A DNA stretch of 46,366 bases, taken from contig CAIJYR010000150.1 of the NCBI GenBank assembly GCA_903824965.1, positions 1 to 46,366 of the forward strand. Reading direction: 5' to 3'. A model generated the notes under the pieces. It saw only the letters and a list, made by a program, of their open reading frames with translations, ran no database searches and had not been told where the DNA came from. The stretch is from an uncultured Thiotrichales bacterium. GTDB lineage: Bacteria > Pseudomonadota > Gammaproteobacteria > CAIRSR01. Every line of letters starts with the position of its first letter. Positions within the stretch are counted from its first letter, which is position 1. The position numbers were made by a program, and so were the translations under genes. Shown one piece after another: positions 1 to 46,366 of this stretch.

Positions 1-173
1 ACCGCGTCGGGATTTCCCTTATGTCCTGCAACCACATACACCTCATCGCACTCACCCTCGCCCGACAAGGTTGGCCTGGGCTGCGCTGCCACGATTCCCT
101 CACGTAACTGGGAAGTCATCCGATGCACATCGTCCTTGTTCGTTCGCACAGTCTGGGTGAGGTTCACCCTAGC
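1..173 (-). pseudogene. IS1595/ISXO2-type transposase fragment, runs off left edge
   Basis: Reading leftwards from about 173, the minus strand gives an open frame with NKDDVHRMTSQLREGIV followed by GECDEVYVVAGHKG. The DEVYVVAG-KG segment resembles the start of the DDE catalytic domain in IS1595-type (ISXO2-like) transposases, recognised from memory and not by a search. An in-frame TAG at 174-176 cuts the frame off, so the expected N-terminal zinc ribbon and linker are missing from this frame. The C-terminal part would lie outside the window. It is probably a decayed insertion sequence next to infA. A complete transposase using a shifted upstream frame cannot be excluded. Confidence 0.6.
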
Positions 174-538
174 CTAGCGGCTTTTGCCGCTTCGTGCGAG
201 CAGTCCGCAACACATCATGAGCCACATAGAAGGGGTTTACTCCAAAGAACAAAGGCATGGCCGCAGTCGCATCGTGGTCACAACCATGGGCATGGGGATC
301 GCCGTCCTGGTCGCGATATTGCAGACGGTGCACTGACCGACAAACAGGGCATTAACCGCCCTCGTAGAGTGGTTGTAAACATTTTCTCAATAATATTCGG
401 ACGGATTGTGTGCCATGTGGTCGTTATTGCGGTAGAGTACGCTCCCCTGCAAGCCAAGTGTGGATTCCGATCCGGGTACGACGATGTCCCAGCAGGGTGG
501 GTATCGTTCTTTCTACGTTGAGTCAAACCAGTAACTGC
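174..538. other. No confident gene; leader of infA and decayed IS flank
   Basis: No open frame here resembles a known protein. On the minus strand, about 345 to 165, one frame holds a CPVC-start stretch ending in FYVAHDVLRTARTKRQKPLG. It could be a shifted piece of the neighbouring transposase remnant, but I cannot assign it. The part next to infA must hold its promoter, yet no convincing -35/-10 pair stands out. Confidence 0.3.
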
Positions 539-757
539 ATGGCCAAAGAAGACCATATCGAAATGGAAGGGACTGTCGTCGAAACCCTTCCCAACACCAT
601 GTTCCGAGTACAACTCGAGAACGGACACGTCGTGACCGCCCACATCTCTGGGCGCATGCGCAAGCATTACATCCGCATCCTTACCGGCGATAAGGTCACT
701 GTCCAACTCACTCCCTACGATCTGAGCAAGGCTCGTATCACCTTTCGGGCGCGTTGA
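539..757 (+). CDS. infA: Translation initiation factor IF-1
   Basis: A 72-residue S1-type OB-fold protein beginning [20 protein letters not shown] and ending [16 protein letters not shown], matching bacterial IF-1 over its whole length. IF-1 binds the A site of the 30S subunit in the cytoplasm and works with IF-2 and IF-3 during initiation. The ATG at 539 gives exactly the family length and the standard MAKED N-terminus, so this start is secure although the upstream SD is weak. The gene stands alone. In many gammaproteobacteria infA lies near aat, ate or clpA, whereas here a transposase remnant is upstream and the mre operon downstream. Confidence 0.97.
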
Positions 758-867
758 GGGTTTTCGTCGTCGCTCAACAGGGGGAGCAGGCGACGCATCT
801 GGCACGCGGCTGGTTGTGTTGCCAGGTAGGTCTGTGGGTGGGTGTTGGTGCAGCCCACCTTCGTATC

Positions 868-896
868 TTGCCTAGCTGTACCAGTACCGATAGAAT
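868..896 (+). promoter_or_regulatory. Candidate sigma70 promoter of the mre operon
   Basis: TTGCCT at 868-873 and TAGAAT at 891-896 are separated by 17 bp, about 80 bp upstream of mreB. It is the only good -35/-10 pair I found between infA and mreB. It is a pattern match only. Confidence 0.45.
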
Positions 897-951
897 CACG
901 GGCTATCGTTTTCCACCCACTTTGCCTGTGCCGATTTCTTCTTCGGTGTAG

Positions 952-2022
<1,071 letters not shown>

Positions 2023-2070
2023 CCGACCAAAAAGGCTGGTTGTTTCCAAGAGCGTACTGAACCACGCGAG

Positions 2071-3009
2071 GTGCCCATTAAACCCCTTTTCATCCAGGGC
2101 CCATCGGCTACGATTCGTTTGTTGTTGCTCGGTGTGTTGTCGCTCGTTCTGATGACGCTGGACTACCGTACCCAGCATTTGGCGGGTCTACGTGCGGGCC
2201 TTCTCACATTGGTGTACCCTGTGCAGTTCGTGGTGGATCTGCCGGTGGCACTGGCTCGCTGGACATCAGAGATGGTGTCTTCGCACCAGTCGCTCCTAGA
2301 AGAGAACGCCGGTCTCAAAGTCCAGCAGGTGCTTTTGCGTGCACAACTCCAGCGTTTCGTCGCCCTGGAAGCAGAAAACATGCGACTGCGAGCCTTGCTG
2401 GATTCTCCTTTTCGGATAGGAGAACGGGTGCTGATTGCCGAGTTGTTGGCAGTGGATCTCGATCCTTTTTCCCGTAAAATCGTCCTCGACAAAGGATCTC
2501 TGCATGGGGTCTTCGCAGGTCAACCCCTGTTGGACGCAGACGGTGTCATCGGACAGATACTCCATGTGGCGCCCATGACGAGTACGGCGGTACTCATTAC
2601 CGATCCGAGCCACGCACTGCCTGTGCAAGTGGAGCGGAACGGACAGCGTGCCATCGCGGTGGGGAGTGCCACAGGCAATTCTCTCGATTTGCCGTACATT
2701 CTGAACAACGCCGATGTCCGAGAAGGCGATCTGCTGGTTACTTCTGGGATGGGGGGACGTTTTCCGCCTGGCTATCCTGCCGGGCGCATTACCTCGGTCA
2801 CTCGCGACCCAAGCCAGCCTTTTGCACAGGTCAGCGCAGAACCCAGTGCCCATCCTGAACGCAGTCACCAGGTCTTGTTGTTGTGGCCGAAAAATGACCA
2901 ATCCGCCTCCCCTAGCTCGCTTCCCACACCCACGGCATCCACGAAGTCTTCCGCATCGGATCGCACCACACCCGCCCCTTTGGTCACTCCTTTGGTTACG
3001 CATCCATGA
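2071..3009 (+). CDS. mreC: Rod-shape determining protein MreC
   Basis: A 312-residue bitopic inner-membrane protein. It has a short cytoplasmic N-terminus, a membrane helix at about residues 10-30, a coiled coil rich in Leu and Glu at about 70-115, and the periplasmic beta-barrel domain typical of MreC (for example LAVDLDPFSRKIVLDKGSLHG). The C-terminus is a low-complexity Ser/Pro/Thr tail. MreC links cytoplasmic MreB to PBP2 and MreD in the elongasome. The start is a GTG at 2071. The stop overlaps the mreD start as ATGA, indicating translational coupling. Confidence 0.94.
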   Translation: MPIKPLFIQGPSATIRLLLLGVLSLVLMTLDYRTQHLAGLRAGLLTLVYPVQFVVDLPVALARWTSEMVSSHQSLLEENAGLKVQQVLLRAQLQRFVALEAENMRLRALLDSPFRIGERVLIAELLAVDLDPFSRKIVLDKGSLHGVFAGQPLLDADGVIGQILHVAPMTSTAVLITDPSHALPVQVERNGQRAIAVGSATGNSLDLPYILNNADVREGDLLVTSGMGGRFPPGYPAGRITSVTRDPSQPFAQVSAEPSAHPERSHQVLLLWPKNDQSASPSSLPTPTASTKSSASDRTTPAPLVTPLVTHP

Positions 3010-3494
3010 TGATCGGGGACACTCGATCCTGGTGGATTATTGTGGGTACTTTGGTGGGTGCTTTTGTGCTCACCCTCCTGCCACTGCCCGTGTGGGCGGC
3101 ACCCTACCATCCCCATTGGGTGTTGCTGGTCTTGCTGTATTGGGCGATGGCGTTGCCACACCGCGTCGGTGTTGGGATTGCGTGGCTTGCCGGGTTGTTT
3201 CTCGATGTGATTGAGGAGTCTCTGTTGGGTCAAAACGCACTGGGTGTATCGCTTGCGGTGTATATCGTGACCAAATTACATCAACGACTGCGTGTCTTCC
3301 CACGCTGGCAACAGGCGTTTTTGATCCTGGGGGTAACGTTTCTTCACCAAACGATTGGATTGTGTGTGCGCATGAGCGTCGGTCAAAGGCCGATAGGCAG
3401 CGGGTATTGGTTGCCAGTCCTGACCACGGCTGCGTTGTGGCCTTGGATCTTTGTCGTGCTGCGTGATTTGCGACGGCGTTTTTTGGTGCATTGA
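3006..3494 (+). CDS. mreD: Rod-shape determining protein MreD
   Basis: A 162-residue, very hydrophobic inner-membrane protein with about five predicted helices, including the MreD-like segment LLYWAMALPHRVGVGIAWLA followed by GLFLDV. It matches MreD in length, order and hydropathy. Two consecutive ATGs at 3006 and 3009 could start it, and both overlap or abut the mreC stop. It acts with MreC and PBP2 in the elongation machinery. Confidence 0.93.
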   Translation: MMIGDTRSWWIIVGTLVGAFVLTLLPLPVWAAPYHPHWVLLVLLYWAMALPHRVGVGIAWLAGLFLDVIEESLLGQNALGVSLAVYIVTKLHQRLRVFPRWQQAFLILGVTFLHQTIGLCVRMSVGQRPIGSGYWLPVLTTAALWPWIFVVLRDLRRRFLVH

Positions 3495-3503
3495 GAAAGC
3501 AAC

Positions 3504-5381
3504 GTGATCGACATCACACGGGTACTCAAAGACCCGATCCGAGAGGCACGGATCCTTCGGGTACGTGCCATTGTAGCGTTTGTTGGGATCGTGTGTTTAC
3601 TCCTTGCGGTGATGGTGCGGTTATTTTATTTGCAGGTGATGAAGCATGAACATTTTCAGACCCTTTCACAAGACAATCGCGTTAAAATCGTTCCGGTACC
3701 GCCTACTCGTGGTCTGATCTACGACCGCAATGGTGTACCTCTTGCGGAGAATCAGATATCTTTCAGTCTGGAGGTGATTCCGGAACAGGTCGGCAATTTG
3801 ACGAAGACACTCGACGATTTATCCAAAGTGGTCGACCTTACCGCCATTGATCGGCAGCGTTTCTTGCGTTTGGTGCGTCAACACCGCAGTTTCGATCCAG
3901 TACCGTTACGTTTTCACCTGTCCGAGGAAGAGGTTGCCCGTTTTGCCGTCAATCGGCCACGCTTTCCGGCGGTCGATATTCAGGCGCGACTCTCTCGCTC
4001 TTATCCGCTGGGGCCACTCGCAGCCCATGCCATTGGGTATGTGGGTCGCATCAACGAGTGGGAACTTCAGAACCTGGACAGTGCAAGTTATGCTGGATCG
4101 TCTCACGTTGGAAAAACCGGCGTAGAACATTATTACGAAGAACTTTTACATGGCAAAGTAGGCTACGAACAAGTAGAAACCAATGCACAGGGACGTGCAT
4201 TACGGGTTCTAGAGCGAACGCCCCCCGTTGCTGGGGATGATCTGTATCTCACGCTGGATGTACGTCTACAAGCCGCTGCAGAATCGGCGCTCGGCGAATT
4301 CAATGGTTCGGTGGTGGTACTGGAACCGCGCACGGGTGCGGTTCTCGCGTTGGTGAGCAAGCCTGGATACGATCCTAATCCCTTCGTCAACGGCATCGCT
4401 CCAAAAAGCTACCAACAGCTCCAACAGGATCAGAACCGACCTTTGTTTAACCGTGCCTTACGCGGTCAATATCCGCCTGGTTCGACGGTCAAGCCGGTCG
4501 TTGCACTGGCGGGATTGCAGTATGGTCTCATTTCGCCTAGCAAGGTTGTGTATTGCCCTGGCTGGTATCGGTTAGGGGGAGAAGAACACAAATACCGTTG
4601 TTGGAAACACGGTGGTCATGGTACCGTCGATGTACACCGTGCTATCGTGGAGTCCTGTGATGTTTTTTTCTACGATTTGGCGGCCAACATTGGTATCGAT
4701 CGCCTTGCCGATTATTTGACCCGTTTCGGTTTTGGTAAAAAAACGGGGATCGACATCAGTGGTGAGTTAGGCGGCTTGGTGCCGACGCGAGAATGGAAAC
4801 GAGACAATCGGAACCAAACCTGGTATCCAGGAGAAACGATCATTACGGGTATTGGACAGGGGTTTATGAGTGCAACCCCCTTACAACTTGCTTATGCTGC
4901 CGCCACCATCGCCAATCGTGGACAACCCGTTCGACCACGTATTCTTCATGCCATTGCCCAACCTGCAACCAAGGTTCTTCAAATTCAAGATCCTCAACGC
5001 GAAGATCCGGTTGCTTTGGACAAACCGGAGTATTGGGACGTTGTCACGGAGGCCATGACAGATGTGGTTCATTCGACTACGGGTACCGCCAAGCACATTG
5101 CACCTGGGTTGACCTACCACATTGCGGGCAAAACAGGGACTGCACAGGTGTTTGGTCTGGGTCAGGAAGAGAAGTACGTCTCAGAAAACATACCGTTAGC
5201 ATTGCGTGATCACGCACTGTTTATGGCCTTTGCCCCCGCTGAAGCGCCCACGATGGCCCTTGCGGTGATCGCCGAACACGCAGGGCACGGAGGATCCATG
5301 GCGGCTCCGGTCGCTCGGCAGGTCTTTGATACCTATCTGAAGGGGTCAACGGTGCTTCCAAACCCCTCGACGCAACCATGA
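3504..5381 (+). CDS. mrdA: Penicillin-binding protein 2, elongasome transpeptidase
   Basis: A 625-residue class B PBP that cross-links peptidoglycan during elongation. An N-terminal membrane anchor lies at about residues 23-45. The PBP dimerisation domain follows, with PPTRGLIYDRNGVPLAEN. The transpeptidase motifs are present: SxxK as GSTVKP (Ser about 327), SxN-like SCD at about 384, and KTG as AGKTGTAQ at about 543. The length is normal for PBP2. The start is GTG at 3504, nine bases after mreD. The usual next gene, rodA, is absent and a convergent gene ends three bases downstream. Confidence 0.95.
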   Translation: MIDITRVLKDPIREARILRVRAIVAFVGIVCLLLAVMVRLFYLQVMKHEHFQTLSQDNRVKIVPVPPTRGLIYDRNGVPLAENQISFSLEVIPEQVGNLTKTLDDLSKVVDLTAIDRQRFLRLVRQHRSFDPVPLRFHLSEEEVARFAVNRPRFPAVDIQARLSRSYPLGPLAAHAIGYVGRINEWELQNLDSASYAGSSHVGKTGVEHYYEELLHGKVGYEQVETNAQGRALRVLERTPPVAGDDLYLTLDVRLQAAAESALGEFNGSVVVLEPRTGAVLALVSKPGYDPNPFVNGIAPKSYQQLQQDQNRPLFNRALRGQYPPGSTVKPVVALAGLQYGLISPSKVVYCPGWYRLGGEEHKYRCWKHGGHGTVDVHRAIVESCDVFFYDLAANIGIDRLADYLTRFGFGKKTGIDISGELGGLVPTREWKRDNRNQTWYPGETIITGIGQGFMSATPLQLAYAAATIANRGQPVRPRILHAIAQPATKVLQIQDPQREDPVALDKPEYWDVVTEAMTDVVHSTTGTAKHIAPGLTYHIAGKTGTAQVFGLGQEEKYVSENIPLALRDHALFMAFAPAEAPTMALAVIAEHAGHGGSMAAPVARQVFDTYLKGSTVLPNPSTQP

Positions 5382-5384
5382 AAA

Positions 5385-6143
5385 TCAGAGGTGTCCGCGT
5401 AGGACGATCGCAACGATGGTCCCGAAGATGCCAAGCACCGTCACGATCGTCACGCCAAGCATCCATTGCAACAGTTTGAACTGACCTGCGGTACGCTCTT
5501 GTAAAAGCTTGAACAGGCTCTCCGTACGCTCTTGCATCCCCTTGAAACCGTTGTCCATGTCCTTTCTAAGACTATCCATGTCCTTTCCAAGGCCATCCAT
5601 GTCCTTTCTAAGACTATCCATCTCCTTTCCAAGGCCATCCATGTCCTTTCCAAGGCCATCCATGTCCTTTCCAAGGCCATCCATGTCCTTCTTGAGCGAT
5701 GACTCAACACGATCTATGTCCTGCTTGAGCGATGATTCAACGCGATCTATATCCTTCTTGAGCGATGACTCAACACGATCTATGTCCTGCTTGAGCGATG
5801 ATTCAACGCGATCTATATCCTTCTTGAGCGATAACTCAACACGCTCAACCTCTTTCTTCAGTAGGTTGATTTCTTGCCTGACCTCAGAGACCTCTTGCTT
5901 GACCTCCGAAATCTCTTGCTTAAGTTCTTGCTTGACCTCCGACATCTCTTGTTTAAGTGCTTGTTTGACCTCTAGGATCTCGTTTTTAAGCTCCATTTTC
6001 GAGATTTCTACGTCTCGTTTTGTTGCCAACTCATTGGCTGACATTGCGGCGGTTAATGCGACCGTTTGCGCTTCTGCTTGTGGTTCGGTGAACCCTGCGT
6101 TACGCAACGTCTTGACATAGGCCAGGGTATCGAAGGTGACCAT
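5385..6143 (-). CDS. Repeat-rich coiled-coil protein with C-terminal membrane helix (DUF1640-like)
   Basis: A protein of about 252 residues. Its N-terminal part (TFDTLAYVKTLRNAGFTEPQ) and its plan of long coiled coil plus one C-terminal membrane helix (WMLGVTIVTVLGIFGTIVAI) resemble the DUF1640/CCDC90-type family. The centre is a regular repeat. Four copies of the 11-residue unit DIDRVESSLK(K/Q) alternate K and Q at the end, and are followed by about seven heptads of the DMDGLGK/DMDSLRK type. The start at 6143 is favoured because GGAG lies seven bases upstream, whereas the ATG at 6149 is too close to it. It converges on mrdA. Function unknown; it is possibly a tail-anchored trimer or stalk. 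Confidence 0.75.
   Translation of the reverse strand: MVTFDTLAYVKTLRNAGFTEPQAEAQTVALTAAMSANELATKRDVEISKMELKNEILEVKQALKQEMSEVKQELKQEISEVKQEVSEVRQEINLLKKEVERVELSLKKDIDRVESSLKQDIDRVESSLKKDIDRVESSLKQDIDRVESSLKKDMDGLGKDMDGLGKDMDGLGKEMDSLRKDMDGLGKDMDSLRKDMDNGFKGMQERTESLFKLLQERTAGQFKLLQWMLGVTIVTVLGIFGTIVAIVLRGHL
5553..5840. repeat. In-frame tandem repeats, 33-bp and 21-bp units
   Basis: Two neighbouring in-frame tandem arrays inside the coiled-coil gene. Roughly 5690-5840 holds 33-bp units in which alternate copies are nearly identical, giving a 66-bp higher-order period. Roughly 5553-5690 holds 21-bp units. The nucleotide identity between units suggests recent expansion, and both unit lengths are multiples of three so the frame is kept. 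Confidence 0.85.
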
Positions 6144-6479
6144 GATCATACTCCTACAGTTGATTTGAACCAGATCAACAACTTCGCAAGTTGCTTAACA
6201 GTATTCTTGATCAAAATGGTATAGTGAACGCACGATGCTGTCCAGCAAGACACCAAAGGGCGTATCGTGGCCCATCTGATCACGATACAGACTGAAAGTG
6301 CGCTAGATCAATTACGCACACGCGCAAAAAGAGAGCAATGGCAGCAACTGATCCTGCTGGAGCCTAGAGCAAAACCATGGTACATCAATCGATTTGGAAA
6401 AGTCCCCGTTTACCGAAAACGCTCAACCTCTCCACCAGCCCCGTTTAATCCAAAATCTATACAGCACAGAGGTAGCATC

Positions 6480-6842
6480 ATGAAAAACCTACGCTGGAAG
6501 CCCCGTTACCTCACGGGCCAAGCCGACATCGATCAACAGAATCGTGCCCTGGTCGATTGTCTCAATGGCTTTATGAATGCCGCAAAGCAGCGCGAACACT
6601 GCGAGGAAATAGAAACGCTACTGGAAGAAATGGCGATCACTCTGGAAGGCTTACTCGCCGAAACCCCTGGCGCGGCAGACATCATCGCACAAATCCGGGG
6701 AACAATGGCCAACGCACTGCCGCTAGCTACCCGCACAACCCCTGGGTGTCGGAAGTGCGATATCTGCGACCTCGCTGAACAAAAGGTCGCACAACACATC
6801 CATGCCTCCGCACACTGCCTCGGCATGGACGAAAAGCAGTGA
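6480..6842 (+). CDS. Small hemerythrin-like protein, ligands poorly conserved
   Basis: A 120-residue protein. The N-terminal W-x-Y-x-TG-x-x-x-ID-x-Q-N-x-x-LV pattern (RYLTGQADIDQQNRALVDCL) resembles the opening helix of bacterial hemerythrins, where the residue after Gln is normally an iron-ligand His; here it is Asn. The later HFxxEE and HxxxH motifs are not evident. The C-terminus has a Cys group, CRKCDIC, and several His. The ATG at 6480 has a good SD (GAGGT). An in-frame GTG at 6267 would add 71 residues, and that longer form cannot be excluded. A role in metal or redox binding is only a guess. Confidence 0.55.
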   Translation: MKNLRWKPRYLTGQADIDQQNRALVDCLNGFMNAAKQREHCEEIETLLEEMAITLEGLLAETPGAADIIAQIRGTMANALPLATRTTPGCRKCDICDLAEQKVAQHIHASAHCLGMDEKQ

Positions 6843-6853
6843 CCCACGAGACC

Positions 6854-7711
6854 TCAGGCTTCGAGTGAGGTGCGTAGGTTCTTCATGGCCATCTTCTCGA
6901 TCTGGCGGATGCGTTCTGCCGAGACCTGGTATTGATCTGCAAGTTCTTGTAAGGTCGTCTTGTCTTCGTTGAGCCAGCGACGCTCCAAAATGTCGCGGCT
7001 ACGCGCATCTAGAGCCGCCATGGCATCGGCAAGGCGGTTTTCCTTATAATCCTCCCAGTCTTGTTGTTCAAGCACATGGGCCGGATCTGCGTGGACATCC
7101 TGTAGATAGGCGATCGGCGGCAGCGGCCCTTCGTCATCGTCGCCATTCGCATCTCCCTCTAGGCTGACATCCTGACCTGCCATGCGTTGTTCCATCTCTA
7201 GGACGGTCTCTGGACTGACATCAAACGCGCTCGCAACAGCCTGCACCTCTCCACGGCTGAACCAACCCAAATGCTTCTTGGCACTGCGCAAATGGAAAAA
7301 AAGCTTCCGCTGGGCCTTGGTCGTTGCGACCTTGACCATCCGCCAGTTACGCAGAATAAACTCGTGCATCTCCGCACGGATCCAATGCACCGCAAACGAA
7401 ACCAGTCGTACCCCCAGCTCTGGTTTGAAAGAGCGCACCGCCTTCATCAGGCCGATATTGCCCTCTTGGATCAGGTCTGCTTGGGGTAGACCATACCCGC
7501 TATAACCCCGTGCGATGTGGACAACAAAACGAAGGTGAGCCAGGATGATGCGCTGCGCAGCTTCCAAGTCATTGTGATCACGCAAGCGAATCGCAAGAGC
7601 CTGTTCTTCACTCGCGCTCAAGACGGGAATGGCACTCACTGCCTGGATGTAAGCGTCAAGGCTGCCCGTGGGTAGGGCAAGATCAAGCCTTTGCAGTGCG
7701 GTAGTCGTCAT
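6854..7711 (-). CDS. rpoH: Heat-shock sigma factor RpoH (sigma32)
   Basis: A 285-residue sigma70-family protein that directs RNA polymerase to heat-shock promoters. Region 2 is visible ([20 protein letters not shown] then [15 protein letters not shown]), as is the RpoH box ([14 protein letters not shown]) and region 4.2 with its helix-turn-helix ([20 protein letters not shown]). The length is normal. A strong SD, AAGGAGG, precedes the ATG. A CIRCE operator and a promoter overlap just upstream (7741-7770), so HrcA probably represses this gene. E. coli rpoH has no such element. Confidence 0.96.
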
Positions 7712-7740
7712 GGAAACCCCTCCTTACTTTCACTGCGTCC

Positions 7741-7770
7741 ATTCTAGCACTCTATGATGGAGAGTGCTAA
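7741..7770 (-). promoter_or_regulatory. CIRCE operator embedded in the rpoH promoter
   Basis: An inverted repeat CTAGCACTC-N9-GAGTGCTAA lies at 7744-7770. It matches the CIRCE consensus TTAGCACTC-N9-GAGTGCTAA at every position but the first. On the minus strand the right arm supplies a -35-like TTAGCA (7765-7770), and TAGAAT at 7741-7746 makes a good -10 with 18-bp spacing. HrcA bound here would cover the promoter. It lies about 30-60 bp upstream of the rpoH start. Confidence 0.9.
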
Positions 7771-7785
7771 TTACCAACACAAGGA

Positions 7786-8361
7786 TCAGCCCTCGACTGT
7801 CCACTCGCCTTTGGCCCACTTTTCTGCCCAGAACAGACCTACCATAGTCTTGGAATCGGTGATCAGACCCTCGCGGATCCCCTTCATGGCATCTTCTAGG
7901 GACATTTCGACCACATCGAGCATTTCGTCCTCGTCCAAATCGGGTTTGGTGAGGGTGAGATCCTGCGCCATATACAGGAACATGTCCTCGTTGGTATACC
8001 CGATGCACGGATGAATCCGACCGAGGGTGTGCCAACGGGTGGCAACATAGCCCGTTTCCTCCAGGAGTTCCCGTTGCACAGCGGCCATGGGGTCTTCGCC
8101 AGGCGAGAGTTTCCCAGCTGGCAATTCCAGAAATTCCCGCTTCATCGCGTAACGATACTGGCGCTCCATCACCAATTTTCCGTTGGGGAGCCAAGGAACC
8201 ACGACCACCGCACCCGGGTGGACGATGTATTCCCGCGTCGACCGATGCCCATTGGGGAGGAGTACCTCATCCCGATACACGTTGAGCAAATTGCCAGCAA
8301 AAACCTGGCGAGAAGACAGGCACTCTTCGGAAAAATCCTGCGGTTTATTCTGCGGTTTCAT
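7786..8361 (-). CDS. NUDIX hydrolase, ADP-ribose pyrophosphatase type
   Basis: A 191-residue NUDIX protein with a complete box (GX5EX7REUXEEXGU): G-KLSPG-E followed by RELLEETGYV, preceded by FLELPAGK. The layout, with a long N-terminal domain carrying REYIVHPGAVVVVP and LVMERQYRYAM, is that of NudF-like ADP-ribose/ADP-sugar pyrophosphatases in the cytoplasm. The ATG at 8361 has GGAG seven bases upstream. A TTG one codon earlier is less likely. Its SD and start codon form the edge of repeat copy A. Exact substrate uncertain. Confidence 0.9.
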   Translation of the reverse strand: MKPQNKPQDFSEECLSSRQVFAGNLLNVYRDEVLLPNGHRSTREYIVHPGAVVVVPWLPNGKLVMERQYRYAMKREFLELPAGKLSPGEDPMAAVQRELLEETGYVATRWHTLGRIHPCIGYTNEDMFLYMAQDLTLTKPDLDEDEMLDVVEMSLEDAMKGIREGLITDSKTMVGLFWAEKWAKGEWTVEG

Positions 8362-8720
8362 CAATGTCTCCGAAAAACCCTGCCCGGAGGCGCGGGGATG
8401 AAAGGAGACGGTTTTGGGTAGCCGTCTTTTCGTCCGTAGCTGTCAGCCCTTACGGGCATAGTGACGCACACCGCTCAAGTATCGAACGGTGTGGATCCCC
8501 TCGCTGCCAGGTTGCAACGCAGCGTACTGCAGCAGACCGTTTCGTAGTTACCCGAACCTTGTCTGTGCCTCTGCCGCCCTCAGCATGTGGCGCTGAGGAA
8601 GCGCCGCAAGGGGCAAGTCTTGTACTTCATTGCTTTGTCGCCACGGTGCTCTATGGCTTAGGCTGGTCAAGCCTCGGCTTGCTCTCACAAGCCCCGCCTT
8701 CAGGCAGGGGGTAGTTGACG
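8359..8720. repeat. Repeat copy A: IS200/IS605-like hairpin-ended element without ORF
   Basis: Full-length copy of a family also present at 30270-30667, and in part at 21451-21570. From the left: a conserved block CATCAATGTCTCCGA, a GC hairpin (8378-8397), GGAGACGG beginning a second hairpin with GCCGTC, the GCCC-TTAC-GGGC hairpin, a CACACCG/CGGTGTG stem, and a right end made of an imperfect CCCCGCC/GGCAGGGG hairpin followed by GTAGTTGAC. The right end resembles IS200/IS605-type ends. There is no transposase or TnpB/IscB gene. The left edge is the ribosome-binding site and start of the NUDIX gene. Confidence 0.75.
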
Positions 8721-8730
8721 GAAGATTGAT

Positions 8731-9099
8731 CTACGCAGAGAACGACGATCCGCACCCACAAGTGCTCACCGCATTGGGATTGCGGATAATAAAATGCGCC
8801 CCTTCCAGATCTTCTGCGAAATCAATCGTTGCACCCATCAGATACTGAAAACTCATGGGATCAATGACGAGGGTAACGCCCCCTTTCTCGATACGGGTAT
8901 CGTCTTCAGAGGCTTCTTCTTCAAAGGAAAAGCCATATTGAAAACCAGAACAACCACCCCCCGTGACGTACACACGCAGCATCAATGCATCGTTGTTCTC
9001 TTCCTCAATGAGGGAACGAACCTTTGCGGCAGCGGCGTCGGTGAACAAAATGGGGGGGGCAGATGGGTCAAACGCAGTTTGAGCAGAGCAGCTTGTCAT
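8731..9099 (-). CDS. erpA: Iron-sulfur cluster insertion protein ErpA
   Basis: A 122-residue A-type carrier with the three conserved cysteines: [13 protein letters not shown] in the middle and STCGCGSSF at the C-terminus. It moves Fe-S clusters to apoproteins in the cytoplasm. ErpA is favoured over IscA by the extended N-terminus and the GCSGFQYGF segment, though that choice is from memory. The ATG at 9099 is nine bases downstream of a GGAG, while the upstream TTG adds five residues without an SD. It has its own strong promoter with an operator-like palindrome (9156-9184). Confidence 0.9.
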
Positions 9100-9155
9100 G
9101 GCAATGATCTCCAAGAATGGTTCGGTAACGGCAATGGCCGACCAGATTGCCCAGC

Positions 9156-9184
9156 ATACTATAGATGTCTATAGCAACAGTCAA
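9156..9184 (-). promoter_or_regulatory. erpA promoter with overlapping palindromic operator
   Basis: On the minus strand, TTGACT (plus 9179-9184) and TAGTAT (plus 9156-9161) are separated by exactly 17 bp, which is close to consensus. The spacer is filled by a perfect 7-bp inverted repeat, CTATAGA-TG-TCTATAG (9159-9174), as expected for a repressor site. IscR or another Fe-S sensor would be logical but the sequence does not prove it. Confidence 0.7.
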
Positions 9185-9214
9185 CAATCCCAACCATCCA
9201 TTGCAAGAAGCCAC

Positions 9215-10246
9215 TCAGGGCAACAAGGCGATGATCTCAAGCCCCAGCGTTTCGGGCAACCCAAACATAATATTCATGTTTTGGATCGCCTGTCCTGCAG
9301 CCCCTTTCACCAGGTTGTCGATGACGGCCAGCACCACCACGGTATCACCCCCTTGCGGTCGATGGATGGCCAAACGACAGGTGTTGGCACCGCGCACGCT
9401 ACGGGTTTCGGGGTGACTGCCTGGGGGCATCACATCGACAAAGGCTTCCCCTGCGTAGCGAGTTTCATACACGGCTTGGAGATCAATCGATGGATCCCGC
9501 AGGACGGCATACAGGGTCGCATGGATACCGCGCACCATGGGCGTGAGGTGAGGCACAAAGGTCATGCGCACAGGTGCCTTGCTGACCCTTTGGAGTCCTT
9601 GCAGGATTTCAGGAAGATGACGATGCCCGGGCACTGCGTAGGCTTTTGTGCTTTCTGTGGCTTCGCACAAGAGACTCCCTAGCTCCGCCTTACGACCTGC
9701 GCCGCTGACCCCCGACTTGGCATCTGCGATCAGTCGTTCTGGATCGACCAAACCCTGTTCGAGCAGAGGCAGGAAGCCCAGTTGTACGGCGGTCGGATAA
9801 CACCCAGGATTTGCGACCAACTGCGCGTTGGCGATGGCTGCACGGTTGACTTCGGGGAGGCCGTAGACGGCGCTCGTGAGCCATTCAGGGCATAGGTGCG
9901 GAATGCCATACCAACGGTGCCATACCTCTACGTCAGTGAGACGAAAATCAGCAGCCAAATCGATGATGCGAATCCCTTTTTCGAGCAGTGCACGGGCCAT
10001 GCCCATGGCAGTGCCGTTCGGGGCCGCAAAAAAGACGAGGTCGCACCCTGCGAGGGTTTCGATGCTCGGCTCGGTGAAACGAAGGTCGCACTTTCCCCGT
10101 AAGTTCGGGAACAGGCTCGTGACCGACACACCCACCTCGGAACGGGAGGTAATGACGGTGATGTTGACTTCAGGATGCGGCACCAAGAGACGCAGCAGCT
10201 CTACGCCTGTATAACCCGTACCGCCGACAATACCCACCTTGATCAT
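9215..10246 (-). CDS. argC: N-acetyl-gamma-glutamyl-phosphate reductase
   Basis: A 343-residue NADP-dependent reductase, third step of arginine synthesis, converting N-acetylglutamyl phosphate to the semialdehyde. The Rossmann motif [17 protein letters not shown] is at the N-terminus. The catalytic cysteine sits in [18 protein letters not shown], with [10 protein letters not shown] and [13 protein letters not shown] downstream. The length is typical of the long ArgC class. A CGGAGAC ribosome-binding site precedes the ATG. No other arg genes are nearby. It lies upstream of erpA on the same strand, separated by the erpA promoter. Confidence 0.96.
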
Positions 10247-10287
10247 GCGTGTCTCCGAAGTCGAAGGATCGATATTTACATCAAACG

Positions 10288-12249
10288 TCAGACAGCCAGT
10301 TCCAATACGCCTGCGAGTTTCTCCATGTTGCCATAGATGGTCGTAAGGAGTGAACGTATCATACTCATTTGGTTGTCGATACTTCCCATAGCCTGGATGA
10401 CGACAGCCGTTTGAACCAGTTGGTTGCGAGCACTTTGCATGGTCTCGCGTGCTACGGTGGCGGAATGGCGGGTTTGCTCGCGCACCCCTGCAACGACAAC
10501 CGTCATTTCTCGTGCCGATTGTTCCTCGGCATTGGCAGATTGGGTAATCTGGTTTGCGAAAGTCACAAATTGATGCGATGAATGGCGCAGCCGGGTCAAG
10601 ATCCCCTCGACTTTCGTGATGGAGCGTTGCGTGTTCTGGGAGAGGTTTCGCACTTCTTCGGCCACGACTGCGAAGCCACGTCCCTGTGCGCCAGCGCGTG
10701 CCGCTTCGATGGCAGCGTTAAGGGCAAGCAGGTTGGTCTGGGTAGCGATGCCATTGATGACCGACAGTACCGCGTTCACTTGATCCACGTTGCCCGTCAA
10801 TTCAGAAACGGAGGTACGCATGGTCTGTGCGGAATGCAATGTTTCTGTGCTTGCGGCAACGACCTTTTGCACTTCTCGCGCACTGATTTCCATGAGATGA
10901 TCTGTCTCTTCGGAATTAGCATCTACTTGCGTCGAGCTTGCACTGATGCGATTTGCAAGACCATTCAATTCGCTCATGAGGTGGAGGGCGTTGGCAACAC
11001 CGGCCATCGTTTGTATGGCGTTGTGTTCGACTGCGCTCAGTTGTGTACGAACCTCTTCTACCAGTCGGGTGACCGTATCCAAGCGTGCCCCCTGATCGTC
11101 ATTCTCGGTCTTTAAGGCACCGAGCAAACGGTTGAAGAGTGTGGCAATCTCCCCTAGCTCGTTCTTTGGGTTCTGTGCTCGCACCTCATCCACCGATCCG
11201 CCCTCAAGGAGTTCGCGCAGTGCATTGCGTAACACCGCCAAACCGTTCAAAACAGCGGTGCGCTGGAAGAGGTAGATAAAGACCGCCAAGCCCACCATGA
11301 AAACAACGGCTACACTGAATGTTATACGTACTTTCGTAAGTACCGTTTCTCGCCAGGCCGAGATGTTCTCCTCTGCCTGTTGCACCACCTTTTCTAGATT
11401 GGCAACTCGTTCATCCACCGCGTGACGACTAGCAATGGCACTCTGCAATACTTTCGTGGTACGTTCTATTTCTTGTGGGTAGCGCGTTGTCAGCGACCGT
11501 AGGTTGCCAAGAATGCCTTCTGCACGATCCGGCCCCTGAGACATAGCAGTGTTCTCTTGGGTGCTGTCCCCGCCCATGGCAGCGGCGACACTGTCATCGT
11601 CTGTCACTTTCTCGAATACTTTTAATCGCGGGAGTTTTTGCAATCGATCGATTTTTGTCTCCGCATTCTGAAGGATGGACAGGATATTCTGATGATAGAC
11701 CTCTTTGCCATCATGAAAGAACTGATCGCGGGCCAATGCCAACTGATAAACAGCGGCAGCCAGTTCTTGGCTTGCTTTGAGGTACTGTTGTGCGGTGGGT
11801 GGATCGTTTGCACTGCCTTCCGCCGAATAGTCTGCTAATCGGTCGATCTCCTCTTGCATCTCACGCTCTGCTTGGAGCAACAATCCCTGCGTATCCCCGC
11901 CGAGTTTCCCCGCCCCAAGGACGATACCGTCGAAATCGCGCAGGAGTTCGTCGATTGGTTTTGCAAGGAGTGCTGTTACATCGGGGGGCAACCCTGCAAG
12001 ACGTTGATCTTTGACGAGGCGTAGCTGATCCTTGGCTCCGGAGAGGCGCATGGCATCGCCGCTGTTTAGATAGCTGTCCACCTCCCGATGCATGTCCACC
12101 GAAATCGCCTGCTTGAGGCGTGAATATTCCAAGAGGTAACGGTAGGCACCGTTGAGTTCTGCGATGCCCCAAGCGAGCATACCGCCCAATCCTAACGCCG
12201 CAACCACGAGGAGGATGGAGGTTGACTTGGTAATGGTGTCGATGCGCAT
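10288..12249 (-). CDS. Methyl-accepting chemotaxis protein
   Basis: A 653-residue chemoreceptor. An N-terminal membrane helix lies at about residues 10-30. A largely helical sensory region of about 280 residues follows, then a second helix (about 310-330, [20 protein letters not shown]), a HAMP linker and a cytoplasmic signalling domain. The conserved hairpin tip is [20 protein letters not shown], where CheA/CheW bind. The helical sensor differs from PAS or Cache domains, and no ligand can be named. It is monocistronic on the minus strand, next to argC. Confidence 0.93.
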
Positions 12250-12300
12250 GGGAAAGTTGTCAGTTCAGTGAAAGTGGATGGGTTGTTCCATGGGGAGAGA

Positions 12301-13629
12301 CTACCGCGAGAGCCTACGCCGTCGTAACCACACCAGGGCACCTACGCCAAAGCAAGTCAGGGGCAATGCGATCAAAAAGACAGCGTTCATGAGCCACAAC
12401 AGAGGACGTGAAAAAGACAGCGAGGCATCCAGGGCAACATGGACAGGGATTGCAATCAAATCATCGTCGTACAGCAACCAATTCACGACGCTCAGCCCCA
12501 AATCCAGGTTGCCGCCGTTCCCGAGGAAAGCATCGGACAGAAAATCCCCGCCGCCGAAGACGACTACCCGCTGTTCACGGTGCAAGGGGGTTGCTGTCGC
12601 AGAGGTGCGGGTCAGCGCCACACCCAGCGGCAGAAAACCAACCTTCGGTGGCGTGGATACCCGACTCTCCTCACCGCTCTCCACCAGCGGTACAGCACGC
12701 CAATCCGTTCCAGGGGCGTGCATGAGAACGGCACCCGCAGCATGGAAAAGGGTAGGTTTGTCGAACGCTTGGGTCACAGGATGGGGTTCGTAGTGCGCAC
12801 CCAGCACAAAGGAAGGGCCAAACCGTTGGGCGTCGGTATCTTCTAGCACCACACTCGATATCTCTAGACCGAGTGTCTGTGCAAGCACATCAAGGCCGTG
12901 CAGTGAGCCAGGTTCTGCAAGCCACAAGAGATTGCCTCCGAGTCGCAGATACGCCTGTAGAATGGCAATGTCTCCGGCTGACCAATCCCCCTGTGCACCC
13001 CCAACGATCAACAATCCAACGCTGTCCTCGTGGGTGTACATCGCCTCCAGATCCATGCTAGCGGTCTGCACACCTTTGCTGTGAAGTGCCTGCGCAAAAA
13101 GACCCAGCGTCCCTTCGGGGGTAGGCTCTCCGTGGTCCTGTAGAAAGACAACGAGCCGATCCCCCGTGCGTGCAAGACGCTCTAGGGCATTGGCCATGGT
13201 CTGCTCGGTAAGCACCGTGAGGTGTTCGGTACGTCCCTGGTAGGCGATGACGATTTCACCCTCCACACGCACACCCAACGTCCGCACCCGATTGGGCGCG
13301 GTTTCCGGGTTCACAAACTCAACCGTCAGGTCTGATTTGGCACGGTGGTATCGCTTTAAAAACGCCGTGGTGGGACGCCGCACAGCATCGAGATCCTTTG
13401 TAAAAACAGTGACCCGTACCTCACCTGGGAGCCGCCCCAACAACTGCATACTGACCGACTGTAGGGTGTGGCGTCCCGTAGCAGTCCAATCCATCGAGAA
13501 AGTATAACGATTGGACAAGGTGCCCAATAATCCGACCAAAGCAAGAAGCAATACAAGAAAAATGGCATTGTGTAGCCACACATGCGCCAATGTCTTGCGT
13601 TCGTATCCTTCAGTGGTGCCGTTCGGCAT
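12301..13629 (-). CDS. GldG-like ABC-transport auxiliary membrane protein
   Basis: A 442-residue protein with an N-terminal membrane helix (about residues 18-40) and a second one near the C-terminus (about 410-432). The extracytoplasmic region between them resembles the GldG/ABC_transp_aux family: SMQLLGRLPGEVRVTVFTK, QDHGEPTPEG, LLIVGGAQGDWSAGDIAIL, RVVVFGGGDFLSDAFLGNGG. In gliding bacteria GldG works with the GldA ATPase and GldF permease, but neither is present here. The start overlaps the end of pilF by 20 bases, so it is translated with the ndk-rlmN-pilF operon, in a slot where rodZ often sits in gammaproteobacteria. Role unknown. Confidence 0.7.
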   Translation of the reverse strand: MPNGTTEGYERKTLAHVWLHNAIFLVLLLALVGLLGTLSNRYTFSMDWTATGRHTLQSVSMQLLGRLPGEVRVTVFTKDLDAVRRPTTAFLKRYHRAKSDLTVEFVNPETAPNRVRTLGVRVEGEIVIAYQGRTEHLTVLTEQTMANALERLARTGDRLVVFLQDHGEPTPEGTLGLFAQALHSKGVQTASMDLEAMYTHEDSVGLLIVGGAQGDWSAGDIAILQAYLRLGGNLLWLAEPGSLHGLDVLAQTLGLEISSVVLEDTDAQRFGPSFVLGAHYEPHPVTQAFDKPTLFHAAGAVLMHAPGTDWRAVPLVESGEESRVSTPPKVGFLPLGVALTRTSATATPLHREQRVVVFGGGDFLSDAFLGNGGNLDLGLSVVNWLLYDDDLIAIPVHVALDASLSFSRPLLWLMNAVFLIALPLTCFGVGALVWLRRRRLSR

Positions 13630-14395
13630 AGAGCTGACGCGCTTCCTCTGAATCAGGGAATTTTACCCGCAATCGCTGGCTCTGAGCCGCCAGTGCCGTA
13701 TCGTCGCCTTGCGCCCGTGCTAGCAGAACACCCACCCACAGTCCTTCGGGTGTGTCGTGTGCAATGCTTTGATACCGCTGTAGGTAGTTCTGTGCCAAGG
13801 GCAGCAGATTCTTGTGTAGGTTGATTTTGGCCAAGGCTAACAACGAATGCGGTGAATTAGGCGCACTTTCCAAGGTTTTTTTAAAATACCCTTCTGCTTT
13901 TGAATCTTCTTGGTTCTTGAGGGCAATGCGACCCAGTGCTTCGTAGGCGGGTGCGCATTCCTCGGCGCTTGGTGTGGCGAGGACGGCCTGCAAACGGGTT
14001 TCTGCTTCGGAATAGCGTCCCTGGTTATAGAGAAGGGTAGCGTAGTGATACAGAACTGTGGGATCTGTGGGGAGCAACTCTAGGGCGATACGATATTCTT
14101 TGTCTGCCGCTTCGAGATTGCCGAGTTCGCCATAGGCAACGGCCAGATCATGGTGAGCAGCCGGAAGGTTGGGATTCAGATGGATGGCGTGTTGTAATCG
14201 TACCTCGGCCAGATCAAAAGAACCTCTGAGCAGATACTGGTGCCCAAGATTCGCATACTGCTGATCCGCAGCGTGGGTGGGTGCTTCGTTGTAGGCGGTT
14301 GCGACGGAAGGGGGCTGAGCAGTGCACCCCGATACCAGCACCATCCATCCCACCCATAGCCGGGGATTACGCAGTGTTCGGGGTCGAATGTTCAT
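13610..14395 (-). CDS. pilF: Type IV pilus biogenesis/stability lipoprotein PilF (PilW)
   Basis: A 261-residue TPR lipoprotein. The N-terminus has a short charged stretch, a hydrophobic core and a lipobox LVSGC, so it should be anchored in the outer membrane. About five to six TPRs follow (for example [31 protein letters not shown]). PilF/PilW helps the PilQ secretin assemble in the outer membrane, and pilQ is in this window. The ATG at 14395 has SD GGAGACAC. It overlaps the 3' end of rlmN by 29 bases. The rlmN-pilF order is standard in gammaproteobacteria. Confidence 0.88.
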
Positions 14396-15560
14396 CAGTG
14401 TCTCCAAGAAGGCGAGCGCCTGGCCTGTTTTTGGGGGAAAATCCCGACCGCTTGGCTACCTGTCCTACCAACTGACCGCAGGCGGCCCCGATGTCTTCCC
14501 CGCGTGCTTTGCGGGTGATGGTGATGATCCCCGCATCCAGTAGGATAGTACGAAATCGATCGATGTTCTGCTGCGAAGATCGCCGATACGGTGATCCAGG
14601 AAAGGGATTAAAAGGAATTAAATTGACCTTGCTTGGCAAACCCCGCAGTCGTCGAACGAGAGAGCGTGCTTGTTCGGGAGAGTCATTTACGCCTTCTAGC
14701 ATCACGTACTCGAAGGTAATCCGCCGATGAGACCCCCCTGTGGTGTCCATTGTGACATACCGCCGACAGGCCGCAAACAGCTCATCCAGGGGATATTTGC
14801 GGTTAATGGGTACCAGTTGGTCGCGTAAGGCGTCATCGGTTGCGTGCAAAGAAACGGCGAGATTGACCGGAGAGACAGCACGCAATTGGTCGAGTGCGGG
14901 AATGACCCCTGCGGTGCTCAGGGTTACATGGCGCCACGACAACCCATACGCCAGATCGTCCAGCATCAGGTTCATCGCAGCCACCACGTTGTCGAAATTG
15001 AGCAGGGGTTCTCCCATGCCCATCAACACCACATTGCTGATCGACGGTACAGCCGTTTGTGTGTGTTGGACGAGCCACAACTGGCCGATGATCTCCTCTA
15101 CGGTCAGATTGCGATTAAAACCCTGTGTGCCTGTTGAACAAAAAGCGCACTTCAAGGGGCAACCCACCTGAGAGGAAACACACAAGGTAGCCCGTTCGTT
15201 GTCGGGAATATAAACCGTTTCTATTGCCTGTCCATCGTGTAGGCGGATGACCCATTTATGGGTTCCGTCGGCGGCCACACTGTGGGACAGGATCTCCGGG
15301 GGGGTAAGGTGGGCCATCGCCCGCAAACGCGCCCGCAACGCTTTGCCGATGTTGGTCATTGCGTCGAGATCGAGCACACCCATGCGGTGTATCCAGGGGA
15401 GGATCTGTGTGGCGCGGAAGGGCTTCTCGCCCATGCCAACGAACAAGGCTTCCATGCCATGTCGATCCAAACCCAACAGGTTGACCGCACCCACCGCATC
15501 CGATTCCAAAGAGTGGGAGGGGGGGGGAGTGCAGGGTGCAGAGAGGGTGGTTTCGGTCAC
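14367..15560 (-). CDS. rlmN: Dual-specificity 23S rRNA/tRNA m2A methyltransferase RlmN
   Basis: A 397-residue radical SAM enzyme that methylates A2503 of 23S rRNA and A37 of some tRNAs. The CxxxCxxC cluster motif is [20 protein letters not shown] (about residue 135). [17 protein letters not shown] and [14 protein letters not shown] are also diagnostic, and the C-terminal region contains the conserved catalytic Cys ([10 protein letters not shown]). It belongs to the ndk-rlmN-pilF operon. Confidence 0.96.
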
Positions 15561-15564
15561 CGTT

Positions 15565-15606
15565 TTGGATCAGTGGGCTTGGATCAGTGGGTTTGGATCA
15601 ACGGGT
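15565..15606. repeat. Three tandem 14-bp repeats at the ndk stop
   Basis: Three units of TTGGATCAGTGGG(C/T) type lie at 15565-15578, 15579-15592 and 15593-15606. The third has two changes and contains the ndk stop codon. The array fills the ndk-rlmN gap, so its copy number sets the spacing between the two genes. Confidence 0.8.
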
Positions 15607-16029
15607 ACGTGTGCAAAGGTCGTGGGGTGCGAAGAAATAGGCGATTTCAGTGGCTGCTGTTTCGGGCGCATCGGAACCGTGGACTGCGTTTTCTTCCACG
15701 TTGGTTGCGAAATCAGCGCGGATGGTTCCTGGGGCTGCATTTTTTGGGTTGGTGGCACCCATGATGTCCCGATTGCGGACAATGGCGTTTTCGCCTTCTA
15801 GGACTTGCACCAATACAGGGCCAGAGGTCATGAATTGCACCAGATCTCGGTAGAAAGGCCGTTCCCGATGGACGGCGTAAAAACCTTCGGCCTGTTCTTG
15901 GGTGAGGTGCATCATACGAGCGGCGACGATACGCAGCCCTCCTTGCTCAAAACGCGCAACAATCGATCCGATGACGTTTTTGGCCACGGCATCGGGTTTG
16001 ATAATAGACAGGGTACGTTCAATCGCCAT
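15598..16029 (-). CDS. ndk: Nucleoside diphosphate kinase
   Basis: A 143-residue NDK that transfers gamma-phosphate between nucleoside triphosphates and diphosphates via a phosphohistidine. The N-terminus [15 protein letters not shown], and [38 protein letters not shown] and the active-site segment [12 protein letters not shown] are all conserved. SD GGAG precedes the ATG. It is the first gene of the ndk-rlmN-pilF cluster. Its promoter must lie in or beside the AT-rich centre of the palindromic repeat at 16060-16213. Confidence 0.97.
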
Positions 16030-16059
16030 CGTGTGCTCCGTTGTTGTAGGGCTGTTGAC

Positions 16060-16260
16060 TTTCAGATTGCCCCTCTCCTTTCAGGAGAGGGGGTGGGGAG
16101 AGGTAATCTTCTGGGGTTGACTCTTATTATTTTATAAATAAATATAAAAAATCAATCCAGTCACAAGATCAACCCTCTCCTCCAGCCCCTCCCCCGAATC
16201 TTCGGGGAAGGGGCACGTCTTACAGCGTAGTCGGCTTCGCGGGTACTGATCGCGTTTGTC
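16060..16260. repeat. Palindromic repeat P1 plus remnant of an mlaC 3' end
   Basis: The left hairpin is CCCCTCTCCTTTCAGGAGAGGGG, joined through an AT-rich centre to a right hairpin CCCCTCCCC..GGGGAAGGGG around GAATCTTC. The same plan occurs at 16846-16987. To the right, about 16216-16256, the sequence copies the last bases of the mlaC-like gene at 17014: on the minus strand it ends in codons for PAKPTTL then TAA, against PAKPATR then TAA in the intact gene. Confidence 0.7.
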
Positions 16261-16263
16261 ACA

Positions 16264-16683
16264 TTATGCTTGGGAAGACGCACCTACTTCATTCATTGCT
16301 GTTCTCCCCTTTGGGTCAGGCCCGTACCGATTTTCTCCGGGGGTACCGTCCAATACGACAAATACAAACAGCACAATACCACCAATAATAGGGACAATAC
16401 CAATCAGGATCCACCAAGCACTCCGATTCGTATCGTGAAGCCTGCGTACGAAAACTGCAATAGATGGGATCAGTAGACCTAGAAAGAAAAGAATACTAAA
16501 AATATTTGCAAGCATCGCGGGTTCAAGCTGCACCAACACAGCCACTACACCAAGGGCTATACCAAGCATCAGCCCAATGAGCAGCATGGTAAATACGAAA
16601 TACCAATATTCTCTACGTCGCGCACGACCAGAGAAGACAGCATATTGTTTCATCGCCACCATAAACCAGTTGAACATATTCAT
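16264..16683 (-). CDS. DUF805 inner-membrane protein
   Basis: A 139-residue protein of the DUF805 (YhaH/YhaI-like) family. It has the N-terminal amphipathic YAVFSGRARRREYWYF motif, two to three membrane helices (FTMLLIGLMLGIALGVVAVL, IFSILFFLGLLIPSIAV), the conserved RRLHDTNRSAWW segment and a final helix before DGTPGENRYGPDPK. The ATG at 16683 has GGAG eight bases upstream. The gene is enclosed by two copies of a palindromic repeat and of the mlaC 3' end, which suggests insertion or duplication into the ndk-mlaC gap. Function unknown. Confidence 0.9.
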   Translation of the reverse strand: MNMFNWFMVAMKQYAVFSGRARRREYWYFVFTMLLIGLMLGIALGVVAVLVQLEPAMLANIFSILFFLGLLIPSIAVFVRRLHDTNRSAWWILIGIVPIIGGIVLFVFVVLDGTPGENRYGPDPKGRTAMNEVGASSQA

Positions 16684-16740
16684 TAGTATCTCCGTTTGTT
16701 TCAGTCCACACACCGATGGGATTGACAGTAACACAAAAAC

Positions 16741-16788
16741 TCAGAACGCTTCATCTTGTTTGACAATGGCTGTGTAATTCTGAGTCAT
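16741..16788 (-). pseudogene. 15-codon ORF resembling the start of a HicB-type antitoxin
   Basis: An ATG with a good SD (AGGAAAC) encodes MTQNYTAIVKQDEAF, then TGA. The YTAIVKQDE pattern is like the first strand of HicB-family antitoxins (M-x-x-YTAIV-x-x-D/E). The rest of such a protein is missing. It could be a decayed antitoxin, or a short leader peptide upstream of the DUF805 gene. The resemblance is short. Confidence 0.35.
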
Positions 16789-16845
16789 GTTGTTTCCTGA
16801 TGAAGCCACTATCCGAGGCAAGTCGCAACCCTCTGATTTTCAGCT

Positions 16846-16990
16846 TGCCCCTCTCCTGGAAGGAGAGGGGTTGGGGTGAGGTGATCTTCTGAGTTTGATT
16901 CTGATTATTTAAATCACATGAATAAATTAAATTAAAATCTCACCCCTCTCCCCTAGGCCCTCCCCCGAATCTTCGGGGAAGGGGTTTGAT
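16846..16990. repeat. Palindromic repeat P2
   Basis: Same organisation as 16060-16213: CCCCTCTCC..GGAGAGGGG hairpin, GGGGTGAGGTGATCTTCTG, an AT-rich centre, then CCCCTCTCCCC and CCTCCCCCGAATCTTCGGGG. It lies just downstream of the mlaC-like gene, so it may also stop transcription from that gene. P1 and P2 are in the same orientation and enclose the DUF805 gene. Confidence 0.75.
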
Positions 16991-17013
16991 ACACAAGCAA
17001 AACTCAACATGTC

Positions 17014-17664
17014 TTACCGCGTAGCGGGCTTCGCGGGTGCAGCCAACAGCGTTTCAATACCATAGCGGTTGGCAAGCTCGCCGTACATATGGCGATAATA
17101 CATCACAGCACTGCTACCATCGGCTACGACATCGAAGATTTTCCAGCCTTGATCCCCGTGGTAAAAATGAAAATCCATGAGGATAGCCATTCCCTTGGGC
17201 TGGACAATCCGCGCACTGACCGTAACCTCATTGGGCAGCAGACCGGGCCTCGCAGGATAAAATTGAATCTCTGGCGTACCTAGACTGGATATCTGGCGGG
17301 CCAATGCCTGGAAGAAAGTACGCTTGAAGTATTCTTCAAAGCCATGCCGTTGATCGTCATTCAGCAGGTTCCAATAATAGCCTGCAGACAAACGCGCCAT
17401 ATAGCTCAGATCAAAATAGCGCACGATTTCCTGGTTTAGGAACGCCATCACATCGTCTTGACTGCCACCCTGTTTGAACTTTTGGAGCAAGGCAGTGATG
17501 CCGTTCTGTAACATGACATCGGGAGAAAGAGCCACCGTCTCAGGGGGAGTAGCCTGGCGGGGCGGGGTGGCCTGGGGAGGAGGGCTCCCCTGCGCTTCCG
17601 CAGCAAAAGCACCGGAAACCGAAAACAAAAACAAACAGCACAGCAAAAACAGACGTGACACCAT
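17014..17664 (-). CDS. mlaC: MlaC/Ttg2D-like periplasmic phospholipid-binding protein
   Basis: A 216-residue secreted protein with a clear signal peptide (MVSRLFLLCCLFLF, cleavage near AFA-A), a Pro-rich linker and an MlaC-type (Tol_Tol_Ttg2) domain with FLNQEIVRYFDLSYMARLSA, QRHGFEEYFKRTFF and WKIFDVVADGSS. MlaC shuttles phospholipids between the outer-membrane MlaA complex and the inner-membrane MlaFEDB importer. No mlaFEDB genes are adjacent. The ATG at 17664 has a strong SD, AGGAGATATCGT; longer frames upstream lack one. Its 3' end is duplicated next to the DUF805 gene. Confidence 0.85.
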   Translation of the reverse strand: MVSRLFLLCCLFLFSVSGAFAAEAQGSPPPQATPPRQATPPETVALSPDVMLQNGITALLQKFKQGGSQDDVMAFLNQEIVRYFDLSYMARLSAGYYWNLLNDDQRHGFEEYFKRTFFQALARQISSLGTPEIQFYPARPGLLPNEVTVSARIVQPKGMAILMDFHFYHGDQGWKIFDVVADGSSAVMYYRHMYGELANRYGIETLLAAPAKPATR

Positions 17665-17713
17665 ACGATATCTCCTATCAAACGAGTCATTCAGTACGAT
17701 CATTGCTTCAAGA

Positions 17714-18709
17714 TTATTGCCTACATTGCGCAAAACACACAGCGATGATGTGTGCAAAGGTCATAACAACCTCTTGGTCTTCCGTAGACCACGCTCGTCC
17801 CTGTTCTAGCCCCTCACAGGCCAGCAATCCTTGCAGCCGTCCATCCTGGAATAAGGGTGCCACCAGGACATCAGCAGTTGCGCTGATCGAACACTCACCC
17901 TCCGCCTCTCCCAGTAACGCACGAAACGAGGCAATGACGCCAGAAATGTCCTCTTGTAGATGTGGGACTACACACCATTTGTCAAGGTTCGCGCCGTCCA
18001 TACTCCAGGTGGCAAGATAACAACGATTCGTTTTTGTCGCTTGCGTGATCCACTCCAGCAACAAAGAGAGATTGCCCATCCAATCTCCCACACACACCAA
18101 ATGGGCCACAGCGTCCGTGAGTATCTGTTGTCTCACGAGGTGCCTTTTTCGCTCCAGGACGTGCTCTGCGATACGTGCCTGCAGATCTCGGTTGCTGTCT
18201 TGTAGGGCACGCCGATTCGTCCATCCTTGGGCAAGCGTGCGCGTCAGCTGGTACACCTCGTCGCGACCAAACGGCTTACGCAGCAGAACCGTATCGCGAT
18301 TGAGGCTGTTCTGAATCTGATCGGCCGTGTAATCGGCATACGCAGAGGCAACCACGATGTACAGATCCGGATCAAGAGTACGCATCGCTTGTGCCGTGCG
18401 CAAGCCATCCCAACCGGGGGGCATCCGCATATCGAGAAAAGCTACACTAAAGGGCGCGTTCTTGGAAAGTGCCTCACGCACCAGGGCTACCCCAGCCTGT
18501 CCTTGGGTGGCCGTAGCCACCTCAAAGCACTCTCTCGGCTCCTGAGGGCTGTCGCCCAGGATAGCCAACAACGATTCTGTCCCGCTTGCACGGGGTTGCA
18601 GGATGCTTCGATACGTCGCGAGAATCGCTTCGTCATCGTCGACGATCAGCACCCTGCGGTTGATCGCCTCTGGTTTGGCAACCGATTGTGACTTTTCAGC
18701 AATGGACAT
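17714..18709 (-). CDS. Response regulator with C-terminal GAF-like domain
   Basis: A two-component receiver fused to a GAF-like region. The receiver has the acidic pair in RVLIVDDDEAILATYRSIL, the phospho-acceptor Asp in FLDMRMPPGWDG, and the conserved Lys in LLRKPFGRDE. An unusual insertion lies between the first strand and the Asp (ASGTESLLAILGDSPQEPRE). After a coiled linker, the C-terminal part carries GAF-like segments (VLVAPLFQDGRLQGLLACEG). No DNA-binding domain is visible. The start is uncertain: ATG 18709 is chosen, and a frame back to 18766 is open. It lies directly downstream of the histidine kinase, its likely partner. Confidence 0.85.
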   Translation of the reverse strand: MSIAEKSQSVAKPEAINRRVLIVDDDEAILATYRSILQPRASGTESLLAILGDSPQEPRECFEVATATQGQAGVALVREALSKNAPFSVAFLDMRMPPGWDGLRTAQAMRTLDPDLYIVVASAYADYTADQIQNSLNRDTVLLRKPFGRDEVYQLTRTLAQGWTNRRALQDSNRDLQARIAEHVLERKRHLVRQQILTDAVAHLVCVGDWMGNLSLLLEWITQATKTNRCYLATWSMDGANLDKWCVVPHLQEDISGVIASFRALLGEAEGECSISATADVLVAPLFQDGRLQGLLACEGLEQGRAWSTEDQEVVMTFAHIIAVCFAQCRQ

Positions 18710-18791
18710 GAGTTTGCCACACGTTTGGCCCGATCGCCCGGACAACATGGGCAACCAAGCATCCAATTCTACGAAAGTTGGATTTTGGGGT

Positions 18792-20837
18792 TTAGGCGGG
18801 GATGGGCGACTCCCGAATCATACGCAACGGCAACTGAATAACGAACTCTGCTCCTTGATGGCGGCCAGCACTGTGGGCCTCAATACGCCCACCCTGTTCC
18901 TGTACGAAATTGGCAACCGAGTGTAACCCAAAACCGGTACCGCGTACCTTGGTGGAATACCCAAAGCGAAAGATGTTTTGCAATCGTTCTTGTTCGATTC
19001 CGATACCGTTATCTGCGATGGAGAGCACCACTTGTCCTCCCACTGCGGGTCGGGTTGTAATGACGATGTGTCCCGCGATGTGTTCTTCCATTTGCCGTTC
19101 ACGAATGGCTTCATAGCTGTTCTTGATCAGGTTGATGAGTGCCTGCAACAATCGGTTGCGATAGGTAGTGATCTCGTCTACGCTGGTGTCAAGCTGCATA
19201 GTAACCGTCACGTCGTGGCGAGACAAACTTTCTCCTTGCATCACCAGAGCATCCTCCAAGACCCGCTGTAGGCTGAGGGCGGAAGCACCCCCGCCTGGCA
19301 AAACGGCGCTTTGTTGGATACGAACAATGTCTGCGATGTGACGCACACTGCGCTCGATCCGTTCGGAGCGTTCTTGAAGGCCATTTTCTTGAATGGCTTG
19401 TACAATGCCTCGTTGCACGGTGAGGAGTCGTCTCAGCACCGCGATGCACTGTTCTCCCTGGGTGGTTTTGTCCATCAAGGACACGGTGATTTCCGTTCGT
19501 TCAATATCGGCCGCCAACAATTCTGCCACCCTTGCGAGTTCTTTTGCACTGCGTAAAATCTGTTCGGCGTCGTCGGTAACGGCGGTGACGGCGTTGCCAA
19601 TGTTGTGAAGCACAGAAACACTCATCTCGGCGATGCCCGCCTGAAACGCACCAAACCGACGCACGTCCTCCATGTGTCGTCGCTCGGTAATGTCTTCTGA
19701 GATCCCCAGTAGGTACACCGGCCGTCGTTGTTCGTCAAAGAGGGGAATTTTGCGGGTATAAAAGATCCGTTCTCCCAATATTTTGCTTTGAACGCGCTCC
19801 TCTGGGACATCGACCGGCACGCCCGCTGCCAGAATAGCTTGGTCGCGTGCAACATAGCGGGTAGCGGCTTCTGTCGGGAATACCTCGTGTGGGGTGCGTC
19901 CCAACAGCTCTTCGCGTCGAAGGCCGAACATACTTTCCCCTGCGCGGTTAAAGCGCACGAACCGCAAATCTGTGGCCTCCTGCACACCCAATAAGATAGG
20001 AATGTTTTCCACAATGACCTCTAGGAATTGCTCATTCCGTGCCAACGCCGAGCGCGATGATTCTAGGCGTTCCAGCATATCGTTGAAGGCTTGACCCAGG
20101 GTTTCCAGTTCATCCGCCTTTCCGATTGCGATGCGTCCCCCCGTGCCTGCGCCCTGCACACTGACCTCTCGGATGGCTTGTAACAAGCGTTGGAGCGGAT
20201 TCATAACCACCCAATCGACACCCCATCGTCCTAGGGCAGCCGCAAGGAGGGTCACGCACAACCCCGCAAGAAGCGAGGTGAGCACGAGTGTCCTTAGATC
20301 GTGCTCCACGGCATCCGCCCACAAAGCGACGACCACAGCACCTGTAGGCTCTCCCCCCGTGCCATGAATTGGGATCACTGCTGTCATAGAGGGTGAGAGG
20401 TCTCCCCGTGCACCCGGGGCCACGTCCATGAACCGAGGTTTATCCTCTGCCAATAGGTTGGCCAAAACCGTGCGATCTTGGAATAACGCATTCACAAGGG
20501 GCGTATTCCGTATTTCCGAAGGGATATTACCGAACAGGGTTTTGCCATTGGCATCGATCACGGCGATCGCGGCTAGGGTAGGGTAATTGGCCATGGCAAT
20601 GGCATGACAATAACGATTCATATCTCCTAGGGATGCGAGGAGCACACCCGGTTTTTGCGCGTGGAGTTGTTCCAAGAGGCTTCGCACAGCAGTTCCAACG
20701 GCCAAGGCGCTGGCTTGCAAGTACCAGACTTGGTGGGTGCGGAACAGGTAGGTGTGGATGATCGTTGTGGCAGCCACCGTTGCAACCACCACCGCAACCA
20801 ACAGCGTCAGCAGCTTGGTACGGACGGAGTGCAGCAT
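18792..20837 (-). CDS. Membrane histidine kinase (HAMP-PAS-HisKA-HATPase)
   Basis: A sensor kinase of about 681 residues. A membrane helix lies at about 8-28, an extracytoplasmic region of about 150 residues follows, then a second helix (SLLAGLCVTLLAAALGRWGV) and a HAMP region. A PAS domain ends in PVYLLGISEDITERRHME. The phospho-acceptor region is EMSVSVLHNIGNAV, of the less common HNxxN type. The ATPase domain has N-box LINLIKNSYEAI, G1 DNGIGI and G2 GTGFGLHSV. The start at 20837 is chosen because an upstream TTG at 20876 lies inside the tRNA terminator. It pairs with the response regulator 25-80 bases downstream. Confidence 0.93.
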   Translation of the reverse strand: MLHSVRTKLLTLLVAVVVATVAATTIIHTYLFRTHQVWYLQASALAVGTAVRSLLEQLHAQKPGVLLASLGDMNRYCHAIAMANYPTLAAIAVIDANGKTLFGNIPSEIRNTPLVNALFQDRTVLANLLAEDKPRFMDVAPGARGDLSPSMTAVIPIHGTGGEPTGAVVVALWADAVEHDLRTLVLTSLLAGLCVTLLAAALGRWGVDWVVMNPLQRLLQAIREVSVQGAGTGGRIAIGKADELETLGQAFNDMLERLESSRSALARNEQFLEVIVENIPILLGVQEATDLRFVRFNRAGESMFGLRREELLGRTPHEVFPTEAATRYVARDQAILAAGVPVDVPEERVQSKILGERIFYTRKIPLFDEQRRPVYLLGISEDITERRHMEDVRRFGAFQAGIAEMSVSVLHNIGNAVTAVTDDAEQILRSAKELARVAELLAADIERTEITVSLMDKTTQGEQCIAVLRRLLTVQRGIVQAIQENGLQERSERIERSVRHIADIVRIQQSAVLPGGGASALSLQRVLEDALVMQGESLSRHDVTVTMQLDTSVDEITTYRNRLLQALINLIKNSYEAIRERQMEEHIAGHIVITTRPAVGGQVVLSIADNGIGIEQERLQNIFRFGYSTKVRGTGFGLHSVANFVQEQGGRIEAHSAGRHQGAEFVIQLPLRMIRESPIPA

Positions 20838-20862
20838 GCACCACCACGCAAGAGGTAGATGT

Positions 20863-20891
20863 AAAAAAGCCCGCAATCACGCGGGCTTTTA
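20863..20891 (-). terminator. Rho-independent terminator of tRNA-Asn
   Basis: On the minus strand, AAAAGCCCGC-GTGATT-GCGGGC followed by TTTTTT forms a compact GC stem with a U tract, directly downstream of tRNA-Asn and before the kinase start. Confidence 0.9.
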
Positions 20892-20906
20892 GAATGACTC
20901 TGTATT

Positions 20907-20982
20907 TGGCTCCCCGGGCCGGACTCGAACCAGCGACCATTCGGTTAACAGCCGAACGCTCTACCGACTGAGCTACCGAGGA
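20907..20982 (-). tRNA. tRNA-Asn (GTT)
   Basis: A 76-nt cloverleaf on the minus strand. Acceptor TCCTCGG pairs with CCGGGGA, discriminator G, encoded CCA. The D arm is AGCTCAGTCGGTAGAGC, the anticodon loop CTGTTAA has GTT, and the T arm is GGTTCGAGTCC. All stems close. A near-consensus promoter lies upstream and a terminator downstream. Confidence 0.97.
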
Positions 20983-20993
20983 ATCGAGGCGAG

Positions 20994-21022
20994 ATAGTAG
21001 CAGCGTGCACCCCACTCGTCAA
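20994..21022 (-). promoter_or_regulatory. Promoter of tRNA-Asn
   Basis: On the minus strand, TTGACG (plus 21017-21022) and TACTAT (plus 20994-20999) have 17-bp spacing, and a GC-rich discriminator CTCGCCTCG follows before the tRNA 5' end. GC-rich discriminators are typical of stringently controlled stable-RNA promoters. Confidence 0.8.
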
Positions 21023-21075
21023 GAGGCCAGCGCCTTTGGCAGCGATCTTTTGGAGCCTGATGGATCATAAACCAC

Positions 21076-21453
21076 TCAGATTCGCCGGAAAGAGGGTTTT
21101 TTCTCTTCCTGTAAATCGCGATCGACCCAAACGGCAGGAGCCTGTTCTTTCTCTGGCGCGGGGGTGATAACAGGTGCCTGTTCTTTGCACACGACATCGA
21201 TCACGCTGTCTACCCAAACGGCTGCTGCGGCTGGTTTTTTGTCCAGTGCTTGCGTGGGTGTAGCGATCACAGAAGACGTCCGTTGCAGTCGCAAGGAGAA
21301 AGGTGGCACGCTCCCAGGGGCATGGCCTTCCTTTTGGCGGAAACGGTACAGGCACCCATGCCTGATGCACAATCCCAGCATAAAAACGACACACACGCAC
21401 AGGACAATGAACCCAATAAAGAGCAGTGTTTCAGTGTCGGTCAAGTTTTTCAT
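21076..21453 (-). CDS. Small bitopic membrane protein of unknown function
   Basis: A 125-residue protein with one N-terminal membrane helix (ETLLFIGFIVLCVCVVFMLG) followed by a basic stretch and a soluble tail. The tail holds two related segments, PAAAAVWVDSVIDVVCKEQA and APAVWVDRDLQEE, around a Pro/Glu linker, so a short internal duplication (AVWVD) is visible. I do not recognise a family. The ATG at 21453 with GGAGACATT upstream forms the left edge of repeat copy C. It stands alone upstream of tRNA-Asn. Confidence 0.6.
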   Translation of the reverse strand: MKNLTDTETLLFIGFIVLCVCVVFMLGLCIRHGCLYRFRQKEGHAPGSVPPFSLRLQRTSSVIATPTQALDKKPAAAAVWVDSVIDVVCKEQAPVITPAPEKEQAPAVWVDRDLQEEKKPSFRRI

Positions 21454-21598
21454 CAATGTCTCCGAGAAAACCTGCCCTTCAGGGTGGGGATGAAAGGAGA
21501 CGGTTGTTGGGTAGCCGTCTGTTCATCTGTGACAGGTGTCGGTCTTACCCGACTGTCAGCCCTTACGGGCAACGTAGCTTTCGCTGCTCAATGTCTCC
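21451..21598. repeat. Repeat copy C (left part only)
   Basis: Positions 21451-21570 match the left 120-150 bases of copies A and B: CATCAATGTCTCCGAGAAAA, the CCTGCCC-TTCA-GGGTGGGG hairpin, GGAGACGG with GCCGTCT, and the CAGCCC-TTAC-GGGC hairpin. Similarity then stops. TCAATGTCTCC occurs at both edges (21453-21463 and 21588-21598). The right-end hairpin and GTTGAC terminus of A and B are absent. Confidence 0.75.
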
Positions 21599-21800
21599 AC
21601 GCCCAGAACAAGAAGGTCATTCAGGGTAGGGAGTAGGTCTTGCGCTGCATCGAGCGTCATTCCCGTTCCCGTCAGTGCCTGAGACTGGAGAAGCATCCCA
21701 GGGTGACTTGCTTTCGCGCCACTTCCTGTCGGCTGCTGGTTGAATTTCCAACCGTTCAGGCAGCGGAAGGGATTCCGCTAGGTCAAACGGTGACAGGCAG
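21599..21800. other. Gene-free spacer with two small hairpins
   Basis: Between repeat copy C and yggX I see no credible gene. Two small hairpins lie at about 21738-21783, GGTTG-AATTTC-CAACC and GCGGAA-GGGA-TTCCGC. Neither is followed by a T run on either strand. They may mark the end of the prkB-mutY-yggX transcript or be remains of a mobile element. Confidence 0.35.
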
Positions 21801-22046
21801 CTACTCAACTGCCGTCACACCAAAGAAAAATTTCTCCATTTCTCCCTCTAGGAACTTGCGTGCCCTCGGATCGATGACACTCAAACGGTACTCGTTGATG
21901 ATTCGCGTCTGCTGGCGCAACCAGATTTGCCAAGCTTCGGCAGAAACATGCTGGTAGATCCGCTGTCCGAGTTCGCCAGGGTAGGTGGGGAAGGAGAGGC
22001 CAGGGGCTTCCTTTCCTAGTTTCACGCAATGCACAGTGCGGCTCAT
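21801..22046 (-). CDS. yggX: Probable Fe(2+)-trafficking protein YggX
   Basis: An 81-residue protein matching the YggX family over its whole length: [17 protein letters not shown] with the conserved Cys, the [20 protein letters not shown] segment, then [20 protein letters not shown]. It is linked to Fe-S cluster protection under oxidative stress. The gene follows mutY, as in E. coli, which supports the assignment. It is the last gene of the prkB-mutY-yggX cluster. Confidence 0.95.
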
Positions 22047-22061
22047 GGGTTTTTCGCTCTC

Positions 22062-22460
22062 TTAGGCTGTCTGGGCTGTCGGGTGAACACCCAGACACGC
22101 CAGGAGACGCGCCACGGGTGCTGCAACCCCTCCGGGTAAGGCATGGCGTGGGTTATACCAGAGTGTTGTACGTTCTACCAACGCTTCCAACGCTTCCAAC
22201 GCTTTGCTCGGTGCAGAATGCCTATTGTCTACGTCTTCGTTCGTTGTGGTCAATCCAGGAGTCAATCCAGGATCGACCGATACGACATGGCACAACCACG
22301 GAGTAATCTCCATGTGGAAGTGGGTGAGGGTATGGCGGACGCGCTCCCACCTCGCCAGGGATTTTACCGTCAAACCATAGGTCACACCATAGTGCACGGC
22401 AATCCACTCCGCTGGATCGTGATCTGAGGGACACTCAGGAAAACTCCACAGCCCCCCCAT
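22062..22460 (-). pseudogene. mutY: MutY C-terminal domain, out of frame with the catalytic part
   Basis: This frame continues MutY after a one-base shift: GGLWSFPECPSDHDP is the normal sequence after GVWGG, and ALPGGVAAPVARLLA is a typical MutY C-terminus. The domain is NUDIX-like and recognises 8-oxoG opposite A. The junction is a run of seven G (C7 at 22452-22458 on the plus strand); one extra G would restore a protein of about 387 residues. Either the allele is really shifted or the run was misread. Confidence 0.85.
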
Positions 22461-23224
22461 ACTCCACTTGAAGGACGGCGTTCCAGCAACACGGCCCCCG
22501 TGGAATCGACAAGCATGACGAGCCGGATTTCACGTATGGGCAGTACCCGTTTGGGTCGCGGCGTTGGAAAATCAGCGACACGTCCCAAGGCATAGGCACG
22601 GCAATCGTGTCCCACGGGGCACCGTACACACGCAGGACGTGTGCGGGTACAGACGGTTGCACCCACATCCATAATGGCTTGTGTGTATGCAGCAACCCGC
22701 TGGTGGGGGGTACATGCTTCCGCGAGCGCCCAGAGAGGGTGCAGCACCGAGGGATCTTGCGGCCACCCCGCAATGGCCTGGTGGCGCGTCAACACACGCT
22801 TGACGTTCCCATCTAGAATCGGATGACGTATTTCCATGGCCAACGCTAACACGGCAGCCGCTGTGGAACGCCCTACGCCTGGTAAGGCACACCACGCTTC
22901 TAGATCAGTCGGGAAGACACCGCCATGGCGTGCGACGAGGATCCGCGCTGCTTGGTGAAGGTGACGAGCACGACCATAATATCCAAGCCCACTCCAAAGA
23001 CCCAAAACGGCATCCACTTCGGCGGTCGCGAGATCGGTCACCCCTGGAAAACGCGTAGTGAATCGATCGAAGTAAGGGATGACTGTCGCCACGCGGGTCT
23101 GTTGGAGCATGATCTCCGAAACCCAGACCCGGTAGGCGTTGCGATCACGCTGCCAGGGCAAATCATGGCGCCCGTGCTCGTCGTACCAAGTAACCAACCG
23201 ATCCGCAAAGGATGCAGCACTCAC
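22382..23224 (-). CDS. mutY: Adenine DNA glycosylase MutY, catalytic part, frameshifted
   Basis: MutY removes A mispaired with 8-oxoG. The catalytic half is complete: Glu37 in WVSEIMLQQTRV, the helix-hairpin-helix LPGVGRSTAAAVL, Asp138 in ILDGNVKRVLTR, and the [4Fe-4S] ligands Cys192, 199, 202 and 208, all at E. coli positions. After GVWGG (about residue 257) the frame slips at a G7 run and ends 20-odd residues later with unrelated sequence. The start is a GTG one base after the prkB stop, so the two genes are probably coupled. A 280-residue product would lack the 8-oxoG recognition domain. Confidence 0.93.
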   Translation of the reverse strand: MSAASFADRLVTWYDEHGRHDLPWQRDRNAYRVWVSEIMLQQTRVATVIPYFDRFTTRFPGVTDLATAEVDAVLGLWSGLGYYGRARHLHQAARILVARHGGVFPTDLEAWCALPGVGRSTAAAVLALAMEIRHPILDGNVKRVLTRHQAIAGWPQDPSVLHPLWALAEACTPHQRVAAYTQAIMDVGATVCTRTRPACVRCPVGHDCRAYALGRVADFPTPRPKRVLPIREIRLVMLVDSTGAVLLERRPSSGVWGGCGVFLSVPQITIQRSGLPCTMV

Positions 23225-23225
23225 C

Positions 23226-24107
23226 TCACACGCCTGTTTTGTGTCGGCGTTCCTGCATCTGTTCGATGAGCGGTGTGAGAATCAATTCCATTGCCATACC
23301 CATTTTGCCACCCGGAACCACCAGGTTATTGGGCCGTGACATAAAGGAGTCGTGAATCATGGCCAACAAGTAGGGGAAGTTCTGGTTCCGCAGGTTTTGA
23401 CGGTGGAAGCGAATGACCACCATGCTTTCATCAGGGGTTGGAATGTCTCGACTAATGAAGGGGTTTGAGGTATCCACCAGGGGCACGCGCTGAAAGTTGA
23501 TGTCGGTGCGCGAGAACTGTGGCGTAATGTAATGAACGTAATCCGGCATCCGCCGCAGGATAGTATGGGTCACGGCCTCGGTGGAGTATCCACGTTGCGC
23601 CGTATCGCGGTGGATTTTTTGGATCCACTCCAAGTTGACAATGGGTACCACGCCAACCTTGAGGTCGGCATGTTGGGCAACGTTGACATCGCCAGCAACC
23701 ACCGCCCCGTGCAACCCTTCATAGAACAACAGATCAGTACCGACTGGGACGGTCTCCCATGCAGTAAACTCCCCCGGGTTTTTGCCCCACGGTGCTGCTT
23801 CCTCTGCGTTGTGCAGATAGTAGCGACGCTTGCAGCTTCCCGTCTCCCCATACTGCTTGAATTGTTGTGCTAACTCCTCAAAGAGATTCGCCTCTGGACC
23901 AAAGTGACTGAAATCCCTACCCGCCTGCTCTGCAGCAGTCGTCACTTGCTTCATCTCGGCGCGTTCGTAGCGATGGAAGCTATCGCCCTCGACGATCAAC
24001 GGGGAAATATGCATGCGGCGAAAGATGTGTTCAAAGGCAACTTTCACGGTGCTGGTACCGGCACCGGAGGAGCCGGTGACAGCGATAATGGGGTGTTGTA
24101 CGGACAT
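23226..24107 (-). CDS. prkB: Phosphoribulokinase (class I, proteobacterial)
   Basis: A 293-residue kinase that makes ribulose-1,5-bisphosphate, the CO2 acceptor of RuBisCO. The P-loop is GSSGAGTST (about residues 12-20), followed by the family segments VEGDSFHRYERAEMK, GRDFSHFGPEAN, LLFYEGLHGAVV and MPDYVHYITPQFSRTDIN. The length and PEAN/FSHFGPE signature fit the octameric proteobacterial class. The ATG at 24107 has AGGAG upstream; the open frame extends further but without an SD. No RuBisCO genes are in the window. It leads the prkB-mutY-yggX cluster. Confidence 0.95.
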   Translation of the reverse strand: MSVQHPIIAVTGSSGAGTSTVKVAFEHIFRRMHISPLIVEGDSFHRYERAEMKQVTTAAEQAGRDFSHFGPEANLFEELAQQFKQYGETGSCKRRYYLHNAEEAAPWGKNPGEFTAWETVPVGTDLLFYEGLHGAVVAGDVNVAQHADLKVGVVPIVNLEWIQKIHRDTAQRGYSTEAVTHTILRRMPDYVHYITPQFSRTDINFQRVPLVDTSNPFISRDIPTPDESMVVIRFHRQNLRNQNFPYLLAMIHDSFMSRPNNLVVPGGKMGMAMELILTPLIEQMQERRHKTGV

Positions 24108-24247
24108 CTGTCGGGAACTCCTGAATGATCCGCCATGGAAACAGGGTAACAGGGTAACAGGAAAAAACGCACCATGATCACACAGCACGGCGTCTACGGC
24201 AACGCAGACCGTTGGAATGTGCTCACGGTACGTCGTATGCGGAGGGT

Positions 24248-24276
24248 TTGTTTTTTGAAGATACCCAGTCTATAGT
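24248..24276 (+). promoter_or_regulatory. Candidate promoter of the pil operon
   Basis: TTGTTT at 24248-24253 and TATAGT at 24271-24276 have 17-bp spacing, about 110 bp upstream of pilM. It is a pattern match only, in the divergent gap between prkB and pilM. Confidence 0.4.
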
Positions 24277-24298
24277 GGAGGTTCCATGTGCTCCCTAG

Positions 24299-25456
<1,158 letters not shown>

Positions 25457-25457
25457 C

Positions 25458-26066
25458 ATGCCTCGCATTAATCTTCTGCCTTGGCGTGCTGCTAGACGCA
25501 AGGAACTCCAACAAGAATTTATCATACAGTTATCCACTGCGTTGGTGATGACACTGATCCTCATGGGTGTCATTTATTTCTATATTGCGAGCGAGATTGC
25601 ACACCAGAATCTCCTGAATGATATCTTCACAAGAGAAATCCAAGAGACAGAAACAAAGATCCAATTGGTCAACCAATTAAAGAAAAAGATACAAGATCTA
25701 AAAGCCAGTATAGAGATTGTACAGAATCTCCAGACAGGCCGTCCAGACATGGTGCATCTCTTTGATGAAGTGCCACGGTTGTTACCCGATGGTGTATTTT
25801 TTACCAGTCTCAAGCAGAATGAACAATCCCTCACCATCGACGGTGTTGCGCAATCCAATGCGCAAGTTTCTTCGTTGATGAAAAGAATGGGAGCCTCCAA
25901 GTGGCTTGCGGAACCGACGCTGGATGTTATTCAAAACACCGCACCAACAAGCACAGCCACCACACAAAACACGAGCGCCACACAAGGCGCGGAAGCTACC
26001 AGTAAATTCACCATTCATGCCCGCCAAGTTCGCTCAGACGACGGAAAAAAGGTGGTAGGACCATGA
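25458..26066 (+). CDS. pilN: Type IV pilus assembly protein PilN
   Basis: A 202-residue bitopic protein. The cytoplasmic N-terminal INLLPWR motif binds PilM, a membrane helix follows (LVMTLILMGVIYFYIA), then a coiled coil and a periplasmic ferredoxin-like domain (DEVPRLLPDGVFFTSLKQN). The Thr/Ala-rich insert near the C-terminus is longer than usual. It starts one base after the pilM stop and its own stop overlaps pilO as ATGA. PilN and PilO form a heterodimer that connects the platform to PilP and PilQ. Confidence 0.93.
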   Translation: MPRINLLPWRAARRKELQQEFIIQLSTALVMTLILMGVIYFYIASEIAHQNLLNDIFTREIQETETKIQLVNQLKKKIQDLKASIEIVQNLQTGRPDMVHLFDEVPRLLPDGVFFTSLKQNEQSLTIDGVAQSNAQVSSLMKRMGASKWLAEPTLDVIQNTAPTSTATTQNTSATQGAEATSKFTIHARQVRSDDGKKVVGP

Positions 26067-26704
26067 ATCTGGAAGAATTGAGCAATCTCGACTTTGAGAA
26101 CATCGGCAGTTGGCCTTTGCCAAAACGCATTGGGATCATTTCGATCGCCGTGGTGGTGCTGTTCGGGGCAGGGTACTGGTTCTATATCCAACCTGCTTTC
26201 GATGAACTGAGTGCTTCCCAAGGAAACGCCATCACACTGCATGACAAATTCGTGAAAAACCAGGCGGCCGCTGCCAATCTTGGGGAATATGAGAAGCAGA
26301 GCATCGATCTCGGGGACTCGATCAAAATCATGCTGGACCAACTCCCTCGCCAGGCAGAGGTGGCAGCACTGCTTACGGAAATCTCACAAACAGGAAATGC
26401 GACGGGATTGGAATTTGAATTGTTTCAACCGGACAAAACACCAGTTACTTCTCGTGGATTTCAGAACCAGTCCATCAAGATCAAAGTCATGGGTACCTAC
26501 CATGAGTTTGGGCAATTTGTGAGCGGTGTGGCGGCTCTACCACGCATTGTGACGCTTCACAACGTTTCCATAGGCACAGGTGCCACGAAAGGCAAACTGT
26601 TCATGGAGGTCGTCGCGAAAATTTATTTTCACCAGGAAGAAGGCACCAGCACTGCCGCTGGCAAGCCCCCTGGCAAAGCCACGGTAGAGGGGGCTGCCAA
26701 ATGA
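26063..26704 (+). CDS. pilO: Type IV pilus assembly protein PilO
   Basis: A 213-residue bitopic protein with an N-terminal membrane helix (IGIISIAVVVLFGAGYWFYI), a short coiled coil, and a periplasmic domain with LPRQAEVAALLTEISQTGNA and GTYHEFGQFVSGVAALPRI, both typical of PilO. The coding region overlaps pilN and pilP by four bases (ATGA) on each side. It partners with PilN. Confidence 0.94.
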   Translation: MNLEELSNLDFENIGSWPLPKRIGIISIAVVVLFGAGYWFYIQPAFDELSASQGNAITLHDKFVKNQAAAANLGEYEKQSIDLGDSIKIMLDQLPRQAEVAALLTEISQTGNATGLEFELFQPDKTPVTSRGFQNQSIKIKVMGTYHEFGQFVSGVAALPRIVTLHNVSIGTGATKGKLFMEVVAKIYFHQEEGTSTAAGKPPGKATVEGAAK

Positions 26705-27342
26705 ACCTTCTAACCACGATTTCTGTCTTCTGGATTCGAACCATGGGTCGAACCATGGGTGTGGCGATGATGGCTGTCTTGGTGCTCGTCGGCTGTTCTG
26801 GCGGGGGGGACGCGGCAAGAATCCAATCTTGCATTGTAGGATCCAAAGACCCTTTGCCGGACAACGAAAGCGACCTCAAAGCTTGTATTGTAGCCATCAA
26901 GAAAAGACCTGGCGCAGGGGTTCCGCCCTTGCCCAAGGTGGAACTCCCCGCAACTTTTGCCTACGCCGCTTCCACAGACGGATTGCGCGATCCCTTCACC
27001 CCCGCCATCAAGCATAAGTCGGTCGAAAACCCGCAGGAAACCAGCACAAGACCGACTTCCCTCATTCACCCCGATCTGAACAGGAACCGCGAAGAACTGG
27101 AGGGATATCCCCTAGACGGTCTACACATGGTCGGCACCCTAGAACGCAATGGTGCGCGTTGGGGGGTGGTGCGCAGTGGCGACAATAAGGTCTTCATGGT
27201 GCAGATCGGCAACTATATGGGGCAAAACCACGGTCGCATCGAACAGATTACCGATACACAGATTTTAATCACCGAGATCATCCCCGATGGGGACGATGGA
27301 TGGAAAAATCGCCAAGCCTCCCTGACCCTGTCCAAACAGTAG
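26701..27342 (+). CDS. pilP: Type IV pilus lipoprotein PilP
   Basis: A 213-residue lipoprotein with a signal sequence ending in a lipobox (VLVLVGC). A disordered linker and the PilP beta-domain follow: LRDPFTPAI, EGYPLDGLHMVGTLERNG, WGVVRSGDNKVFMVQIGNY and GQNHGRIEQITDTQ are the standard conserved blocks. PilP joins the inner-membrane PilNO complex to the N-domains of PilQ. The N-terminus is slightly long; a later Met could be the true start. Confidence 0.93.
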   Translation: MNLLTTISVFWIRTMGRTMGVAMMAVLVLVGCSGGGDAARIQSCIVGSKDPLPDNESDLKACIVAIKKRPGAGVPPLPKVELPATFAYAASTDGLRDPFTPAIKHKSVENPQETSTRPTSLIHPDLNRNREELEGYPLDGLHMVGTLERNGARWGVVRSGDNKVFMVQIGNYMGQNHGRIEQITDTQILITEIIPDGDDGWKNRQASLTLSKQ

Positions 27343-27354
27343 AGCACGCACGCT

Positions 27355-29616
27355 ATGATTCGTACAATGACGCAACATCCCACAGGCAGAATTCTCCTGA
27401 TGCAGTGGCTGTCGGGCCTTGCCTTGGCATGGCTGTGCTTTGGGAGTGTGGAGGCCGCTGATCGTACTTTACAAGACATCAGTTTTGTCACGCTGCCTGG
27501 CAACCAGATTCAGATTGTGCTCGTGCTATCGAGTCCTCCTCCGAACCCTGTGACCTTCACTACGGACAGTCCGGCACGAATCGCCATCGATCTGCAGGAT
27601 ACCCGCATTGAATCGACGCATTTGTTCCGACAGGTGGGCATTGGGGTGGTGCAGAGTATTGGCGCGGCCGAAGCAAGCGGTCGAACCCGTGTCGTCGTGA
27701 ACCTGGCTCAGATCGTACCTCACACCATTACGACAGAGGGCAATCGCCTTTTGGTGGCGCTGGGTCAGCCGCCCTCGGGGTTAGACACGCCACAGGGGGT
27801 TAGTGTGCCGAGCCAATCTGTTCAACCAGAACCGAGCGTTGCGCATCCAGTCTCGACAGAGGCTGCCTATACTCCCTCGATACGTGCTGTTGAGGATATC
27901 GACTTTCGGCGTGGCACCAATGGGGAGGGACGGATCATTATCACGTTGTCCCATTCTGCCATCGGTGTCGACGTACACGAGCAGGGGGACGAGATTCAGG
28001 TCGATATTCAAGGCGCACAACTGCCCCCTGGGTTACGGCGACGTCTGGATGTGACAGAGTTCGCCACACCGGTACACACCATCGATACCTCCCCAAAAAA
28101 CGGGAATGTACATATGGTGATTAGCAATGGGAAAAACTGTGAACACGTCGCCTACCAAGCGGATCGGATTTTCACGGTAGAAATCCGCCCCTTGACGAAG
28201 GAAGAACAGGAAACAGCCAAAAAAGAACGGGCGGGTTATACCGGGGATCGGATGTCGCTCAACTTTCAGAACATTGATGTACGTGCTGTGCTTCAGCTCA
28301 TCGCCGAATTCACCAAGTTTAACATTGTCACCAGTGACACCGTGCAAGGAAGTCTAAGCCTGCGTCTCAACGATGTGCCCTGGGATCAAGCACTCGACAT
28401 TATCTTAAAGAGCAAGGGGTTGGCCAAGCGCACGACCAACAATGTGATCATGGTGGCCCCTGCCGAAGAAATCGCTAAGCGCGAAAAGGCAGAACTCGAA
28501 GCGGAGCAAACCGTGGTCGACCTTGCCCCGCTGCATACGGAACTCATTCAGATCAATTATGCCAAAGCCTCGGACATGGCTGCTTTCCTGAAAGCACAAT
28601 CCAGTGCGCAACCCGCTGCGCAGGGCACTGCTCAGGGTGCCCTGCCCACCGCAGGAGGTGCCCGGCCCAGTACGCCGAGCACGCTGCTTTCTGCTCGCGG
28701 ATCTGTGGCCGTCGATGAACGCACCAACACCCTCCTGATCCAAGAAACCAGCGAAAAACTGAGCGAGATTCGTAAGCTGATTGTCGCGTTGGACGTGCCC
28801 GTGCGCCAAGTACAGATTGAGTCACGCATTGTGTATGCGACGGCAAACTTTGCAAAGGATCTTGGGATCGCCTTCGGCGTGACGGGCGTCCAGCAGAGCG
28901 GTCACAATGTCATCGCCACCTCTGGTTCGTTGAGCGCAACGGATACCATGATCAACAGTGCCAGAAGCAACATGACTGCAGGCACGCCCAATGCTGCCAT
29001 CACCCCCCCTTCGGCCAGTGCCGATCGGTTGAATTTTACCTTACCCTCGAGCGGTCTCAGTGGGCCATCCATTGCTGTTGCGCTGCTCAATCCTCGCTAT
29101 CTGCTGGATCTCGAACTGTCTGCGCTCCAATCAGAAGCACGCGGTGAACTTGTCGCCAACCCCCGCGTGATCACTTCCGACCAAAAGGAAGCAACGATTG
29201 AACAGGGACAGGACATCCCCTATCAACAGAGTACGGGCGTTGCGGGGGTGACTGCGGTGGCCTTCAAGAAAGCGGCCCTGACCCTCAAAGTAAAACCACA
29301 GATTACCCCAGATGACCGTGTTCTCCTCACCATTGACCTCAACGACGATTCAGCGTCCGGCAGTGCCTCTTCGGGCGCACCTCCTATTGATACGAAAAAA
29401 ATCAACACCGAGGTGCTGGTGAACAATGGGGAGACCGTGGTGCTGGGCGGTGTTTATATGCAAAACAAACAAAACTTGGTCAGTCGTGTTCCTTTCTTCA
29501 GTGATTTGCCATGGGTAGGGATGCTGTTCCGCGACAGTGTCACCTCTGATAGCAAATCGGAGCTGCTGATTTTCATGACCCCACGCATTCTGAAACAGAC
29601 GCTTGCGATTAAGTAA
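27355..29616 (+). CDS. pilQ: Type IV pilus outer-membrane secretin PilQ
   Basis: A 753-residue secretin with a signal peptide, two N-terminal AMIN domains (about residues 40-130 and 175-285), an STN/N0 domain (MSLNFQNIDVRAVLQLIAEF), an N1 domain, and the C-terminal secretin barrel with RGELVANPRVITSDQKEA and LVNNGETVVLGGVY. It ends LLIFMTPRIL. The barrel forms the gate through which the pilus leaves the cell. A Gln/Ala/Gly-rich linker lies near residue 430. The last gene of the operon; its 3' end overlaps the convergent methyltransferase by eight bases. Confidence 0.96.
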   Translation: MIRTMTQHPTGRILLMQWLSGLALAWLCFGSVEAADRTLQDISFVTLPGNQIQIVLVLSSPPPNPVTFTTDSPARIAIDLQDTRIESTHLFRQVGIGVVQSIGAAEASGRTRVVVNLAQIVPHTITTEGNRLLVALGQPPSGLDTPQGVSVPSQSVQPEPSVAHPVSTEAAYTPSIRAVEDIDFRRGTNGEGRIIITLSHSAIGVDVHEQGDEIQVDIQGAQLPPGLRRRLDVTEFATPVHTIDTSPKNGNVHMVISNGKNCEHVAYQADRIFTVEIRPLTKEEQETAKKERAGYTGDRMSLNFQNIDVRAVLQLIAEFTKFNIVTSDTVQGSLSLRLNDVPWDQALDIILKSKGLAKRTTNNVIMVAPAEEIAKREKAELEAEQTVVDLAPLHTELIQINYAKASDMAAFLKAQSSAQPAAQGTAQGALPTAGGARPSTPSTLLSARGSVAVDERTNTLLIQETSEKLSEIRKLIVALDVPVRQVQIESRIVYATANFAKDLGIAFGVTGVQQSGHNVIATSGSLSATDTMINSARSNMTAGTPNAAITPPSASADRLNFTLPSSGLSGPSIAVALLNPRYLLDLELSALQSEARGELVANPRVITSDQKEATIEQGQDIPYQQSTGVAGVTAVAFKKAALTLKVKPQITPDDRVLLTIDLNDDSASGSASSGAPPIDTKKINTEVLVNNGETVVLGGVYMQNKQNLVSRVPFFSDLPWVGMLFRDSVTSDSKSELLIFMTPRILKQTLAIK

Positions 29617-30235
29617 GGGGGTCACGTCGGCAGCGTAGGATTTTCCAGTACCCAAAAAGATTGGCGCGGATTTTTTCGATGACGTCTAATTGGGTGCTGT
29701 GTAGAAATTCCGTAAGATCCATATCTGGGCGAAAACCAGCCAACTTGGACAACGGTGCCAGAAGATCCTCCATCTCACGGATGATCGGACGCTGTGAGTG
29801 AAAATGATTGACAACAAACAGTTCACCCCCAGGCCGACATACACGACGCATCTCCTGGATCACCTGAATGGGATTCGGCACCACGGATACCACATACATC
29901 GCTACGACTTTGTCGAAACTGGCGTCAGGAAAATGAAGCGCCTCTGCATCCATCTCTAGCAAGGCGTCCACATGCTGTATTTGATCGCGATCGACCCGTG
30001 CCCGTGCGATTTCGAGCATCTCCTTGGAGATATCAATCCCGGTCACGCGCACCGTGGATGGATAGAGAGGCAGCGAGAGGCCGGTGCCTACCCCGACTTC
30101 TAGCACCCGTTCCCCAGGATCTACGTGCAGCGTTTCTACGATGATCTTGCGCCCCGGGTGCAGGACAGGGCCAAACACGGCATCGTAGTAGCGTGCGTGG
30201 CGCCGATAAGCACTACAAATACTCTCTAGATTCAC
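29609..30235 (-). CDS. Class I SAM-dependent methyltransferase (PmtA/UbiE-like)
   Basis: A 208-residue methyltransferase with motif I VLEVGVGTGLSLPLYPSTV, followed by GIDISKEMLEIARARV and FPDASFDKVVAMYVVSVVPN. It resembles phosphatidylethanolamine N-methyltransferase PmtA (N-terminus YRRHARYYDAVFGPVLHPGR), but UbiE/COQ5-like relatives are not excluded. The GTG at 30235 has SD GAGGAAAAG. A TTG start at 30268 would add 11 residues. The upstream region is repeat copy B, whose own SD and ATG start an eight-codon frame ending just before the GTG. Confidence 0.85.
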   Translation of the reverse strand: MNLESICSAYRRHARYYDAVFGPVLHPGRKIIVETLHVDPGERVLEVGVGTGLSLPLYPSTVRVTGIDISKEMLEIARARVDRDQIQHVDALLEMDAEALHFPDASFDKVVAMYVVSVVPNPIQVIQEMRRVCRPGGELFVVNHFHSQRPIIREMEDLLAPLSKLAGFRPDMDLTEFLHSTQLDVIEKIRANLFGYWKILRCRRDPLT

Positions 30236-30245
30236 TGCCTTTTCC

Positions 30246-30272
30246 TCAATCAAGTGCGTGCGCCGCAATCAT
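30246..30272 (-). CDS. Eight-codon upstream ORF at the edge of repeat copy B
   Basis: The repeat's GGAGACATTG followed by ATG opens a frame MIAAHALD that stops with TGA at 30246-30248. The stop overlaps the SD (GAGGAAAAG) of the methyltransferase. It may act as a leader peptide or re-initiation device, or be an accidental result of the repeat landing here. Too short to judge by composition. Confidence 0.3.
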   Translation of the reverse strand: MIAAHALD

Positions 30273-30667
30273 CAATGTCTCCGAGAAACCCTGCCCTTCA
30301 GGGCGGGGATGAAAGGAGACGGTTTTGGGTAGCCGTCTTTTCGTCCGTAAAAGGTGCCGGTCTTTCCCAGCTGTCAGCCCTTACGGGCCTAGTGACGCAC
30401 ACCGATCCAGTATCGAACGGTGTGGCTCCCCTCGCGGCCAGGTTGCAACGCAGCTTCGGTTCTTGCGAACCTTGCGGCAGACCGTTTCGTGCGTACCCGG
30501 CGCGTGTCTGTGCCTCTGCTGCTTTCAGTGCCTGGAGTTGAGGAACCGCCCCAGGGGGCAAGTCTTGTACTTCGTTGCTTTGTCGCCACGGTACTCTGTG
30601 GCTTAGGCTGGTCAACCCCAGGCTTGCTTTCACAAGCCTTCGCCTTTAAAGGCGGGGGTGGTTGACG
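30270..30667. repeat. Repeat copy B: IS200/IS605-like hairpin-ended element
   Basis: The longest copy (398 bp). It has the perfect left hairpin CCCTGCCC-TTCA-GGGCGGGG (30289-30308), then GGAGACGG, the GCCC-TTAC-GGGC hairpin, a CACACCG/CGGTGTG stem, and a right end with GCC-TTTAAA-GGC followed by GGGGGTGGTTGAC. It is clearly similar to copy A end to end; indels account for the length difference. It contains no plausible protein. It may be a TnpB-less or IscB-less derivative or a structured RNA gene. Confidence 0.75.
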
Positions 30668-30752
30668 GGCGACGGGCACGTGCATGCAGGGCTGTCGCTT
30701 TCCTGTGGATTTATGATACAATTACTCTGCTGTCCTTTTTCACAGAGTTTCC

Positions 30753-31328
30753 ATGGCCAACCGCATTGCGTCCCGAAGTCTCGCGTACCATACCCTTATA
30801 GCGGCTGTTTTGGTATCCTGCGGCATCGGCGCTGTTCGGGCCGATGAGGGTCGCTGGATCTTGGTGGATACTGCAACCCACACTCTTTCTGTGTTCGATG
30901 GAAAAAAACGCGAGCATACCTACCCCAGGGTTGCGCTGGGTCGTGGTGGTGCTGCCAATGAGCGTCAGATTGGCAATGGTGTGACCCCGACGGGTGAATT
31001 TCAGGTGGCTTGGATCAATCGCTCTAGTCCCTTTGATGTTTTTTTCGGGTTAAACTTCCCGAATGAGGAGCACGTGGAGCGTGCTTATCAGCGCCATTTC
31101 ATTGACATTGATACCTATTACACCCTTCGTACCGCATTGTCGGAGGGACGCTTACCCCCTCAGGATACCCCATTGGGGGGTACAATCGGTATCCACGGTT
31201 TGGGCACAGGGGATCTCGGTATCCACCGTAGGTTTGATTGGACAAAAGGCTGTGTCGCGCTTACCAATCAAGAGATTGAGCAACTTGCTCGGTGGGTGCA
31301 GGTGGGGACGCGGGTTGTCATCCGATGA
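30753..31328 (+). CDS. L,D-transpeptidase (YkuD/ErfK type)
   Basis: A 191-residue exported enzyme. The signal peptide (about residues 1-30, ending VRA) is followed by a YkuD domain: RWILVDTATHTLSVFDGK, GNGVTPTGEFQVAWIN, and the active-site block IGIHGLGTGDLGIHRRF followed by WTKGCVALTN, with the catalytic Cys. Such enzymes form 3-3 cross-links in peptidoglycan or attach lipoproteins to it. The next gene encodes an Lpp/OprI-like lipoprotein ending in Lys, the substrate type of the anchoring subclass. A TACAAT box at 30717-30722 may be its -10. Confidence 0.88.
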   Translation: MANRIASRSLAYHTLIAAVLVSCGIGAVRADEGRWILVDTATHTLSVFDGKKREHTYPRVALGRGGAANERQIGNGVTPTGEFQVAWINRSSPFDVFFGLNFPNEEHVERAYQRHFIDIDTYYTLRTALSEGRLPPQDTPLGGTIGIHGLGTGDLGIHRRFDWTKGCVALTNQEIEQLARWVQVGTRVVIR

Positions 31329-31500
31329 ATCCACAGGTTTGACTTGCTATGGACACCGCCGCCTCCGTCGTTCGTACGATGCTGTGTTTGCTGTGTCTAC
31401 ACCAGAACCGGGGCACTACGCTTGTGCCTACCGGTTGCTCCCCCCATGGGGTGCAGTTTTTGTTCCTTTATCAACTATCAACCTCCAATGGAGAAATGAG

Positions 31501-31776
31501 ATGCAGAAAAACGTTGTGAAATTTGCGAAATATTCCGCACTGGCCCTCGCTCTGGGTTTGGCTTCTGGCTGCGCCAGCACCGATACCATGAAGGCCATTG
31601 AGGACAATGCCGCAGCCGCCAAACAGGCACAGGATACCGCGAGCCAAGCACTGTCGACCGCCAAGGAAGCCAGCCGCAAAGCAGACGCTGCTATGAGAGC
31701 AGCCAGCGAAGCCCAGGCTTGCTGTGATCAAAACAGAATGAGCAAAAGGACGTTTGAAGAAAAGATGAGGAAATAA
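31501..31776 (+). CDS. Lpp/OprI-like small outer-membrane lipoprotein
   Basis: A 91-residue lipoprotein with signal peptide and lipobox LASGC (ALALGLASGCASTD). The mature part is an alanine-rich heptad helix (AAAAKQAQDTASQALSTAKE, ADAAMRAASEAQ), as in OprI and Braun lipoprotein, and ends EEKMRK with a C-terminal Lys. In that family the Lys is joined to peptidoglycan by L,D-transpeptidases. Unusual is CC in AQACCDQN near the C-terminus. The ATG at 31501 has SD GGAG. It follows the L,D-transpeptidase gene by about 170 bases. Confidence 0.82.
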   Translation: MQKNVVKFAKYSALALALGLASGCASTDTMKAIEDNAAAAKQAQDTASQALSTAKEASRKADAAMRAASEAQACCDQNRMSKRTFEEKMRK

Positions 31777-31918
31777 ACCTCTTCTTCTTGTAGCCTATCA
31801 GGGTGCCTCGTGGGTCACTTGCCCATGGGGCTCTCTTTTCTCGCCCCCTTCGGGTGCGGATGCAGCACACAAACGAACAAACAAGTACATCATCCAGCAC
31901 ATCAATCAGGCCACGCTG

Positions 31919-34240
31919 ATGAAGCATCGCCGACGCGGTCAACCACCAGGGGCATCCCATGCCCTCCAAGAACTGTTTTCCGAAGCAGTTCGGTACCATC
32001 AGTCGGGACGTTTGCCAGAGGCCGAACAGACGTATCGACGTATCCTGGCGCAGGATCCCAAGTACGTTACCGCACTGAACAACTTAGGTTTGCTTTTGCC
32101 CCCGGAAGAGGCCATGGCCCTTTTCCAACAGGCACTGTCCCTGCAAGCGGACTATGTCGATGCGCACATCAATTTGGGCAATGCACTCCAAGCCACGGGG
32201 AACATCGCGGAGGCCATTCGGCAGTACCGTCAGGCGATCGCGCTTGATCCCAACCGCCCCACCGTGCATCTGGTGCTCGGTACCTGGCTCCAGAGCCAAG
32301 GCGATCTCCAGGAAGCTTTGGTTGCCTATCGACGCGCACTGGCCCTCAAACCAGGGTATGTGGAAGCAAGCATCAACCTAGGTGCCGTGCTGCACGCGAA
32401 AGGGCAGCCAGACGAAGCCCTCATACACTACCAGCGAGCACTCGCTCTACGCCCCGATCTGACCCAGATAGCGATGATCGTTGGCGCTCTTTTCCAGGCC
32501 AAGGGGAGGCACAACGAGGCACTCGCCGTCTATCAGCAGGTGATTGCCGCCCATCCAGATCACCCCGATGGCTATGTGAACCTTGGGATTACCCTCAGGG
32601 CACAGCGCAAACACAACGATGCCATGGCGCAGTACCAAAAGACATTGCTTTTACAGTCCGATCACCCAGATGCCCTTTTTGGATTGGCTGCCGTCCTGCA
32701 AGATCAGGGCAGGTTCGAGGAGGCATTGCAGTATTATGAACGCGTGCTTGTGTTTCAACCGACGCATCCGGAGCTTCTTTTTGCCATGGCGACTGCGTGG
32801 CATGCGCGAGGCAATGTAGAAGAAGCGGTTGCGTTGTACCAACGCGCACTGGTCATCAAACCCGATCATGTCAACGCCCACAACAACCTGGGTGCGGTCT
32901 TATACGGCCAGGGCAAGGTCGAGGAAGCTATCGTGCACTACGAGGAGGGGTTGCGCCTCGATCCCCGTTGTGCCGAAGTCCACAACAACTTGGGTGATGT
33001 CTTCAAAGATCAGAAAAAGTTCGCCGAAGCCACCGAGCACTACCAGGAGGCGATTGCGCTGAAACCAGATTTTGGGATCGCGCTTGCCAACCTTGGCATT
33101 GTACAAAGCATCGAGGGACACTTTACACCCGCCGAGGCATGGTTCCGGCGTGCGTTGGCCCTTGATCCCACGTTGGATGCAGCCAACATGAATCTGGCGT
33201 CCATTCTGGAGCGTGATGGACGCTTGAAGGAGGCGCAGATCTACCGCAGTCATGCGCTGCGCCCACAACCATTGATCACGGAGCGTGCGCCGCTCCATCG
33301 TCGAACGGTTTTGGTGCTCTCGGCTGCAGGGGATGGCAATGTACCCATCGATACGTTGATCCCGAAACACGTGAACACACGGATCACATGGAATGTCGAA
33401 TGTGCCACCGAGGAACAAGAAGAACAGTTGCCAGCGTATGATGTCATTTTTAATGCCATTGGCAATGCAGATCTGATTCCCCCGTCGATTCCACGCATCA
33501 GGGGTTTTATGAATCGGCGGCGACGCAAGGTACTGAATCCCCCTGAGTGCATTGTACCCACGCGCCGTGATCGAATGCCGCAACTGTTGGCAGGGATCCC
33601 GAATGTTGTGGTGCCCCCCGTGGCTCGGATCGATTGTGATGCAATCGTTCCTGCCGAACTCCCCGAAAGATTGGCCCGGGCAGGGATCACTTGCCCGATG
33701 ATTGTGCGGCCCATATCGGGGCAGGGTGGTTTGGGGGTTGTCCTAGTCGAAACGCCTGAACAGTTGGCCGAGATGACTTTTTCGGGTGCAGATGTCTTTT
33801 ATTTTATTGCCTACCACGATTACCGAAGTCAGGACGGGTTCTACCGAAAGTACCGGACGATCTTTGTTGACCGGAAAGCATACCCCTACCATTTGGCCAT
33901 TTCTCCGCGCTGGCTTGTGCATTATTTTTCCGCAGAAATGCTGGCCGTGCCCTGGAAACATGACGAAGAGCGTCGTTTCCTCGAAAACCCGGCGTCGGCC
34001 TTGGGGTCTGTGGTCACAACCGCCGTTGAAGCCATTGGTCAGCGCATGAACATGGACTATGCGGGCATTGATTATTCGATTTTGCCGGATGGTCAGGTGT
34101 TGGTCTTTGAAGCGAATGCCACCATGTCCGCAGTGCTGCCAGACGCCAACGAGTTCCCCTATAAACACCAATACGTCCATGCCATTTTCGACGCTTTTGA
34201 CGCAATGCTAGAACGCAACCGCATGGCAACCATTCCCTAA
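31919..34240 (+). CDS. TPR protein fused to a C-terminal ATP-grasp-like domain
   Basis: A 773-residue protein. Residues 15-450 hold about a dozen TPRs (for example [40 protein letters not shown]). After [19 protein letters not shown], the last 320 residues look like an ATP-grasp domain: [51 protein letters not shown] (nucleotide-binding region), and a metal-binding [20 protein letters not shown] then NATM. Such domains join carboxyl and amino groups using ATP. No signal peptide. Substrate unknown; the TPRs could hold a protein substrate. It lies 38 bases upstream of ppsA, on the same strand. Confidence 0.82.
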
Positions 34241-34278
34241 CAACCATTACTACAACAGGTCTATTCGAGGATTCTAGA

Positions 34279-36645
34279 ATGGAACAAGTCATATGGTTTG
34301 AACACCTAGGCATCTGGGATGTGGGTCGCGTAGGCGGCAAAAACGCCTCGCTAGGAGAAATGATCGGCCATCTCTCTGGTGTTGGCGTCAAAGTCCCGGG
34401 GGGGTTTGCGACGACGGCTGCTGCTTTCCGAGCATTTCTAGCCCAACACGGCCTCGCGGATCGTATTGAAACCGCACTACATTCGCTCGACGTTGAGGAC
34501 GTCCGTGCCTTGGCCAGGACTGGCGATACCATCCGCCAGTGGATCATGGAAACCCCATTCCCCCCCACGCTGGAAGAAGCCATTGTCGCAGCCTACCAGC
34601 GGATGGAAGCGGAGGTGGGCCACCCCATCGAAGTGGCGGTACGCTCTTCGGCCACTGCGGAGGATCTCCCAGAAGCCTCTTTTGCGGGCCAACAGGAAAC
34701 CTTTTTGAATGTGCGTGGCATTGAGGCCGTCAAACAGGCCGTACACCATGTTTTTGCGTCCCTGTACAACGATCGTGCCATTGCCTACCGCGTCCACCAT
34801 GGTTTCCCACACGATGCCGTTGCACTCTCGGCGGGTATTCAGCGGATGGTGCGCAGCGACCTCGGAACGAGTGGGGTATTATTTACCTTGGACACAGAGT
34901 CTGGTTTTCGCGATGTGGTCTTCATCACGGCCGCCTATGGCCTCGGAGAACTGGTCGTACAAGGGGCCGTCAATCCGGACGAATTCTATGTGCACAAGTT
35001 GACCCTCGTTGGGGATCGACATGCCATTCTGCGCCGCACCTTGGGGACGAAGCGATCCAAAATGATCTACGGCGAAGTACAGGGCCACGCCACAGTGGTC
35101 GTGGACGTGCCCGAAACCGATCGCCACCGCTTTGCACTCACGGACGCCGAGGTAGAAACACTCGCCAAACAAGCCATCCTCATCGAGAAACACTACGGTC
35201 GCCCCATGGACATCGAATGGGGGAAAGATGGTCTCGATGGCGAACTGTATATCCTTCAGGCACGTCCAGAAACAGTCAAAAGCCGTACCCAACGCATCAC
35301 GCGCTACCACTTGCACCAGCGCGGTACGATTCTGGTAGAGGGGCGTGCCATCGGCCAGAAAATTGGTGCAGGGGTTGCCCGTGTGTTGCACTCGGTGCGC
35401 GAGATCGACAAAGTACGCCCGGGCGATGTGCTGATCACGGACATGACCGACCCAGATTGGGAACCCATCATGAAGCGTGCGGCCGCCATTGTGACCAACC
35501 GGGGAGGGCGCACCTGTCATGCCGCGATTTTGGCACGCGAGTTGGGCATTCCTGCCGTCGTAGGCTGCTCGGAAGCCACGACCTGCATCGCCGATGGCGC
35601 TGAGGTCACGGTATCTTGCGCTGAAGGCGACATCGGGCATGTGTATGCAGGGAATTGGCCCTTTGAAGTACAGGATATTGCCCTCGATACCTTGCCCGCG
35701 CTGCCGGTCAAAATCATGATGAACATTGCCCATCCGGAACGTGCGTTTGACGCGCAGTTTTTGCCCAATGAGGGGGTTGGGTTGGCGCGTCTCGAATTTA
35801 TCATCATGCGTGGCATTGGCATTCACCCCAAGGCGATCCTCCAGTATGCACGCTTAGGTGCCGATCTCCGAGCCGCGATCGATGAACGGATCGCAGGGTA
35901 CGCAAATCCGGTCGAGTTTTACGTCGAAAAACTCTCCGAGGGCATTGCTACCATCGCAGCGGCGTTTTATCCAAAGCCCGTCATTGTGCGCTTGTCGGAT
36001 TTTAAGTCGAACGAATACGCAAATCTTCTGGGCGGCCAAGCCTACGAGCCGCACGAAGAAAATCCGATGCTTGGATTTCGCGGCGCTTCTCGGTATATCT
36101 CGCAGAACTTCCGCGACTGTTTTGAACTCGAATGTGCCGCCTTGCGCAGGGTACGCGAGGATCGCGGATTGACCAATGTCGAGGTGATGATCCCCTTTGT
36201 ACGTACCGTGGACGAGGCCCGTCAGGTGAGCGATCTCCTCGCAGCCAACGGTTTGCGGCGCGGGGAACGCGGGTTGCGTGTCATCATGATGTGCGAGATC
36301 CCCTCCAATGCCTTGTTGGCAGATGCTTTCTTGCAGTATTTTGATGGTTTCTCGATTGGTTCGAATGATCTGACCCAACTGACCCTGGGGTTAGACCGCG
36401 ATTCTGGCCTCATTGCCTCGCTGTTTGACGAACGCGATCCCGCCGTCAAAATCTTGTTGTCCAAAGCGATCCAGGCTTGTATCGCCCAAGGAAAGTATGT
36501 GGGTATTTGCGGACAAGGCCCGTCCGATCATCCTGATTTTGCCAAATGGCTGATTGGTGAAGGGATTTCTAGTGTCTCCCTCAACCCAGACGCTGTGGTA
36601 GAAACGTGGTTGTTCCTCGCCGGAGAGACAGTCAAGACACCCTAG
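34279..36645 (+). CDS. ppsA: Phosphoenolpyruvate synthase
   Basis: A 788-residue enzyme converting pyruvate and ATP to PEP, AMP and phosphate. The ATP-binding N-terminal domain has [12 protein letters not shown] and [20 protein letters not shown]. The central phosphohistidine site is [20 protein letters not shown]. The C-terminal TIM barrel has [49 protein letters not shown] and [15 protein letters not shown]. Length is normal for PpsA. It would feed gluconeogenesis. A large hairpin (36677-36716) lies just downstream. Confidence 0.97.
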
Positions 36646-36676
36646 TCACTGACCAACGGCAAACAGTCAGCCTCTA

Positions 36677-36716
36677 CACAGAGGCGGGGGATGGATCTTT
36701 TGCCCCTGCCTCTGTG
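36677..36716 (+). terminator. Large hairpin downstream of ppsA
   Basis: CACAGAGGCGGGGG pairs with CCCCTGCCTCTGTG (14 bp with one G-T pair) around a 12-base loop. No T run follows on the plus strand, so it may end transcription only partly, or protect the mRNA 3' end. Confidence 0.5.
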
Positions 36717-36923
36717 CGTCTTGGCAGTTGCTGATCCCATAGATTCCATGACAGAATGGTAACAACCTGATGGCCAGTGTTGTAAGCACCATGCCAGGCT
36801 GACCGTTTTGTGCCTCCTGCGCCCCTTGGGTCGCCGTCTCGTGCACACCCCTCTGTCCTGGTGTGACGGGGATGGTTGCACGCTTCCTTGCCCACACGTT
36901 CCATACCAAATTCGGAGACTTCG

Positions 36924-39900
36924 ATGAACATGCGTGCCCGGCTGATGATGTTAGCAGGGGTGTCTGTGTTGCTGTTGCTGTTTTCCATCGCGGGCAGCCT
37001 CTACCAACTGTACGACCTCAAGAATGATCTCGCCGCCAACCAGGTTTCTATCCATAGCCTCACCAATGCAGCGATGACAATAGAACTCGCACAAGTAGCC
37101 TTCAAAACCCAGGTACAGGATTGGAAGGACATGTTGATCCGTGGCAACGACGCTGCCAGTTACGAGAAATACTTTTCTCAATTTGAAAAAGAGGAAAAAC
37201 AGGTACAGACGAACCTGCAGAACGCTATCGATCTCATGCGTAAGCAGGGTCTCACAACCACCGATACTGAGATCCTGATGGATGCACATACACAGCTTGG
37301 CAGCCAATACCGTGATGCGCTCAAATCGTATGATAAGAATAATCCTCAGTCTTGCCAGATAGTCGATAAATTGGTCAAAGGCATGGATCGTCCTGCCTCA
37401 GAAGGCATGTCCAAGGTCGCCAAGCAAATCGAAACATACCTACAGCAACGAGAAGATGCGGATAGCACAGAAACAGAAACCACCTACCAGAAAATCCGAA
37501 ATATATTGCTGGTATTCGGAGCCATTGGCATTGTATTGTTGATCACGATCTCTTTTAACATCATCCGTACCTTGATGCGTCTCTTGGGTGGCGAACCCGC
37601 CCAAGCTGCGGAGATCGCCAACAAGATTGCGGTTGGCGATTTTTCGACCCAGATCATGCTAGAAGCTGGCGATACTGCTAGTTTGATGGCGGCCATGCAA
37701 ATCATGACGACCTCGCTGCAATCGCTGATGACCGATCTAGGCGTTACCACAAAGGCCACCCTTGAGGGAAAACTGACCAGCCGTGTGGATGCGAGCCAGC
37801 ACAAGGGAGAGTATCTCCGTATCGTGGAAGGGGTGAATCGTACCATAGATTGCATGGTTGGCTATTTAGACGCAATGCCCCTCCCTACCATGATTATCGA
37901 TCGAGACTTTCAGGTTCTCTATATGAACAAAGCAGGGCTGGCCGTCGGGCAGAGCAGCCTTGAACAACTGCGTGGCCGTCGCTGTTCAACGTACTTTAAT
38001 ACCGGTGATTGCCACACAGAACGCTGTGCCTGTCAACGTGCGATGGTCGATGTACGCTTGAGCCGATCACAAACGACTGCAAAGCCACGCAGCGATTTAA
38101 CGCTTGAAATAGAGTACATCGGTGTTCCCGTTAAAAACGAGCAAGGCCAGGTGGTTGGTGCCTTTGAGGTGGTTTTGGATCAAACACAGATCCGTACTGC
38201 ACAGCGTATTGCAACGAAGGTATCTGAATACCAAAATCTAGAGGTGTTGAAGGTTCAGAATGCACTAGGCAAAATTGCTTGCGGAGATTTGGGCGTGACC
38301 CTTCAGGCGGCAGAGTCCGATCAGGACACCGATGCGGTCAAGCAAACCTTTATGACCATGTACAATGCCGTCTCCAACGTGATTGCCTCGATCCAAGCCT
38401 TGATCCGCGATACCGATAGGCTTATCCAAGCGGCAGCCGATGGGCAACTCGATACACGTGCTGATGTTGCGAAACACCAGGGTGATTTCAGGAAACTGGT
38501 ACAGGGCATTAACCAAACGTTGGACAATATCATTCTTCCGGTGAACGAAGCGGTCGCGGTACTCACGGAAATAGAGAAGGGTGAGCTAAACAAAAAGGTC
38601 AACGGGGACTACAAAGGTCAGCTCAAACATTTCAAGGACACGGTGAACAGCACCGTTGCCAAACTTTCGCATGTGGTCGGCGAGATACGGGCGGCAACCG
38701 GCGGCGTGGGTCGTGGTGAGATCCCAGCGGCCATCAAGCATCCATGGCCTGGGGAGTTCGACAGCATCCGTGAGAGCCTGAACGCTGCGGGTGTTGCCAT
38801 CCGCGCCCTGATTGAGGATGTGCGTGTTCTCGCACAAGCGGGTTCAGAAGGGCGCATGACGGTGCGTGCCGATACGAATCGTCACCAGGGGGATTATCGC
38901 CGGATCATCGAAGGGTTCAACGCCACCCTAGATGCTGTGGTCGGCCCTGTCACCGAGGTGATGCGGGTCATGTCAGCCTTAGAGAACGGTCAGCTCGATC
39001 AACAAATCGTTGCCCAGTACCATGGCATGTTGGGCCAACTGCGCGACTCCGTGAACAACACCGTGGTGAAGTTGGCCCACACCATCGGGGAGGTTCACCA
39101 CACCAGCAGTGAATTAGGCAACGCCGCTACCCAAGTGGAGGCGACCGCGCAAGCACTCAGTCAGGCAACGAGCGAACAGGCGGCGAGTGTCGAGGAAACA
39201 AGTGCTGCGGTGGAACAAATGAGTGCCTCTATCACGCAAAATGCCGAAAACGCCAAGATCACCAATACAAAGGCAATCCAGGCAGCAGCACAGGCACAGG
39301 AGGGAGGGAGCGCAGTCAGCGGAACGGTGGACGCCATGAAGCAGATCGCGAAGAAGATCGGTATCATCGATGACATTGCCTACCAGACCAATTTGCTGGC
39401 CCTAAACGCAGCCATCGAGGCCGCCAGAGCGGGCGAACACGGCAAAGGCTTTGCGGTAGTGGCGGCAGAGGTTCGCAAACTGGCCGAGCGCAGCCAAGTT
39501 GCGGCGCGGGAGATTGGTGAACTCGCAACGGGGAGTGTGCGTCTTGCGGAGAAAGCAGGTACCCTCCTCGGTGAAATCGTGCCTTCTATCTCGAAGACCT
39601 CTGAGTTAGTGCAGGATATTGCTGCATCTTCTAGGGAGCAGTCCGGAGGCGTGGGTCAGATCAACAATGCCATGAGCCAGCTTTCACACCTGACCCAAAA
39701 CAACGCAAGTTCTGCCGAAGAATTGGCCGCCACAGCAGAAGAATTGGGTGCGCAGGTTGCACAACTCCAAGAGCTGGTTGCTTTCTTCCGGATCGCTGAG
39801 GAACGGATACCCCAAAAATCCTACGCCCAAAACACACGAGCGACAGTACAGCCGGGCACACGCAAGGGTATGCCTGCACCCAAGGGCAGAGCACTAGACA

Positions 39901-39950
39901 GGTCAAAGCCTGGGATGGTAGGTGTACCCGATGGCTTTGAGTCGTTCTAG
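36924..39950 (+). CDS. Large methyl-accepting chemotaxis protein with Cys-rich PAS domain
   Basis: A 1008-residue receptor. Membrane helix at about 8-27, a 4-helix-type periplasmic sensor (about 28-190), a second helix ([20 protein letters not shown]), HAMP, a PAS domain (about 313-425), two or three further HAMP-like modules (repeated H-x-GD/GE-Y/F-x-x-I/LV-x-G segments), and a signalling domain with [20 protein letters not shown]. The PAS domain has C-x8-C-x4-C-x-C ([17 protein letters not shown]), which could bind metal or sense redox. The ATG at 36924 has CGGAGAC upstream. It is followed by another chemoreceptor. Confidence 0.93.
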
Positions 39951-40129
39951 CGGTGGATGTCTTGCGGTTGGCGGTCGATTGCCCTTATCTGCATTCCCCA
40001 TTGATGGTAAACTGGGGTAGTGTGGTGCTGCGGTCTGTTACAATCGGCTGCATTGCGACATTGGCGAGGTTGGCGGAGGTGTGGGGCCAGAAGGCTCCGT
40101 CACTCTGCCCGTAGGCGTGTGTGACAACG

Positions 40130-40215
40130 ACAACAAAGGAAAGGAGTCGGGTAAACCGTCCCCTTTCCTCGTCGCCCCCGGGCGTGGAAAGTAGAGAGAA
40201 TCGGAGACATTGATG
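40130..40215 (+). repeat. Possible diverged relative of the A/B/C repeat upstream of a chemoreceptor
   Basis: In the sense direction of the downstream gene, this stretch has AAACCGTCCCCTTTCCTC, a GCCC..GGGC pair, then TCGGAGACATTGATG, the same order as the reverse strand of repeats A, B and C (AAACCGTCTCCTTTCATC, hairpin, CGGAGACATTGATG). It also makes its own GGAAAGG/CCTTTCC hairpin (40138-40169). Similarity is partial and could be chance. Confidence 0.35.
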
Positions 40216-41442
40216 ACATCGTTCAAAAACGGGTTTGTCCCACTGATCAGCGGGATTGTGCTTGCAATAGTGTTGATGTTTATAATCCTTGCTGACGCCC
40301 TTCCTGGCAGTCGCTTCCTCCTCGAAGTGGTTTTGCAGATTACGCTGGTTGCGTTGGTGGTGGGTGTCTTTTTGCTCGCTCGAACCGTCAGTGTGACGAT
40401 GGATCGTCTGCGCAATGCCCTGCTTCGGGTCGCTGATGACAAAGACCTCACAACGCGCATTTCAGAAGAGGGTGGCGACGAACTCAAGACCGCTGCACAT
40501 GCCTTTAACACGGTCATGGAGCATTTTGAAGGCATCATCGAGCACGTCAATGCTTCGATTGGCAAATTGGTGGGCGAGGTCTCTCAACTCTCCTCTGTGG
40601 CCGAACGGACGAATACAGGTGCCCAGCACCAGCGCACCGAAATCAGCCAGGTAGCCACCGCCATCAATGAAGTATCCGCAACCGTTCATGAGGTTGCTCG
40701 CAATACCGCAACCGCCGCTGACACCGCCAACCGTGCGAAGACAGAGGCCGCCAATGGACGACAAGTGGTCGCTAAAGCCATTGGTACCATTGGTCAATTG
40801 GCCACGGCTGTCGAACAGGTCGCAGGGGTGATTCAGCGTCTAGAAACCGAAAGCAACAACATCGGCACCATTCTCGACGTGATTCGTGGCATTGCCGAAC
40901 AAACCAACTTGTTGGCACTGAACGCAGCCATCGAAGCAGCGCGTGCGGGGGGACAGGGTCGTGGTTTCGCAGTGGTGGCGGACGAGGTGCGTACCTTGGC
41001 CAGTCGGACACAACAGTCCACTGCAGAGATTCAAGCCATGATCCAACGCCTTCAGACGGGTGCCCAAGAAGCGGTGCGTGCCATGAAGGAAGGGCGCCAA
41101 CAAGCAGAAGCCAGCGTACAACAGGCTGCGAGTGCCGGAGAGTCTTTGGAAGCCATCACCCATGCGGTGGTTGCCATTACCGACATGAATACACAAATCG
41201 CCACCGCCGCCGAGGAACAAAGCGCCGTCGCAGAAGAGATGAACCGCAACATTATTAGCATTGGCAATGTGGCGGAAGAGACAGCGAGCGGTGCCCAGAA
41301 AACAGCACATTCTAGTGTGTCTATTGTTCAGGGCGTCGATGATCTACGACAGCTCGTTCATCGCTTCAAGGGAGACGAGCGTGGATCCTCTCGGAACGCT
41401 CACTCCAGAAGCAAATCATCCTCCCAGAAGTCGAGATTCTGA
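40213..41442 (+). CDS. Methyl-accepting chemotaxis protein with minimal sensor
   Basis: A 409-residue receptor with two adjacent membrane helices (about 5-30 and 34-56) and only a very short segment between them, then HAMP and a signalling domain with [37 protein letters not shown] and [14 protein letters not shown]. Lacking a periplasmic sensor, it may sense the membrane state or work in mixed arrays with other receptors. The ATG at 40213 has GGAGACATTG upstream. Confidence 0.93.
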
Positions 41443-41627
41443 CGGCTTTTGACGTTGGGTTGACTTTAGACATAGCTCCTCCCCGTTGGGGAGGAGTGGC
41501 AGGGAGGGGAGGAGGCTGGTTTTGACTGATCTTTGGCTTTTGTCTGGGCAAGTTGCCAAGATTCGAGCGTTGAAGATCAAGATTTCAAGATCAAGATTTC
41601 AAGACCAAACCACCCTGTCTCCCCCAA
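41443..41627. repeat. Palindromic repeat P3 and a 14-bp tandem duplication
   Basis: A perfect 9-bp stem CTCCTCCCC-GTT-GGGGAGGAG (41476-41496) is followed by GGGAGGGGAGGAGGCTGG, recalling the left part of P1 and P2. At about 41575-41605 a short unit of AAGATCAAGATTTC type is repeated twice. There is no gene in this stretch between the convergent chemoreceptor and glnA. Confidence 0.55.
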
Positions 41628-41668
41628 CCCCTTCCTACTGTGTGCTATAGCGGGAAGGGGTTTTTTCG
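41628..41668 (+). terminator. Terminator between convergent MCP and glnA
   Basis: ACCCCTTCC pairs with GGGAAGGGGT around a loop of about 16 bases and is followed by TTTTTT on the plus strand, a Rho-independent terminator for the chemoreceptor transcript. The same stem lies directly after the glnA stop, but on the minus strand no T run follows. Confidence 0.7.
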
Positions 41669-41669
41669 T

Positions 41670-43079
41670 TTACAGGCTGTAGTACATATCGAACTCAACC
41701 GGATGGGTCGTCATGCGTAGGCGCGTGACTTCCTGTTCCTTGAGGGCAAGATAGCCATCAATAAGGTCGTTCGTAAAGACGCCTCCCGCCGTAAGAAAGC
41801 CACGATCCTTGTCCAGAGCGTCCAGCGCCATGTCGAGGGAGTGGCATACCTTCGGGATATTCTTCTCTTCTTCTGGTGGCAGATCGTACAGATCTTTGTC
41901 CATCGGCTCGCCTGGGTGGATCTTGTTCATGATGCCATCCAGCCCCGCCAACATCATGGCAGAGAAGGCAAAATACGGATTGGCCATAGAATCTGGGAAG
42001 CGCACTTCAATGCGACGCGCCTTTGGGTTGGTCACATAAGGAATGCGGATAGAAGCCGAACGATTACGTGCAGAATACGCCAGCATCACAGGAGCCTCGA
42101 AACCCGGTACCAAACGCTTGTAGCTGTTGGTAGTCGGATTGGTGATGGCGTTTAGGGCGCGGGCGTGCTTGATGATGCCCCCGATGTAATACAATGCCGT
42201 CTCAGACAGGCCACCATACAGGTTGCCCGTAAAGAGGTTGACACCGTTCTTGGCGAGCGATTGGTGAACATGCATACCGCTCCCGTTGTCGCCAACGATG
42301 GGCTTCGGCATAAAAGTGACTGTCTTGCCGTAGGACTTGGCGACATTCCAGAGCACATACTTCAGAATCTGGACTTCATCGGCCTTGCGGATCAACGTAT
42401 TGAACTTGACACCGATCTCGTTTTGTCCGGCGGTCGCGACCTCGTGGTGATGGACTTCCACCTCAATGCCCATTTCCTCTAGGGCCAAGCACATGGCACC
42501 ACGCATGTCATGCTGGGAATCGACTGGAGGGACTGGGAAATAGCCACCTTTGACGGAGGGGCGATGGCCCAGATTGCCACCCTCATAGACACGTTCCGTG
42601 TTCCAAGAACCTTCTTCGGAATCTACTTTGCAGAAGCTGCCTGAAATATCAGCACCCCAACGCACATCATCGAAAATAAAGAATTCATTCTCAGGGCCGA
42701 AGAGCGCGGTATCTGCAATCCCTGTGGATTGCAAATAAGCTTCTGCACGTTTGGCCAAAGAACGTGGATCGCGTTCATAGCCTTCCATGGTGCTTGGCTC
42801 GATGATATCGCAACGCAAATTCAGCGTAGGCTCGTCGGTGAAGGGATCCATTACCGCAGTGGCCGCTTCTGGCATCAAAATCATGTCCGACTCTTGAATG
42901 CCCTTCCAACCGGCAATCGATGATCCATCGAACATTTTGCCATCGGTAAAGAGGTCTTCATTGATTGCCTTTGCCGGCACGGTGACGTGCTGCTCCTTCC
43001 CTCGGGTATCGGTGAAGCGGAAGTCGACGAATTTCACCTCTTGTTCTTCTATAGTCTTGAGCACATCAGCAGGGGACAT
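41670..43079 (-). CDS. glnA: Glutamine synthetase type I
   Basis: A 469-residue GSI, the same length as E. coli GlnA, making glutamine from glutamate, ammonia and ATP as a dodecamer. Conserved blocks: [66 protein letters not shown] and [16 protein letters not shown]. The adenylylation site Tyr is present in DLYDLPPEE, so GlnE control is expected. ATG 43079 is chosen because GGAG lies nine bases before it; the ATG at 43088 abuts the GGAG. No sigma54 (GG-N10-GC) promoter is visible in the 90 bases upstream. Confidence 0.97.
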
Positions 43080-43169
43080 CGTTTCCATCTCCAGTGAAAG
43101 AGGATTGGCCTACTAGGGAGACCTTCCCGTTGGCCAGACGGGTTAGATCGTAAAAAAACACTGCATTTA

Positions 43170-44324
43170 TTAGGGGTGCTCAAAACGCACGCGGATGCGT
43201 CCGAGGCTTTGGTCAGCGGCTGCGGCTTGTTGGAGAGTCGTCCCAATGGCCTGTGCCGCTTGGGAGGGGTTCTGACTTCCTGCCAACAGGGTCGTGGACA
43301 ACACGACATCCAGGTGAACCTGACCATCCAGATAGTGGAGGATGACTTCTCGGAGGTCTCGTGCTGCGCCAATTCCAGACCATACCGCGTTCAGTCTCTC
43401 AAGGACACCATCGCGCAGGGGAAGGTGCATGCAGCTGGATTGTTGTTCGTCGTCCTCCGGATCGATGTGGACGGTGACATCCACGACTTCGTCAATCTCA
43501 CGGATGAGGGCAGCACGCACCGTCTCGCTGATTTGATGCCCTTCTGAAACACTGCTCACCGGGTTATTCAAAAGAATGTGTACATCCACCAGGGCATCCG
43601 TGCCCATGTGACGGGTGCGTAACAAATGCAGAGCTTTCACGCCATGCACCTCAAGAATAGTGCGCCGGATACCTTCCACTTGTTCTTTGGAGAGTCCCGT
43701 ATCGATCAACTCACGGACGGCATTCCATGAAAGCTCCCAGGCGACATGGAGGATCAAAAGACCGACGACAACCGCACCGATCGCATCCAGGTATTGTAAC
43801 CCGGCAAGCGTACCGGCGACACCCACCAACACGACCAACGAAGACACCGCATCGGAACGGTGATGCCATGCGTTGGCACGAAGGAGGGGAGAACGGTGGC
43901 GCCGTGCCAAGGCAAGGGTATAGCGGTAGAGCGATTCTTTGACCAAAATGGCCAAGCCTGCGATCAGGAGGGGCATTCGGTCGGGTACTAACAATTCGCT
44001 TGGATGGAACAGACGATTGATGGCGTCCCACATCATGCCCACAGCGATGAGGAACAGTACCAGTCCCATCATGACAGAGGCAGCAGTTTCAATCCGTGCG
44101 TGGCCGTAGGGGTGATCGGCGTCTGGCCCATCCTTGCCTTGGTAGGCGGCAAACAACACAATGCCATCTGCAATGAGATCCGCAAGCGAATGAAACCCAT
44201 CCGCCAAAAGCGACTGTGACTGACTCACTACCCCGAAAACGAGCTTGATCACCGCGAGAACAGCATCCGCGACAGCACCCACCCAATTTGCCTGCTGGGT
44301 TTCTTGGTAGCGATGACTACTCAC
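43170..44324 (-). CDS. Cation diffusion facilitator (CDF) transporter
   Basis: A 384-residue CDF protein with six membrane helices in the first 210 residues and a cytoplasmic C-terminal domain. Metal-site motifs are SLLADGFHSLADLIADG (helix 2) and HHRSDAVSSLVVLVGVAG (helix 5), giving a His/Asp-rich site as in FieF-type Zn/Fe exporters; DHPYGHARIET is also typical. The C-terminus is longer than in FieF (an extra 80 residues with a second ferredoxin-like part). The GTG start overlaps the tusA stop as GTGA, so the genes are translated together. Metal unknown. Confidence 0.9.
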   Translation of the reverse strand: MSSHRYQETQQANWVGAVADAVLAVIKLVFGVVSQSQSLLADGFHSLADLIADGIVLFAAYQGKDGPDADHPYGHARIETAASVMMGLVLFLIAVGMMWDAINRLFHPSELLVPDRMPLLIAGLAILVKESLYRYTLALARRHRSPLLRANAWHHRSDAVSSLVVLVGVAGTLAGLQYLDAIGAVVVGLLILHVAWELSWNAVRELIDTGLSKEQVEGIRRTILEVHGVKALHLLRTRHMGTDALVDVHILLNNPVSSVSEGHQISETVRAALIREIDEVVDVTVHIDPEDDEQQSSCMHLPLRDGVLERLNAVWSGIGAARDLREVILHYLDGQVHLDVVLSTTLLAGSQNPSQAAQAIGTTLQQAAAADQSLGRIRVRFEHP

Positions 44325-44551
44325 GATGCACCGACCTGGATGACAACGAAGACATCAAAACCCTCCCTGTACGTTTGTACGATCCGATGACCGTTTATCT
44401 TGGCCCAAGTGGGGATATCTACCAGCGCAGCCGGATCAGTCGACACCACTTCTAGAATCTCTCCAGGAACGAGGCCACCCACCCGATCTTGGGTGCGAAT
44501 CACGGGCATGGGGCAGAGGGTACGACGAACATCAAGAAAATGGCGTGCCAT
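44321..44551 (-). CDS. TusA-family sulfurtransferase
   Basis: A 76-residue protein with the TusA signature LDVRRTLCPMPVIRTQDRV, containing the CPxP active-site Cys near residue 15. TusA proteins carry persulfide sulfur for tRNA thiolation, molybdenum cofactor or, in sulfur oxidisers, for the Dsr/Hdr pathways. The ATG at 44551 gives the usual N-terminus. Coupling to a CDF transporter instead of to rhodanese/DsrE genes is uncommon, so its acceptor is unclear. Confidence 0.87.
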   Translation of the reverse strand: MARHFLDVRRTLCPMPVIRTQDRVGGLVPGEILEVVSTDPAALVDIPTWAKINGHRIVQTYREGFDVFVVIQVGAS

Positions 44552-44653
44552 ATAAGGACGACTGCACAAGGGAGCGCCAGTATCGATCGATGTTCATGTA
44601 AAATCAAGGCAGAGTTTTAGAACCCTATCCACCCTGAATCGCCCTGACCGAAA

Positions 44654-46084
44654 ATGCCCATGATCCCCTGTACCCGTTTTGCCCCTAGTCCTACTGGCTA
44701 CCTTCACATCGGTGGTGCACGCACCGCGCTGTTTTCATGGTTGTATGCACGAAAATACGGAGGTCGTTTCATTTTGCGCATCGAAGACACCGATCGGGAG
44801 CGTTCCACAGAGGAGTCCGTCAACGCCATTCTGGACGGGATGGCTTGGTTGGGTCTTGCGCATGACTTGGGGCCGTTTTACCAGACCCATCGTTTTGATC
44901 GATACCATGCGGTCGCTGAAGCACTCTTGGCGCAGGGAAAAGCCTATCACTGTTACTGTACCAAGGAAGAATTGGAACAGATGCGCAACGATCAAATGTC
45001 GCGTAAAGAAAAACCACGCTACGACGGCCGTTGTTCGCACCATCAGAAGGTACGCGAGGGTGTTTCACCCGTAGTCCGCTTTCGGAATCCCACCGAGGGG
45101 GCTACAGTGGTGGACGATCTCATTCATGGCCCTGTGGTTTTCCAGAACGATACCTTGGACGATCTCATTATTGTTCGTTCGGACGGTACACCCACGTACA
45201 ATTTTACGGTGGTGGTCGATGACTGGGACATGGGTATCACCCACGTCATTCGTGGGGATGATCACCTAAACAACACACCCCGCCAGATCAACCTTCTGCG
45301 GGCATTGGGTGCCTCCCCCCCTGCCTACGCGCATGTTCCCATGATTTTGGGGGAGGACGGTGCCCGTTTGAGCAAACGCCACGGTGCAGTGAATGTGATC
45401 TCGTACCACGAGAATGGCTATTTACCAGAAGCCTTGCTGAATTACTTGGTGCGCCTGGGTTGGTCACACGGGGATCAGGAGATATTTTCCCTGGAAGAGA
45501 TGATTCAGTTCTTTGAGATCCGCGATGTCAATCTTTCTTCTGCGGCATTCAATGCGGAGAAATTGTTGTGGATCAACCAGCACTACCTGAAGAGCAGTGA
45601 TCCTAAGCGGGTCGCGGAGTATTTGGCCTATCACCTCAAGAAACTGGGAATTGATCCTACAGATGGCCCTGTACTGACAGAGATTGTGGTAATTCAGCGG
45701 GAGCGTTCTAAAACGCTGGTAGAAATGGCGGTGAACAGTGCGTTTTTCTTCCGTGATATCGATGGGTACATGCCGGACGCAGAGAAACACCTACGACCGG
45801 AGATTCTCCCCGCACTGGAGGCATTGCGGGCACGCCTGATGGCGCTCACCGATTGGTGTGCCGAAACGCTTCACGCAACGATTGTACAGTGCGCCGAGGA
45901 TCATCACCTCAAGCTTGGGAAACTGGCCCAACCGATTCGTGTAGCCGTCAGTGGAAAAGCGGCTTCGCCCCCGATTGATGCGACCCTTGCCGTACTCGGC
46001 CGGGAGCGCACCCTACAGCGCATTGATTGCGCCATCGAGTATATTCGAGTCGGTCTCTGCGATCCTATGAAATCCTCTCCCTGA
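44654..46084 (+). CDS. gltX: Glutamyl-tRNA synthetase
   Basis: A 476-residue class I synthetase charging tRNA-Glu. The HIGH motif is in FAPSPTGYLHIGGARTALFS, then LRIEDTDRERSTEESVNAIL, CYCTKEELEQMRNDQMSRKE, and KMSKS as ARLSKRHGAVNV (about residue 238). The C-terminal helical anticodon-binding domain is complete. Two Met (44654 and 44660) could start it. Length is typical for gammaproteobacterial GltX. It is divergent from tusA. Confidence 0.96.
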   Translation: MPMIPCTRFAPSPTGYLHIGGARTALFSWLYARKYGGRFILRIEDTDRERSTEESVNAILDGMAWLGLAHDLGPFYQTHRFDRYHAVAEALLAQGKAYHCYCTKEELEQMRNDQMSRKEKPRYDGRCSHHQKVREGVSPVVRFRNPTEGATVVDDLIHGPVVFQNDTLDDLIIVRSDGTPTYNFTVVVDDWDMGITHVIRGDDHLNNTPRQINLLRALGASPPAYAHVPMILGEDGARLSKRHGAVNVISYHENGYLPEALLNYLVRLGWSHGDQEIFSLEEMIQFFEIRDVNLSSAAFNAEKLLWINQHYLKSSDPKRVAEYLAYHLKKLGIDPTDGPVLTEIVVIQRERSKTLVEMAVNSAFFFRDIDGYMPDAEKHLRPEILPALEALRARLMALTDWCAETLHATIVQCAEDHHLKLGKLAQPIRVAVSGKAASPPIDATLAVLGRERTLQRIDCAIEYIRVGLCDPMKSSP

Positions 46085-46112
46085 TGCACGCGCAGTCTAT
46101 AAGGCTACTCCG

Positions 46113-46250
46113 ATGAAGCACTCTTTTACTATTCTTCCACTGCTGGCACTGTTCGCACTGTCACAGGCATGGGCTGCTGTACTCGTCAAAGAATATCATG
46201 GTCGCATGGGGGAACATACAGAGATACATAACCCAAGTTGCCACCTATGA
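46113..46250 (+). CDS. Short secreted peptide ORF (45 residues)
   Basis: An ATG with a weak SD (AAGG) encodes a 45-residue peptide. A convincing signal sequence (MKHSFTILPLLALFALSQ, cleavage near AWA-A) is followed by about 23 residues with four His and one Cys (EYHGRMGEHTEIHNPSCH). It may be a small secreted protein or the front part of a gene broken by an early stop. No family recognised. It follows gltX by 28 bases. Confidence 0.4.
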   Translation: MKHSFTILPLLALFALSQAWAAVLVKEYHGRMGEHTEIHNPSCHL

Positions 46251-46366
46251 CCACCATCAGAATCCTTCCAAGAGGTAATGGATTAATGTAGCCTTATAGT
46301 AATCAATCTATTGGTTGCCGATGGGGAAGTAAAATGGACGAGATGATTATAGTAACATATTGTATC
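46251..46366. other. AT-richer end of the window, no gene seen
   Basis: Only 116 bases, clearly richer in A and T than the rest. No start with SD, tRNA or hairpin is visible. It could be the promoter region of a gene outside the window. Confidence 0.3.

Follow-up and report, generated by a model that had tools for sequence, protein, structure and literature searches.

A candidate HrcA operator overlapping the rpoH promoter in an uncultured Thiotrichales bacterium and its distribution among proteobacteria

The textbook account of proteobacterial heat-shock control is the E. coli model, in which rpoH is governed largely after transcription. To our knowledge, E. coli has no HrcA, and its rpoH product belongs to the same sigma factor family (TIGR02392) as the one described here. 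HrcA has been described as GroEL-dependent in B. subtilis, Chlamydia and H. pylori; in the last of these, GroE raises the affinity of HrcA for CIRCE-like operators, which agrees with the titration model for B. subtilis (PMC6032397). The closest described arrangement at rpoH is that of Geobacter sulfurreducens, for which a CIRCE upstream of rpoH is listed in Table 8 of Rodionov et al. 2004 (PMC545781). Since it was reported in 2004, a CIRCE at rpoH is of a kind already known, and an earlier note on this DNA was correct that such sites have been described by comparative genomics. According to the parts of that paper used here, G. sulfurreducens resembles the present genome in carrying TTAGCACTC-N9-GAGTGCTAA about 50 bp before rpoH, together with hrcA and a groESL CIRCE, and differs from it in having a further CIRCE at hrcA-grpE-dnaK-dnaJ, whereas we found none before hrcA-grpE; in the same parts we found no mention of a fusion between the rpoH CIRCE and the -10 element. 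In the literature searched we found no experiment proving that HrcA acts on rpoH, and no report of the breadth of the arrangement, its rpoH-specific -10 fusion or the Pseudoalteromonas case described below (Permina and Gelfand 2003, a study of beta and gamma species, lay outside the search).

The operator and promoter at rpoH

The window is the whole stretch of DNA analysed here, 46,366 nucleotides from an uncultured Thiotrichales bacterium. Its rpoH region contains the following features:

6854..7711, minus strand: rpoH, sigma-32 heat-shock sigma factor, 285 amino acids (TIGR02392)
7719..7724, minus strand: Shine-Dalgarno sequence AGGAGG of rpoH, read from the sequence
7741..7746, minus strand: predicted -10 element TAGAAT with TG upstream, its first three bases common to the CIRCE (promoter scan); key positions conserved at rpoH sites
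7744..7770, minus strand: CIRCE operator, TTAGCACTC-TCCATCATA-GAGTGCTAG, matching the consensus at 17 of 18 positions; also conserved upstream of rpoH in relatives
7765..7770, minus strand: predicted -35 element TTAGCA, the first six CIRCE bases (promoter scan)
7786..8364, minus strand: Nudix hydrolase gene (NudE-like), upstream of rpoH on the same strand

The rpoH product scores 399.9 bits against TIGR02392 (cut-off, 323.1), with sigma70 regions 1.2, 2 and 4 present. Beyond rpoH, the window also contains an open reading frame (5385-6149, minus strand) in which near-identical coiled-coil-like repeats follow one another (KKDIDRVESSL, KDMDGLG).

Read on the minus strand from 7770 to 7741, the sequence is TTAGCACTC-TCCATCATA-GAGTGCTAG-AAT, with the CIRCE lying 33 bp upstream of rpoH. 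Scored against the consensus TTAGCACTC-N9-GAGTGCTAA (18 arm positions), the site has a sole mismatch, a G in place of A at the final position, and dinucleotide-preserving shuffles of the window produced no CIRCE match even with three mismatches allowed. The description of the site as near-perfect in the earlier note is borne out; the span that it gave, 7741-7770, holds for 7744-7770; 7741-7743 lie beyond the CIRCE and form the second half of the -10 element. In the 3.22-Mb genome, the rpoH site is the only exact match to the 16-base core, and a whole-genome scan returned one further site with 1 mismatch, at groESL. A CIRCE-like site with 2 mismatches on contig 225 falls inside the reading frame of a lipoprotein-like protein and was treated as a chance match, and matches with 3 mismatches were regarded as noise because a reversed control pattern matches more often than the true one.

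A promoter scan of the rpoH strand places a sigma70-type promoter directly on the operator, consisting of TTAGCA, an 18-bp spacer and TAGAAT, with TG at the extended -10 position. As the earlier note had proposed, the CIRCE covers the -35 element, which lies inside the left arm, and touches the -10 element, which starts in the right arm; the third base of the -10 is the one position at which the CIRCE departs from consensus. The operator overlaps the predicted promoter of a heat-shock gene, as expected of a member of the HrcA/CIRCE regulon.

HrcA and its targets in the genome and the order

The repressor under which the earlier note placed rpoH is encoded in this genome, with an intact hrcA on contig 108 (PF01628, E = 1.2e-56, no stops) whose product has both the HrcA C-terminal domain and a winged-helix DNA-binding domain (PF03444) above the Pfam cut-offs; a grpE-like reading frame follows it. 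Of the other CIRCE sites worth seeking, the one at groES was found, as TTAGCGCTC-N9-GAGTGCTAA on contig 147 with 1 mismatch, and none was found upstream of hrcA-grpE (L009; genome scan with up to 3 mismatches). We likewise found neither a CIRCE nor a clear sigma32 promoter before hrcA in the order, in a comparison that left out the hrcA upstream sequence of G003. A CIRCE at the hrcA-grpE-dnaK operon is common, not constant, and is not required for membership in the regulon. Since no CIRCE precedes hrcA, the evident predicted targets of HrcA here are two, groESL and rpoH.

The order is represented by four genomes, all of which have hrcA (4/4), and rpoH was found in three of them, including that of the window. 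At both of the other rpoH loci the CIRCE arms are perfect, lie about as far from the gene as in the window and enclose nine-base spacers that differ, and the relatives in question (G001, from the genus, and G003, from the family) each have exactly two sites with 2 or fewer mismatches, at rpoH and at groESL. In G003 the gene upstream of the CIRCE differs from the Nudix gene of the window, indicating that the CIRCE belongs to rpoH.

We consider it very probable that this is a true HrcA operator, fused to the sigma70-type rpoH promoter, through which HrcA would repress rpoH by excluding RNA polymerase. The operator reading is based on the sequence itself, the promoter overlap, the presence of hrcA, conservation and the association with hrcA described below; HrcA binding, steric repression and GroEL feedback are what we infer for rpoH, the last by analogy with other bacteria, in which it is established. 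At normal temperature, a CIRCE-bound HrcA dimer would sit over the -35 element and the first bases of the -10, barring RNA polymerase. When unfolded protein occupies GroEL, HrcA would lose its chaperone-dependent activity and leave the CIRCE, allowing transcription of rpoH, and sigma32 would then switch on its own regulon; once GroEL is restored, HrcA would be reactivated and rpoH turned off again. If HrcA needs GroEL here as in the bacteria for which this has been described, stress that depletes free GroEL would derepress rpoH and groESL at the same time. Two heat-shock switches are thus probably wired in series, with HrcA above rpoH.

Distribution of the rpoH site beyond the order

Across a wider set of relatives, a CIRCE was called upstream of rpoH in 44/80 named RpoH loci (limit, 4 mismatches; 0 to 2 in nearly all calls), the carriers including Nitrosomonas, Pandoraea, Polynucleobacter, Methylocaldum, Dyella and a Geobacteraceae bin. 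Predicted operators at rpoH are widespread, and the site is not unique to the genome of the window. The presence of the rpoH CIRCE and that of hrcA coincide: among 50 of these genomes, 26 have both, 17 have neither, 4 have hrcA only and 3 have the CIRCE only (Fisher P = 7e-7, uncorrected for relatedness). In those gammaproteobacteria of the sample that lack hrcA (Vibrio, Shewanella, Haemophilus and others), the CIRCE is absent from rpoH too. The three CIRCE-only cases are metagenome bins that are probably incomplete, and the four genomes with hrcA and no CIRCE at the rpoH copy examined indicate that the link between HrcA and rpoH is not universal. One of these four is a Thioploca bin (G026) with rpoH on two contigs, where the CIRCE is absent on one (L044) and perfect on the other (L094); the bin either has two rpoH genes or is mixed.

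This tracking of hrcA weighs against reading the site as a palindrome that arose by chance or survives as a relic and regulates nothing, as do its absence from the shuffles and the conservation of its arms in relatives in which the spacer diverges, and we regard that explanation as extremely improbable.

Lysobacteraceae and Nevskiaceae have variant operators before rpoH (L054, 2921-2947; L034, 2925-2951; L064, 2913-2939) of the form TTAGCAGTC-N9-GACTGCTAA, with both arms altered in step, and half-changed forms occur as well. The variants suggest a shift in the specificity of HrcA in these families.

Pseudoalteromonas was sampled in 26 genomes (L109, L172, L173-L201) centred on P. luteoviolacea H33-S. 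A much-diverged HrcA is present in 26/26 of them (E = 3e-6 to 2e-12), with grpE following hrcA in the four loci examined, and in 25/26 rpoH is preceded by a CIRCE with no more than 1 mismatch. The groES locus of P. luteoviolacea has no CIRCE (its closest match has 7 mismatches), and among the matches listed there are no other sites with 0 or 1 mismatch in Pseudoalteromonas. Because HrcA and the rpoH CIRCE are kept in nearly all of these genomes and groESL of P. luteoviolacea lacks the operator, HrcA appears from these patterns to have been retained chiefly for rpoH, as a near-dedicated rpoH repressor. The genus may therefore be regarded as a natural experiment in which HrcA is seemingly retained mainly for rpoH.

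The operator/-10 fusion and control of sigma32

The groESL CIRCE, which marks the constant target of HrcA and is also present in the genome of the window, involves the same operator and repressor as the rpoH CIRCE, and the two differ in how the promoter is placed. At groESL, the -35 and -10 elements precede the CIRCE, typically as TATTA-TTAGCACTC, whereas at rpoH the -10 sits at the downstream end of the operator. A and T occur at positions +2 and +3 after the CIRCE in 39/47 rpoH sites versus 0/23 groESL sites (P = 4e-12), completing a -10 such as TAAAAT, TAATAT or TAGAAT. The first two bases of this -10 (T and A) are invariant in 47/47 rpoH sites and the last T is present in 45/47. Position 3 of the left arm is changed from A to G in 11/47 rpoH sites, giving TTGGCA, which is nearer to the -35 consensus; its mirror position in the -10 is never altered in the 47 sites. 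The fused pattern occurs with 1 or fewer mismatches in 73/114 sampled genomes of the class, and of 21 exact matches among the fetched loci, 20 lie immediately before rpoH and are correctly oriented, the remaining one having no identified gene. Matches to the pattern at groESL, with 1 mismatch, are in the opposite orientation, as CIRCE is palindromic. Judged by this comparison of sites, the CIRCE/-10 fusion is a conserved, rpoH-specific design. A tandem pair of CIRCE-plus-AT motifs, about 32 bp apart, was also observed (G063:C61:202564-202625).

The site follows the Nudix gene immediately and lies on its strand, a position that would suit a CIRCE serving chiefly as a roadblock to transcription that arrives from that gene instead of blocking initiation. 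The exact coincidence of the promoter elements with the operator and the near-invariance of the key bases argue against this, and we consider it very unlikely. Less improbable, though still unlikely, is that the operator works but the level of rpoH expression depends chiefly on other inputs (read-through from the Nudix gene, other promoters, or control of sigma32 stability or translation), with HrcA only trimming the basal level. Some transcription of rpoH by read-through is possible, since about 16 bp separate the end of the Nudix gene from the CIRCE and a promoter/terminator scan revealed no terminator-like site between the two genes; E. coli sigma32, moreover, is generally known to be controlled mainly through translation and stability. 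On the other side, the start of rpoH has no excess RNA structure, its fold being less stable than those of shuffles (z = +1.7), and so gives no sign of an RNA thermometer. Moreover, the operator and -10 are kept together as one block in distant genomes, and in G003 next to a different upstream gene, which argues that the CIRCE promoter matters.

More broadly, we find the case evenly balanced for a widespread and probably old layer of proteobacterial heat-shock control, in which HrcA would control rpoH through the -10-fused operator and GroEL occupancy would set rpoH transcription. Such a layer would be missing in bacteria without HrcA, hence perhaps the E. coli model, and in Pseudoalteromonas HrcA would be nearly dedicated to rpoH, with groESL outside its control. 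In many beta- and gammaproteobacteria, sequence places HrcA, a sensor of GroEL capacity, above sigma32, an arrangement that predicts a transcriptional input to sigma32 set by GroEL in, for example, the cultivable Nitrosomonas, Polynucleobacter and Pseudoalteromonas.
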